The notes beneath the pieces were generated by a model. The model was given only the letters and a program-made list of their open reading frames with translations, was not told where the DNA came from and made no database searches. Both the position numbers and the translations under genes were made by a program. 64,000 nucleotides of DNA from Liolophura sinensis (lineage: Eukaryota; Mollusca; Polyplacophora; Chitonida; Chitonidae): the NCBI RefSeq assembly GCF_032854445.1, contig NC_088300.1, positions 37,786,458-37,850,457 of the forward strand, written 5' to 3'. Positions 1 to 64,000 of the stretch are shown piece after piece; positions within the stretch are counted from its first letter, which is position 1; every line of letters begins with the position of its first letter.

Positions 1-822
1 AATGGTCGAAACTTAAAACAGTGTAGAAATGGTGGAGGTGGGCCATTGTTTGCTTGCCTCACCACGGGAGTGAGGTGCACATGCATGGTGAGATAAATGT
101 AGCCCGGTGGGCACAGGCTTGACAACACCTTTATTTTTAAATACGAATCAAAATCAAGAAAGTATCAAGCCACAATTGTTTACACAATTGTCTGTTCACC
201 GTCCACTGCTAAAATAAATGTAACAAATCAGCAGGCAAATGTATTTCAGCAATAAAGACCTGGCTGACAAGTATCTGTCTTTGGGCTCCCATAAAATACA
301 GGGGCAAGTTTTCCATGCCTCATGCGTATGGTGTTTCGTTATCCCATTTCAGAAGTGTTAGACAAGAACAATCTGCAGACATTCCCGATTTCATAAAATG
401 GCTATCATAAACCTAACATGCGCGGATTGAACACTGTGTTCGCATATGTGGAAATGGATGCCCGTTACCAGTTTCTTACTGTAACAATTGTGTTCATGCA
501 AGGCTTAATCTATTCTGACTCTAACCCAAAGATAAGCTGGACGTTCCCAGTGTCACACCCAGCTTTGCTCATATACACTTCCATGTGAGCAATTTCCACG
601 TGAGCAATTTCACTAAAAATACCAGCTCAAATCCTAATTTATTTTTTGCTAACCACGGATTCCCTAAAAACGCCTGAAATGTAATATGTCAAAGCCAGCA
701 ATGGTAAACCATCTTTCAACAGTAATCCAGCCGTTTAAACTTTTGAACTGGACAACTCAAATAAACGTCTGCCATGTTTGGAATTTTTTTTTTTCAACTT
801 CGGGCAAGGTGATGGGCCGTGA

Positions 823-899
823 AAATTTTGTCCTACCCAACATTCTGTTTAAGAATTGCATGCCCTGTATGAACGGAATGTTGGGTGGGATAAAATTTA
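823..899. repeat. Imperfect inverted repeat (hairpin, MITE-like)
   Basis: Arms of about 26 bp at 823-848 and 872-899 are reverse complements with about four mismatches, around a loop of about 20 bp. The shared core is CCCAACATTC on the left and GAATGTTGGG on the right. It sits in the TBCE intron after the last visible exon. No target-site duplication was identified, so the MITE origin is inference. Confidence 0.5.
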
Positions 900-1147
900 A
901 AAAATGGTCGGATCTAGTCTCTGTGATTGGCAGCTCCTACAAACAATGTTGGAACCTCCCTATACTATACCCAGAGCTAAGTGAAGTTGCGATTTCGCAT
1001 ATCAATACACCTCAGCTATTTATATCTGAATACCACTCAATCACTTTTAGACTGACCCTTCCTCCCTAAAATTTCCACACAAAGAATGCCATTGTTAGAT
1101 AATAGAAGAACAAAAAAGAAATTCTTAGAACCACCCGCTCCCACCCA

Positions 1148-1167
1148 CCCCCCCCCCCCCCCCCCCC
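1148..1167. repeat. Poly-C tract
   Basis: An uninterrupted run of about 20 C residues lies in the left-most TBCE intron, within a wider CCCACC-rich stretch. It could form an i-motif on this strand and a G-quadruplex on the other. Confidence 0.9.
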
Positions 1168-1882
1168 ACCAAAAAGTCTGAGTAGGACCGATTATAGCCT
1201 GTTGATTCGGTTACCTGCAACAGACAACTAATATTACCTCAATCTGCATCAGCTCACATGCTATCAAGAACAACCAAGGTCTGAGTAGAAATTTAGTGTC
1301 TCGCTAACATGTTCGCTGTACCTGCACGTGCTGTTGGTTTGTTGCACAAACTCTTACAGATGAGCTCATGTAATAAATACAGTTGTTTAATAAGCTATTA
1401 CAATGTTTCACAATCCGTCATTGCTTGTAGTGAACGAATGATATTACGCAAAAGACAATGTGACTTGGGAAATCAGCTGAGTGAAGGGGCCTACATTTTT
1501 GCCTTGTGAGTTTGACTCAAAGCCTACGCCACCCCTTCACTGAAGAGAGTGCATACCAGGCCCTGGCCAGTTGACACGTGACGACTTTCAATATTGTCTA
1601 TACTTCTATGGGTGAGAATGATCAACCACTTGCTGTGCGCTATTCAACTTCTCTGATCAGATTTCCCTACAGACCCTGACGCTGTTTTGTCAACTTTCCC
1701 ACAAATTTCTGTGTCATTTTGGAAGAAGCAAAATTGAGACCAGTTTCATTTTAACTCCAAGAACAGATTCCACAAAGCCAGCTCTGACTTCAGACAAAAT
1801 TTTAAATTTGCTTAGATTTTTGTACAGAAAGTTAAAAAGAACGTATAAACAGCCCGAAAGCGAGCTACTGCGTGCATCTTAC

Positions 1883-4800
1883 TTCTGACCAATCATATCC
1901 CATCCGGTTCAGATAGACGGTTTTTAACACTGGGAAAGAGGAGGCCAACTCATGGGGATCAGCAGGAATCCTGAGTTTGTTTTCGCTAATGTTCAGACAC
2001 TCAAGTCTCTGCAGCCATGAACATAACAGGGCCACATCTTCCCAGGAAGACAGCAAGTTCTTGGACAGATCTAATTCTCTGATGTTTGGAGTACGTTGGT
2101 GTATGTCGGTCATCAATCCTGGCCCGTACACAAACATGTCACGAAGTACAGCCTCCTCAAGGCGATCCAATTTACTGTCAGGAGAAAACAAGAACCAAGA
2201 AATTCCTTAAAGATGGAGAAAACCTAGAAATTAAATAAAGCTCAGATGAAAGATTGTGAACATTTAGTTGTAATTGTTCTCTTAAAAATTTTTTGGGATC
2301 TTTCTCTACAGACAAAGAGACATTTGAAAACAATTTTTGCATGGTGGGTATATAAGCATACCTTCTGGTATATATAGTCTTTATGTAATAATGTTATAAA
2401 TGATGATGTAACACATTCTTTAATAATAATATTTACACTAGGATTTGGTCTTTACAGCCACCGAATGTGTTCAACCTGGATTTTGATCCTGCTTATATTT
2501 TTAAAATATTCAGAAATATTTTCATAATTCATATTAAGTGCATATGTTTGGATGCAAATAAATTTACATTAAAATAAATTTATTGGGTGTGCATCACATC
2601 CTTACTTAGAACATTCCTACGTAACGATGATAAATTAAAATACCAAAAGGTGGTCTGAAATACCCACCACACAAAAATATTTTCAAATACCCTTTTCTCC
2701 TGAAATAAAAACTGACAAAAATATTAAGACCACATATATAAGTAAGTTTTGACACTCTTTCATCTGACTTTGGCACATTTTTATGTTTTCTTCTCCTTTA
2801 ACAGTTTGCACACTTAACCTAGCTTTGGTTATATGTATGTACATGTACATACATATGTATGCTTGGGGTTTTACACTGTACTTAACAATTTTTTAGTCAT
2901 ATAACGGCGGAGAGTCACAAGGGGTGGGTACATAGACTATCTTCTTGCAGCAGGGCGAGTCACTGAAGTACCATGCTAAAGACACGAAACATGACACTGA
3001 CATATTATACTGACACCAGGTCAACACCAAGTGAGGCGGCAACAAGTACCATGTTTAAAATCTTTGGTATGACCCGATACAGATTGGATCCCCCACTTTG
3101 GCTATACCTTGTCCATTAGACAGGATTGATTGAGTGCTATATCATGACACTCTGGGTTTTGCTGCACTGAAGTAGATGTGCCTAAATATGATTTCCTGAT
3201 TTCATACATCATCAGTGCACTGTACTAATTTCTTTGTAAGTTCTAATGTAATGTAAGTCAGTTACCATTTAAGCTAAAGGGGAAAGTTGGGAAACCATTT
3301 TCCAAAAGCGTAAATTGACCATGTTTACCAAGTACAACATCACACACATCAGGCACTTTTACCCACAATGATAAACTTGAAATTATGTAACGGTCTGCAA
3401 TTCAGTGTATGTTTCAAAATGGAATATCGAGGATCCAACAGAAATAACAGCCACAGACATGTATAATCAGAACTGTGTTCCTGTACACATCTTTTGAAGT
3501 AAAATAAATATAAATAATCATCCCACGTATGAAACTGTACAGACCCTTGTTCATATTTTGACATTATCAAAAACATTCTTTCTGAGATCTTTGATTTAAA
3601 TTTCCACAGAAATGTTATTACCTGTGTACACAAAACAATGTTATTATTAATAGAGAGTTATGTTACTGCCAAGTTCAATTCACCTTTGCTTCTCATTTAC
3701 ACTTTTCGCTCCGACAACTTCCAAAAACGTCCGCTGGCTAGCAGGCCCCTGCACATAGAGCTGCTCTGTGTCAATTCCAGCATTCTCTCCAGAAATTTTG
3801 CCATATCGATCTGTAACTGCTCTGATGTATGGAACTCCCAGGTTTGCCTTCTTGGGGCGAATAAATGATCCTGCAGTTGGTGCCCTAATCAACAGAATGT
3901 GAAAGTGAGACTTACTTACCAACTTTAATCGAGGAGCTTGTGGATACTATGAGACTGTTCAATGACCAAGATCTGGATTTCTGGTTAAAATACCACATTC
4001 AAGAACATTTCACTTATTCAAGTGGGCCTACTTTCAGAGTAAAACACCAGTCTGGCCAGAAAATAGGTGACTTTACCACACCTTTCCCATTTTAGCGGAG
4101 TGAGTTAGGTGTGTATCCTGATGAAGGCAAGTTATCTCCACGGAACTTTATCTAAGACCACCATAAACAGCCTCACAAATGTAGCCCAAGTACAGGAAAG
4201 GCAGACAAATTTGCGCAGTTTCTGTGGATAGGGCTAAGGCATGTGTGCCCTGTGAATGAAACAACTGTAAGGTCACAAAGTGCCATGTCTGAAATCTGGG
4301 ACATCAAAATTCATGAAGAGATTTACTGCACAATACCCCCACTCATCTGAATGTCACACTCAATCACTCAGTCAGAAAAACAACACAAGAAACAAGATGT
4401 AATAGTTTAACAAACATTGTAAGCTACATTGTAAGCTTTTTGACTCATTTCCTAAAACATCATCAGAATACATGTATGTATTGTTTCATTGATTTTTTGA
4501 CAAGTGATTAAAGAATGACTGACCACTTGGGAGCAGGTTTTGTACCGTATTTAATTCTAGTACACATGGTTAGTCTTGGGGCCGAATTATCTGGAATTAT
4601 ACTTACATTGTGTGAAAGTAACGTTTCCCTTTGTAAGAACCATCATGTTTTCCTCTGGTGGGATCATCCCATTCTACACCTAGCCAAATGCCTGAAACAA
4701 CCACAACACACAGAATAAATTGCATTTGCATGTAAATGTACACTACGTGTAGCTTATTTGCATGTAAATGTACACCATATGTAGGTTATTTGCATGTAAA

Positions 4801-7234
4801 TGTACACCTTATGTAGGTTATTTGCATGTAAATGTACACCATATGTATTTTATCTGCATGTAAATGTTCACCATATGCCGGTTATTTAGTCTTTTCAGGT
4901 TACTGTTAATAACAATTCCACATCGTAATCAGCTGCACATACCTATTGTATGTTTCATTCCACTGAAAGGGTACAGCCATATGACCATACATTTGGATGA
5001 GGAAAAAAAACAAACAAACAAACAAACAAAAAGAAAAGAAAACTTTAGCTTTCTTATTTTAAACTGGTTTATATGAATATGTGAAGTTACTTTACACATT
5101 ATCGTCATGACATACCATTTGTGGGAGGAACCTGTCCGATAAATTTCACAGTGGCAAAGTGCCCCTCAGACTCCACTCTGTCTCCAGTCTTAAGCTTGCT
5201 GCCATCCTGTCTTATCACCTCACCTGCAATGTCATACAGATGATACATGAGCTCATAACAATATCGTAGTTTTCAGTGAAGGAAACTCTTAGTGAGCATG
5301 GCAGTTGTGAGGGTTACAACAATAAAGAGCCCCAATTTTGTCTGATTGACGGTAAGGAACATTTACCACCCTTAGATTTGATGGGCATTAAATCTTTCCC
5401 AGCACACATTGGAATCAACCATGTGGTCTCCATAATTAACTAACCTGTTGTAAGACTTGCTGATCCAAAATGGTCCAAGGCAATCATGTCTGTTCATTAA
5501 AGATTATCACATTTTCTGAGTCTATACCATGGCATTAGTGAGTTTTCAAGATGGCACTTTTTTATTCAATTTGTGTTATAGACTATTTTTGGTTAGGCTA
5601 ATCAGGTTAGCTAATTTGTAAGATGCACCTCACATCGATTTATGCCCGGGAAGATTTAATGCCCATGTGAACAGAGGTAAATGCACGTTCCTTACCGTCA
5701 ATCTGACATATTTGGGGATCTTCAATCCTCTCCGTAACTCTGTCAACTGTGTTGTGGTAAGAGTTACCTCACTCCGCAACTAAACTATATTGTTTATTAA
5801 TAATCTGGAGAACCTTTTCTCACAGAAATTTGAATCCGCCTCATGTTTTGAACTTATGTTGCCATGAAGTTTTGTATAAACTTGTTATGTAGAGACATTA
5901 TTTTCACTGCTATGCCTGCGCGAGTAATGCCTGGAGAAATTGCAAATTTATGCCCTAATGGTCTTAAATTAGCGGAGTTGGCACTTCGGACAGGGTAGGC
6001 CAGACAGGGTGGGGGCTCTCGCAAACTAACAGAGCTAAAAGGCAAGATTTTAGGATACTTGCTAGACTGAATACACATCTTGGATGTGTCAGCACCAACA
6101 ACACTGTTAGCAGCTGCCATTAAATCGCAAAAGCCCCCACCCTGTTTCGTCTCAACCTGCGTGATCTCGCTGGCTTCCTGAAATGCTGGCTCACCTTTTA
6201 CCACTTAACAGCTCATGACATGCAAATTACATAAACAGTTAAATCTGAATGACTGCTTTGTTACTGTTAAAGTCAGAAATTAACAAAAATGTGGGTATGG
6301 TGTCATTTATATGTGGTACAGGTCTTACATGTAAGTTGCGTGGTTAAGTGAAAAATTTAAAGGGACATACAGCTGACATAAAAAAAAAATTGTGCTGCTA
6401 TTTTAGACATCATCCCCAGAAAGTTGAGACTTCCACATGACTACTGATTGAATGATAGAATATTCAGTTTTATTTGAAGGTTTTCCTTCGACCATCAACT
6501 CACTGAAGATGCTGTATTTAGAAAGTCTGATTTTTTTTTAGTCACTTACCTCCCCTTGGTATCTAGACGGGAGATGTTCAGTGAATTTGAAATGTTAGAC
6601 ATGGTATTGTGTTGTAATTTTACTAGACTTCTAGCGTACAGGATTGTTTATATGTGTGATCCACGAGCAAGCATTGTATTGTGGGAATCTTTGCGCTGCC
6701 TCATTTGCATGTTATCTCGTTGGGTGGACAGTTTAGTGACAAATTTCCCCTCGCAATTCTCTTAATTGACATTTTGTGGAAAATATAGGCCCAGAAAGTT
6801 TAATAGCGTCAAATGCAACTCATTTTTGTTTTTAACCGAACCAAATCAAAAATTTTGAATTTCATTCGGCGGTATGTCCCTCTCAAGTTTTGCATGATGT
6901 TGATTCTAATCAATGCCATTCTCTTAGAAAATAATAAACCAGGATTTAGTTAGTGTTAAGTCTTAATATGAAGTCATTTTTCGGGGTAAATTAGTTTTAT
7001 TTTTGATGGATTTGTGGTTATGCTGTGTAAAATGCATCCACGTACTAATGTAGGGACGAAGACAGAGTCAAATACACTATACACTACAGCATACACATTT
7101 TCATGCTTACCGTTATGAGTCACCTGCTATTACAAAACAGCTTTAACTCAACTGTATCAAATACTCTCTCGAATAGCCCTAAAAGAGTAAGAGCATTTCG
7201 TGTAATACTGTCACTTACACTCCGTCTCAGACAT
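1883..7234 (-). CDS. TBCE: Tubulin-specific chaperone E (tubulin-folding cofactor E), 5' part of gene
   Basis: TBCE binds alpha-tubulin and, with cofactors B, C and D, assembles and dissociates alpha/beta-tubulin heterodimers in the cytosol. Coding exons in transcript order: 7219-7234, 5116-5223, 4607-4691, 3684-3884, 1883-2174. All have GT-AG junctions and compatible phases, giving 234 codons. The protein starts MSETE, close to vertebrate TBCE. A CAP-Gly domain covers about residues 14-85, with the motifs GVEWDDPTRGKHDGS and GSFIRPKKANLG. Leucine-rich repeats follow (LDLSKNLLSSW, LNISENKL). The last exon ends on a GTAAGA donor at 1877-1882, and I found no further exon down to position 1. The remaining LRRs and C-terminal ubiquitin-like domain (the usual length is about 525 aa) must lie outside the window. 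An in-frame ATG at 5246-5248 could start an N-terminally different form if exon 1 is skipped. The gene diverges from ZFYVE27. Confidence 0.93.
2855..3112 (-). mobile_element. tRNA-derived SINE, family B (antisense, diverged)
   Basis: The 3' tail reads inverted (GCTTGGGGTTTTACACTGTA at about 2860). It is followed by a body with GTACCATGTTTAAAATCTTT and a degenerate head ending in GGATCCCCCACTTTGG. The same family recurs at 13575-13850 (minus) and 47582-47800 (plus). It lies in TBCE intron 4. Confidence 0.65.
4727..4886. repeat. 32-bp tandem repeat, about five copies
   Basis: The unit contains GCATGTAAATGTACACCATA followed by TGTAGGTTATTT. Later copies have small substitutions. Each junction creates ATTTGCATGTAAAT, which includes the POU octamer ATTTGCAT. 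The array lies in TBCE intron 2, beginning 36 bp beyond exon 3. Confidence 0.85.
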
Positions 7235-7365
7235 GGAAATCGTATGCCTCGCTTTGCTCCTGTTCGAGATGGACCGGCTCTGTTGCTGCGTGCTTCGAAA
7301 GTGACAGTTCAATAGCGATTAGCGCCATCTGACGTCAAGGGGAGGTAACGTGTCAGGATGCGGGC
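7235..7365. promoter_or_regulatory. Divergent promoter between TBCE and ZFYVE27, with CRE
   Basis: Only 131 bp separate the two initiator ATGs, which read outward on opposite strands. A perfect CRE palindrome TGACGTCA lies at 7330-7337, 29 bp upstream of the ZFYVE27 ATG. No TATA box is apparent in either direction. CREB/ATF binding to this motif is established knowledge. Joint regulation of both genes is inference from the geometry. Part of the interval must also be 5' UTR for one or both genes. Confidence 0.7.
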
Positions 7366-7369
7366 ATGA
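7358..7369 (+). promoter_or_regulatory. Two-codon upstream ORF overlapping the ZFYVE27 start
   Basis: The sequence ATGCGGGCATGACG contains ATG-CGG-GCA-TGA. Its stop codon overlaps the ZFYVE27 initiator (ATGA arrangement). If the transcript begins upstream, ribosomes could terminate and reinitiate at the main ATG. The reading is direct from sequence; translation is inference. Confidence 0.45.
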
Positions 7370-10300
7370 CGGCTGCTGAGAACAGAGAAGATGGAGATGA
7401 TAAGGTAAATACTTTGTGTCTGTGAGCCAGTTACTGTGTAAGGATGGATGGATTCCTATGGGCATAGAATGCTGCGGTTCTAAGAGACCAGATGTGAAAA
7501 ATATGACCATAACTTTGCTGTAGTAGTACGGACAACTTATCTTTTTTGACAGATTCACAACAACAACAACAACAGGCGAAATAGAATAGATCATGAACAT
7601 GGGAATAAGGAAGTAAGATTTAGGTTGGTACACGTTGTTTCTAACAGATTAGAAGGTTATAGATGCCTATTTGAGGAAAACTATCCCGTATATCAAACCA
7701 AACTCGGTATGTATGTATGAATGCTTGGGGTTTAATGTCGCGAAAATGGTTGGATTTTGAGAAGAGATGCTATCAGTACCTGCTAAATTTGTAACCATTG
7801 ATATTAATACATTTATCATGACTGGACAGAAATTCAATCTTCTAAAAAAACAAAAAGCAATCAGACAAAAAGTTGCATTGCTGATAAATGTTTTAATAAT
7901 ACGTGTATAACTAGATGAACAGACATTTTGCTTGCCACATTGATTAGAATATCATTTTATCGATAATAGACCTATTCAGTTTGGTAATTGAGTCATTGAA
8001 TTTGGTAAGGCTAGCCAACAACTAATTCAACAATGTTAAATGTAATACTTCCCTTTTTTATATTTCTGACATTCATTTGGGCGGTAGACATTGAACTGGT
8101 GATACATGCTTTTCTGAACGAAAACTTTTTGGTTGATAAAGCCTACTTCTTTCGCTGTAATCAACCTGGTACTTTCTCTAATGTATAACCTGCATCCCTT
8201 CAGCCAGGGATTCTCGTAAATATCCACATTTTAGTACACTTTGGAGTCGTTTTCCAAGAAGACTTGCCCCTTCTAAGTGAAACATAAATTTTGAAGTGTA
8301 AAATATACCAAACCAAACTTTATACACTAGTGGATGCTGAAGGGAAATAACTGTGGGAAATTTTGTTCAGTATACGTGCTGTGACAACACGTCTCTTAGA
8401 GCCATTATTGCTGTTGTCTTTGTTCAATAATATTATTCTGCATATTTTACTAAAACACACAGAATTAGCTATTGGTGGAAAGATATAAAAGTTGAAATTT
8501 TAGAACGAGGCTCCGGAGGCATCCCATTTCTAAAATTTCAACTCTTCTGCATCTACCTGGCTAAAATGAACAACTAGATAAAGAGTCATTATTTCTAATC
8601 TGTTTTGCCTGCTTTAAACTTTTACATATTTATTTAGGAATGAAAGCTGAGCAAATGAAGCACAATCAAATAACATCTTCCCCTCCATGCTATACATTCA
8701 CTTGTCAGCAAATGTGCCAGCCTCTGAAAATGACCAACTTTCCATCGGAACCGGGGGTGAATAATGTATGCAACAAATCAATTTTAATTATGTGTTTCCC
8801 CAATTTCTTATTAGTTTTTGCATAATCACTTAATGAATTTAATTGACAAGTGGGATGAACATCTGTGACAACCCCCCTACTTCAAAATGATGTTGCCCTA
8901 GGCCAAGTATTGCAATGTGAGCCGCAACCAGAGGTGATTGTCTTTGATTTCCTCCTGGACGTTGAGTGTTGCATGTAGTTACGAGAAAAATCCTAAGTAT
9001 AATAGAATTAAACTTTTCGGAGACCCCCAACGACTTTATTTTCACACTAAATTTTCCCTAGATACAATATATGTGCTGTGTTAGTTTGTAACCTGTATTT
9101 TAAAAACTAGTAACTGGGAACTAGTTCTATTTAAAAAAACTCATTAAAGTTTGACCCTTGGCCTATCTTGTTGACCGCTGAGCCATGTGATGTCATGCCA
9201 GTGAGATCTGCCGAGATTATATGTATTGAAAGCCCTGATGTTGCCCTAGGCCGAGTATTACCCCCAACGACTTTATTTTCACACTAAATTTTCCCTGGAT
9301 ACAATATATGTGCTGTGTTAGTCTGTAACCTGTATTTTAAAAACTAGTAACTGGGAACTAGTTCTATTTAAAAAAACTCATTAAAGTTTGACCCTTTGCC
9401 TATCTTGTTGACCGCTGAGCCCTGGCCGTGTGATGTCATGCCAGTGAGATCTGCCAAGATTATATGTATTGAAAGCCCTGCAAAGTATTGCTGAGTCCAT
9501 GTGTTCTTTCCAAAATCCATCATATGACTTTATCTGTAATTACTCCTACTACCCCACCTTTTGGTTAGCACCCTGAAAGTCATATAAGTAAGACAGTTTA
9601 ACAACGACAAGTTTGAAAGATACCGCAGCTGTAATAAATCCTGGAAAAGCATGTAAAGCATATATAGTGTCCGGCGATACAATAATGGATTTTCGGACAC
9701 ATACATACATGACGCAAACACTCTACTGTCTGGTTTATCCGACATAAATTGGACTTCTATTGAATGATGGTGGTACCTGTGGAGAATTTGGCACGGTTTC
9801 ACAGTCTATAGACAATAAATTCTTATAGCAAAGTCAAGTAAAACTGGCTACGATTGGGCCAGAGGATTGTGGTGGCTCACCAGTGAAAATAACAATCGAG
9901 CTAATCTTCTATGTTTAAAAAAAGTATAACCGGCAGAAATAAATAAGGTTTGAATTATATTTGATAGAAACAGCGATTGGTAACACATAGAAATGCCAGT
10001 TTAAACTTTGTCTGAGTCCTGTTACAGGCATCAAGGTACGCCATCAAGCTAAGGCATCAAGGTAGTGTCACAACCAGCTGTTTCAAACAAGTAACTAAAC
10101 AACATTCCAGAAGTGAAAATCCAGCCTTTTTTTCCTCTTCATGTGATATTCTCGGAGGATATAATACTCATGCTTTGGCCATTTTATTAGTTTGCATGGC
10201 TGAATTAGCAAGTTGTATACGACTACAATAGAGCCCTCTGTAATCAATGGGTGTTTTTCAGGAGATCTAGTCCATATTTTATAAATCCGAGGCATTGTAG

Positions 10301-13300
10301 GCCATGCATGTAAATGTATCTTTACAGTATCCTGCATTGTGTTACTGCTGTTGCAAGCTGTACTTCAGCATGGAATAATCTCGAAATTAGTTGTAAAAGT
10401 ATAGTGATTGTCTCCTTTGGTCTGTGTTGTACACATAAAGAAGCCCGCATTTACCTGCAGCGAATGTACTGCTGTGATGTCACAAGGTCAAGGGTGGCTT
10501 GATCAGAGTGAAATAGATTTTCTGATGTGTGATCACCAAATTCTACAATTTTTCTGCTGTTTTTTTACGTTATAATCGATCGGAATGGGTTCAGGAGACA
10601 TCAGACTGCCTATATGCAGTTTGGAACACCGCAGGGGTTCTACCTCAAGCATTAATCAAATTTGTACTGCGCAGAGTCAAAAACACAGTTGATGCTAAGC
10701 CTGCCCTGGAGATTATGAAAATAAATATAAGCCTGCTTCGTGGTTAAGTCTGAGTTTTGACGTACTGACTTTCCAGGCCAGTATGCTCAGGGTCACGCGC
10801 ACTCAAAATGATTGGAGTCAGCTAAACGTTGACCGATAAGGTGAATGTCAGAATGTTTTAGTAAGGAAGGAGATCATCTAGCTCACTGAATTAGCCAACA
10901 ACAAGGCTTCAAGGAAGAGTATTAATAATTTAAATAATAATAATATAATTTTATAATAATACATGTACTTTTAAAGTACACATCACATAAAAAATGATCA
11001 CATTGAAAATTTTTAAATTGTGTATTATTATTATTAGTATTTTTTTAACATCTATTTGTAGATGAGGTCATCAAAGGAAGATCAGGAAAATGTAATTCTG
11101 TATTGAGACAACGCTGTACACTTTATTACAAGGGACTAGACGTGTGGTGCTATGGCACCTGACGAGTGTGGTGACGGAAAGGTGTCTGATTCACCTGTGG
11201 ACATCATCAATTTCGTACATGAAGTACATTGCTTCTCAGCTCTTGTGGAACCAATTGAGACAGTGTGGACCGGAATCACAAATATCCGTAGGTAAGTACA
11301 GCAGTTTTCAAGGACTTTCCGTTCTGCATTTCCATTTGTGCTGTGAACTCAGAATTGTTCAGCATGTAGATCAACTGCTCTTCAATTTGCTCTGTCCTTC
11401 TCAGGTTCTGGGATATATCTCAAATTTTTTCTTGCTTGCAGTTTTAATTTTTTGAGGATACATGGATACAAAGGTGATAATTCATCTCAACTCATATTTG
11501 TTGATTTCTGTATTTACCATGGTAACCACATTCCTCTGCTGTGTACTGCGTGTAAGTAGGTATGAACTTCATGTCCGGGCTTCAACTTCAGATGTTTTCC
11601 ATGCACAGTTTTAATTCTCGATGGCCACATTTATTTATTTATTTATTTTATTGGTGTTTTACGCTGTACTAAAGAATATTTCACTTATACAACGGCTGCC
11701 AGCATTACGGTGGGAAGTGCGAGAGAACTGCAATTGCGTTCCATGTTGGTATACAGTTTTAATTTTTGGTAAATACCGTATTTCTGCAACCTTTTCACAA
11801 GCAGCGGGCAGTGGGCAGTAAAGCTTACGAAGAAGCCTGGGTTGAATTCATGGCAAGCAGATGGGGAGATTAGGAGTAATTCTGTTCCCGTAAGACACAC
11901 ATCGCGCACTGCAGGAGGTGTGTCATGTGTAAACCCCTATTTGCTGAGAAACCTCGTACGACAACACGGTCATAGCCATGTTTGGAAGTAGATGACAAAT
12001 ATCACTCTTTATTTACAAGAAATATCAAGTCGAAAACTATTACAGACAACATTTGGTTAGAAGTGTTCATTTCTTCTAACAGTAATCATATTCTCGTGGT
12101 GGCATCTGTGTACAGGAGTATTAGAAGGCTGTCAAGCATTGGCAGCAAGACAATTTTTGTGTTGATCGCTCCAAAATTCACAGGAACATATATCTCAAGT
12201 TCTAGACATTTCTTCCTTATTTCACACAGCGTGTGTATACAGTTGACTGTGGCATATGACTGGTCAGCCAGTCGAATAAATATATGTAGACTATGATTCA
12301 CCTAACCAAACAGTGACTGAGAAGTCGAGAGGTATAGACAACAGACTAAAACAAACCACCAGTCTTGCTTACGATGTAATTCATTTCCGTTTTTAAACAA
12401 ATATAAATAAATTATTGAACACCAACACTGTAACAGTTAGAGATGTTAGACGATGTTGTACCATCTATAGCTGTAGTCAAATGTGAGATTGTTGTCACAT
12501 TACATGTTATGCTGAACTGATAATTCATGACTGTGTGTATTAACTGAGGCTAAGAATTTAAATGAAACTTGCCAGCACTGCAGGCCTGAACTCAAGGGTG
12601 TCAAGCATTCAGTCCTTGTAGTCTTGTAATCCTCAACAACAGAGTGGTGTGGTGATGGGTGATCTTCAGCAGAGTATGGGGATTAAGACAACTTTGTTAA
12701 TCAAAGGCAGGATTAAACATTCTTTAATCTTTAATCTATATATGAGTAGTTCTGACGCTTGCATTCTTAAAGCTCACTCTTTATGATTGGACTTGTTCTT
12801 CTTTTCTTAAAAAAAATGGTTACAAGTTGCATGTAGAACGAAAAGTTTCAAAACTGATAATGGAAAACAATGTTTGTCCGTTTCTGAAATATTGATAATT
12901 GACTATTAAATTTGTGAGCACGAGCCTCCACTTACCGAAAAGTTTTTCATGTTTGGTCTCAAAAGAAAATTCATTTTCACCCAGTTTGTTTGCATTAGAT
13001 TAGAACATACTTGTACATGTCGTACCAGTGTAGGCTCTGATGACAATAGGCTATCATTCTTTGCGCGAAAATTTGGAAGTGTTAATCTACAACTCACCGA
13101 GTGAATTCAAATGTAAGAGCAGAGTGGTATTGATATGCAAATCACAACATAATTTGTAGGACACGTCAATCACAGTAACCACCTGTTGTTTTGCCCGTGT
13201 TAAATAGATTAAGTGTGGCCAACATCATTATAATATGCCAACCAGTTCAGGACTTCATCATGATTTTACTGAAATGGTTTAGTACCAAGGTCAAACTCAA

Positions 13301-16300
13301 AGTCGTAATCATCACTGGGTCCATGGCGATATTTAAATTTTTGAACTCCTCATCTAATCTAAATTTGGCGTGAGATTTCACAGTTAATCATTTTTCCTAG
13401 AGGCAAGTCAATGAAAATAAGTTCATATGATTGGTCAGTGTTGAATTCTGTAAGCTGTCAGTTACCTGTAAGATAATTTGGCACACATGACTGACTACCA
13501 GAAAATGTGATGAGGAGTGGCCGTTACCTTTTCACCAATACATTGTTTAAAATTGTTGTAATATGAGTGAGTGAGTGCTTGAGGTTTAACGTTGTACATA
13601 ATAACTTTTCAGTCATGTGAAGATGAAGGAGTCCTTAGAGGCATGTTATGTGGCTCCTTGTAGCAGGACGGATTTCCACAGCTCTTTTATCTTGTGCAGT
13701 ATATATTACAATATACTGTTAAGGGTCAACCAGACGTTGCACTATCCCCTTCATGCTGAACGCCAAGCGAGGAAGTTACAACTTCCTCTTTTAAGGTCTT
13801 AGGTGTGACTCGACCCAGGATCAACCCTGGATCTACTGCCTCCTGAAGCGGATTGCAATATAAAGCTGTTAATGGACATCAGATTTCACACATGTGAACA
13901 CAATGTTCAACCCGTGCACCTTCAGTTTTGTGAAATCTTCCCAGTATACTGCTGGCTGCTGCCATATGAGTGAAATATTCTTGAGTACTGCATAAAAACC
14001 ATGAGTACATTTGATATATATCTGTAAAAAATATGCTCTTTACTTTCGATGCTCACACATGACCATGAAACAGATAGCCATTTGAGACCTGCCGCACCAT
14101 TGGTCATCTTCTTGATCACAGCCAATGAAAACATAGGTTTTTGGTATGGCTGTTGATTCCACACATTCAAGATTTAGGAGTGAGAGTAGGCTTCTGTTGT
14201 TGCAATGATTTTCAAGCAAGAAAGAAAGTCAGTTAGTACATTTCAGGAGGGATTAGTGAGCTTACTGTTAGGAAATTTGACTTAGATTTCACGGATTTGG
14301 AATCCCTGATTCAGGTAGGGCAACATCGTGCGATGGTCGTTATCATACTCGACTACTGATTGATTTACGGCACATCATGGCGAGAAAATTTGAGAGTTTC
14401 ACGAATTTGTGTATTTAATTGAAAAGCTGTGCTTTCATACCGCTTTGCATGACACCAGTTAGAGTTAGGAGCCTATCTCACAAGTCTGCAGCCCCACGAG
14501 CCTTGTCCATACCCACACCACCCGTCACGCGGTATGCTGCTAAGTGATCAGTGGTATGAAAACAAGTTGCTCCCCCTAATCGCAGCATGGCCTTCTATGT
14601 TCGTGTAGGTCGGGGCAGTTTTATTGAGTTGTGACGTCTTGCAGTAAGTTGAGCTGGTCCCTTTCTAGGTTAAACCTATGTTCTTGTCAATGCATCCCAA
14701 CAAAACCGCATCAAAATTTCATTGAATTTTTTTCATACGCAGTCACCAAAAATTGGTGCTATGCATGTGATATTTTTTGTAGGCATGAATTACTGCAGAG
14801 TCATATTGTCTTCTTATATTATTCATTCTTATCAGCGCATGCTGGCAAAAACCATTTGATCTTTTTGTCCTCATTTGTGGGTATGCACCATATTCAGATG
14901 ATTACCAATGGTCAGTTTATTGTTAAGGCACATGTAAATGATTGCTAAACTGAAAAATTAACTGGAGGTCTGTGTCTATTTTAGATGGAGGTCTCCCTAT
15001 GTAACCCTTGGTGTATGGCTGCTTTGTAATATTGGAGGAGTGCTGCTGACTAAAGGTATGGGGCGTTTGTGGAAACTTTGTCCGTTGTCCTAGTGATGTC
15101 AGTTTTTTGACTATCAGGTGTTTTGTGGAGTGGTTATTTCTTTTGAGTTCATTGTGCATAAGAGTGAAAAAGTGACATTATCAGTGTCAGCAAAATTGAT
15201 TGTACAAATTTTCATTGGTCGAACAGCTCTACACACAGCAGAGACAGTATTTATATTATTGTTCATGGAAATTATATTGTTGTCTGTTTTGACACCACTC
15301 ACTCTCTTACTGTATATATGTTGTCTTGTATCTCGGTATGTTCATATGGTTTGATAATGATGTAAGAACCTACATCGAAACGTCAATCTCTGTCAATCTA
15401 TACCATCCCAATTCCTAAATGCCTCTGAAAGAAGCTATATTGTTGTATGCTGAAGACCTGAGCAGGGAAGTGATTGGGCCTTGCACACCCCTGCACCCTA
15501 CATTTACGTGTAAGTCATTCGTAAATACAACCATCTGCCAGCAACCTGGGGAAGGTCGTGGGTTTCCCCTGGGCTATGCCCGGTTTCCTCCCACCATAAT
15601 GCTGGCCACCGTTGTATAAGTGAAATATTCTTGAGTACAGCGTAAAACACCAATCCAATAAATAAATAAATAAATACAACCACCACAGTTAAAACCTGAT
15701 CTCCTTGAATGAATTTGGTAAATTTTGCATTCTTAAGGGGTTACAGAATCATTTATTGTTGGGTTTGCTTAGGGCTTTGCCTGGCTTAAGCTGAATTTTA
15801 GGTATGACGGATTTAAACAAGCCTTATCAAGGCTGCAGGGTTCATAACCCAGAAAATCCTACCTCAACTTTCAGCCAATCAGCACTGAATCTGTCCCTTT
15901 AAAGTCCTCACCTTCCTGACACTGTCACAGTAACAACAATTTGTTACAGCTTAATACGATGGTACAAGCATTTTCATTGGTCAGTCTTGATTATATTGAT
16001 AAGTCACCTCTTAGTCGCTGTATTAGATTTGCGATCTTTTTCAGCAGTGGTGGTGGGTCAAAATCTAAGGACCTCAGCATGAGGCGAATACTGCATATAC
16101 ATGTACAGTGACATGTAGAACTGAGTGACATAAAAAGTCAAAGTAGCGATGGCAACACAAAAACTCCCAAAATTTCAAAGGGTGTCTGATGAAATTGTAA
16201 TTTGCATATGCTCTTAATGGTTATTTGACATGTTGGTTGATATTTAAAAGTTTCCCCTCCTACTCCCCTTAATACACATGACAGCCACACTTACCGGTAA

Positions 16301-19300
16301 TGACAGCCACACTTACCAGTAATGACAGCCACACTTAGCGGTAATGACAGCCACACTTACATAGGAGACAACACAGGATTTATTCAGCATCATAGCAATC
16401 TGCTAAACTAACACAGACATTTTGGAGGGTATGCTGTCACGAGTCATGTATAAGAAGAACATTATCATACGGCCATTACTCATTCCTTCATTAGTTTGTA
16501 CCCATTGCTGTATCAAAACGATCAAAACTATCCAGCTGTGTTGGACATCAAAGTTGGTTCTTTCAGCCCTGTCTTACTTGTTGAACACCCTGTTTTTGTC
16601 TGATTATTGGGCTGACCACACTACTAATGTCATCATAGCGTTGCTAATTTTCACATACATTTATTGTCCTTGAATCTGTTTCTTTGCCTTTTGTGCATCT
16701 GCAACTTGTTGCAAATTAAAACCCATTAAAGGTAGAAATGATAGGTGTTTTGATCATATTCACTGTTGTTTTCATTGCTTACTTTTTTGTCAGTGAACAG
16801 AAATGAATACAAGAATGGCTCCTAAAGCTTCCTAGGCTTATAAGTAGAGGTCACACTGTTTAAAAATTTCCACACCTTGGAAAAACCTTGAAATTTAGAC
16901 TACAGAACCAACAGACATTCTCGTGGGGGAACTTTAAGCGTTAACAAGTTGAGACTATTTTTTCCAAGTGGCCTGGGAAAATGTGAATTTCTGGCCTGAA
17001 AAGCCTTGAAGAAACCTGGAAATTTGAAATCCTTGAAGTTTGAAGCATCAGTTGATAGATCTTTGGTAGCTTACTCCTGTATCCATCACTCACAGAAATA
17101 TATCACATGACCTTTACAAGTAATAGCTAATAAAAAATACAAACGCTAATGGTGCATATTTTTTGTACAAAACGTAACATACTGTTGTGCTTTATTTCAG
17201 GTACTGTGTTTGTCTTGGTGGCCTTCATGATTTTCCTCCTCTCCGGGATCAGTTTGTTTCACGTCCACACAAGAATTCTTGACAAGATTTTACCGAACAC
17301 AGGTACAGACATGGAGGAGGACCAGAGCTCAGGAGTGTACACTGCAACAGAAAATATGCAGTCCATCAAAGAGTTCAGAGTAAGGTACGATCTCATGAAA
17401 ATTGTCATTATCTGGTGACAAAATATAGCTAACATTTTATCCCATTTTAGATGTTGGATAATCAATATAATTTGAAACTTCCGTAGATTCACCACAATCA
17501 TGCCAATGGTGGACAGACCTTAATATGAAATGATATGCAATTCTCCGTTAAAGTGCAACCATTCAATCTGTCACAGATGTAATATATAATTCCTGTATTT
17601 TATATACTCTTATATGACTTGCTGTTAATCAGTGCGGTCATCATCGTCATATGACTGAAAAATCGTAAAATACCATGTTAAACCCCACGCACTCACTCAC
17701 TCAATGCAGTCGTGTTCTTTATGTACCCCAGATTAGGGGGGATTAACCCTCTGATTAACCCACAGCGATTACCTGCTGTGAATACACAGGTCTCTTGTAA
17801 ATGTTCATTGCATCATATCTGCTACCCTTTGTCTATAAACCTCTGCCCATATATGCAGTGTGGGCCTTGTATATATGTTGACAAAAATAACAGCCTCATC
17901 ACCCCGTTGGGGAACCATTGAGAGAGGGGTTTACAGGCAAATTTTTGTGCAGAACTGTCCAAAGAAAACACTGATTTTTGCTTTTATCTGGGACTAATAA
18001 CACTTATGAAGATCTGTATATCTGTCAGAGCTTTCATGGAGCCATATAATTTTAAAAATGGTACATAAGTAGGTTGATCTATTCTCATTCTGACTGGGAG
18101 CAGGGCATTTCTTTAGTTGATAAGACATCTTAGTCATTATTTTGGTTTTGAGTCTTGGTTTTTGAGTGTTGAAATGTTTTTATTTCACGTTCATTTTTCA
18201 ACATAATACTTTGAAATTTTTCACACGTAGCTGAATGCTGAAAGTAGAACCCCAGGACCGACCCAAGTCTAGATAGATAGTTTGATGTCCCCTGAACTGA
18301 TTCTGATAATTTGAAATGTAAAAAAAAAAAATGGAAGAAAACTACAGAATTTGGGGATATTTTAAGGATGCGAAGCCATGCCAAATCTCCAAGAGTATCA
18401 CCATCATTCTGTGGATGTCCAATTGTTTCAGACAAACTACATGTGGAAGGTGCTGCCTCTGTGTCATCTGCATGTATGATAGCCATTATGTGCTCGAAAA
18501 TCTAAATGAAACTAGTCAACATATATTTTTTTAAATGAAGTTTACAGACTAACATAGCATAAATATTGTTATAAGATCTGGGGAAAATTTAGCGTGAAAA
18601 TAAAGTCGTTGAGGACTTAAAATGGTCCCACAAATATTAGTTAAAGGTTTTTAAAATTTCCCATGCATTTGAAATTTTGAGATGAACATTAAAAGGCTCT
18701 AGGAATTTTTTTATTTCAATTTAAACAAAAAAATATGCACCTGGACAATAAAATTCAGAAAATATTAACAATTGGTACAAAAAAAATGTTTTTTTTCTTT
18801 TTATTTTCACAAGTACGAAAGTTAGATTAACTTTGAAACTATTTTTGAAGTCAGCAATCATCAGAATTCTTGTATACATATGAATATGTGATTAATATTT
18901 TGGGTTACACAAGGCGAGAGTTTGCTTAAAGCACACATAAAGTGCATTGGCTTTATTTCTTAACATGCAGTTTAGAACATGTAATAACATAACAGTACAA
19001 CAAAAATTTTCAGCATTCGTTTCAGGGGGTAAAAATGTCTTCAAAGTATAGTTTTCTTAAGGTTTCAGCAGTCATCCCGGAAATTATGTACCTTGCAGTG
19101 GTGACATCAATGTTGATTCCTGTTTAAACGAACTCATTGGGGGACCGGAGTGAATAGGGATGGGGAATCAAAGCGAGTGAAGAGGGGTTGAGAGTAATAG
19201 AGTAATGGAAAACATGCAGTGTCTGTGTATGTCAGTTTGCCTGCACTGTATATTCTTGTATATAGGGCTAGCAGCCAGCCGACAGCACATCAGGTGCAGT

Positions 19301-22300
19301 GTATATAAGTGAACAGAGACCAACGTAAATTTACACAACATGGAAGACGTATCATTCAATATAAAACGGTATCAGTTTGAACAAAAAATCTACGACCATT
19401 TAATGAAGGGGTTTGGAGAAAATTGGATAGCTTAATTTTCCTTGTCCATTCCTATTGAAATGTCACATCACGTGGAAATCTGAAGAAGCTGAGGTTAAAC
19501 CATCCCACTCTTTTTGGAAGATCTGAAAAAGGTGTAACAAACAAACAATGGAAATATCTATGAATGAATGCATTGTTGGCTAAGATAATCTCAGCGAAAG
19601 ACAAAATGGCATCGACTGATCAATTAAATAAGCTTCGTCGGGCTCGTTACTATAGCGACCACAGTTCACAGGCGCTCGTGCACTTTGGGAAGTATTTAAT
19701 TTCACACTACACAGGAAGTGTTAAGTTTTTCCAAATTCCTGTACTATTGACCGGTGTTACCATAGATCTAGTTACATTTACAATTCTTTATTTTCCATCT
19801 CTCTTTCAGCCTAATACAAATGTATGTGATACTGGAAGACTTGAATCAAAAGTTGATCCGTTTCTACACTTTGCTGAAGTGGGATGATATGAAACAGTCA
19901 TTGAGGTGAGAATTATTTTTTTATTTGATGCATTTCATTGGGGTTGAACAGTGGACTTTAGAACACATCCATTGGAGATGTTGGTCAGACTCGTGGGTGA
20001 AGGAAGCTAACCCAGAAAATAATAGCCGTTGCCTTTTTGTTTGTGGTGATGTTGAGCAATCTACAATTCCTTACCGTGGTTTGTCTACAAGAACAGCAAA
20101 TCTGACACAAAGTAAGAAATTAGGACAGATTGATGCAAAGTCATCAATTTTTGATGACGATGGAAAGATGCAAGGAATGTTCTAGATGTATGAATGAAAT
20201 CAGAATCAAAATCATAAAAACCATTAACTCACTTCCTAATATACATTGAACTGCTTGCTCCATGCATCGCTAAATTGCGGGGTTGTTCAACTAAAGCTGA
20301 AAGTGTCACAGCCCCGAATTAGTGTTTGTTTAGCCTGCAGAAGCAAGAGGTCAACTCCCCACCCTGCATGTTTGCTTAAAGTAGTGAATGTCAGGCTTCA
20401 CATTCTGGATCACCTCCGTGATTTAGACAGAGTGATTAAAACCAATCTGTACCAGTACTAGTATATTGGAATACATTTTATTTACATATTTGATTGTTGT
20501 TTTACCTCGTACTTAAGAATATTTCACTTATACGACGGAGGCCACCATTATGGTGGGAGGAAACCTACATTTTATGAGTCATATGACAGAAAAATTGATA
20601 AGTACAAGGTTAAACCCCAAGCATACATGTACAAACATATTATTGGCACTGTCAGTCTGCATGTGACAAGTGTAATCAAAGGATATCTTCTTTTTTTTTC
20701 TTCAGATTTCATGTTGGGATCAGCTTGACTATGCTTTGTCTTTGTGTCCTGCCGTCGCGCTGGAATTTTCTACTTTTTACCAACTGGTTTTTACTGGGGG
20801 ATGAGAAAGTCCACAAATGTGAGTTTCTTATTCAGTTACCGATTTTAGTCTTCTTAAGCAATCAGGAGACAAAGTTTCAGTGTAGGTGTTTGAACTGTGT
20901 TCCTCAGTTTCTCAGCAAGTAATGGTACTACAACATATCAACAAAGGAGAAAAATGTGATAGCTGTATTTCAAAAAAAAAAAAAAAAGAAGAAAGGCATA
21001 AATGGCTAATGTGTTAAGCAAAGATTGGTTGGTTAATTTGTTTTCCCTTCCCTGTTTTCAGATTTGAGGAAAAATGGTGTTGACAAACTCCAGGCATTTA
21101 TACAAGAGAAATGTGGTTTGGATTTGTTAACTCAGAGTGCATGTGTCAAAGAAGTAAAGGAAAAGAACAGGACCTTCACAGAGAAGGTATATCAAAGGAA
21201 CATTAACCATTTATTATGAGTTATTAGAATTCAGATTTTCAGAAATAGGTCTTTTCTTTATTGATTAGAGTTATTAAAGCCTTTCATATTATGGTGTGAC
21301 ATCTGTTCATCCCTTTGCCTGTCTGTAAATAACTTGATGTTAAAACTACATCTGCAGAACAGCTTTACTTCATCAGAAACCAGAAATATATCCCAGTGGT
21401 AAAGGCTTTTAAAAGTTATGCCCAGTCTTGCAATGTGGATTTTTTTGCACTCTCCACTTGCTGAACTTCACTTGCCTCAAGCTGACAGTTCCTGCTAACC
21501 CATCACATCCGTATCCCATGCCATGCATTATCTGTATATTCTATTAACGACCATTAATACAATACTATTTTTCCTGATTGATTTATTTATTTATTTGATG
21601 GGTGTTTTAATTCCCTCTTAAATCAATACAATGTAAATGTACAAAAAGTCATGGTACTGTATGGCCTGGGTTTACTGCATATTTTCAAGGAGTGTATTTT
21701 ATAATCGTGCATGTTTTCTGTGTACAGGAGCCATCTGAATGTGAAGAGAAGCCAGGTGTGGAGGGTCAGTCAGATGTAAGCAACCAACTTGTCATGTTCC
21801 TCATTAATAAAAGTTGTTCATGGTTGATTGCTGCTGTAGTATGTGACATGACAGTAGGAGTTCCAGCAATTGGACAAAGGTCCTGCCAGGAGCTGTTGTT
21901 TATGCCCATGTTTGTTTGTGTTCTGTCAACAATTTTACCAAAAAAGTTGAACATTGATTTGGATTAAAGTTTGTTTACAGCTTGACATTGAGCCAAGCAC
22001 GAGTGCATGCCATTTTGGTGGTGGTCTGCATTCGGAAAATTTTGTAAGCAGTCATTCAACACAAACCATGCAGTTGGGGGAAAGTCTTGCTGTAGTGAGG
22101 GAATTTGTACATTAAGCTGTGTCGGAGGCATCAGTTCTCGCAGAGCCTTCTTATTGCATAATTTCTGGCCAGTCGCGAAATACCTTGTCATGAATAAGAT
22201 ATATTACATGTGTACATGTATCAAGATGTTTTCCTTATTGTAAACTGTGACAATCGAATATATACCCAGTACATGACATCTGATTAAGGAATGTGAGACT

Positions 22301-25036
22301 GCTGTGTTTTAAATTGTAGGGAGAGTATGATGTTGGCAGTTCAGAGTCAGGCAATGACTCTGACTCTAAGACAGAATTTGTACCAAGTAAACCAGGGATG
22401 GTATCACGACTCTTAGAGTTCAAGCGACGGAAACAACAAATGATGACAGGTAGGCATGACTGACACATGGTATAGCAGGCATACCAGTTGCTAGAAGGCG
22501 TGATATTTATTTCTTAAAAGGGACTTTGGGATGTGTTCTATCATATAAAAGTACAAAACTTTCTCACCTTTCTTCTTCGGGCATTGAAATGTATTTGAAC
22601 TGAATTTTCCTAAGGTCAGCATGGTCAGTCTCATATAGAAGAGCCTGGGAGCAGTAAGCTTGTCTTGCTTTCCATTTAAGCTCATCATTGAAGTCAGTTT
22701 TGAAATTTACGACCATTGGCAGAAAATATGCATAAAACAGAGGGGTAATTAGGAAATAAAATTTCTCTTCATTGTATTTTGGCCTAACTTTCTTTATTTC
22801 CCATAGAGCCATAATCTTTGTTCAAGAGATCCTTTTCATGTGTCCAACATTGATTCCAGTTGGATGAATCTAAAAGTTTGTTTCTCTTTCAGGGCAGTGT
22901 CATGGGTGTAAAGCTTCCTTTGCTTCAATATTGAAAAGACGAGTAAGTAATTGGTTTTGAGATTCGAGGATTGGAGGATTGTTAAAAAAGAAAAAAGAAA
23001 AATTTACTCAGCCTTACATCTGTGCATGCATTTTTGAAATGTGTATTCACCATGTCAACACAAAACAAGGGAGGAATGCTTACTCGGTTACTTTACAAAT
23101 GCTGAGGGGGGGAGGGGAGGGGGGGGGGGGACAAAATTTGTCACTTATTTCTGGGCTATATTTCTACAAGACATTTACAATGTGTATCAATTCTGCTGAT
23201 TGTCGACTGTAGGTTTGGCAATAATGTATCTAATCTTAGCTGTATTGAGGGACCTCTGGGTTTTGGCTAGCCCAGCTTCATGCTGCTTTCTTGTTCCTGA
23301 TCTAAGATGGCTGCTGAAGGCAATCTTAACTTTCATTTACCAGTTTGTGACTTCCATGTACCTGTATCCTTGTTGACATATAGCGATGACCTTCAGGCAA
23401 CAACCTAACATGTGGATACTCAGCGTGTTCTATTTTGCCCTTACTTTAAAGGGGGCTGTATGTATGAGGATTATTGACACCTCATATTTGCTTGTCCTAT
23501 CACTGAGTCACCATGTAACGAATTTATCCAGAAAAAACCCATTGATTCAGTGCAGAAGACTGATGTGTAGGTGAATCGCTTCAGTGATGTGACCATCGTT
23601 GGACCCTAACCAAGGGAGATAACCTACTCAGGAGACATCTTCTGCAGGATTCGAGAATATATCTGTACCCCCACATGACCGTTGTTGTCCAATGAAAAGC
23701 AGAGTATTTCGTCTGATGCGAGACAATAGAACATACATGTAAAGTATATGTGTTGCAGTCCAAGTTGAGAGCCTTTTATGCAGAGTATTACTTTGCTTCA
23801 TGTGACTGTTTTTTTTTCTGCTCCAGTATTGTTGTATGCAGTGTGGAAACCACTTCTGTGCACGATGCTGCTTTCAGAAAGTGCCACGTTCAGTATTTGG
23901 TGCAACAGGTAAGAATGGACGTCTTATTCGCTAATTTCTGACATTGTTGAATTTGTGATTATCTACATTGTAGGCCACTTGTGTTTGGCTGATACATGAG
24001 TGTACATGTGTATGGGTGCTAAAATCCATCAGTAACTTACCAGAGGTCAGGAATTTTCCCCAGCATTCCTCCAATCACAAAATTCTTTGAGCATGGTGTA
24101 AATAAATAAATGAATAGGTGCACTGGATTTCTGATGAGTTTTCAAGAACTTTGGGGGGCCTCCGTGGCTCAGTTGGTTAGCGCGCTAGCACAGCGTAATG
24201 ACCCAGGAGTCTCTCACCAATGCGGTCGATGTGAGTTCAAGTCCAGCTCATGCTGGCTTCCTCTCTGGCCGTATGTGGGAAGGTGTGTCAGCAACCTGCG
24301 GATGGTCGTGGGTTTCCCCCGGGCTGTGCCCGGTTTCTGCCCACCATAATGCTGGCCGCCGTCGTATAAGTGAAATATTCTTGAGTACAGCGTAAAACAC
24401 CAATCAAAAAAAAAAAAAATCAAGAACTTTGGTTGCCTTTTGGCAAAAAATCCATATTTCTCTATTCAATCAAATTTCTGCATTTACCAAGAATAGCTCA
24501 AATGTATTTTCTTTCAGTAAATATAAGACTAGTAAATGCACTATTTATAGTGTTAAAATGATTCTAAAGTTTGAAAAAATTATGATGTCAGCAAATTTTA
24601 GGAACTTTATCACCGATTTCCAAAGGTAATTTTTTTTAGGATATTCTAAAATAATAGCCAAATTCAATCGGATTTGTGCTGATCAATTTGGGCCAGATAT
24701 GTTTGGTATAATCTGTAAATTGTAAACTGTAAACTCTCAATATATTAGGGCTCTTTCAAAATTTGGTACATTTAATACAGTGCCAAATACAATGTTACAA
24801 TTTACCCAGAAGCCTAGACCAACACTTCATTATTCTGGAATGCTCTTGTCAGTAATCTGAAGAAAATTACCAGTTGGTGTAGCACTTAAATTTAGACAGG
24901 AGTTACCATCTTAATACTGTCAGTTTACAGTTGTTGGCATGGTTGTTTTCCAGCTCCTGCAGCAAAGACAGAGACAGTACCTGTCTGTGGTTCCTGTTAC
25001 ACTCTTCTTGCAAATAAGGAAGGAAAGGTTTGCTGA
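7366..25036 (+). CDS. ZFYVE27: Protrudin (zinc finger FYVE domain-containing protein 27), complete, 13 exons
   Basis: Protrudin is an ER membrane protein that binds Rab11, kinesin and phosphoinositides and drives directional membrane traffic in neurite growth. Exons: 7366-7404, 11140-11291, 14985-15055, 17201-17384, 19810-19905, 20706-20818, 21062-21186, 21728-21775, 21981-22043, 22320-22449, 22893-22942, 23827-23908, 24954-25036. Together they give 411 aa, matching the vertebrate length. Hydrophobic segments lie near residues 65-86, 88-110 and 183-215; the last is the hairpin-like one. The FYVE finger occupies 341-399, with zinc cysteines C343/C346, C360/C363, C368/C371 and C396/C399 in CxxC pairs. 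As in vertebrate protrudin it lacks the canonical WxxD and RR/KHHCR boxes (KRRYCCMQCG instead), and FGATAPAAKTETVPVC matches the vertebrate ending. The exon 2 acceptor is pyrimidine-poor and comes directly after an in-frame TAG. If it is not used, translation would start at 11152 and give 394 aa. A clear FFAT motif is not visible. Confidence 0.95.
8490..8543. repeat. Perfect 16-bp hairpin with palindromic loop
   Basis: The stem AGTTGAAATTTTAGAA (8490-8505) pairs perfectly with TTCTAAAATTTCAACT (8528-8543). The 22-nt loop contains CTCCGGAG, itself an 8-bp palindrome. It lies in ZFYVE27 intron 1. It may be the core of a short foldback element. Confidence 0.8.
9023..9496. repeat. Tandem duplication of a 237-bp block
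   Basis: The sequence starting ACCCCCAACGACTTTATTTT at 9023 is repeated almost identically from 9260. The junction motif TGTTGCCCTAGGCC also precedes copy 1 at about 8890. A reverse-complement piece (GCGTGAAAATAAAGTCGTTG) occurs at about 18590, so the unit belongs to a dispersed family. Both sites are in ZFYVE27 introns. Confidence 0.85.
11627..11735 (-). mobile_element. SINE family A, 3' fragment (antisense)
   Basis: The inverted tail ATTTATTTATTTTATTGGTG is followed by the family A 3' body (ACGCTGTACTAAAGAATATT) and a diverged GTGGGAAGTGCG segment. The tRNA head is absent. It lies in ZFYVE27 intron 2. Confidence 0.8.
13575..13850 (-). mobile_element. tRNA-derived SINE, family B (antisense)
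   Basis: The tail is inverted at 13575 (TTGAGGTTTAACGTTGTACA). The body carries GCTGAACGCCAAGCGAGGAA and the head remnant ends CCAGGATCAACCCTGGATCT. This last is an antisense B-box-like stretch. It lies in ZFYVE27 intron 2. Confidence 0.7.
15534..15671 (+). mobile_element. SINE family A, 5'-truncated, with target-site duplication
   Basis: The body begins mid-element (TCTGCCAGCAACCTGGGGAA) and runs to the AATAAATAAATAAAT tail. The 11-bp AAATACAACCA flanks it at 15523-15533 and 15672-15682. Intact duplications and 5' truncation fit LINE-driven retrotransposition. It lies in ZFYVE27 intron 3. Confidence 0.88.
16279..16361. repeat. 22-bp tandem repeat, four copies
   Basis: The unit is TGACAGCCACACTTACCGG plus TAA, with single-base variants (CCAG, GCGG) between copies. 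It lies in ZFYVE27 intron 3. Confidence 0.9.
17628..17702 (+). mobile_element. SINE family B, 3' tail fragment
   Basis: CGTCATATGACTGAAAAATC followed by CCATGTTAAACCCCACGCAC and ACTCACTC repeats is the sense-strand end of family B. The rest of the element is missing. It lies in ZFYVE27 intron 4. Confidence 0.6.
20468..20625. mobile_element. Two SINE 3' fragments side by side (A antisense, B sense)
   Basis: Positions 20468-20566 carry the inverted family A tail and GTGGGAGGAAACC body. Positions 20572-20625 carry a sense family B end (GACAGAAAAATTGATAAGTA, then GGTTAAACCCCAAGCAT). The two ends meet body to body, suggesting one insertion into or beside the other. They lie in ZFYVE27 intron 5. 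Confidence 0.6.
23103..23131 (+). repeat. G-rich tract (G-quadruplex-capable)
   Basis: A run of G interrupted by single A residues (GGGGGGAGGGGAGGGGG and longer) lies in ZFYVE27 intron 11. It satisfies the simple G3+N1-7 four-run rule. Confidence 0.8.
24155..24419 (+). mobile_element. SINE family A, full length, with 13-bp target-site duplication
   Basis: The tRNA-related head (GGCCTCCGTGGCTCAGTTGG, A box; GAGTTCAAGTCC, B box) is followed by the conserved body and the end GTAAAACACCAATC plus an A-rich tail. TCAAGAACTTTGG flanks it at 24142-24154 and 24420-24432. It lies in ZFYVE27 intron 12 and is the best-preserved copy in the window. Confidence 0.93.
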
Positions 25037-28000
25037 GTTAGCTGCAGGGAGAAGATAAAGACAGGACATCTGTGATGTGAATAAGAGTTTTAATGTTATT
25101 TATGCCGGGTGGTGTCATTGTGTGATGTGATATCATTACTCGGAATAGTAGGCCTACAATATGGAAAAGTACATACTGAGAAGATGTATGGTTGGATGTT
25201 GTGAAGTGTAAAAATATAGAAATTCCTCATGCTCTGTCCCCCACTTTTTTCCTCTCTTTTCACAAAGTACCATTCAGAAAAGAAAAAAAAAAACAACAAA
25301 AAACACATGGGATAGTGAGCTGAGGATGCTAGAGCACAGCATGAGCTTTTCACTTGCACATGAAAAGCTAGAAACTGAAATACAGTTGGGCCTGTGAGGA
25401 AAGTATGTTTTCCTCTGATGGAAATTTGGTGTGGGTATGTTATTTTCTGTATCATGCTGTTTTAGAAAGAAGTGTAGTATTCTGTACAAAGGACTTTTTA
25501 ACTTCCTTAAAAGAATAATTTTTATGATTGGACGTTTTTATAGGCTTTTTTGTTAATTGTCAGAGCAAGAAATGTCAAACTGGAGGTGTGTGTATTTTTG
25601 AAGATTTTAATGTCTTTATCATTTAAAGGTTTCGAGGCCCATTGAGTGCATAATCCATAATCACTGATATGGAGTTCCCATGTATATGGTAATTCATGTA
25701 CAACGGACTGAAATATCATATACTGAGTTTTACAAGTATCTTCATAGATACTAGTTTATCATAAGAGTAAACGTAAGTTCTTATTCGTGGATCTTCAATT
25801 TTAAAGGCTATGTCATTTCAATCTCTTAATATTTTCCATGTCATTAGATGTTTTACTTCTTCCTTCAGAGTTTTTGACCATTTCTGTTTGCCCAGTGTAA
25901 TTCTTAATAATTTTTGAAAATAAAACTCTCATATTAAGTGTAGGTTGGTTGTTGGGAGGCTATTTTATTGCTGTTGAGGTTTGACATTCCTTTGTTGTTT
26001 AAGTTTATCTAATCAGGCCCTTTGTTAGTAACCAGGATTTTCTGTCTTTCATAGACGTATGCTGTCACCTATACCTGCATTTATTGATTGTTATTTAACG
26101 CCACATTGAAGATTTTTTCACAAATGGGATAGCGGTCAGTTTTACATACAACTGGCTAGATAGACAGTCGTGGACTACATATTAGCCCTTAGATTGCAAT
26201 GAATTTGCTACTTTGTATTGGTTATTGAAAGCTGTATATATCAAGTTCCCACGATCCCGCGATCAGAAGTATTTGTTTCACAATGCATATGGTCTCAAAA
26301 CTTAATTAAATTTGTAGATTGGAAGAGGTATTTTTGTCTAGTAGGCTATACTATACTAGAACGCTCATGGAAAATTTCGCTCTTGGACGATTTAGCTCTT
26401 GGACGATTTCGCTCCTGGACAATATGACCGGGACCCTTAATTTCCTTAACAGACATTAATTTTCATAAAAAAAATAATGATCTTAAAATCATTAAATTTT
26501 TTTAAATACTTAGAAAATACTTTAAAAAGTCTTTGTATGTATTGGGATGGCTCGGGAGTGGAAATTGTGCTCGTACATAATATCCAACTTGATCCTCTCA
26601 TGACGGTCATGTCTTCACGCCAAACATTCGACTTTCTAAAGCAGTCGAATGTTGCCGGCTATGCGGAGTCCGAAATAACCTGGTGGCGGTGTTTTACATA
26701 TGTGAAATACTCTGTCATGGCTGGTTTACCGAAACGGCGAAGTTGTGGAACTTTGACGTTGCTACAGAGGTGTTAGTCAGAAAAAGAAGATGACGGGTGT
26801 TGTGTCCGCAATCGAAGGAAATGATTTCAAGGTCGAACCTACAAGCTTGTGCAGTCACGTGATCGTACATGTTGCTGGTAGTATAAAAACTGCTAAAAAA
26901 CTGTGCTCTTCTGTTTTGACTGGAGTGGTCTATTAGAAACAGCAAGATCAAGTCGTGAGGTTGAAGCACAGCTCCTTGTGGATTCAGAAATTAGATCTTC
27001 CACTAATTTTGCATGGTTCACTTTTTGACGTGAGGAGATACAATATCCGGTATTCCACGTAGATCTGTCATTTAACTGGAAAGAGGATTCACCCGTTTTC
27101 TTACAGATCCCTGCATGATGAGGTCTAGATAGGTGTGATTTAAACCCGTGGCCCCTTTGTGGACGTTTCATACGAATCTAGTTTCCAGATTTGTTTTGCA
27201 TTTTGCTTTTCATCTATGTACCATTTAACCTTGCCTTGTTTCTTCGTATAACGTGCTCAAGTCAGACGATGAGTTAGATGTATTCATGTGCGATGGTTTA
27301 ATCACATCTAATGGCAATGTGAGTTTGCGGTTAATCATCAATTCTGATACTGATTTCTGAGTATGTACGTGAGGCATCGCACGGTATTTCAGCAGAAGAA
27401 TTTGTGCAAAGGTTTTCTTGGAGATTAGATTTCAGTCAGTCATGTCAAAACTCTGTTACATCTTTCAACAGCTCAGTTGCGTGGAGTATTTTATAGAGAG
27501 GTGTCAGACGGTTTTGGATTCTATGTCTGGATGGAAGCATTTCAAGTTCATTCAAGTGAACTGGCCGCTGTTATCCGAAATAACAGGTGATCCCCAGTAA
27601 TCAACGGAATCTTCATCTGAAGTAACTCGGTGGGTGGTTGTATCAGCTTACAGTCAGACGGAATGGTGATCATGTCCAACTAATAAGAATCGTTGATATC
27701 CAAAGATGTCCATGGCAATCTCTTTCTGGTCTTTGAATGGGTTTTACTGATTTGCCTCTCTGTACACATTACTTACAGCTATTTTTCCACAAAATATTCA
27801 ACGTTAATGATAATGGAAGGCCAAAAGACGGCTGCGTGACAACTCTTTACTCAGAAAAGTAAGCCTACTTCTTAAAAGTTATGCAGGGGCTTCCGTGGCC
27901 GAGGGGTTAGCACGCCAGCACGGCGCAATGACCCGGTGGCCTCCCATCAGCAAGGTCGCTGGGAGTCCGTCCACCTCATGACGGTTTCCTCTCCTTCCGT

Positions 28001-29548
28001 ACTTGGCAAGCTGTGGATGATCGTGGGTTTCCCCTGGGCTCTGCTCGGTTTCCTCCCACCATAATGCAGGTCACGGTCGTGTAAGTGAAATATTCTTGAA
28101 TACGTCGTAAAACACCAATCAAATAAATAAATAGTTTTGCAGTATCTCACTGAGAATTGACACCTGGGCACCTAAATCAGTGACTAGGTTGAGGTCTCGG
28201 ATATTAATGTTCACACAGAAGTCAACTGGTATTTATGTTCATGTGCATAGTTTAGGCGTCGATCTATTATGACATGATGTGTACACTTCGTAGACGGGGT
28301 GTATTTGAGTATCTGTCTAATTCACACCTCGGTCTAAAGCACACCTCGATCCTGTATACCATCTGTACCTCAAGCACATCTCAGCCATATGTTTATACGT
28401 TAGATTCACCTCTGAAACTTTGAAAAGTTTTTCAATACGAGAAAATATATACTTCAGATACACCTCAACAACTTTGAAAAAAAAAATCAACACTAAGAAT
28501 ATATACAGGATGTGTACATCAGGTGCACCTGAGAGTTTTTAATAATTAAGTGATTATGTGCCTCAGCCACTTTTAAAGTTTTATAATAAGAGATCAGATT
28601 CAGACCATTTTCTTCAAACAAAATGTTGACTACAAAATTACAAATATTTTTGTGCCAAAAAAAAAAAAGCGTTTACTAATAAGCCTTTGTCGCACTCTAT
28701 ACTGACTTGCTACTCAGTATGAAAATAATGATAAATCACAGAGAACGAATACATATACCCCTGATTATTACAAGATAGTGTGCATATTCCTGGGGGAAAA
28801 CAGCCCAGCTATTGGACAAAAGTGTGACATTTGCAAGCACATGAATCGATGTAAATGGCAAAGAAAACGAATAGGGGCCTAGGCTACCGCTAAATTTTGT
28901 TTAAACAGCTACAAAGTCTCATGTAAGTATATATCACTGTTGTTGTCTATAAACGATCAGATACAAATGAATATTATTCAACTTTAAATATCAAACCGGG
29001 AACTGGGCTGTGAACTAACTTCTCTACGAATGGTATCGCGTCTCACTATAAAGTATCAACAGAGCCTATGGATCCGATAGATCTATGCTCTATAATTGCT
29101 TAGTGTCTGTACACTCTTAAATTATGCACGAAAAAAAAATCTCCGAAAGCATACTGTGCGCAGATCGCATGAATCTCCAAACCCGACACCTAAAAATAGA
29201 CAATCGAACAGTTGTAAACTCACTATAGGTGTAAGTATAACGGCTACCGACAAACTGGAACTAAACTACGTTTATAGTTCCTCTGTCTTGCAAAACGCCA
29301 CAATACTGAACATTTGTGTTGTGATTGCTTTTAGATAATGGTAATTAACAAGGATTTACATGCACCGGTATGCGATGTCACGACTTTAATGAGGTGGCGT
29401 CACATCCATCTAAGACACTGCCTCCGCCGGCGGAAGGATATAATAACGGTAGGCCCTACTCGTGCAGCAGAGATCATACAAGTAGGGCCTATTACTAACT
29501 TGTCATCCTATCGGTCGTAGGTGCGCGAAGATTGTGGCAAGTGTCAAC
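25037..29548. other. Intergenic region ZFYVE27 to mARC
   Basis: The ZFYVE27 3' UTR probably occupies the start, with an AATAAA signal at 25919-25924 as a candidate cleavage site. A small TCGCTCTTGGACGATTT tandem (three copies) lies near 26377-26425. A SINE occupies 27888-28128. I found no supported gene. Short open stretches near 26900-27300 have no recognisable homology. Confidence 0.6.
27888..28128 (+). mobile_element. SINE family A, full length, diverged
   Basis: The head GGGCTTCCGTGGCCGAGGGG is followed by the family body and CACCAATCAAATAAATAAAT. Imperfect flanks GTTATGCAG (left) and GTTTTGCAG (right) may be a decayed target-site duplication. It is intergenic. Confidence 0.85.
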
Positions 29549-32500
29549 ATGGTGGAAATACTCAGCGGGATATTTGACGATTCGGCCAGTTCTGTGCTTG
29601 CCTTTCTAGCCGCTGGAACGGTGTTCAAAATCGGGGCCTTTCTCTGGCTTCGTAAGAAAAAGGATGAACGGTTTGTGCCCGTTGGGCAGGTCACTCAAAT
29701 TAACCTGTTCCCGGTGAAGTCGTGTAAAGGCATTCCAATCCGGTCGGCGAGGGCCACAGAGATTGGGGTTCTTTACGAGGGGGTGCAGGACAGGTGAGCC
29801 TGCGTAGATGTCCACGGAAGTCCCATCTGAGGATGGCTTACGTAATATTTAGGCCCAGTATACTCATATGTGACAAGCGCTATCACTTTACTGGCCTCGG
29901 CGTCCAATAGCAATTATAAGAAACGTTTAGCATGGTACATTCGTGTCGCAGGGGAATTTGTGGAGGGGGAGGTTGTCATAAACGTCAGGTGAGGAGGGGG
30001 GGGGGGCCTATAGGGGAGTAGGGGAGGATCCATCCCCCCCCATCCACTTTCTCTGATGCACTGCCCATGCATATCAATGGAAGTTAACTTTTAACTCAAT
30101 GAAAGTGGGGGGGGGGGGGGCAGTGTCAGGGATGCTCAAATACTATGTATCTTTAACAGCTGGCTATATTGGACTGGTATGGTTGTGATGATAGAACGTC
30201 AAAGAGAGATCGGGGGCACTGCCCCACAGTGTGTTGGATGTGATGCTCAATACGGCATCAAACATATCCTTGTGAAAGACTTTGCTCCTGTTCGGGAAAA
30301 GTTCTACACAGTCATCACTATATTCGATATATTTGACATCATTGCTGGCAGTGCTGTTATAAATTATTTCAAGGCCATTGGCCTATATCATATGCCTATT
30401 GCATATGAATATGAATTTAGAATCCAGCTGGGAATGGAATAATATTTTTTGTGATACAGAGGGAATGAATAGTAAATAAATTTTAAATAATAAAAAAAAG
30501 AAACACACAAAAGGTGCAGTGTAACACAGGCTAAAGCTACAGCTTACCAGTCTGTATATTGCCTGGGCCAGTGCGGTTGGAAATGCTAGGACAAAGATCA
30601 AATGCAAAGTCTGAAAACTCAGAATCTGAAGTCTGGCCAGAGATGTCAGTGCCGATCTCATCAACGTCATCCACTATGGGTTCAAATTGATACAGCAGTA
30701 TATTTGCATCTGAGTAGCTAGAATCCATCGCGAAAATAACATTCAGTATGAACCCCCAGGTTATTTAGGCCAGCTAGGCTTGGGTTGGCCATCTAGAACA
30801 TCACCCGCTGAGCAGTATGGGCGGCCAGCTGCAGATCGGCTAGGGCAATAAATCTACTGTTTTTGGTGGATTTAAAGGCCTTATTATGACTCTCAGAAGC
30901 CCTCTCAGTAACATACAGTTTAAACAAGTTATAATCTTTATAATTAGGGCCAGTAGCTAAATCTGGAAACTAAGCCTTTAATGCATATTACAAAATTGAT
31001 GACTGTGGTCTCTGTTGTATTAGAATCAATGTTGGGGTACTTTATATTTAAGGGTTGTAGACATATGTTAAAAAGTGCTGCTAGCATTCAGTCCAGGTTT
31101 TGCCTATATGTACATGTATAACAGCAGTAACAGATCATGCCTTAATAATTGGCTAGGATATGATGCGGATTCAAACCCGGCCCTGGTCAGGGAATTTCTT
31201 AATTTGCCTGCCTTCATCCATAACCGTCGATAGTTGTGCGTAATTGTATTTGAGTGCCTACTGTTGAAAAAAATCCCTGTGAAAAGCTTCCATTTTTATA
31301 AATTGTATTTACATAATGGATCAGAGGAAGCTACTTGTATGCTGAGACGAATTTTCCTACTTTAAACTTTTATTTTTTCTATTTTAGTTTTCTTTGCTGT
31401 CATACACGTTTGATAGTAAAGCTTGTGGGATACGTCTATTTTGCAGGTCATTTTTGATCATAGGAGCAGATCATGTCTACATCACCCAAAGACAGGAGCC
31501 CAGCATGGCTCTGATTGTGCCCAGTATACATGGCGATATGCTTCACCTGGATGCCCCGGGAATGCAAACCCTCAAAGTGCCAAAACATTTACCTGTGCTC
31601 GACAGTAACCTGACTAAGTTTCAGTAAGTACTTATTAGTTGATTAGTTTAAGTTACGTGTATAGCGATAGGTGAGATTTATCAGCTAAAGGTGAGATTCT
31701 GACAATGCAAACAATGTGAAGAAATGTTAAAAAATGTGACTAAAAATCATATTTGTGGGAAAACTTAACGTTTTATTGGTAAGCTATCATATTTTGTTCA
31801 ATTTATTTAGTTTTAATATAGCTTGATTTGTTTGGGTGCCCAAATCGTTTTTTAAAAACTATAATGGTTCTAGATATGTCTAAGGTATGTTGCTTTAAGG
31901 GTAATTGTTGTGAGCTTTTGCTAAAACACAGCTTGTTTTTTCAGGGTAAAGCTTGACATCCTAAAAGCAGTAGATTGTGGCACTGAGGCGGCAGCCTGGG
32001 TCAGTAAATATTTGAAAAGACCAGGACTGAAACTTCTGTACTATGCACCGGAGTTGCCCAAAAGAGATCTGACTGTAGTGAAGAAAGCTTGGGATACCAG
32101 AGCTAAAACTGGAGACAAGGTGAGAAAGAACAACATAAGGTTCCAGTGTTAAACATGAACAAACAGGCAATGGCACAAGACTTAAGATGGGTGAGAAACT
32201 CTAGGATACTGTGGCTAAACTGTTATTGGACTTCAGATGGGAAACACCAGCTAGATCACTGAAACTGAAACTGAATATTAGCTGAGAAACACCAAGACTA
32301 AAACTGATTCTTAGGTGTGAAACATACAGACGCTAAGACTAAAACTGAACATTAGATGAGAAATGCCAGGATAACAAGATTGAACATGAGATGAGAAACA
32401 CCAGGACACCACGATTGAACATTAGATGAGAAATACCAGGGCACCAAAATTGAACATTAGATGAGAAATGCCAGGACACCAAGACTGAACATTATATGAG

Positions 32501-35500
32501 AAACAGCAGGACTCAAGATTGAACATTGAATGAGAAACACTAGGACACCAACATTGAACATTAGATGAGAAATATCAGGACAATAAGATTGAACTCCTGG
32601 TGTTTCTCATCTAATGTTCAGTCAGATTGAACATTAGATGAGAAATGCCAGGACACCAAGACTGAACATTATATGAGAAACAGCAGGACTCAAGATTGAA
32701 CATTGAATGAGAAACACTAGGACACCAACATTGAACATTAGATGAGAAATACCAGGACACCAAGAAGGCACATTAGATGAGAAACACCAGGACACCAAGA
32801 CTGAACATTAGATGAGAAACACCAGGACACCAATATTGACATTAGATGAGAAATGCCAGGACACCAAGGCTGAACATTAGATGAGAAACACCAGGACACC
32901 AAGATTGAACATTAGATGAAAAACATCAGGACACCAAGACTGAACATTAGATGAGAAACATCAGGACACCAAGATTGAACATTAAATGAGAAACACCAAC
33001 ATTAGATGAGAAACACCAGGACACCAAGATTGAAAATTAGATGAAAAACACCAGGACACCAAGACTGAACATTAGATGAGAAACACCAGGAGACCAAGAT
33101 TGAACATTAGATGAGAAACACCAACATTAGATGAGAAACACCAGGACACCAAGATTGAAAATTAGATGAGAAACACCAGGATACCAACATTGAACATTAG
33201 ATGAGAAACACCAGGGTGCCAAGACTGCACATTGAATCATTAACACCAGGACACCAAAACTAAACATTAGATGAGAAACACCAGGACACCAAGATTGAAC
33301 ATTAGATGAGAAACATCAGGACACCAAGATTGAACATTAAATGAGAGACGCTAGGACACTAAAAGCTAAAAGTGAACATTAAGTGGGAATCACCAGACAC
33401 CCAGGCTGACAGTAAACTTTAAGTGGGAAACACAATGGCACTCACAGTAAACTGAGTATTGAATGAGGAATGCCAGGGCACCCAGGCTAAAAGTGAATTT
33501 TAAGTGAGAAACACAATGACACTCAGGGTAAAAGTGAACACTGAGTGAGAAACACCAGGAAACCCAGGCTACAAGTGAGCTTTAAGTGAGAAACACCAGG
33601 ACACCCAGGTTACAAGTGAGCTTTAAGTAAGAAACACCAGGGCACCCAGGCTATAAGTGAGCTTTAAGTGAGAAACACCAGGACACCCAGTCTACAAGTG
33701 AGATTTAAGTGAGAAACACCAGGACATGTAATACTTAACATTGCATGAGAATTGCCAGAACATGAAGACTGAACATAAGATGAGGGTTACCATGCCTAAA
33801 ATGGAACATTAGTTTAGACAGTGAGACTTAAACTGATCATTAGAAGTAAAAAAAAAACAGAACATCAAAACTAAAGCCCCGTCCAGACTATCCCACATCG
33901 TTGAACTTTTGTTGACTCAGCTGCAAGTTGAATGCTGTTGAGGTAAGTTGAGTGTCCTGTCCACACTACAAATCAGATAGGTCAACATTGTCCAACTCTG
34001 TCGTGTGTTGAGCTGTGTTTTTTTTGCCAAACTTTCAATAGTGAAATTTCCATCTTTCTCTCCAATGCATGAGACAAAAGGATTTTATTTTGTCCCTGTC
34101 TTTGTAATCTTTAGAGAGAATGTTGTACACACAAGGGTATTTTTCTTACTCTTGTATCAACGAAACAGTCTCATTGTGAGACCAGTTTCTCTATTTCGCC
34201 TTTGGTGCCTTCATTTTGCCCAGGTCACGTGCCTTAAGACAGTCACGTTATTTCTACATGCCTGCTGATTGACTACTTTCACTCAACTTGACTCAACATG
34301 TTGACAAAAAATACACATGCACATTTCCGATTCAACAAAGTTGGATGGTGTTGAGTTTTGTTGAACCAAGTTGAAGAACCCACTCAGACTACTCAACACA
34401 GCTCAACTTGTTGACTCAACTTCAAGTTGACTCTTGTTGAGTCAACAAAAATTCAGTGATGTTGGATAGTCTGTGCGGGGTTTAAGATTATTTGAAGGGA
34501 GCAAGCATTTTGTACTTGATTCTCTATTGTGAGCAAGAGATCTGCCTTAACATGTGATTAACAACTTGCTGAGTTTTGATTTCAGGAAAGGCGATGTTAT
34601 CAAGTTAAAATTATTGCACAGATCATCATCTATTGACAATTCTATCTCCATGTGACCCCCTAGTTTTATTTTCATCACATAAAAACAAAAGTAAAATAGG
34701 GGCAAAGAGGAATGGCATCAAGGCCTAGCTCTAAGAGTAGTTCCCAAGCCATATGTGTCACCCACAACCTATCACATGTCCAGAGCTGGCAAGCCCAAAT
34801 TTTTGGAAATAAGACAAAATGCATCCAAATTGAAACGTTTTCTCCGTACCAATATGCATGTATATGAAGATATAAGCACAGTTCTGGATTAAGTTTGGGG
34901 ATGGGCTACTGTAATTTGTTATTTATTCATTTTATTGATTTTATTGGTGTTTGACGCCGTACTTAAGAATATTTCACTAATACGACAGCGGACACCATTA
35001 CAGTGATAGGAAACCGGGTGGAACCCACGACCATCTGCAGGTTGCTGGAGACCTTCTCACATACGACCAGAGAGGAAGCCAGCATAATCTGGACTTGAAC
35101 TCACAGCGACCGCATACCATAATTTGGAACTGGCTAATCTGGCATTTAACAGCAGGGTTTTGTCTAAAGCCCTGAATCTGATCAGTGTGTTGTTTATGTG
35201 TTTAACTTCTCTAACTTCAGACTAACTTCTCTGATTTCTGTGCCTACCTCCTGACGAGTGAGGAGTCCCTGGCGTCTGTTAATTCACAACTGGAGGAGCC
35301 AGTTACAATGTGGAGGTTCAGGTCAAACATTATCATGAAAGGCTCCCCAGCTTTTGAAGAGGTGGGGTATTGAGTCAGAAAAATATAAAAATAATATAAA
35401 AATAAATAATAATAAAAAATAGAGTAAATACACTCATTACAAATTTAGTGTTGTTCACTTTCAACCCATATCATAATTGATTAAAAAGACCACAACTCCC

Positions 35501-38500
35501 TGTGCACTTCAGGTTGGCTGTTGTCTTTAGCTTTAGATATATATTTTTAAGCTACAACCAGTTTTCCCCATTTCACACAACCTGACAAGTCCTATAAGCC
35601 TTAAAGGACAAGACCAACGAATTTCAACTGGGTGTCAGTTATTTATATATGCTTTTTCATGAACATATCACCAGCACCCACTTAAACCAGTTTAATGTAA
35701 TATATTTTAATATATTCTGGGTACACCTGGGTAGTGTTGTGTACATATAAACCTGCATAAACCCACATCCACGAACTCCACATGGCATTTAGGCCTATAA
35801 CCTGCTGTGTAGTGTTTTGTAGTGTTGGGATTGTTCATTTGCAAACATTTGGGTGTATGTCATGTCCCGTCAAATGAGTGTTATTGACATACATAGATTC
35901 AGACAGCGGTTGACTTGCTGACTGTTTACATTCATACTATAGACCTTTTGGTGTATGACGCGGGATTTTATGGTAGGCTGTATTTCATTAGCGCAGGTAG
36001 CCGAGCATGAGCTGTAGGCTTTGGTTTCAGGTCTGCCCGTTCACGTGCACAGCAAGGGCATTTGTTGGTCATCTTGTAAACTGAAGTGACAAACTCATTC
36101 CCAGAGTGTTTTAAATTTGTGCTTTAGTAGTGGTGGGGCCTCCGTGGCTCAGGTGGTTAGGGCTCTAGTGCAGCATAATGACCCAGGAGTCTCTCACCAA
36201 TGCGGTCGCTGTGAGTTCAAGTCCAGCTCATGCTGGCTTCCTCTCTGGCCGTACGTGGGAAGGTCTGGCAGCAACCTGCGGATGATCATGGGTTTCCTTC
36301 CACCATAATGCTGGCCTCTGTCGTATAAGTGAAATATTCTTGAGTACGGCATAAAACACCAATCAAATAAATCAATCAAATTTAGTAGTAGTGGGTGGGG
36401 CAGATAGAGCATGATTTTATAGGTACTTGAACATATGGCAAAAAATGTAATACGACATTTAAAACTTTATGTACATTTGAAAAAAATTAGGGTTTTTGTA
36501 TATATTATCACCCACCTTTTGGAAATCTCGCTTCCACGTACTGCGCCCTATCATTTCATATTTGTTCATCTGATCATAAGTGACATGTTCCCTATATCAG
36601 TAAAAATAAAATCATGAAGAAACTCACAGATTAAATATAAAGTGACTAACCCTGTCTCACAGTGATTGAGAAGTAAAAAAAAAAAAACAATATAACAACA
36701 TCAACAAAATACCAGTGTTTTATGGGGATACTCGGATAACAGGTCTAGTGCTTGCTCAGTTATTCGTCTGCATGTGCAATATAATAAAAGTAATATATAG
36801 GCATGTGCCAGAACAAAAAGGTTTATCAATTATTGGTATATCTTTGCTATACAACAGAGTCAAAAACAGGTATACATGAATCCAGGTTGTTTGAGCCCCA
36901 TTTTAATTTCATAAAACAAATGTATAGTTATAGTAAACCCTATACGACATAAGTGAAATGTTTTTGTGGATCTGTAGATCAAAGTAACGTCACATAATGG
37001 TGTAATGGATGTAAATCAGCTATGGCTGTACCACTTCACCGAAGTTGGATAATTCCTATGTGACTCTCAGAAGCCATGCAGTTTGATTGAATAGGAGTTG
37101 ACTATATTTCATTGAAATAACGTTTGTTAAAATTACAGATGCTAAGTGCATATATATACCTTTTTAAATGGCATAAAATTTTTTTAAAAAAAGCAGCTAG
37201 TAGCCTATGTATCGAGCAACGTCAACCCTGTAGGGTCAGCAAAATAATCGGCTATCATAAAGCATTACCATGTCCAGTTCTGTAGCTGTACCTGTTGGTC
37301 TATATATGGATCGGTGACCTTGTTATCAGGAAGATTTGAATTTCTGCAGGTTTATGTAAACTACAATTAATCAAGTGTATACAATATACACATCATGATG
37401 GATGTACTTGTAAGTACAAGTAAATGTACGATGTGAGGGACGAATATATATTTTAGCAAATAACTACAACACAGCTCTGCCTTATCCTCAGATTGTGTGC
37501 GCTGACAGTAGTATTGCGTTGTTGTTGCACCATATGCTTCTCTTCCGTTTTAGGGTTAATTAATTACTCGCTTATATTAAAAATGATTTACATGGGCCCT
37601 GGTCTGTTATTTTGGAAATGTCATCTAGAAACAACTGAAAACCAGTCTAAATTTGTTGGTCTTAGCCTTCTGTTTTATTTTCCAGTCTGAGAGTATACAG
37701 TGATTTTATGACCTCATGTGTTCCCCATGAACTTGAGTCAGTGTTCAGGGTATGTCAGCGTAGAATAATATAATATGTCATTTATTTCTGAAACAGGAGA
37801 AGTGGATAGAGTTTCGTATAGGAGGCGCAAGGTTTAGGGCTTTGGATATTTGTGCCAGGTAGGTTCAATTTTAAATTTTGTCATATTTATTCTTCTTTAA
37901 ATGTGTATATTTGCCACCAGTGGCATTAAGCCATATGTATCCTAGTCCTTCTTTAAATATGCTCACAAATGAATGTCTTCGCTAGGTCCATATATTGCAG
38001 TGTAACACAGAAGAATCAAGAACTTTATCTTGTCTCTGAACAGATACATTCAGTGTTATTTAAGCCTTTGGTGATCCTCCAGAAACTTTTAAGCCTTTGG
38101 TGATCCTCCAGAAACTTTTAAGCCTTTGGTGATCCTCCAGAGACTTTTAAGCCTTTGGTGATCCTCCAGAAACTTTTAAGCCTTTGGTGATCCTCCAGAA
38201 ACTTTTAAGCCTTTGGTGATCCTCCAGAAACTTTTAAGCCTTTGGTGATCCTCCAGAAAACTTTTAAGCCTTCGTTGATCCTCCAGAAACTTTTAAGCCT
38301 TTGGTGATCCTCCAGAAAACTTTTAAGCCTTCGTTGATCCTCCAGAAACTTTTAAGCCTTTGGTGGTCCTCCAGAAAACTTTTAAGCCTTCGTTGATCCT
38401 CCAGAAACTTATAAGCCTTCGTTGATACTCCAGAGACTTTTATTTCAACCAAACATATGTGTAGTACATGTATCTAACCTAGTGTTTATCGCCCCATGAC

Positions 38501-41500
38501 TGGAGAGTATTGTCATCTGTCTGTCTGCCTGTCTGCCATACCTACATGTACCCTGTGCATAAAATAGCTGAAGAATGAGTTGCAACGACAAACCAAAAAT
38601 ACCGGTATGCCACAAGGCTATGACTCAGAACCTATGGAATATGTATGGAATCCTGGTATGCCACAAGGCTATGACTCAGAAGCTATGGAATATGTATGGA
38701 ATACTGGTATGCCACAAGGCTATGACTCAGAACCTGTGGAATACCGGTATGCCACAAGGCTATGACTCAGAAGCTATGGAATATGTATGGAATACCGGTA
38801 TGCCACAAGGCTATGACTCAGAACCTGTGGAATACCGGTATGCCACAAGGCTATGACTCAGAAGCTATGGAATATGTATGGAATACTGGTATGCCACAAG
38901 GCTATGACTCAGAAGCTATGGAATATGTATGGAATACCGGTATGCCACAAGGCTATGACTCAGAACCTGTGGAATACCGGTATGCCACAAGGCTATGACT
39001 CAGAAGCTATGGAATGTGTATGGAATACCGGTATGCCACAAGGCTATGACTCAGAACCTGTGGAATACCGGTATGCCACAAGCCTATGACTCAGAAGCTA
39101 TGGAATATGTATGGAATACCGGTATGCCACAAGGCTATGACTCAGAACCTGTGGAATACCGGTATGCCACAAGGCTGTGACTCAGAAGCTAGGGGATGTG
39201 TATGGAATACCGATATGCCACAAGGCTATGACTCAAAACCCATGGAATATGTATGGAATCCTGGTATGCCACAAGGCTATGACTCAGAAGCTATGGAATA
39301 TGTATGGAATACCGGGATGCCACAAGGTTATGACTCAGAACCTATGGAATACCGGTATGCCACAAGGCTATGACTCAGAACCTATGGATTATGTATAGAA
39401 TACCACTATGCCACAAGGCTGTGACTCAGAACCTATGGAATATGTACTCTATTGGTCAGTAATTTTAGTAGCCGTTTTTAATTTTATTGAAATTCAGTGA
39501 TTTCACTCAGTAATTTTGGCAGCCATCTTTAAATTACTGAAAATGAAGACATTTCACTTACTTCCAAAGTGATTAATACACAACATGCAGTGTATCTTTG
39601 ATGCTTTCAGAAGCTTTAGAATAAAGGTTCACATCTCAGGTTCTGATTGGTTAACGCTTTTAGTGCTATGGTGGTACTAAAAATAATAATATTTTCACAC
39701 AGTTATATTTTTCTTACCACTTATCAAACATTTACGACTGTATTGCAGAGTTCATGGTTATAATTATGTAGAGGTACATGTCGTTAACAAGGTATACAAC
39801 CGTTGTCATGAAACAAAGTCACGAAAAGAAAATCGTGAAGATTCCAAGGAATAAGCAGGTTTCAACTTCTTGATCACAGTAGATTCAGGTTAACTTTGTT
39901 TAAAAGTCTCAGAGAAAAAGAGATCTATAACTCCTTTAAGTCAACATTGTTTGATGACGCCCTATTCAGAAGCTTTGGGGTCTTTTCAGGCTTTCATGAT
40001 GAAAGCATTGACTCTCGGCAGCCATGTGGCGCAGGACCAATGTGGTCAAATGTTCAAATCCAGTTTTACCTGCTTTGTCTTTAGCTTTATGTTGGCTGTC
40101 TCATTGGTTTACTGTGGACACATGGGGTTACTCTGGACATTTGGGCCTTCATACATACACCTTAATACAATCATATAAGTTAAAAAATTCTTGAGGAGAC
40201 TTTCAAACACCAATCAGATAAATAAACCGAATCATCAAGCACAGGGTATCCACAGCGGCTTGCCCTAGAGCGATCTGACGGTGGTGTGAAGCTATAGATT
40301 ATGGTTTTAGTGACTTTGCCCTATGTTGTGTGGGTTAGCTACAGGACTCTGACAGTTGATGTGAAGCTCTAGATTATGCTTATAGTGACTTTGCCCTATG
40401 TTGTGTGGGTTAGCTACGGGACTCTTACTGACTCTTACTGTTCTCTTACTGTCAGCTTGGGCCTGTTTCTGAGTAGTTCCAACAGGCAAAACTGAAAGGT
40501 TTTTTATAACTGTATATTCGCAACCTGTTTTGAGGATGAAGAATATAAACATGTAAAACAGATCATCAGGTATTTTTCTTGTCAGTAATATTGTTGTAAA
40601 TCTTCTGTGCATTTAGTGTGTGCATTTTGACGCAAAACTCGTGTAATATCTTTATGTGAAGAACAGAATCATTGTGCAAGGCCAAATAAACTCTCATGTA
40701 CAAAATAGAATTAATATGTATTTACATAAATTATATTTTTGTATTGGCAAAAGTCTAGAGACTTAGGTAGTTTGTTTAGGGTTCACTTCTCCTATCCTGT
40801 GTGAGGTCCCTAGATCAACAGCACACAGTGATAACAGTAGAAGGAGCTACACTTATATTGTTGTTGCTGTGGAGGTGGGGTGGGGGGGGTGGGGCTGTGT
40901 GGCTTAGTTGGTCAGTGCGCTAGTGCAGCATAATGACCCAGGAGCCTCTCACCAATGCAGTCGTTGTGAGTTCAAGTCCAGCTCATGCTGGCTTCCTCTC
41001 CGGTCGTATGTGAGAAGGTCTGGTAAAAAACCTGAGGATGGTCACGGGTTTCCTCCGGGCTCTGCCTGTTTTTCTCCCACTATAATGCAGGCCGGCTTCA
41101 TATAAGTGAAATATTCTTGAGTATGGCATAAAACACCAATCACATAATTAAAATAAATAAATTGTTGTTGCTGATATTTTCGTATAGGTTGTCTCTTGAC
41201 CAGTGTTGGTATTTTCTGGATGTGTATTTTTATCACTGTTGGCATTTTCTATATGTGTCTCTTGACCATTGTTGGTATTTTCTGTAGGTGTCTTGACTGC
41301 TGCAGGTATTTATTGTAGGTGTCTCTTGACCATTGTTGGTATTTTCTGTAGGTGTCTCTTGACTATTGTTGGTATTTTCTGTAGGCGTCTTGACTGCTGC
41401 AGGTATTTATTGTAGGTGTCTCTTGACTATTGTTGGTATTTTCTGTAGGTTATCTTGACCCTTGTTGGTATTTATTGTAGGCGTCTCTTGACCCCTATTG

Positions 41501-43095
41501 GTATTTTCTATAGGTGTCTCTTGACCTTTTATGTTTTTTTTTTCTGTAGGTGACTTTTGACCTGTGTTGGTATTTTCTGGATGTGTATTTTGATCACTGT
41601 TGGCATTTTCTATATGTGTCTCTTGACTATTGTGGGTATTTTCTGTAGGTGCATGTTGACTATTGTTGGTATTTTCTGTAGGCGTCTCTTGACCCCTGAT
41701 GTTATTTACTGTAGGTGTCTCTTGACCATTGTTGGTATTTTCTCTAGGTTATCCTGAGCCCTGTTGGTATTTACTATAGGTGTCTCTTGACCCCAATTGG
41801 TATTTTCTGTAGGTATCTCTTGACCCCAATTGGTATTTTCTGTAGATTATCTTGATTCTTGTTGGTATCTTCTGTATCTTTTGTATGTGTATCTTCACGC
41901 CTAGCGGCTTTTTGTGTACAGTAGATGTATCTTAACTACTGTTGGTATTTTCTTTAGATGCACCTCTTTGCTGGTGCTCTTGTTTTCTGCAGTAAGTGAA
42001 TCTTGACCACTCTCTGTATTTTCTCTAGGTGTGTCCTGACCACTGTTGACCCAGACAAAGGTGTTAAAGATCCAAACAAAGAACCCCTGAAGACTATGGA
42101 AATGTAAGTATTTGTGATTTCATTTTTTTCTGCTTCAGATGTATTGTATGATGTGGAGGTTTCACCCCTGAATCTGTGACGTTCTCAGCTTTCTTAGCAA
42201 ACAGTTGTTCATCATCAGAGTTTGGAATTTTGTCTATCCATCATTGTCCCAGAAAAAGACTTGAAAATGGAATGGAAGTGTTGACTTGCTGAATGTTGAC
42301 TTGCATGGTTTCAGTAAGCATTAGTCAGCAAACTTTTATACTCAGTAAACAGTGACAGTCTCTTTAAATTATAAACAGTGTGGTTACCATAAAACGTTAA
42401 AAATACATTTTTGTAGATGAACAACAACAACAGTAATTCATGAATTTGTAGAGTCAGAGTACCAGCGCAGCATTTTGTTTTGGAAAGTGAAATGCTTCAC
42501 TATCCTGGCAGTTGTCCTTTGAAAGGGTGGAAGTATGTGTCAGTTTCATAATTACATTGTTCAGTTCACTGTCACGTTAAATGTGACCATGAATTCATAA
42601 ATCGAAGAAGAAACGTGGTGATTTGAAAGTTTCATATAACTGAATTCTTCGTCAAACAACGGTCTCTGGACTGCTTGATTTAGATCAAAGCTGTTTCAAC
42701 TTCCCCAAGCTCACATTGTAAACATTGCAAAAGATTTATAAAGAAAAGATTTAAGAAAAAGGACAATGCAATTTCATTGTCTAGACGGGAAATATATGTC
42801 ATTCCTTGACATTAAAAGCCTGTGATCAATTCACTGCAGATGACCTTTATGCACAGCTTGATTGTTTACATGTGCTTGTTGCGTTAGCCTCGTCATCAGG
42901 TGGGCACTTTTCTAACTGTTGTTTACATTTTCTTTTTACAATTTTACTAGTTCCTTTACTTTTATGTATGTTTAATTTTCTAGATACCACAGCTCTAAAG
43001 AGTACAACAATAAGGCGTTGTTTGGACTGGATGCTACAGTGGACTGGCCGGGGGACATCCATGTGGGAGACATAGTGTATGCCCTGAAGGCATGA
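29549..43095 (+). CDS. MTARC1: Mitochondrial amidoxime-reducing component (mARC, MOSC-domain molybdoenzyme), complete, 7 exons
   Basis: mARC is a molybdenum-cofactor enzyme of the outer mitochondrial membrane. With cytochrome b5 and its reductase it reduces N-hydroxylated substrates such as amidoximes. Exons: 29549-29793, 31447-31623, 31945-32119, 35221-35361, 37797-37858, 42029-42103, 42993-43095. All are GT-AG and in phase, giving 325 aa, close to the usual length of about 335. A hydrophobic anchor lies at residues 15-34, then a KKK stop. The N-terminal MOSC beta-barrel begins VGQVTQINLFPVKSCKG (45-61), and the RQEP and DCGTEAAAW motifs follow. The molybdenum-ligand cysteine is C268 in ARCVLTTVDPDKG, placed directly across the exon 5/6 junction. 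The C-terminus is DWPGDIHVGDIVYALKA. Invertebrates often have one mARC gene, so the paralogue number is nominal. Introns 3 and 5 are filled with minisatellites. Confidence 0.96.
29992..30121 (+). repeat. G-rich and C-rich tracts near the start of mARC intron 1
   Basis: There is a G run near 29994-30006, a C run near 30035-30042 that can pair with it, and a further run of about 14 G at 30107-30120. These are candidate G-quadruplex or hairpin structures within 350 bp of the mARC first exon. Confidence 0.75.
30200..30400 (+). mobile_element. Remnant of a LINE ORF2 C-terminal end
   Basis: An open frame reads CVGCDAQYGIKHILVKDFAP, followed by VREKFYTV and, near its end, YFKAIGLYHM. This resembles the Cys-Cys-His zinc knuckle and R-F/Y-rich tail that end many non-LTR reverse transcriptases. 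No polymerase domain lies upstream, so this is a dead 5'-truncated fragment. It lies in mARC intron 1. The family assignment is inference from the motif only. Confidence 0.4.
30548..30728 (-). pseudogene. Isolated first exon, P2X7-C-terminal-like domain protein (antisense in mARC intron 1)
   Basis: A 60-codon frame starts with ATG and ends on a GTAAGC donor (30542-30547). It contains LLYQFEP near residue 12, then an acidic stretch (VDDVDEIGTD and DSEFSDF). A YQFEP motif followed by acidic residues is how I recall many lineage-expanded invertebrate P2X7-C-terminal-domain-like genes beginning. I found no matching second exon to the left before mARC exon 1, so it is probably a truncated copy. 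Function is not claimed. Confidence 0.35.
32190..33830. repeat. Large minisatellite, unit about 35 bp, in mARC intron 3
   Basis: The consensus unit contains GAACATTAGATGAGAAACAC then CAGGACACCAAGATT. Roughly 40 units are present. Variants dominate the right end (AGTGAGCTTTAAGTGAGAAA). One unit is inverted at about 32593-32618, and a block of about 180 bp is duplicated around it. Confidence 0.92.
33877..34480. mobile_element. MITE candidate with about 40-bp terminal inverted repeats
   Basis: The left end (CCCCGTCCAGACTATCCCAC) and the inverted right end (CCCCGCACAGACTATCCAAC) match, and the similarity continues through TTTTGTTGACTCA. The interior is rich in GTTGA/TCAAC words. Flanks CTAAAG and TTTAAG leave the target duplication uncertain. 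No transposase was seen. It lies in mARC intron 3. Confidence 0.7.
34918..35115 (-). mobile_element. SINE family A (antisense)
   Basis: The inverted tail TTATTTATTCATTTTATTGA is followed by the body down to CTTGAACTCACAGCGACCGC. The outer part of the tRNA head is missing. It ends about 105 bp before mARC exon 4. Confidence 0.88.
36134..36378 (+). mobile_element. SINE family A, near full length
   Basis: The head GGGGCCTCCGTGGCTCAGGT is present, with a short internal deletion after GATCATGGGTTTCC. The element ends CACCAATCAAATAAATCAAT. Related flanks TTTAGTAGTGGTGGGG and TTTAGTAGTAGTGGGTGGGG suggest a target duplication. It lies in mARC intron 4. Confidence 0.9.
38059..38445. repeat. 28-bp minisatellite, about 13 copies, mARC intron 5
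   Basis: The unit is ACTTTTAAGCCTTTGGTGAT then CCTCCAGA. Later copies alternate TTCGTTGATC with TTTGGTGATC in a two-unit pattern. Confidence 0.93.
38596..39450. repeat. Higher-order tandem repeat (91 bp = 51 + 40), mARC intron 5
   Basis: The core GGTATGCCACAAGGCTATGA then CTCAGAA repeats throughout. It is followed alternately by a long spacer (GCTATGGAATATGTATGGAA) or a short one (CCTGTGGAATACC). Most long and short units pair into a 91-bp higher-order unit, with an occasional extra 51-bp unit (142-bp spacing). Frames stay open over several units but shift by one each 91 bp. Confidence 0.93.
40140..40225 (+). mobile_element. SINE family A, decayed 3' fragment
   Basis: ATCATATAAGTTAAAAAATT, then CTTGAGGAGACTTTCAAACA and CCAATCAGATAAATAAA, are a mutated copy of the family A end. 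It lies in mARC intron 5. Confidence 0.55.
40289..40436. repeat. Two-copy tandem duplication, about 80 bp
   Basis: TTAGTGACTTTGCCCTATGT with its flanks (GTGTGGGTTAGCTAC) occurs twice, followed by short ACTCTTACTG repeats. It lies in mARC intron 5. Confidence 0.85.
40870..41160 (+). mobile_element. SINE family A with 13-bp target-site duplication
   Basis: ATTGTTGTTGCTG flanks the insertion at 40857-40869 and 41161-41173. The tRNA-like head (GGCTGTGTGGCTTAGTTGGT) is preceded by a G-rich leader. The tail is CATAATTAAAATAAATAA. It is immediately upstream of the 33-bp array in mARC intron 5. Confidence 0.92.
41174..42028 (+). repeat. 33-bp minisatellite made of copies of the exon 6 splice acceptor
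   Basis: The consensus unit is TATTTTCTGTAGGTGTCTCT then TGACCATTGTTGG. The true intron-exon junction at 42028/42029 reads TATTTTCTCTAG|GTGTGTCC, then TGACCACTGTTG, so each unit is a near-copy of the last 12 intron bases plus the first 20 or so exon bases. About two dozen units are present, decaying over the last 150 bp before the exon. The unit length of 11 codons keeps frame where it is exact. Confidence 0.92.
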
Positions 43096-43574
43096 CTGAA
43101 TCTTAAGCTCAGGGAGGGTGGGGTGCATTGAAGCTGGATGAGGCATTTCCCAGCATTACTCTGGTAGAAATTTCATGTATGGATCTGTTGGACTCAATTT
43201 TTATACCATTTTATCAACATAATTATGTTTTCTTCAACTTACCCAATACTACCTTGGATGTTGACGCTGTGATACTTGCTGGTTTTTTACGGTCATTAAA
43301 TGTATTTTTGGGTGCATTTTTTGTTACCTTTTGCTACGTCTCAAACAGGGGCCAATTCCACAAAGCTGTTTCGAATATAGGTGAGAATTTGAAATATGAT
43401 TTTTGGAGATTATTTTTGATATATAAAGTATAATATAAAGTGATATAAACGTATTAATACGTTTCACGTGTCTTTTAATTGTAAATTGCAGGTGATATGT
43501 TATGGGTTACTTCAACCAGTGAAACTGGCGCTGTCGTGCTAGAAAAGCATTCTTGAGTACTGTATTAACCATTG

Positions 43575-43866
43575 GTGTTGCTTGGACAGAGGCCTAGTGA
43601 TAGAAGGCCTCACCTTTCAGTGGCCAGAACACATGAGGTGGGAGTTCATATCTGGCCTTGGACAGGGAATTTAGCATGCGTATGTGTACGTCAGTGTGAG
43701 ATCTGCATCAGCAGGAAAGTTTTATGGGCCACTAACTTGCCAAAGATCGGTAGTTTACCCCAGGCCACTCCAGTTTCCTCCTCACGTAATTCTGACCTCC
43801 ATGGTATATTCAAAGTGTAAATTTCTTGCATGTGGCGTTTTAAACAACAATCAAATAAATAAATCA
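43575..43866 (+). mobile_element. SINE, family C (diverged tail shared with family A)
   Basis: AGGCCTAGTGATAGAAGGCC begins a body distinct from A and B. The element ends GGCGTTTTAAACAACAATCA then AATAAATAAAT, recalling the A tail. It may be a very old A copy or a separate family. Confidence 0.5.
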
Positions 43867-44756
43867 ACACATCCATTAATCTTATAGTCAACAAATCAGT
43901 TATTGAGAAAGTCAGTTTAGTTCAAAACAAACTAGCCCCCGACAAGGTCATGTTGCCTCTCCTTGCTTCAGGTTCATGTTGTGGATTTCATATGGTACTT
44001 GGTAAAGTGTGGACAATTTCTAAGAGTTCATCCTCGCAGCTTTTGTAGGAACTGATGTATCGTTTTCTTCCATTTGGTGCAGTGTTTGACAATAACGACA
44101 GTAAACTTGATTTGTTTATTAACCGGTTTCCTTATAAAGCTTATAGATTTTAATACAGACCTGAAATCTTATTTACATAGGACTAGCAATCACTGTAACC
44201 TTTAACAAGTCAATCACGCACAAATCAGTATAAGTATAAACAATATATCAGTTCAATTAGTCTGCAGTATATAACTGCAAAAAAAAAAAAAACGGATATA
44301 AATGGCGGAAATGAGATAATTTCCACTAATTTTTTAAGTGTTTAAAAAATGCAATCCCCAAAGGTTCCAAAAGCACAACAGTTACCACATTTTAAGATCA
44401 GATTTCAGAGTGAATAAAACCGAATTGTCTGTCTATATATACGTACCAATATAATATTTGGACATAAAAAAGTGATACATATAATTAAGATGATACAATA
44501 TTATAATAATGACATTGGAAATAATGCTTACATGTTTAAATAATAATGTACAACAGGTTGAACAAGGAGAAATGCTCAAGCAGACGTAATATTTCACAAA
44601 TCTTTATACTGACAGTTGCAGTTAGTGGGAAATGTTGGTAATTGCCTGCGTGATTATAATATCTGAATCCTGCGCCATACAGGAAATTTCGGTAATCAGT
44701 GGTTTCGCATTTTGTTGTTCCAGTTTGTAGTCCAACAACATTTGCGTGGAGGAAAA

Positions 44757-44758
<2 letters not shown>

Positions 44759-44816
<58 letters not shown>
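44759..44816. repeat. (AT)29 microsatellite
   Basis: A perfect AT dinucleotide run of 58 bp. The Tyr-Ile repeat reading frames across it are artefacts. Confidence 0.97.
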
Positions 44817-44821
<5 letters not shown>

Positions 44822-45485
44822 GGACCAGGGAGGGTGGGGGTAAACATCGAAAAGCATAAGGCTGTAAATGCCTTGCAATGTATGCTTTGTCTGCCATTGT
44901 TTTCAGACACAACGTGTTATCGTTACAAAACACGTCATTACTAAGGTTTGCAAGGGTTTGCAGTGATACATCTCATTCTGTATAAAAGCGACTGACGAGA
45001 GTGACGAATGCTCTGTCTAGAGTGTTCGTTTACAGATAAGGTCATGCATGCAATGTATCTAAAAATGATTACTTCTTTTTCCGTCAAAGGAAAATGTATT
45101 TTGATAAAGCTAGGACGTGGCTTCTGTAAAACCTAGAGAGATCAAGACAAAGAGCTGGTTTCAACTTATCATAATTCAGTAACGAGACATTCAAACTGAT
45201 GATCAATGAGCGGAATTCAAGGTAGTTGTTATCATCATTCAACTAACAGCGACAGATGACATTTAGAGAGCAGTTAGACACGGTGACATTTTGGCCAGTA
45301 GAGGTAGAGAAGTGATAAGTGACTCGACAGCCGTAAAAGCCTATGGGTGAACAGTTCTACATGCTGCTCAGTTTCGTGTTCTGGAAACGAGACATAAACT
45401 AAAGAAAAATGTTGAATATTTTTGGACAGTTTGGTATAATTGTCTTCTATATACCCTAACGGGGCTCAGCAGCCCTCTACAAAGA

Positions 45486-45661
45486 GAAGCAAATCTTGTA
45501 ACTGATGGAACACCAATGCCATGTAGGCCTACCTACATAAAAACAATGCCAGTTATTTCAAGAGCAATTCAACTGATCATGAATAATCACAGGTGGCAAT
45601 GTTATTCAATGTTATTACAGGTAGAGAGCACTGCTGTTCCATCAGTTAGAAGATTTGCTTC
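45486..45661. repeat. 26-bp inverted repeat with 124-bp interior (foldback/MITE candidate)
   Basis: GAAGCAAATCTTGTAACTGA and six more bases at 45486-45511 pair with the reverse complement at 45636-45661, with one mismatch. Weaker pairing continues inward through CACCAATGC versus its counterpart. The arms point at each other like terminal inverted repeats. No clear target duplication was seen. Confidence 0.8.
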
Positions 45662-46162
45662 CCCTTGCAGGATGAGTCATATTATAAGTTAATTTTACAC
45701 ATACACGTATAAAATGTACACATTTCGGACTTGAAGCCCTACGTGTCTCATTGCACCTTCCAATCAGCCATAAAGTTGGTCAAGTTAAAGGAGACTTTCC
45801 GCTTCATTATGTTCGTGTGACTGGAGCAAGGTTGGATTGAACTGAGAAGGTCGACAGTAAGATAAAGGCGCGTTGTCCAGGTTAGGCGGGAATTCGTAAT
45901 ATCATCCAGCAATATTCAACCAACCCACATAGAATGATCAGTTATATATCAAATGCTGTAAAACTGCACGAGCCAGACGAGAGGTCTGTTTCTTTCTCCA
46001 ATCAACCGTCACGCGCGTCTAGTCGTTACTGAGAATCGTATTGAGTTGCGAGCGCTATTAAGGGCATATGTTTAGTGTTAATTTTTAAGTTAACTTTAAT
46101 TTGTGGACTTCGTTTAGAAATCTCAATAACTCAAGATTGTCCACATAATCTGTTCAATGGCG

Positions 46163-49100
46163 CTACGTGCACTTGATGTTACTGTCAGTCTGCTGGCACA
46201 TTTTGGGAAATGCTACAGCTGGCGATTTGTATGTGAATCCACTTAAACACCATTTGAGCTTACACTCGCTCCCTTGGCAGTTTCCTGGCTCTTGTCCGCA
46301 TGGATACGCAAAATATACTCCAAAAGAACACGAACATGGTCTTCCATCAAGATCCTCTTTGAAACTGTCTCTGTTTTGAACACAGGCGACATCGTCCTCT
46401 GTTCCTGAACATGATATCCGGTTCACATCTGACTGCATGTATTTAACACACTGGCATGACGGGACGCCCGGAGAGGATCCAGACGTACAATCCAAACATT
46501 GTTTGTAACACTGGCAAGCCTCCACCATGCTAGTCTTAGTGATACACATGTCGCCCCTGAATACAGAAAACACCACTGATTGTATTTCAGTGATTTTGAA
46601 AAGCGGATTTCATGTTGAATGTGTCTTGCCCATGCACAGATGATGCCCCAGTGTTTTTCATGAAATCGAATTATTTTACAGTAGTCCTTCTTATTTGGGA
46701 TTTCATTCTACTAAACCGAGCATAGTAAGGACTGTAAGTTACATTATACAATGCAAACACCGATGCAATGGTCTATTAATTTTTCTTATAGGCCGAATCG
46801 CCTGGTACAAGTGTGTTAACATGTTTGAAAGAACAATTGGGAAGCAATTATGAACTCCCGGGAATTCACAAGAAGGTGCAATGATAATTTTTGCAGTTGA
46901 TTTCAGGTAATATTGATTGTTAGTAAATATTGAAACAAAGCACATTTTCCTGGTTAGAACTACTTACGGAAAAGTTTTGTTACTGGTTACTGAGTCCAGT
47001 TTAGGCCCGAGCAAGGATGAGCAAGTGGGTCCAAGCATGTCTGCCCTCGTCACCGTACCTGAAACATAGTGCTAACCATGACGACTCCCAAGCTGATAAT
47101 CTACATTACCATTAGCTTGTTAGGTGCAGCTCTGATCCTACAGACATGCCACACAATGTTACTTTCTAGATTTCCAGAGTTATATCGCACAGGTAAGTGA
47201 CCAGTTGTCAGAATAACATTACATTTTAGTGCTCGGTTGCTAAACATTAAGAAAGGTTCGCAGTTTTCTGTTTTGGGGAGGTCCATACCTTGAGAAAACT
47301 GGGAAATACTGCGAATATGTCAGAAGTCCAGGCCAAAGGCTTACCTGACTTATACCTAAGCCTGCCCGGTAGTTGGTGGCACCCGTCCGTCCTTAGTGGT
47401 AGGATCACACTTGGAGCTTCGAATGGTTGAGTAGAGCTTGACAGTATGATGTCGCGAGTTGGCTGACTCTCCTAAACAAGCAATGGATATTTTCAATACC
47501 TATTAGGAAAAGGCTTATTCTGGAACGCAACTTTGGCATAGCATTTATACACAGCAATTGGTTGGAGAATGTGTTAATATTATTAAAACGTGCACCGCTT
47601 CGCTGGCCTAGTAGGTAGAGCGTTCGCCTCGAAGTCAGGATCTCTGGGATCGAACGCGGCTTGGGTCATGCCAAAGACTTTTAAAATGGCATTTGCTTTT
47701 TGCATCGCTCGGCGTTCAGCACTGACGGATTAGAGCAAAGGAACGGAACTGGTTGGCCGGTGTCGGCTCAAAGGTAGGTGTTGGTGTTGTGGATATTTGA
47801 GGAGATATAGTTAAGAACGCATACGTGCAACGGCTAGATACCTTGATACCTTGTGGATGAAACAAAGAATCACTCAGGTAAAATCTAGGTTTTGACAAGC
47901 ATGAGACCACCTGTGACAGAACGCGTAAGCTACATTAGTAAGATGGTAACATCTACATACCTGGATTTTCGCTGCAGACAAGAACTGCCCTTCCATGCTT
48001 GCTTCTTCACAGAACAATACAGTGCTGTTGTAGTTGTTTTTCAAATCATCGGCTCCTCTTGTCATAGCAACGATTGTTTGAGAGCCCTTTAAAGGTAACA
48101 GATTCTTCACTTTGACAACGACCATTAAGCGTTCTGAATGTTAATTATTTAACAAATCATTAAGACCTTTCACTTGGATATATATACGGTTGCTGTTTTA
48201 CTATTCTTCTGGAGCCGTACGTGGAAAGGTCTTTCAGCAACCTGCGCACTGTCGTGGGTTTACCCCGGGCGCTGCCCGGTTTCCTCCCACCATAATGCTG
48301 GTCGCCGTTGTATAAGTGAAATATTCTTGAGTACGGCGTAAAACACCAATCAAATAAATAAATATTCTTCTGGAGTGATGGTAGAATGGTCCATTTCCAA
48401 CTCTATCAATATCACAAGATCCCGGAAGCACATCACTAGGGGGAGAAGTCATCAGTGCTAACTGATAATCGGCACGTGTTTCAGGCACGAAGATCAAAAT
48501 GAATGAGTCATCTCATTGCTGTTTTAATTTGCATATGATCGTCATATAATTATGATGATGTGCAATGTTGCCTATACCGCAATCATAGACTAGCTTTACC
48601 AAAAATATCAACACTGTGTTGTATGCCGGTTTGTTATACTCATTAGTAAATATAAGACGTCTCATAGACAACATTAGATAGAGTTATTGCATGCGATTTG
48701 CCGTGCTATCGACTCATCGAATTCCAGAAATGGAATGAAAATGGTACATGCATGTTTATTCCATAAACCGCGTTCATTCGATGCGATTTGTGGAATGCTT
48801 CAATCACATGAAATAGAACATGTTTGGTTTTCATTTTAGCAGTCGAATACAAGTCACGTGTCACATCTTGTGAACGCGGCGTTAGCGCGCCCGAGCAGTA
48901 GAGCATTTCATGGGACACCGGCTCGTTTGTCTTCACTTTGTGGTAAATAGAGTTTGCGTGAAATTTCTGGCCTCACTTAATCTTTGAAGTGATTTCAGGT
49001 TAAGCCGCACTCACAGGGCGCAACTTTCGAGTCAACACGTCGAATTCATTTATTTGTTTTTTTGATCGGTGTTTTCCGCCGTACTCATGAATATTTCACT

Positions 49101-52100
49101 TAAACGACGGCGACCAGCATTAAGATTGGGAGGGGGGGGGGGGGGGGAAACCGAGCAGGGGCCGGCGGAACGTCGAATTCGACATTGCGCTACTAACATT
49201 TCATGGAACTGTAGCATTCGGCAAATTGCCCCGTCTTTCGTCGCTTATGAACAAGAATTTTTTCTATTTTCATTCCACTTCTCGAATTCCACGAATCGCA
49301 TCATGTGAACGCGACTTTCTTAGTACCTAATTAGATACCTGAGGGCACTTACAGTTGTAACATATTGTGCCAAAGCGCTACAGATAATGGGTTATTCACA
49401 TGGATCAAGCTTTGTTCATAGAACTTCACTTAAACTGTGCCAGAAAGTTTGCTCATCACTATTCCAACCTTTCTTCAAACCATCATTTGAATGCATGCGG
49501 CATAGTTTTAGATCACTTGACATTTTTGTACTTGTAGGTTTATAACATAGCATTCATTCTGTTTGATGATCACATGTTACTTACTGGCGTTAATACCGAA
49601 TGTTCTCTTCATTTCGAGGAGCCATATTTGAGAACGTCAGACTTCTCCTTCATGGTCTGATTATGATTTTGGTAAAAGATGTCAAAGATTCGCTTTACCT
49701 TGTTTTGTTTTGTTTTTAGCCTAGTTTGGCTGATAAGGTTTTCTTTAATTGAGGAGACTACCATGCAGCACATATGATAATACACACAGAAACTTGAGGC
49801 ATGGAAATATAATTTGTTCCCAAACAGCTTTACTTTCCTATCCGTGCAGCCATTGTTTTTAGATGGAGTTTTAAAGGTCATCGACGAAAGACAAAAGATG
49901 GAAGGTTATTTACCGTACTTCACGGAATGTAATGGTAAAAAAACTGGATATCTAAATCAAGCTAAAAAATATTGAACACTTACGCGTTGATATTCGGTTA
50001 CCTTTGGAAGTGTGTATCCGTGGTAATTTATGTGGATAAAGGTACCTACCTGGTTGAACTTCTGGATGATGTAGACAGCATAATCATCGGTTTGGTAATA
50101 AATCCACTGTGTATTTATTTCCTCTTCCAAGGCAATGGACTCCATTACGGTTGGACTTCCACTCGACCTGCTGATGACGGAAGTGACGTCAGCCTCGAAC
50201 AGAGAATCGACCACTGAGACTATGCTGGCTTTTTCTGTGGTGGGTGGAGGTGTCACCTGATACAACAGCCAGAGGGTTGTAATACATATTTGTATGTACT
50301 AGTAACTACATCTATTGTCATGCGCTCTTATCATTGTTGGTCTTGTCGTGATGCACGTCAGTCAGATGTTACATTACCACTTATATTTAGATCAATATAT
50401 TGAGAGAAAAAAATAGTTCAAAAAAGGTTAACAGAGATTTATGCCTCCATTTATTTTCTAGATCAATAACGTACACCTTTATAGCAAATGTTCCAACTGG
50501 CAACACAATACAGCTGTTTACAGATGAAATTCATGGAATAGCGTCCCTTGTGTCCAAGATGTGCCTTCCAGTTGATGAGGCATGCGAGATTGAATTTATT
50601 AAATGTTGCAAAGATAAGTGCAAGCTTCACTCATGTAGTGGTATGGCACAGAACCAAGACAAAGTTTGGGGGTTTATGAGCTCTTGAAGTTGAAGTTGAT
50701 AAATTTACATATGTGGTAATGAAAATCAGTTAGCTTATGTCACTATTTAAGCTTGCCAGCGGCCATTGCACAGTGGTCAAATATGTATATTTGAAATTCG
50801 AAAGTGATGGCTATCGATGCATGATGTCATTTCGGGACATTGGAGATCATTTATCGTTTATTACCGTTACCATTGACTGTCAACGAATTGTGCAAATTGA
50901 AACTGAATGGGATATTGTATATAATTCTGTATAAGTAATACTCAACAAGCAATTGTATAGAGCTATCCCGCTAAATATACGTAAGTACATGTAATGGCAA
51001 TTAACATTTGGTTCATTTGATCATTTGATCGAACCCTGTAAGTCTATACTGTAAATAAATAAATCAATAAATAAATAAGAAACACTGGCAGTTTTGTATA
51101 TTTCATAACCCCAGGACTTAAGTGCATTTTCTCTGGCATAACGAGCATCAGCTTCATGTGCATGTATATATATCCTGCTCAGTGGTGGAGCACAGTGTTT
51201 CGCACTACCTGGCGTACAGTGTTTAAAATGCGGCAGACTAAGCTACAGGACCATGAGGTGATAAGAGGTCTCCCTGCTTCACACCAATAAACCAGTCAGA
51301 ATTCACTTACGTCACTGTTTTAATCCTCGGGGTGCACGTGTTGCCGTTTTTAAAAGCTAGGATTCTTCGAGACGACTAAGAACTGTAAGCAGGAGTATAC
51401 TCAAGTGTGAGTGCGCAGACGCAGAACAAACAAATGCTGATGACCTGTGTTCCTCGTCTCCTGGGAGACACGTGCCTGTTCAGTGAACGACAAGCAGACA
51501 ACTCATTATGTTATCAATGTTTGTTAAGAATTTTCTACCGGCTCGCTGCTACTGTCAATCATTGACCATGCAATGCGGCCACTTGTTCGAATCCAGCTCT
51601 CCCTACCGCCGCAGCAGCCAACCAAACGGTTACTAGTATCAGGTGTTCGGGAAAGGTCGGTTGTTTACTCTAGGTTATAATTTTGTTATACGAACGGTCA
51701 GTTCCAGTCACTTAAAGGCTTAAACTAGTTTTTATAGTTTTGCAACGATTATATTGCTATGTCTGCAGCGCTTGTCTAAGCATGCATGTATTGGAAGCAA
51801 AAGAATCAAGCCGTCCTGAGACTGGTCATAAGAAAAACTTTAAATTTGTCGGCCATATTAAGAAGATAGAGCTGGTTCTACAGTGGGTTGCGTGTCAGTA
51901 TGTGTATGCGTTGGACGTATACCTGGTGTCCTCGACATGACGTTACAATGTTTATTTACTTATTTATTTATTTATTTACCTAAGAATACTTCTCATATAT
52001 AATGGCGGAATGCATTGTTGTGCACTTTGAGAAAACCGAGCAGAGCCCCAGGGAAAACTATGACCATCCGAGGTTTGCTGGCAGACTTTCCCATGGACCA

Positions 52101-55057
52101 CCAGAGAGAAAGCCAGCATGAGTTAGACTTGAACTCACAGTGATCACATTGGTGATATGTTCCTGATGACCACTTTTTTAGTAATTACTTGACAATTTTT
52201 AATCGTCATTGCTGTTGTATTGTACGGGTCCATGGTGATGGAGGAGGAGCTTAAAGCTTGTGCCAAAAAGTAGCAAGGTTATAGTACTCTCGGCTCACCG
52301 CACAAAATCTTACGCTTCCGACAATGCCGTCATTTTGTAACCGTCTCGCAATCGTCCCATTATATGTTTTACTTCATCTCATAAAACGTGTGTTTCTTCT
52401 TTCGTACGCTATTCACTGTTGGTTAATAGAATTGGCGTATTATAGCCTTAGTGCAGTGGGGCGCTTGGCTATTACCTACACAATGGCAGAACTTTAGCGG
52501 CCCTCGCGTGAAATTTAACTTTTTTTCTAGATTTGCATTAAGATGGCTGCTTACCCTACCTGATATCGTCTGCATTGTCAGAGCTTAAATAGGTCATGAA
52601 CACGAAATTGATTCTTAAGCGTGGACAAAATATTCCGATTCGTTAAGATTTAGGGCAAATTGGAGAAATAAACTGTAGTGGTGAACCAGGGAAAATCTAA
52701 GCGTTACATATAAATGCGAGTGTATAATGATATAAGGCAAGATATAATTTTTGACTTGTGTTATATACATACCAATGGTTTCCTACATCTGAGCGCCTTC
52801 AAATTTTTAAAGATATATATGTATATACTGTAGAAAACTGCGAAATATATACAAATCATTTCTGAATAGACTGTGAATAGTAATTCTTAGAGAACTATTG
52901 AATAAACTCTATGACACAAGTAGATATATTAGCAATATTAAAAACGATTAACCGACACCTTCACTTTCCCACATGAGATTCCTAGATTTTCCACGGCATG
53001 CAGAGCGAGCTCAGCATGAATGTCACATTGATAGTAGGCACGTTATTTCCAATGAACTCCATGTAAGCTTACGCCATCTAGAAATATATCGAATGAAACT
53101 AAGCATAAGTTTTCAAAGATATGTACTCTTATACAATTTCAGACTCTTCCGCTACATATGCCAGCCCACACGTGTCAAAAGTCGCTCTGACAATTAAACA
53201 CTACACCTAGCTGCAACAGATTAGTGGGTTGTGTATGAATTGTTCCTCTGTTAAATAATTATAAATATATGTACATATAGTTTGATACAAAAATAAGTGT
53301 TACGGGACATTTGGACCTATATATACAATCCTTTGCAGGAGTAACCTATATCAGGAGTAACCTATATCAGGAGTAACCTATATCAGGAGTAGCCTATATA
53401 CCAGTATTGTATATACAGGACCTCTCTCTACGCCCCTCTGTCTCCTACACTACTATTATATATTCTTCAGAGCTAGGTGTAAATGTTAATGAATTCTAGA
53501 CTGTTGAAGAGCACCTGAGCAGGTAACAGCTTTGAATACAGGTCCAAGTCTGAGTCAGAGGACAACTCCTGAAACCCCATTCTGAGGAGGATTTGCACAC
53601 TCTAACTACTTAAATTAAAGACGCGGACTTGTGTCAAAAAAAAAAACCTAGCGGGCCCCTCTCGTGACGAGTTCGCCGAAAAATAGCTGCACGTTTAGGA
53701 ATTTGCTGAGCAAATAGCAGCCAATGCGATACATTTCTTCAGGGTTACAGAGGTGCTGGAGGAAAGGTTGGCGTTGTAAATGACTCATAAGCAGCACTTT
53801 TCTCTTTACAATGACGATCAGACAAATCTTACCCCCATTTCCATAAAACGATCTGAGTATAAACTTTGACCGGAAGAAAGGGGTATAGCGGGTAATAAGT
53901 TAGTGCATTTATAGAATATGATGTGTATCACTCGACTGATTGACAAGGTTTTCGACGTTTTTAGTCAATTGTCACACAAATGCACCTTTCACTAAGAAAA
54001 TAAGCCTTGCATTTGAAAAACAAAAAGTTCACTAAATCCTTACAACAGTATAAAAATTCTTAAATATATCACTGTCGTACAAGACTAAGGGTTATGCAGA
54101 GGGTTGTTCTCTTTATTTATCGACAGATAGATTGGTGCGTCATTATATGTACATTATTCAGAAAAACTTAGGCCTCTTTCAGAAAAATAAGCTACTGCTA
54201 TAAATATCCTACATAGATAAAGAACTGGTCGATAACCTTGAAGTATGTGATGAAGAAATGGTCGATAACACTGAAGCATGTGATGAAGAACTGGTCGATA
54301 ACACTGAAGCATGTGATAAAGAACAAGTTTTACTCATCCTGATTTAATCAGTCAGATATATGGAAACTGACTCAAGTAAATATGCAACTCTCGTAAAGCA
54401 CCTCTGCCAGATGCACATGCATAAAACACTAACAGTACTGGCTTCTTTTAAGGATAAAACGTCGTGGAAAGCCTCACTGTATTCCTTATTCACTTACATT
54501 AATAAAATCGCCTTTTCAACAGAATTATCAACAGAATCTGGAATATTCCCTGCGTACTGAATAGTATAAAAGATCATCCAAATCATCGTTATCAGTAGAA
54601 ATATAGTTATGTTTGAAATGTATTGGTAAAAGTTGATAGGTAAACAAAATATGCTAATCTAGGCTGGCAAACACTTGTGACATGTTGTGTGAAGAGAAAC
54701 CATGCACGTATATGTTTAAATTGATTGATACAAATATTAAGATAAAAAGATCTTCTATTCCGTAGTCTTCTGATTCCAAATGACAATGGGAAAGTGTATT
54801 ATACATACCGTCGTTGTAGGAGAAGTTTGTGATGTATCGTTTATCCCGGAAGGTTCAGTCTTGGCCACTGTGGGGTTCGAACTCTCGTCCTCCGGTTTAG
54901 TGGCCATTACAACAGCTACAGCAATGATAACGACCAGTAAAACAGTGGCTACTCCCACACCAACACCAATCTTGATCAACAGTTTTCTTTTCGCAGGCTC
55001 ACTGCAACAAGTGTCGACTTTGGATTTAGTCTCCGTTTTGTTTTTGGTCGAACTCAT
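46163..55057 (-). CDS. Unrecognised type II single-pass membrane protein with cysteine-rich C-terminus
   Basis: I do not recognise the family. Exons in transcript order: 54809-55057, 50050-50256, 47961-48086, 47345-47471, 46968-47058, 46163-46556. All junctions are GT-AG and phases fit, giving 397 aa. The third exon's acceptor (48087) is the least certain boundary. Residues 1-25 are basic with a CC pair at 17-18. A transmembrane helix spans about 30-52 (IGVGVGVATVLLVVIIAVAV), followed by an acidic start and a Thr/Pro-rich stalk that continues smoothly across the exon 1/2 junction. No signal peptide precedes it, so the N-terminus should be cytosolic. Exon 2 ends WIYYQTDDYAVYIIQKFNQ, which loosely recalls the start of BRICHOS domains; this is speculative. 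The last exon holds 17 cysteines in about 130 residues and ends NIKCT-stop. The intron containing 48215-48362 carries a SINE. Confidence 0.65.
47582..47800 (+). mobile_element. tRNA-derived SINE, family B (sense)
   Basis: The tRNA-like head GGCCTAGTAGGTAGAGCGTT (A box) and GGGATCGAACG (B box) is followed by CATGCCAAAGACTTTTAAAA and CGGCGTTCAGCACTGACGGA. The 3' end is lost. It lies between two exons of the minus-strand membrane-protein gene. Confidence 0.75.
48215..48362 (+). mobile_element. SINE family A, 5'-truncated, with perfect 13-bp target-site duplication
   Basis: TATTCTTCTGGAG flanks the insert at 48202-48214 and 48363-48375. The insert starts mid-body (CCGTACGTGGAAAGGTCTTT) and ends CAATCAAATAAATAAA. 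It is close to the family consensus, hence probably young. It lies in the intron between exons 2 and 3 of the membrane-protein gene. Confidence 0.93.
49048..49169 (-). mobile_element. SINE family A, 5'-truncated (antisense), with 11-bp target-site duplication
   Basis: ACGTCGAATTC flanks it at 49037-49047 and 49170-49180. The inverted tail ATTTATTTGTTTTTTTGATC leads to the 3' body. A run of about 17 G expands the usual GTGGGAGGAAACC stretch. Confidence 0.9.
51950..52170 (-). mobile_element. SINE family A (antisense, diverged)
   Basis: The inverted tail TTTATTTACTTATTTATTTA is followed by the recognisable body (CCGAGCAGAGCCCCAGGGAA) and head remnant (GACTTGAACTCACAGTGATC). It lies in the first intron of the membrane-protein gene. 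Confidence 0.85.
53336..53400. repeat. 17-bp tandem repeat, about four copies
   Basis: AGGAGTAACCTATATC is repeated head to tail, ending in a variant AGGAGTAGCC. It lies in the first intron of the membrane-protein gene. Confidence 0.9.
54218..54325. repeat. 33-bp tandem repeat, three copies
   Basis: GAACTGGTCGATAACACTGA then AGCATGTGATGAA is repeated with minor variation. It lies in the first intron of the membrane-protein gene, about 0.5 kb from its first exon. Confidence 0.9.
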
Positions 55058-55589
55058 ATTTGTGATAGTCCCTTGTCACCAGTTATCCAATGAAATATTA
55101 TGACGTGTAAATAAAATTTTACAATACAACTGATAAATACAATCACTTTAACAAGTCATTCCAAGAGCCCCACATCCGGAACAATGTCCTACCCACACTC
55201 CAAGATTCCTTTTCGACACAAAGATGATATAATCTGTGGAGACAGGTAACTAAGAATGCTTCACTTCTTCCGCCTGTCCAATGCTGGCTACTGATGATTT
55301 TGACAGGTAAGTTAAAGAGCAACTCTCAAATAAGCTCTCCCGGCTAATTCAGGCTGACGTAGCGGCAAATACAAAAGTCCGCCTTATGTAAATAGTAAAA
55401 GGCTTGGCTATTGCCGGGTACAGGACGAAGCCACTCTCTAATGGGCTACTCACGACACATGGCTGAGCCTTGAGTTACATCCCTACACTCTAGCTGTCGC
55501 CCAGTTCGTTTTCACTGCACAGAAAATTACGTCACCAGTAAAGGCTACACGGTACATGAGACGATGGTTTGTCAAATATTTCATGGCTG

Positions 55590-55805
55590 CTTGTATTTAC
55601 TTATTTTGATTAGTATTATGCGCAGTGATATTTCATTTATACGACGGCGGTCAGCATTACGGTGGGGGAAAGTCGGACAGATCCCGGGGAAAACCCGCAA
55701 CCATGTGCAGCTTGCTGACAGACCTTCCCACGTAAGTCTAGAGAGAAAGACAGCATGAGCTGGACTTGAACTCTCGGCGACAACATTATTGAGAGGCTCC
55801 GTGGT
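55590..55805 (-). mobile_element. SINE family A (antisense)
   Basis: The inverted tail TATTTACTTATTTTGATTAG is followed by the body and head remnant through GACTTGAACTCTCGGCGACA and GAGAGGCTCCGTGG. It lies about 0.5 kb upstream of the membrane-protein gene's start. Confidence 0.88.
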
Positions 55806-56029
55806 CACTGAAAGTGTGATATTCGTAGTAGGTGGTTTGTATCCACCGAAGGCACCACCTTTGTTAGGTACCTGACAAATATACTGACTTATAGCCGCTG
55901 TCCAACCAGCGAAAGCTGATTTCGAGCACGTCAGATCGGTCAAGAACCGATCGGCCAGTCCATTGACAATGACATTTTCATGCTGTATGAGTTTTTTTTC
56001 TAAAGTTAATGTCATGTAACATTATAGCA

Positions 56030-56110
56030 TTATGGCAAGTAGTAGCAAGTGCCACCGTACCCACAGTGCCCTGGGGTATCCGGTGGGCACCCGTAAAGCA
56101 TAACATCTAG
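56030..56110 (-). other. Half EGF-like motif in a short open frame
   Basis: The minus-strand frame reads YGCPPDTPGHCGYGGTCYYL and then stops one residue later. The C-x7-C-x5-C spacing and GGTCYY match the first half of EGF-ligand domains, but the second half is absent and no donor precedes the stop. It may be a decayed exon or chance. Confidence 0.25.
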
Positions 56111-56258
56111 AATAGGCACTGTATAGGTGCAAGATAAAGTGGAAAGTACTAATGCGGCATCTGCAAGTTTGTACGTGTATTGCTCTGTTGCTCTTTTCAC
56201 AGTATTCATCATCTGCGCTACGGCAGCTGACGATGATGGTAAGGAAGTGTATCTTTGA

Positions 56259-56524
56259 TTTATTTATTTATTTATTTGATTGGTGTTTTACGCCGTACTC
56301 AAGAATATTTCACTTATACGACGGCGGTCAGCATTATGGTGGGAGGAAACCGGGCAGAGCCCGGGGGAAACCCACGACCATCCGCAGGTTGCTGCAGACC
56401 TTCCCACATACGGCCGGAGGGGAAGACAGCATGAGCTGGACTTGAACTCACTGCGACCGAATTGGTGATAGACTCCTGGGACATTACGCTGCGCTAGCGT
56501 GCTAACCAAATGAGCCACAACTGA
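56259..56524 (-). mobile_element. SINE family A, full length (antisense), with target-site duplication
   Basis: ATCTTTGA flanks it at 56251-56258 and 56525-56532. From tail (TTTATTTATTTATTTGATTG) to tRNA head (CTAACCAAATGAGCCACAAC) it is complete except for the outermost head bases. Confidence 0.9.
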
Positions 56525-56532
56525 ATCTTTGA

Positions 56533-58383
56533 AGCGTGGAATACAGCAATATATGTGTACACTTAGCCCATGCGCATGAGATCATTCTCTTTATTGTTGT
56601 TTGAAAAATTACTGGTGAAAGTTTTTCCTGGTTCAAACTTTACAAAGAAACACCGTGGAAGGTTTATTGTTACCATGGTTCGGAGAACAGTGGAATCAGG
56701 TTACTATTGTAAATTCCCTGTCCGATAATGGTACTGAACCAACGAACGTCTCATGCTACCAACGTCACTGAAAAGCAAGCCCCATTATATGGTGTCTTGA
56801 TGACAGACATCTGATCGATTATTTGTATTCGAGTATATCTTGATTTACATACTGGCGCTGTTGTTGCCCGCGAGTGTTTATTTTGCGTACTGCCCAGTTT
56901 CTCTGAAAGAAGGCGTGATAAGTGGTATAAAACGGGGTATACATGAGTACATAAATCAGTTATACACCTCTTATCACTCCTGGTTTTAAGTAACTTCACA
57001 TCATACCTTTGAGACTGAATTTCATGTTTTCTGATAGGCACTGCCAGAGGAAATAGTAACAGAGAGAGAGATTAAATTAATGACGTCTACAGGATATAGT
57101 ATCAACGTATTTAAGCGTTTCTTAAATGTGATATATCTAAAAAATGGTATCCTACCATATCTCTGTGAAACGTTCACAATAATCCTTGTAAAAAGCAAAT
57201 ATACACAATATACATGACCTAATTATGTGCTAAGAATGAATGAATGAATGATTATGGCTTACGGCCACATCGGCAATATTTCAGCCATATTGTGGCGATA
57301 TATATGCGCTCAGAATTCGAAGTCGAGCGTGTAAATTTCTTTCTATTTCTGACATGTATGAATTATCACGTAGAACAGTCTCGTGGGCATCCACGGCACT
57401 ACATTTGACGTTTCTGGAAAATATCACTGAGCTTGGAACATTTTATTGACATCAAAAGTAATAAATTGGACACTAATTTTTCCAGAAAAGTCCACTAGGG
57501 ATACAAAAAAGCTTGTATTCCGTCTTAATCTGTGTCGATAGGCGGACAATGTTTAAAAAGTTCTGTATTTTTCTACCCAATGGCTTTGTTTTACAAGAAA
57601 ATAGGATGGAGATTTGATAATCTTGTAGTCTTGATTCTGTATGCTGTTGATATCACATGTGCTTTTAGGGTCAGTCTAATGAGTTGCTTGTTGTCCTGTG
57701 TAAAATAGGCTCAAAGACAAAGTGAAATCCTAATATCTTAATCTTAATTTCACTTGTCATCGGGTCCGATCTAAATTGATAGCTTCGAAGACCGTGTTTT
57801 TCTCGTAGACTTCTAGTCGACATGAACAATGTCAATTTATTTATATTGCATACAGGTTTGAAATTTGGTCTTGCCTTACATGCATCAATATTATACATAT
57901 CGGACGAAAACAAACTACCCAGAAATCGAGATTATTTCTGATGCCAATGCATGTCTTAATAATCGTCCTTCGAAAGTAGACAGTACGCAAAATAAAGCAC
58001 TCGCGGTCAAACAATAGCGTCATTATGTAAGTAGGTTATCGCATTCGCTTGAGGTGTTTGATCTAGGTTTATACGTCTGGTAAGCAGTAACAAAATAGAC
58101 CTCGGGCTAACACACCTCAAGGTTAGGTGATAACCCTTACTTATAAGCTTACTAATCATACGACAACAATGATAGAGATTGACTTAATAATTTGCCAAGA
58201 CAAGACACAGACTAGTAGTGTTCGGATCTCTGTGTATTTCTCACATATACATATATACGTTATGAAGCCATGTACAATTTACAGTCCTCATGCATCCCTC
58301 TAGGGTTATCTTTGTCTTTATTTAAATATTCCGTATAGTTTACACTATTGAGTACGAAAAAAATATTCTGGGCAAGTAAGGGA
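56533..58383. other. Intergenic, no gene recognised
   Basis: Mostly unique AT-rich DNA. A GAATGAATGAATG stretch at about 57237, followed by GGCTTACGGCCACATCGGCA, looks like the tail of another short interspersed repeat. No open frame has coding character or credible splice sites. Confidence 0.5.
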
Positions 58384-58905
58384 GAAAAATGTTTATGCAT
58401 TGTTGCAGTAAAGGTGTCAAATGAAGTGGTTGTAGAAGTCTTGCACTACACTTGGACTCGGACACACATGAGCATGGGAGCGGGCTCTCACGCAATGCCC
58501 ATAGATCTCGACAGAACACCACGATGCGCGTCTGTGAATAGCAGTCTGAATAGCTGTCTGGTCCATATTCTCATTAATACTGCACCTAGAGACATCACGC
58601 TTTGTATGATAATGCGCGCTATCAAGTCATGAACCTACTACTTGATTCCAACACCAGGGGGCACTGCTGTACATAGCAGTCTGCATTGCTGTCTAGCCCA
58701 CATTTCCATTAATACTTCACCTATTTACATCATATTTGGTAGTGTTAACGGAGTTGTAGGCCAGACGGCTGTTCAGACTAGTATTCACAGAAGTGCCCCC
58801 TTGTGTTGGAATCAAGAAGTATGGGTATCACATGATAGCCGGCGTCAATTATCATTAATATATCAAGGATGATGTCTGTAGGTGGAATATTAATGGATAT
58901 GTGGG

Positions 58906-59131
58906 AGGACCTCCGTGGCTCAGTTGGTTAGGGCGCTAGCGCAGCGTAATGACCCAGGAGACTTTCATCAATGTGGTCGCTGTGATTTCAAGTCCGGCCG
59001 TACTTGCGAAGGTCTGTCAACAACTTGCGGATGGTTGTGGGTTTCCTCCCACCATAATGCTGGCCACCGTCGTATAAGTGAAATATTTTTGAGTACGGTG
59101 TAAAACACCAATCAAATAAATCAGTCAAATA
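58906..59131 (+). mobile_element. SINE family A with internal deletion, inserted in the 1.6-kb element
   Basis: The head GACCTCCGTGGCTCAGTTGG is intact. Part of the body after TTTCAAGTCCGGCCG and the CCGGGCTCTGCCC stretch are missing. Near-identical 15-bp flanks (TAATGGATATGTGGG, TAATGGATATATGGG) are the target duplication. Confidence 0.9.
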
Positions 59132-59275
59132 TAATGGATATATGGGCCAGGCAGCAAATATTAAGATTGCTATTGACAGAAGCAACCTCTTGTGTTGGTG
59201 CCATTAATATACCAAGTATGATGTCTGTAGGTGCAGTATTAATGGAGATGTAGGTCAGGCAGAAAATATCATTTA

Positions 59276-59374
59276 TCTATTTATTTATTTATTTTTTCCC
59301 GAAGAGGAAGCCAGCATAGTCTGGAATTGAGCTCACAACGACCGCATTGGTGAGAGGCTCCTGCGTCAGTAAAT
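59276..59374 (-). mobile_element. SINE family A, internally deleted fragment (antisense)
   Basis: The poly(TTTA) tail joins directly to CCGAAGAGGAAGCCAGCATA and the head remnant GAGAGGCTCCTGCGTCA. The central body is deleted. It is nested in the 1.6-kb element. Confidence 0.8.
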
Positions 59375-60282
59375 ATTAAGACTACTATTGACAGAAGCGG
59401 CCTCTTGAGCTGGTGCCATTAATATACCAAGTATGATGTCTGTAGGTGCAGTATTAATGGAACTGTAGGGTAGACAGCTGTGCTGACTGCTATTCACCTA
59501 ATTGCCCATTGATGTCAGAATCAAGAAGTATGGGTATGACTCGCATTAAGTGCCATTAATGTACCAAAAATTATGTCTGCAGGTGCAGTATTAATGGAGA
59601 TATAGGCCAGATAGCTATTCTGACTGCTATTCACAGGAGCACCCGCTGGTGTTATAATCGAGATGTATGGGTACCACCTGATAGCCCGCATAAACTGCCA
59701 TTATTGTACCAAATAATGGGTCAATATGTGCATTATTAATGGAGTAGTGCGCTTGACAGCTATTCACAGGAGCGCCCCCTGCTGTTGGTCATTAATATTC
59801 CAAGTCTAAAGGCTGTTGGTGCAGTATTAATGGAGATGGGCTATTTTATTACAAGAAATGGTTCCTTTTTGAATAGCCAGCCGATAACTGCCAAAGGTCG
59901 AAAATGTTCTTTGACGTCATATACTTCTTGAGGCCATGTCCAAGTGTAGCGCAAGACTGCCTGTAACTTCTACAACCGTTCCACTTGACACCTGTATTAC
60001 AACAATGAACAAGCACTTTTCTCGTAATTATGAACTACGAGAAATTATCCTCGTACATGCGAGAATACTTTCGTAAATTTCCGTGACACTAATGGGCCTC
60101 CGTCACAGAGTACCTGACTCGTGTGGTGGAAATAAATAATCAGTTTTGAATAACTGATTTGACACTGCTGTTGTCAGAAATTCTCAAAACTGTGGGTAGG
60201 GTGACCTATCTTGTGAGTATGGGTGAAATTATGTGAAATTTGCATGATTTGTCTAAATCACTATCTTACTGTGGTTGTGTCT

Positions 60283-63130
60283 GTATGTCTGTGGTTTCCC
60301 TGTCTGTGTGTTTGTGGTTCTCTGTTTGTATGTCTGTAGTGCCCCTATGTGTATGCCTGTGGTTTCCCTGCCTGTATATCTCTGGTTTCTCTCTCTGTAT
60401 GTCTATGGTTTCCCTGTCTGTATGTCTGTGGATCTCTGTCTGTATGTCTATGGATTCCATGTTTGTGCTTCTAAATGTGTATATCTGTGGTTTGCCTGCC
60501 TGTATGTCTGTGGTTATCTGTCTGTATGTCTGTGGTTTTCGTGTCTCTATATTTGGGGTCCTTTGTCTCTATTTCTGTGGTTTCCCTGACTGAATGTCTA
60601 TGGTTTCCCTGTCTGTATGTTTGTGGTTCTCTGTCTGTATTTCTAGGGTTTCTCTGTTTGTCTGTTGTTTCTCTGTCTGTATGTCTGTGATTTCCCTGTC
60701 TGTACGGCGGTGGTTATCTGTTTACATGTCTGCGTTTCTCTGTCTCTATATCAGCCCTCCACTGTCTGTATGTTTGTGGTTACCTGCCTGTATGCCTATC
60801 CTCTACTATCTGTATACCTATCCTCCACTGTCTCTATATCAGCCCTCCACTGTCTATATGTCTATCCTTCTCTGTCCTTTACTGTCTGTATTTATGTCCT
60901 TCTCTGTCTGTCTTTTAATGTTTGTATTTCTGTCCTTCTCTGTCTGTGTTTCACTGTCTGTATGTCTGCCCTTCTCTGTCCGTCCTTCACCGTCTATATG
61001 TCTGTCCTTCTGTGTCTGTCCTTCACTGTCTGTATGTCTGTCCTTCAATGTCTGTCCTTCTCTGTCTGTGTTTCACTGTCTGTATGTCTGTCCTTCTCTG
61101 CCTGTCATTCACTGTTTGTATGTCTGTCCTTCTTTGTCTGTCCTTCACTGTCTGTATGTCTATCCGTCTCCGTCTGTCCTTCACTGTCTGTATGTCTGTC
61201 CTTCTCTGTCTGTCTTTCACTGTCTGTATGTCTGTACTTCTCTGTCTGTTCTTCACTGTCTGTATGTCTGTCCATCTTTGTCTGTCATTCACTGTCTGTA
61301 TGTCTGTCCATCTTTGTCTGTCATTCACTGTCTGTATGTCTGTCATTCTTTGTCTGTGCTTCAGGGTCTGCATATCTGTCCTTCTCTGTCTGTTCTTCAC
61401 TGTCTGTATGTTTGTCATTCTCTGTCTGTCCTTCACTGTCTGTATGTCTGTCCATCTCTGTCTGTCATTCACTGTCTGTATGTCTGTCCTTCTCTGTCTG
61501 TCTTTCACTGTTTGTATGTTTGTCATTCTCTGACTCTCCTTCACTGCCTATATGTCTGTCCTTCACTGTATGTCCTTCACTGTCTGTATGTTTTGTCCTT
61601 CACAGAATGTCCTTCTCTGTATGTCCTTCACTGTGTGTATGTCTGTCCTTCTCCGTCTATCCTTCACTGCCTGTCCTTCATTGTCTGTATGCCTGTCCTT
61701 CTCTGTCTGTATTTTACTGCCTGTCCTTCATTGTCTGTATGCCTGTCCTTCTCTGTCTGTGTTTCACTGTCTGTATGTCTGTCCTTCTCTGCCTGTCATT
61801 CACTGTTTGTATGTCTGTCCTTCTTTGTCTGTCCTTCACTGTCTGTATGTCTATCCGTCTCCGTCTGTCCTTCACTGTCTGTATGTCTGTCCTTCTCTGT
61901 CTGTCTTTCACTGTCTGTATGTCTGTACTTCTCTGTCTGTTCTTCACTGTCTGTATGTCTGTCCATCTTTGTCTGTCATTCACTGTCTGTATGTCTGTCC
62001 ATCTTTGTCTGTCATTCACTGTCTGTATGTCTGTCATTCTTTGTCTGTGCTTCAGGGTCTGCATATCTGTCCTTCTCTGTCTGTTCTTCACTGTATGTAT
62101 GTTTGTCATTCTCTGTCTGTCCTTTACTGTCTGTATGTCTGTCCATCTCTGTCTGTCATTCACTGTCTGTATGTCTGTCCTTCTCTGTCTGTCTTTCACT
62201 GTTTGTATGTTTGTCATTCTCTGACTCTCCTTCACTGCCTATATGTCTGTCCTTCACTGTATGTCCTTCACTGTCTGTATGTTTTGTCCTTCACAGAATG
62301 TCCTTCTCTGTATGTCCTTCACTGTGTGTATGTCTGTCCTTCTCCGTCTATCCTTCACTGCCTGTCCTTCATTGTCTGTATGCCTGTCCTTCTCTGTCTG
62401 TATTTTACTGCCTGTCCTTCATTGTCTGTATGCCTGTCCTTCTCTGTCTGTATTTCACTGTCTGTATATCTGTCCTTCTCTGCATGTCATTCACTGTATG
62501 TATGTCTGTCCTTCTCTGTATGTCCTTCACTGTTTGTGTGCCTGTCCCTCCCTGTACGTCCTTCACTTTTTGTATGTCTGTTCTTCTCTATCTCTCCTTC
62601 TCCATCTCTCCTTCTCTTTCTGTCCTTCTCTGTTTGTCATTCTCTATCTGTTCTTTTCTATCTGTTCTTCTCTATTTGTCCTTCTCTGTCTGTCCTTTTC
62701 TTTCTGTCCTTCTCTGTCTGTCCTTCTCTATCTGCCCTTCTCTTTTTGTCCTTCTTTGTCTGTCCTTCACTGTGTGTATGTCTGTCCCTCTCTGTCTGTC
62801 CTACACTGCCTGTCCTTCATTGTCTGTATGTCTGTCCTTCTCTGTCTGTGTTTCACTGTCTGTATGTCTGTCCTTCTCTGTATGTCCTTCACTGTTTGTA
62901 TGTCTGTCCTTCCCTGTGCGTCCTTCACTGTTTGTATGTCTGTCCTTCTCTATCTGTTCTTCTTTTTCTGTCTTTCTCTGTTTGTCCTTCTCTATCTGTT
63001 CTTCTCTATCTTTTCTTCTCTTTCTGTCCTTCTCTGTCTGCCCTTCTGTGTCTGTCCTTCTCTATTTGTCTTTCTCTATCTGTCCTTCTCTGTCTGTACA
63101 TATGCCGATCCTCTGTATGTCTGTCTTTGT
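60283..63130. repeat. 2.8-kb CTGTCTGTATGTCTGT-type satellite with 691-bp higher-order duplication
   Basis: Subunits of about 36 bp are variants of CTTCTCTGTCTGTCCTTCAC then TGTCTGTATGTCTGTC. The block from about 61050 to 61740 is repeated almost identically at 61741-62431 (for example GTGTTTCACTGTCTGTATGT recurs at an exact 691-bp offset). The left flank is TGTGGTTTCCCTGTCTG-like and the right flank is TCTATCTGTTCTTCTC-like. Long open frames across it are a by-product of stop-free composition. Confidence 0.93.
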
Positions 63131-64000
63131 CAATAATCTCATTTCAACTTTTATCGACTTAAACAGGTTTCTGGGGTATGTACACAAACCCTATATCTAT
63201 CAGATATGTAAATGAGCTTAATGACAGCAAAGCAGTTTCTGACATATTCCATAATTAACGAATCTGTTAACGGGCACTACTTTTTTCGTTAAGTGACAGA
63301 ACAGAAACCCACTACAATCATATCTCTAAAAGGGCTTAGTTGGGTTAAAACAGTTTCTGACATATAGTTTATAAGGAAGCAATTTTTTCAATGGTCACTA
63401 CAATAATATATCAAATGCATGAACAAAACAATGTAAAGATTTCAGTCTGAAACCATAATTAGCTCTCCAAGAGACACTTTTCAGTTGTGCACAATCTCGA
63501 ATATGCACGGTCTCCTTCAGATTTGAAGAATTCAAAGTTTAAATGATCATAAGAAAGACCAGTGTCTATTGTAAACTATTTTCTAGAAATGCCTTTACTT
63601 GTATAAATTTTTATTTTCACCTCAATAAATTTGCTCTGACATATGACCCCAGGTGTTACTGCTGCAATAAGCCTGTATAGCTGTATCAGCCATTGCTCAT
63701 CTCCCGGTCTCCACTGTTGGTAATTAGTATACATTAGGCTGTACATCATGTCTAACCCATCCTTTCATGTCTCTGGCTGAGGATTCTTGGTTTGATAGTG
63801 TTATTATGTGTATAGTGTGAAGCTATATGATAGCCCTGTTGTGTTTTTATCTTTAACTTTAATGTTTTCGCCAGCATATTCTTTCCTCACCGAATGACAG
63901 TACTAGTCCCGTTGACAAATGCAAGCGTCTATCTACATAACCGTTGATTGGTTAAGTTAGCGATCAAGTTGACAGAGAATCAGTAAATGGCTTTTGTTGT
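63131..64000. other. Right-hand flank, nothing recognised
   Basis: AT-rich unique sequence. The phrase CAGTTTCTGACATAT occurs twice (about 63232 and 63350) as a weak local duplication. No gene, RNA or clear mobile element was seen. Confidence 0.5.

Follow-up and report, generated by a model that had tools for sequence, protein, structure and literature searches.

A mARC gene with a repeat-rich fifth intron

The analyzed stretch of Liolophura sinensis DNA, hereafter the window (64,000 nucleotides of contig NC_088300.1, positions 37,786,458 to 37,850,457 of the forward strand), carries a gene for a mitochondrial amidoxime-reducing component (mARC); its seven exons were located by inspection of the sequence with the aid of the splice consensus. 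The joined exons encode MOSC_N and MOSC domains, and the protein matches the solved mARC1 structure PDB 6fw2, which we take to be human mARC1, at an E value of 1.2e-45. The start of exon 6 encodes CVLTTVDPD, which was aligned to CILTTVDPD of the solved mARC1; the cysteine in this RC-LTTVDP motif is presumably the molybdenum ligand. The parts of the gene considered below are as follows (window coordinates, a slash marking the splice boundary).

29549..29793, + strand: mARC exon 1
37797..37858, + strand: mARC exon 5, with the end ..ICAR and the donor CCAG/GTAGGT
37859..42028, + strand: mARC intron 5, about 4.2 kb, with the 33-bp array and three more tandem-repeat groups
42029..42103, + strand: mARC exon 6, 75 nt, coding for (R)CVLTTVDPDKGVKDPNKEPLKTME(I)
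42984..43095, + strand: mARC exon 7, stop codon included

The three further tandem-repeat groups of intron 5 lie at 38059-38442, 38598-39446, and 40274-40425, with units of 29, 40/51, and 75 bp. Elsewhere in the window, CT-rich tandem repeats totaling about 2.8 kb (60278-63215) contain an open frame of 873 residues, counted from stop to stop.

The 33-bp array repeats the intron 5/exon 6 boundary

A minisatellite (41175-42028) occupies the final 0.85 kb of intron 5 and ends at exon 6. TRF reported a period of 33 at 41175-41877 as well as periods of 66 and 299, and a lag scan of the array for a longer period gave more than 62% identity at lag 33 alone. The array and its surroundings can be divided as follows.

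40870..41161, + strand: SINE-like insertion at the left edge of the 33-bp array, judged by appearance
41175..41865, + strand: array core, beginning with one unit at 41175, followed by 20 regular units that start at 41210
41866..42016, + strand: degenerate exon-proximal remains of the array, with acceptor-like AG at 41956-41957 and 41991-41992
42017..42049, + strand: true junction of intron 5 and exon 6, probably the segment that seeded the array (12 nt of intron and 21 nt of exon)

The array adjoins the true boundary, since its degenerate pieces extend up to 42016 and the junction unit occupies 42017-42049. A sequence-only reading of this locus had already brought the array up to exon 6, and this stands; the start of exon 6 was corrected to 42029, and the array begins at 41175. 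A copy of TTGTTGTTGCTG on each side of the SINE-like element (40858-41173) is a likely target-site duplication.

Each core unit is a copy of the 12 nt that end intron 5 and the 21 nt that begin exon 6. The consensus of the 14 units of exact length, TATTTTCTGTAG/GTGTCTCTTGACCATTGTTGG, is identical to the true junction at 28 of 33 positions (11/12 intronic, 17/21 exonic), while the individual regular units (n = 20) agree with the exon edge at 23 to 28 positions, the unit at 41736 being the closest. When rotation was allowed, the junction matched the consensus at 29 of 33 positions and the runner-up, sought on both strands of the window outside the array, at 22 of 33. The earlier description of the array as an amplified 3' splice site plus the codons for RCVLTTV is borne out by these comparisons. 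Its further details hold in part. A 33-nt step is found in 14 of the 20 regular units (41210-41865), the other six being 31, 32, or 36 bp long. A YAG acceptor, ascribed earlier to every unit, is kept in 19 units and remnants; among the regular units the AG is kept in 16 of 20 and lost in those at 41210, 41243, 41571, and 41604.

Pyrimidine-AG composition is common to acceptors, and a chance stretch of this kind could in principle produce such a likeness. We consider this extremely improbable: the exonic 21 nt alone match the junction at 17 positions, and outside the array the closest rival on either strand of the window reaches 15. Because the junction agrees at 28 of 33 positions overall and at 17 of 21 exonic ones, against 22 of 33 and 15 of 21 elsewhere, the similarity is not mere pyrimidine-AG likeness, and the short match that had been named as the finding that would speak against amplification is ruled out.

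The exon edge as the probable source of the array

The direction of copying was assessed through the solved mARC1 and through chiton paralogs, the latter serving as the view of the pre-expansion state. At least two other mARC genes are present in the genome: a tandem copy downstream of the window gene (matches at C6:37852991-37861050) and a minus-strand gene at C6:53829385-53834978. The exon 6 starts of these two paralogs encode CLQTTVNPD and CTLTTVDPY. Because these residues are conserved in mARC genes with and without the window array, comparison of the coding sequences indicates that the exon 6 edge is most likely the source and the intron 5 array the copy.

The opposite direction, in which a pre-existing array overwrote the exon 6 edge by gene conversion from repeat to exon, had been offered as the alternative and would also leave an array and an exon edge that are contiguous and alike. 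It is disfavored by the conservation of the encoded residues, as the repeat would have had to encode by chance the residues that CVLTTVDPD shares with the solved mARC1 and with both paralogs. The same pattern moreover occurs at the other counted junctions described below, four of which have recognizable CCT3, CCT5, or aldehyde dehydrogenase coding sequence. We therefore regard overwriting as highly improbable.

Exon-edge arrays at other chiton junctions

In the minus-strand mARC paralog (C6:53829385-53834978), the corresponding intron closes with three 130-bp units, each a decoy of that gene's own exon 6 start (C6:53829470-53829860, minus strand; L008). Because they differ in unit length and in sequence, the 33-bp and 130-bp arrays most likely arose independently. 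The acceptor AG has been lost in all three 130-bp decoys, whereas most units of the window array keep it. This may indicate that an intact decoy is sometimes harmful.

Four further junctions carry copies on the donor side. In CCT3, the exon ending ATEMALAQ (LVPGGGATEMALAQ) is followed by units of 66/88 bp (10 copies including the true one), and the exon ending TDNNRIAR by units of about 60 bp (6 copies including the true one). The CCT5 exon ending LAVSKAADK has units of about 109 bp (7 copies including the true one), and an aldehyde dehydrogenase exon ending SVEAGTVW shows a two-copy 37-bp duplication in which the second donor is mutated.

Other repeats lay near exon edges and were not counted. 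One exon of CCT3 (C8, minus-strand gene; L015) has a 27-bp, 43-copy array at 7574-8744 close to its donor and a 41-bp, 13-copy array at 8853-9395 that reaches its acceptor. The 27-bp array had the top score of the CCT/proteasome survey (271) and, once the donor had been corrected, proved to lie wholly within the intron; the acceptor-side array scored 21 and was left out of the count given below, as it includes only six exonic bases. Shortly downstream of the intron 5 donor of the tandem mARC paralog lie repeats of 19 to 57 bp (C6:37859269-37859561; L006 8812-9104), and the 57-bp donor-side array scored 13, within the range of the reversed control (maximum 14). The exon 3 donor of mARC1, the window gene, scored 16, which exceeds the maximum of the control yet falls short of the threshold of 20. 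In an aldehyde dehydrogenase gene (C11:29422206-29422442; L029 307-543), a 79-bp array runs from the coding end onward, as if the stop-codon region were its seed; no splice junction lies at this end of the coding region, and the false donor was removed before the count. Two donor-like arrays in the window, 10029-10064 and 16278-16360(-), have TRF consensus sequences containing GTAAGT or GTAAGC, and by eye no coding exon adjoins them.

Frequency of exon-edge arrays

Junctions were surveyed in the mARC genes, in 45 of 50 listed chaperonin CCT-family and 13 of 21 listed proteasome-family matches, and, as a second set, in all 14 listed aldehyde dehydrogenase matches, that search having scored 13 of 97 first-look candidates. 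The five CCT and eight proteasome listed matches left out include two long-frame, intronless-looking places. Boundaries were mostly assigned by script and were corrected by hand in the mARC genes and in CCT3. Two doubtful end-of-gene donors (L014, L019), junctions with less than 100 nt of flank, and boundaries that the script could not assign were dropped. A junction qualified when its copy score was at least 20 with at least eight exonic bases; in the reversed-sequence control, the maximum score among the 138 first-set junctions was 14.

Six of 159 junctions qualified (95% CI 1.4-8.0%), namely 3/105 in the CCT/proteasome set, 2/33 in mARC genes, and 1/21 in aldehyde dehydrogenases. Without the demand for exonic bases the count was 7/159, the added case being the 41-bp array of CCT3. 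As mARC1 was the starting point, the figure free of this choice is that of the non-mARC junctions, 4/126.

Among random intron points, 19.6% had a copy on some side, and the one-sided rate was 3.35% (3.65% without mARC). The one-sided rate was used because copies at a junction are confined to the intron side; a two-sided comparison (241 of 1500 random points with a score of at least 20 versus 6 of 138 junctions), which would suggest depletion, was set aside as unfair. Binomial tests gave p = 0.66 for 6/159 versus 3.35% and p = 1.0 for the non-mARC 4/126 versus 3.65%.

We thus observed no excess of arrays at the 159 junctions over the matched one-sided rate of random intron points. At this sample size, splice junctions neither attract nor visibly repel repeat formation; modest enrichment or depletion is not excluded, because such effects are still compatible with a small sample of mostly automatic boundaries. 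A preference for splice junctions in the seeding of minisatellites, for example through transcription-linked breaks at exon edges, would fit the fact that several genes are affected, with three junctions in CCT3 alone if the acceptor-side array is counted. We nevertheless hold preferred seeding to be very unlikely, since junctions carry such arrays at the same rate as random points and dropping the eight-base demand yields just one case more.

Origin of the array and comparison with known systems

Taken together, our results suggest that the array is very probably a 'mirage' minisatellite that began across the mARC intron 5/exon 6 boundary as a by-product of repeat-rich introns. Its start would have been a tandem duplication of 12 nt of intron and 21 nt of exon across the boundary, after which the array would have grown and diverged within the intron. 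What is observed is that the units are homologous to the junction, where they lie, and that they have diverged; growth probably proceeded by slippage or unequal exchange. Splicing would hide the array, all extra copies being on the intron side: because of this placement, the mRNA made from the exon-proximal acceptor would be unchanged, provided that the last acceptor is the one normally chosen by the spliceosome, as we assume. Use of a decoy would be expected to lead to a premature stop. Such arrays are then probably by-products of introns rich in tandem repeats rather than of splice sites as special seeds, and the presence of the mARC array is explained without a special function.

In amphioxus, mirages are tandem repeats that span an intron/exon boundary; they are known from Adh3 and the globins BflGb6 and BflGb9, with splice-site repeats in PGBD5 and troponin C (PMC3087553, PMC3902484). 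Their units are reported to measure 10-160 bp (PMC3087553). They occur at 5' and 3' boundaries, many but not all copies keep the AG/GT, the boundary copies escape homogenization, and length instability and mRNA are described (PMC3087553, PMC3902484). The chiton arrays resemble them: in the window gene the units hold intron and exon sequence, the array adjoins the true boundary, and many but not all regular units (16/20) keep the AG, and the unit lengths fall within 10-160 bp (33 bp in the window gene, 130 bp in its minus-strand paralog, and 37-109 bp in the rest). They differ in host, a chiton and hence a mollusc, and in the genes concerned, namely two mARC genes, CCT3, CCT5, and an aldehyde dehydrogenase.

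It has been suggested that new introns can arise from mirages. According to a report on the potato RdRp gene, a duplication across the intron 1/exon 2 boundary led to intron gain (PMC4974935). There, as in the chiton mARC gene, the duplicated segment crosses the boundary and copies the acceptor and the exon start, but the potato case as described is a single duplication with the new intron in use, whereas the chiton array has many copies and showed no sign of a newly gained intron. Ordinary intronic minisatellites likewise have varied, diverged tandem units and occur at comparable frequency at random intron points; unlike them, the chiton mARC unit contains a splice site along with coding sequence. 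Among the papers listed in the literature searches, which left most subscription papers outside their scope, we recognized none on mirages outside amphioxus and none on minisatellites in chiton introns. As far as these searches show, the chiton arrays are the known mirage type in a new phylum. At about 4% of the sampled mollusc junctions, mirages would be an expected product of repeat-rich introns rather than an oddity of amphioxus. The affected genes form a set in which to look for intron gain from duplicated splice sites, and the potato gene shows where such arrays might lead.

Decoy acceptors and their possible use

An acceptor matrix was built from 72 real chiton acceptors, whose 10th percentile was 5.4. 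Seventeen of the 19 mARC1 decoys reach this value, four reach the median, and nine reach the score of the true exon 6 site (8.8). By base composition the decoys thus look competent, and that 17 of 19 score like real acceptors counts against the passive reading set out above. Translation from the 19 decoys toward exon 6 shifted the frame in 14 cases and met a stop before exon 6 in every case. The suggestion that use of an upstream acceptor could insert CLLTIVGIFCR-like repeats in frame consequently fails for plain acceptor use, and an in-frame repeat peptide made by plain read-through is ruled out.

Among the 98 GT sites in 41171-42030, five reach the 10th percentile (5.6) of 86 real donors; the GTGTGT at the true exon 6 start is among these five. 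Two near-identical 18-nt segments are bounded by passing sites.

41288..41305, + strand: hypothetical 18-nt in-frame microexon, acceptor score 9.4, donor CAG/GTATTT with score 6.3
41385..41402, + strand: near copy of the hypothetical 18-nt microexon, acceptor score 8.2, donor CAG/GTATTT with score 6.3

Inclusion of these segments is predicted to insert RCLDCC or RRLDCC in frame, so that an in-frame outcome via microexons in the mARC array appears possible from site scores and reading frame. The decoys might accordingly be used, with acceptors or microexons adding residues beside the catalytic cysteine or tuning mARC via nonsense-mediated decay, and with array length acting as a rheostat. The acceptor scores, the five passing GT sites, and the paired 18-nt segments speak for such use. 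Against it stand the stop met from every decoy, the degenerate state of the exon side of the array, and reports that amphioxus mirages leave regular splicing undisturbed (PMC3087553, PMC3902484). Decoy use is so far unsupported, and we consider it unlikely; the by-product origin remains our preferred reading. A broader version appears quite unlikely: chiton introns would maintain an abundant and constantly replenished supply of exon-edge copies able to act in splicing (about one junction in 25), some of them recruited as microexons or new introns, and in mARC1 the two 18-nt microexons could add RCLDCC or RRLDCC immediately ahead of the segment with the catalytic cysteine and make the protein dependent on the state of the array.

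With some twenty similar acceptors in a row, chiton arrays of this kind offer natural test cases for the choice made by the spliceosome, and annotation pipelines may call false exons within them.
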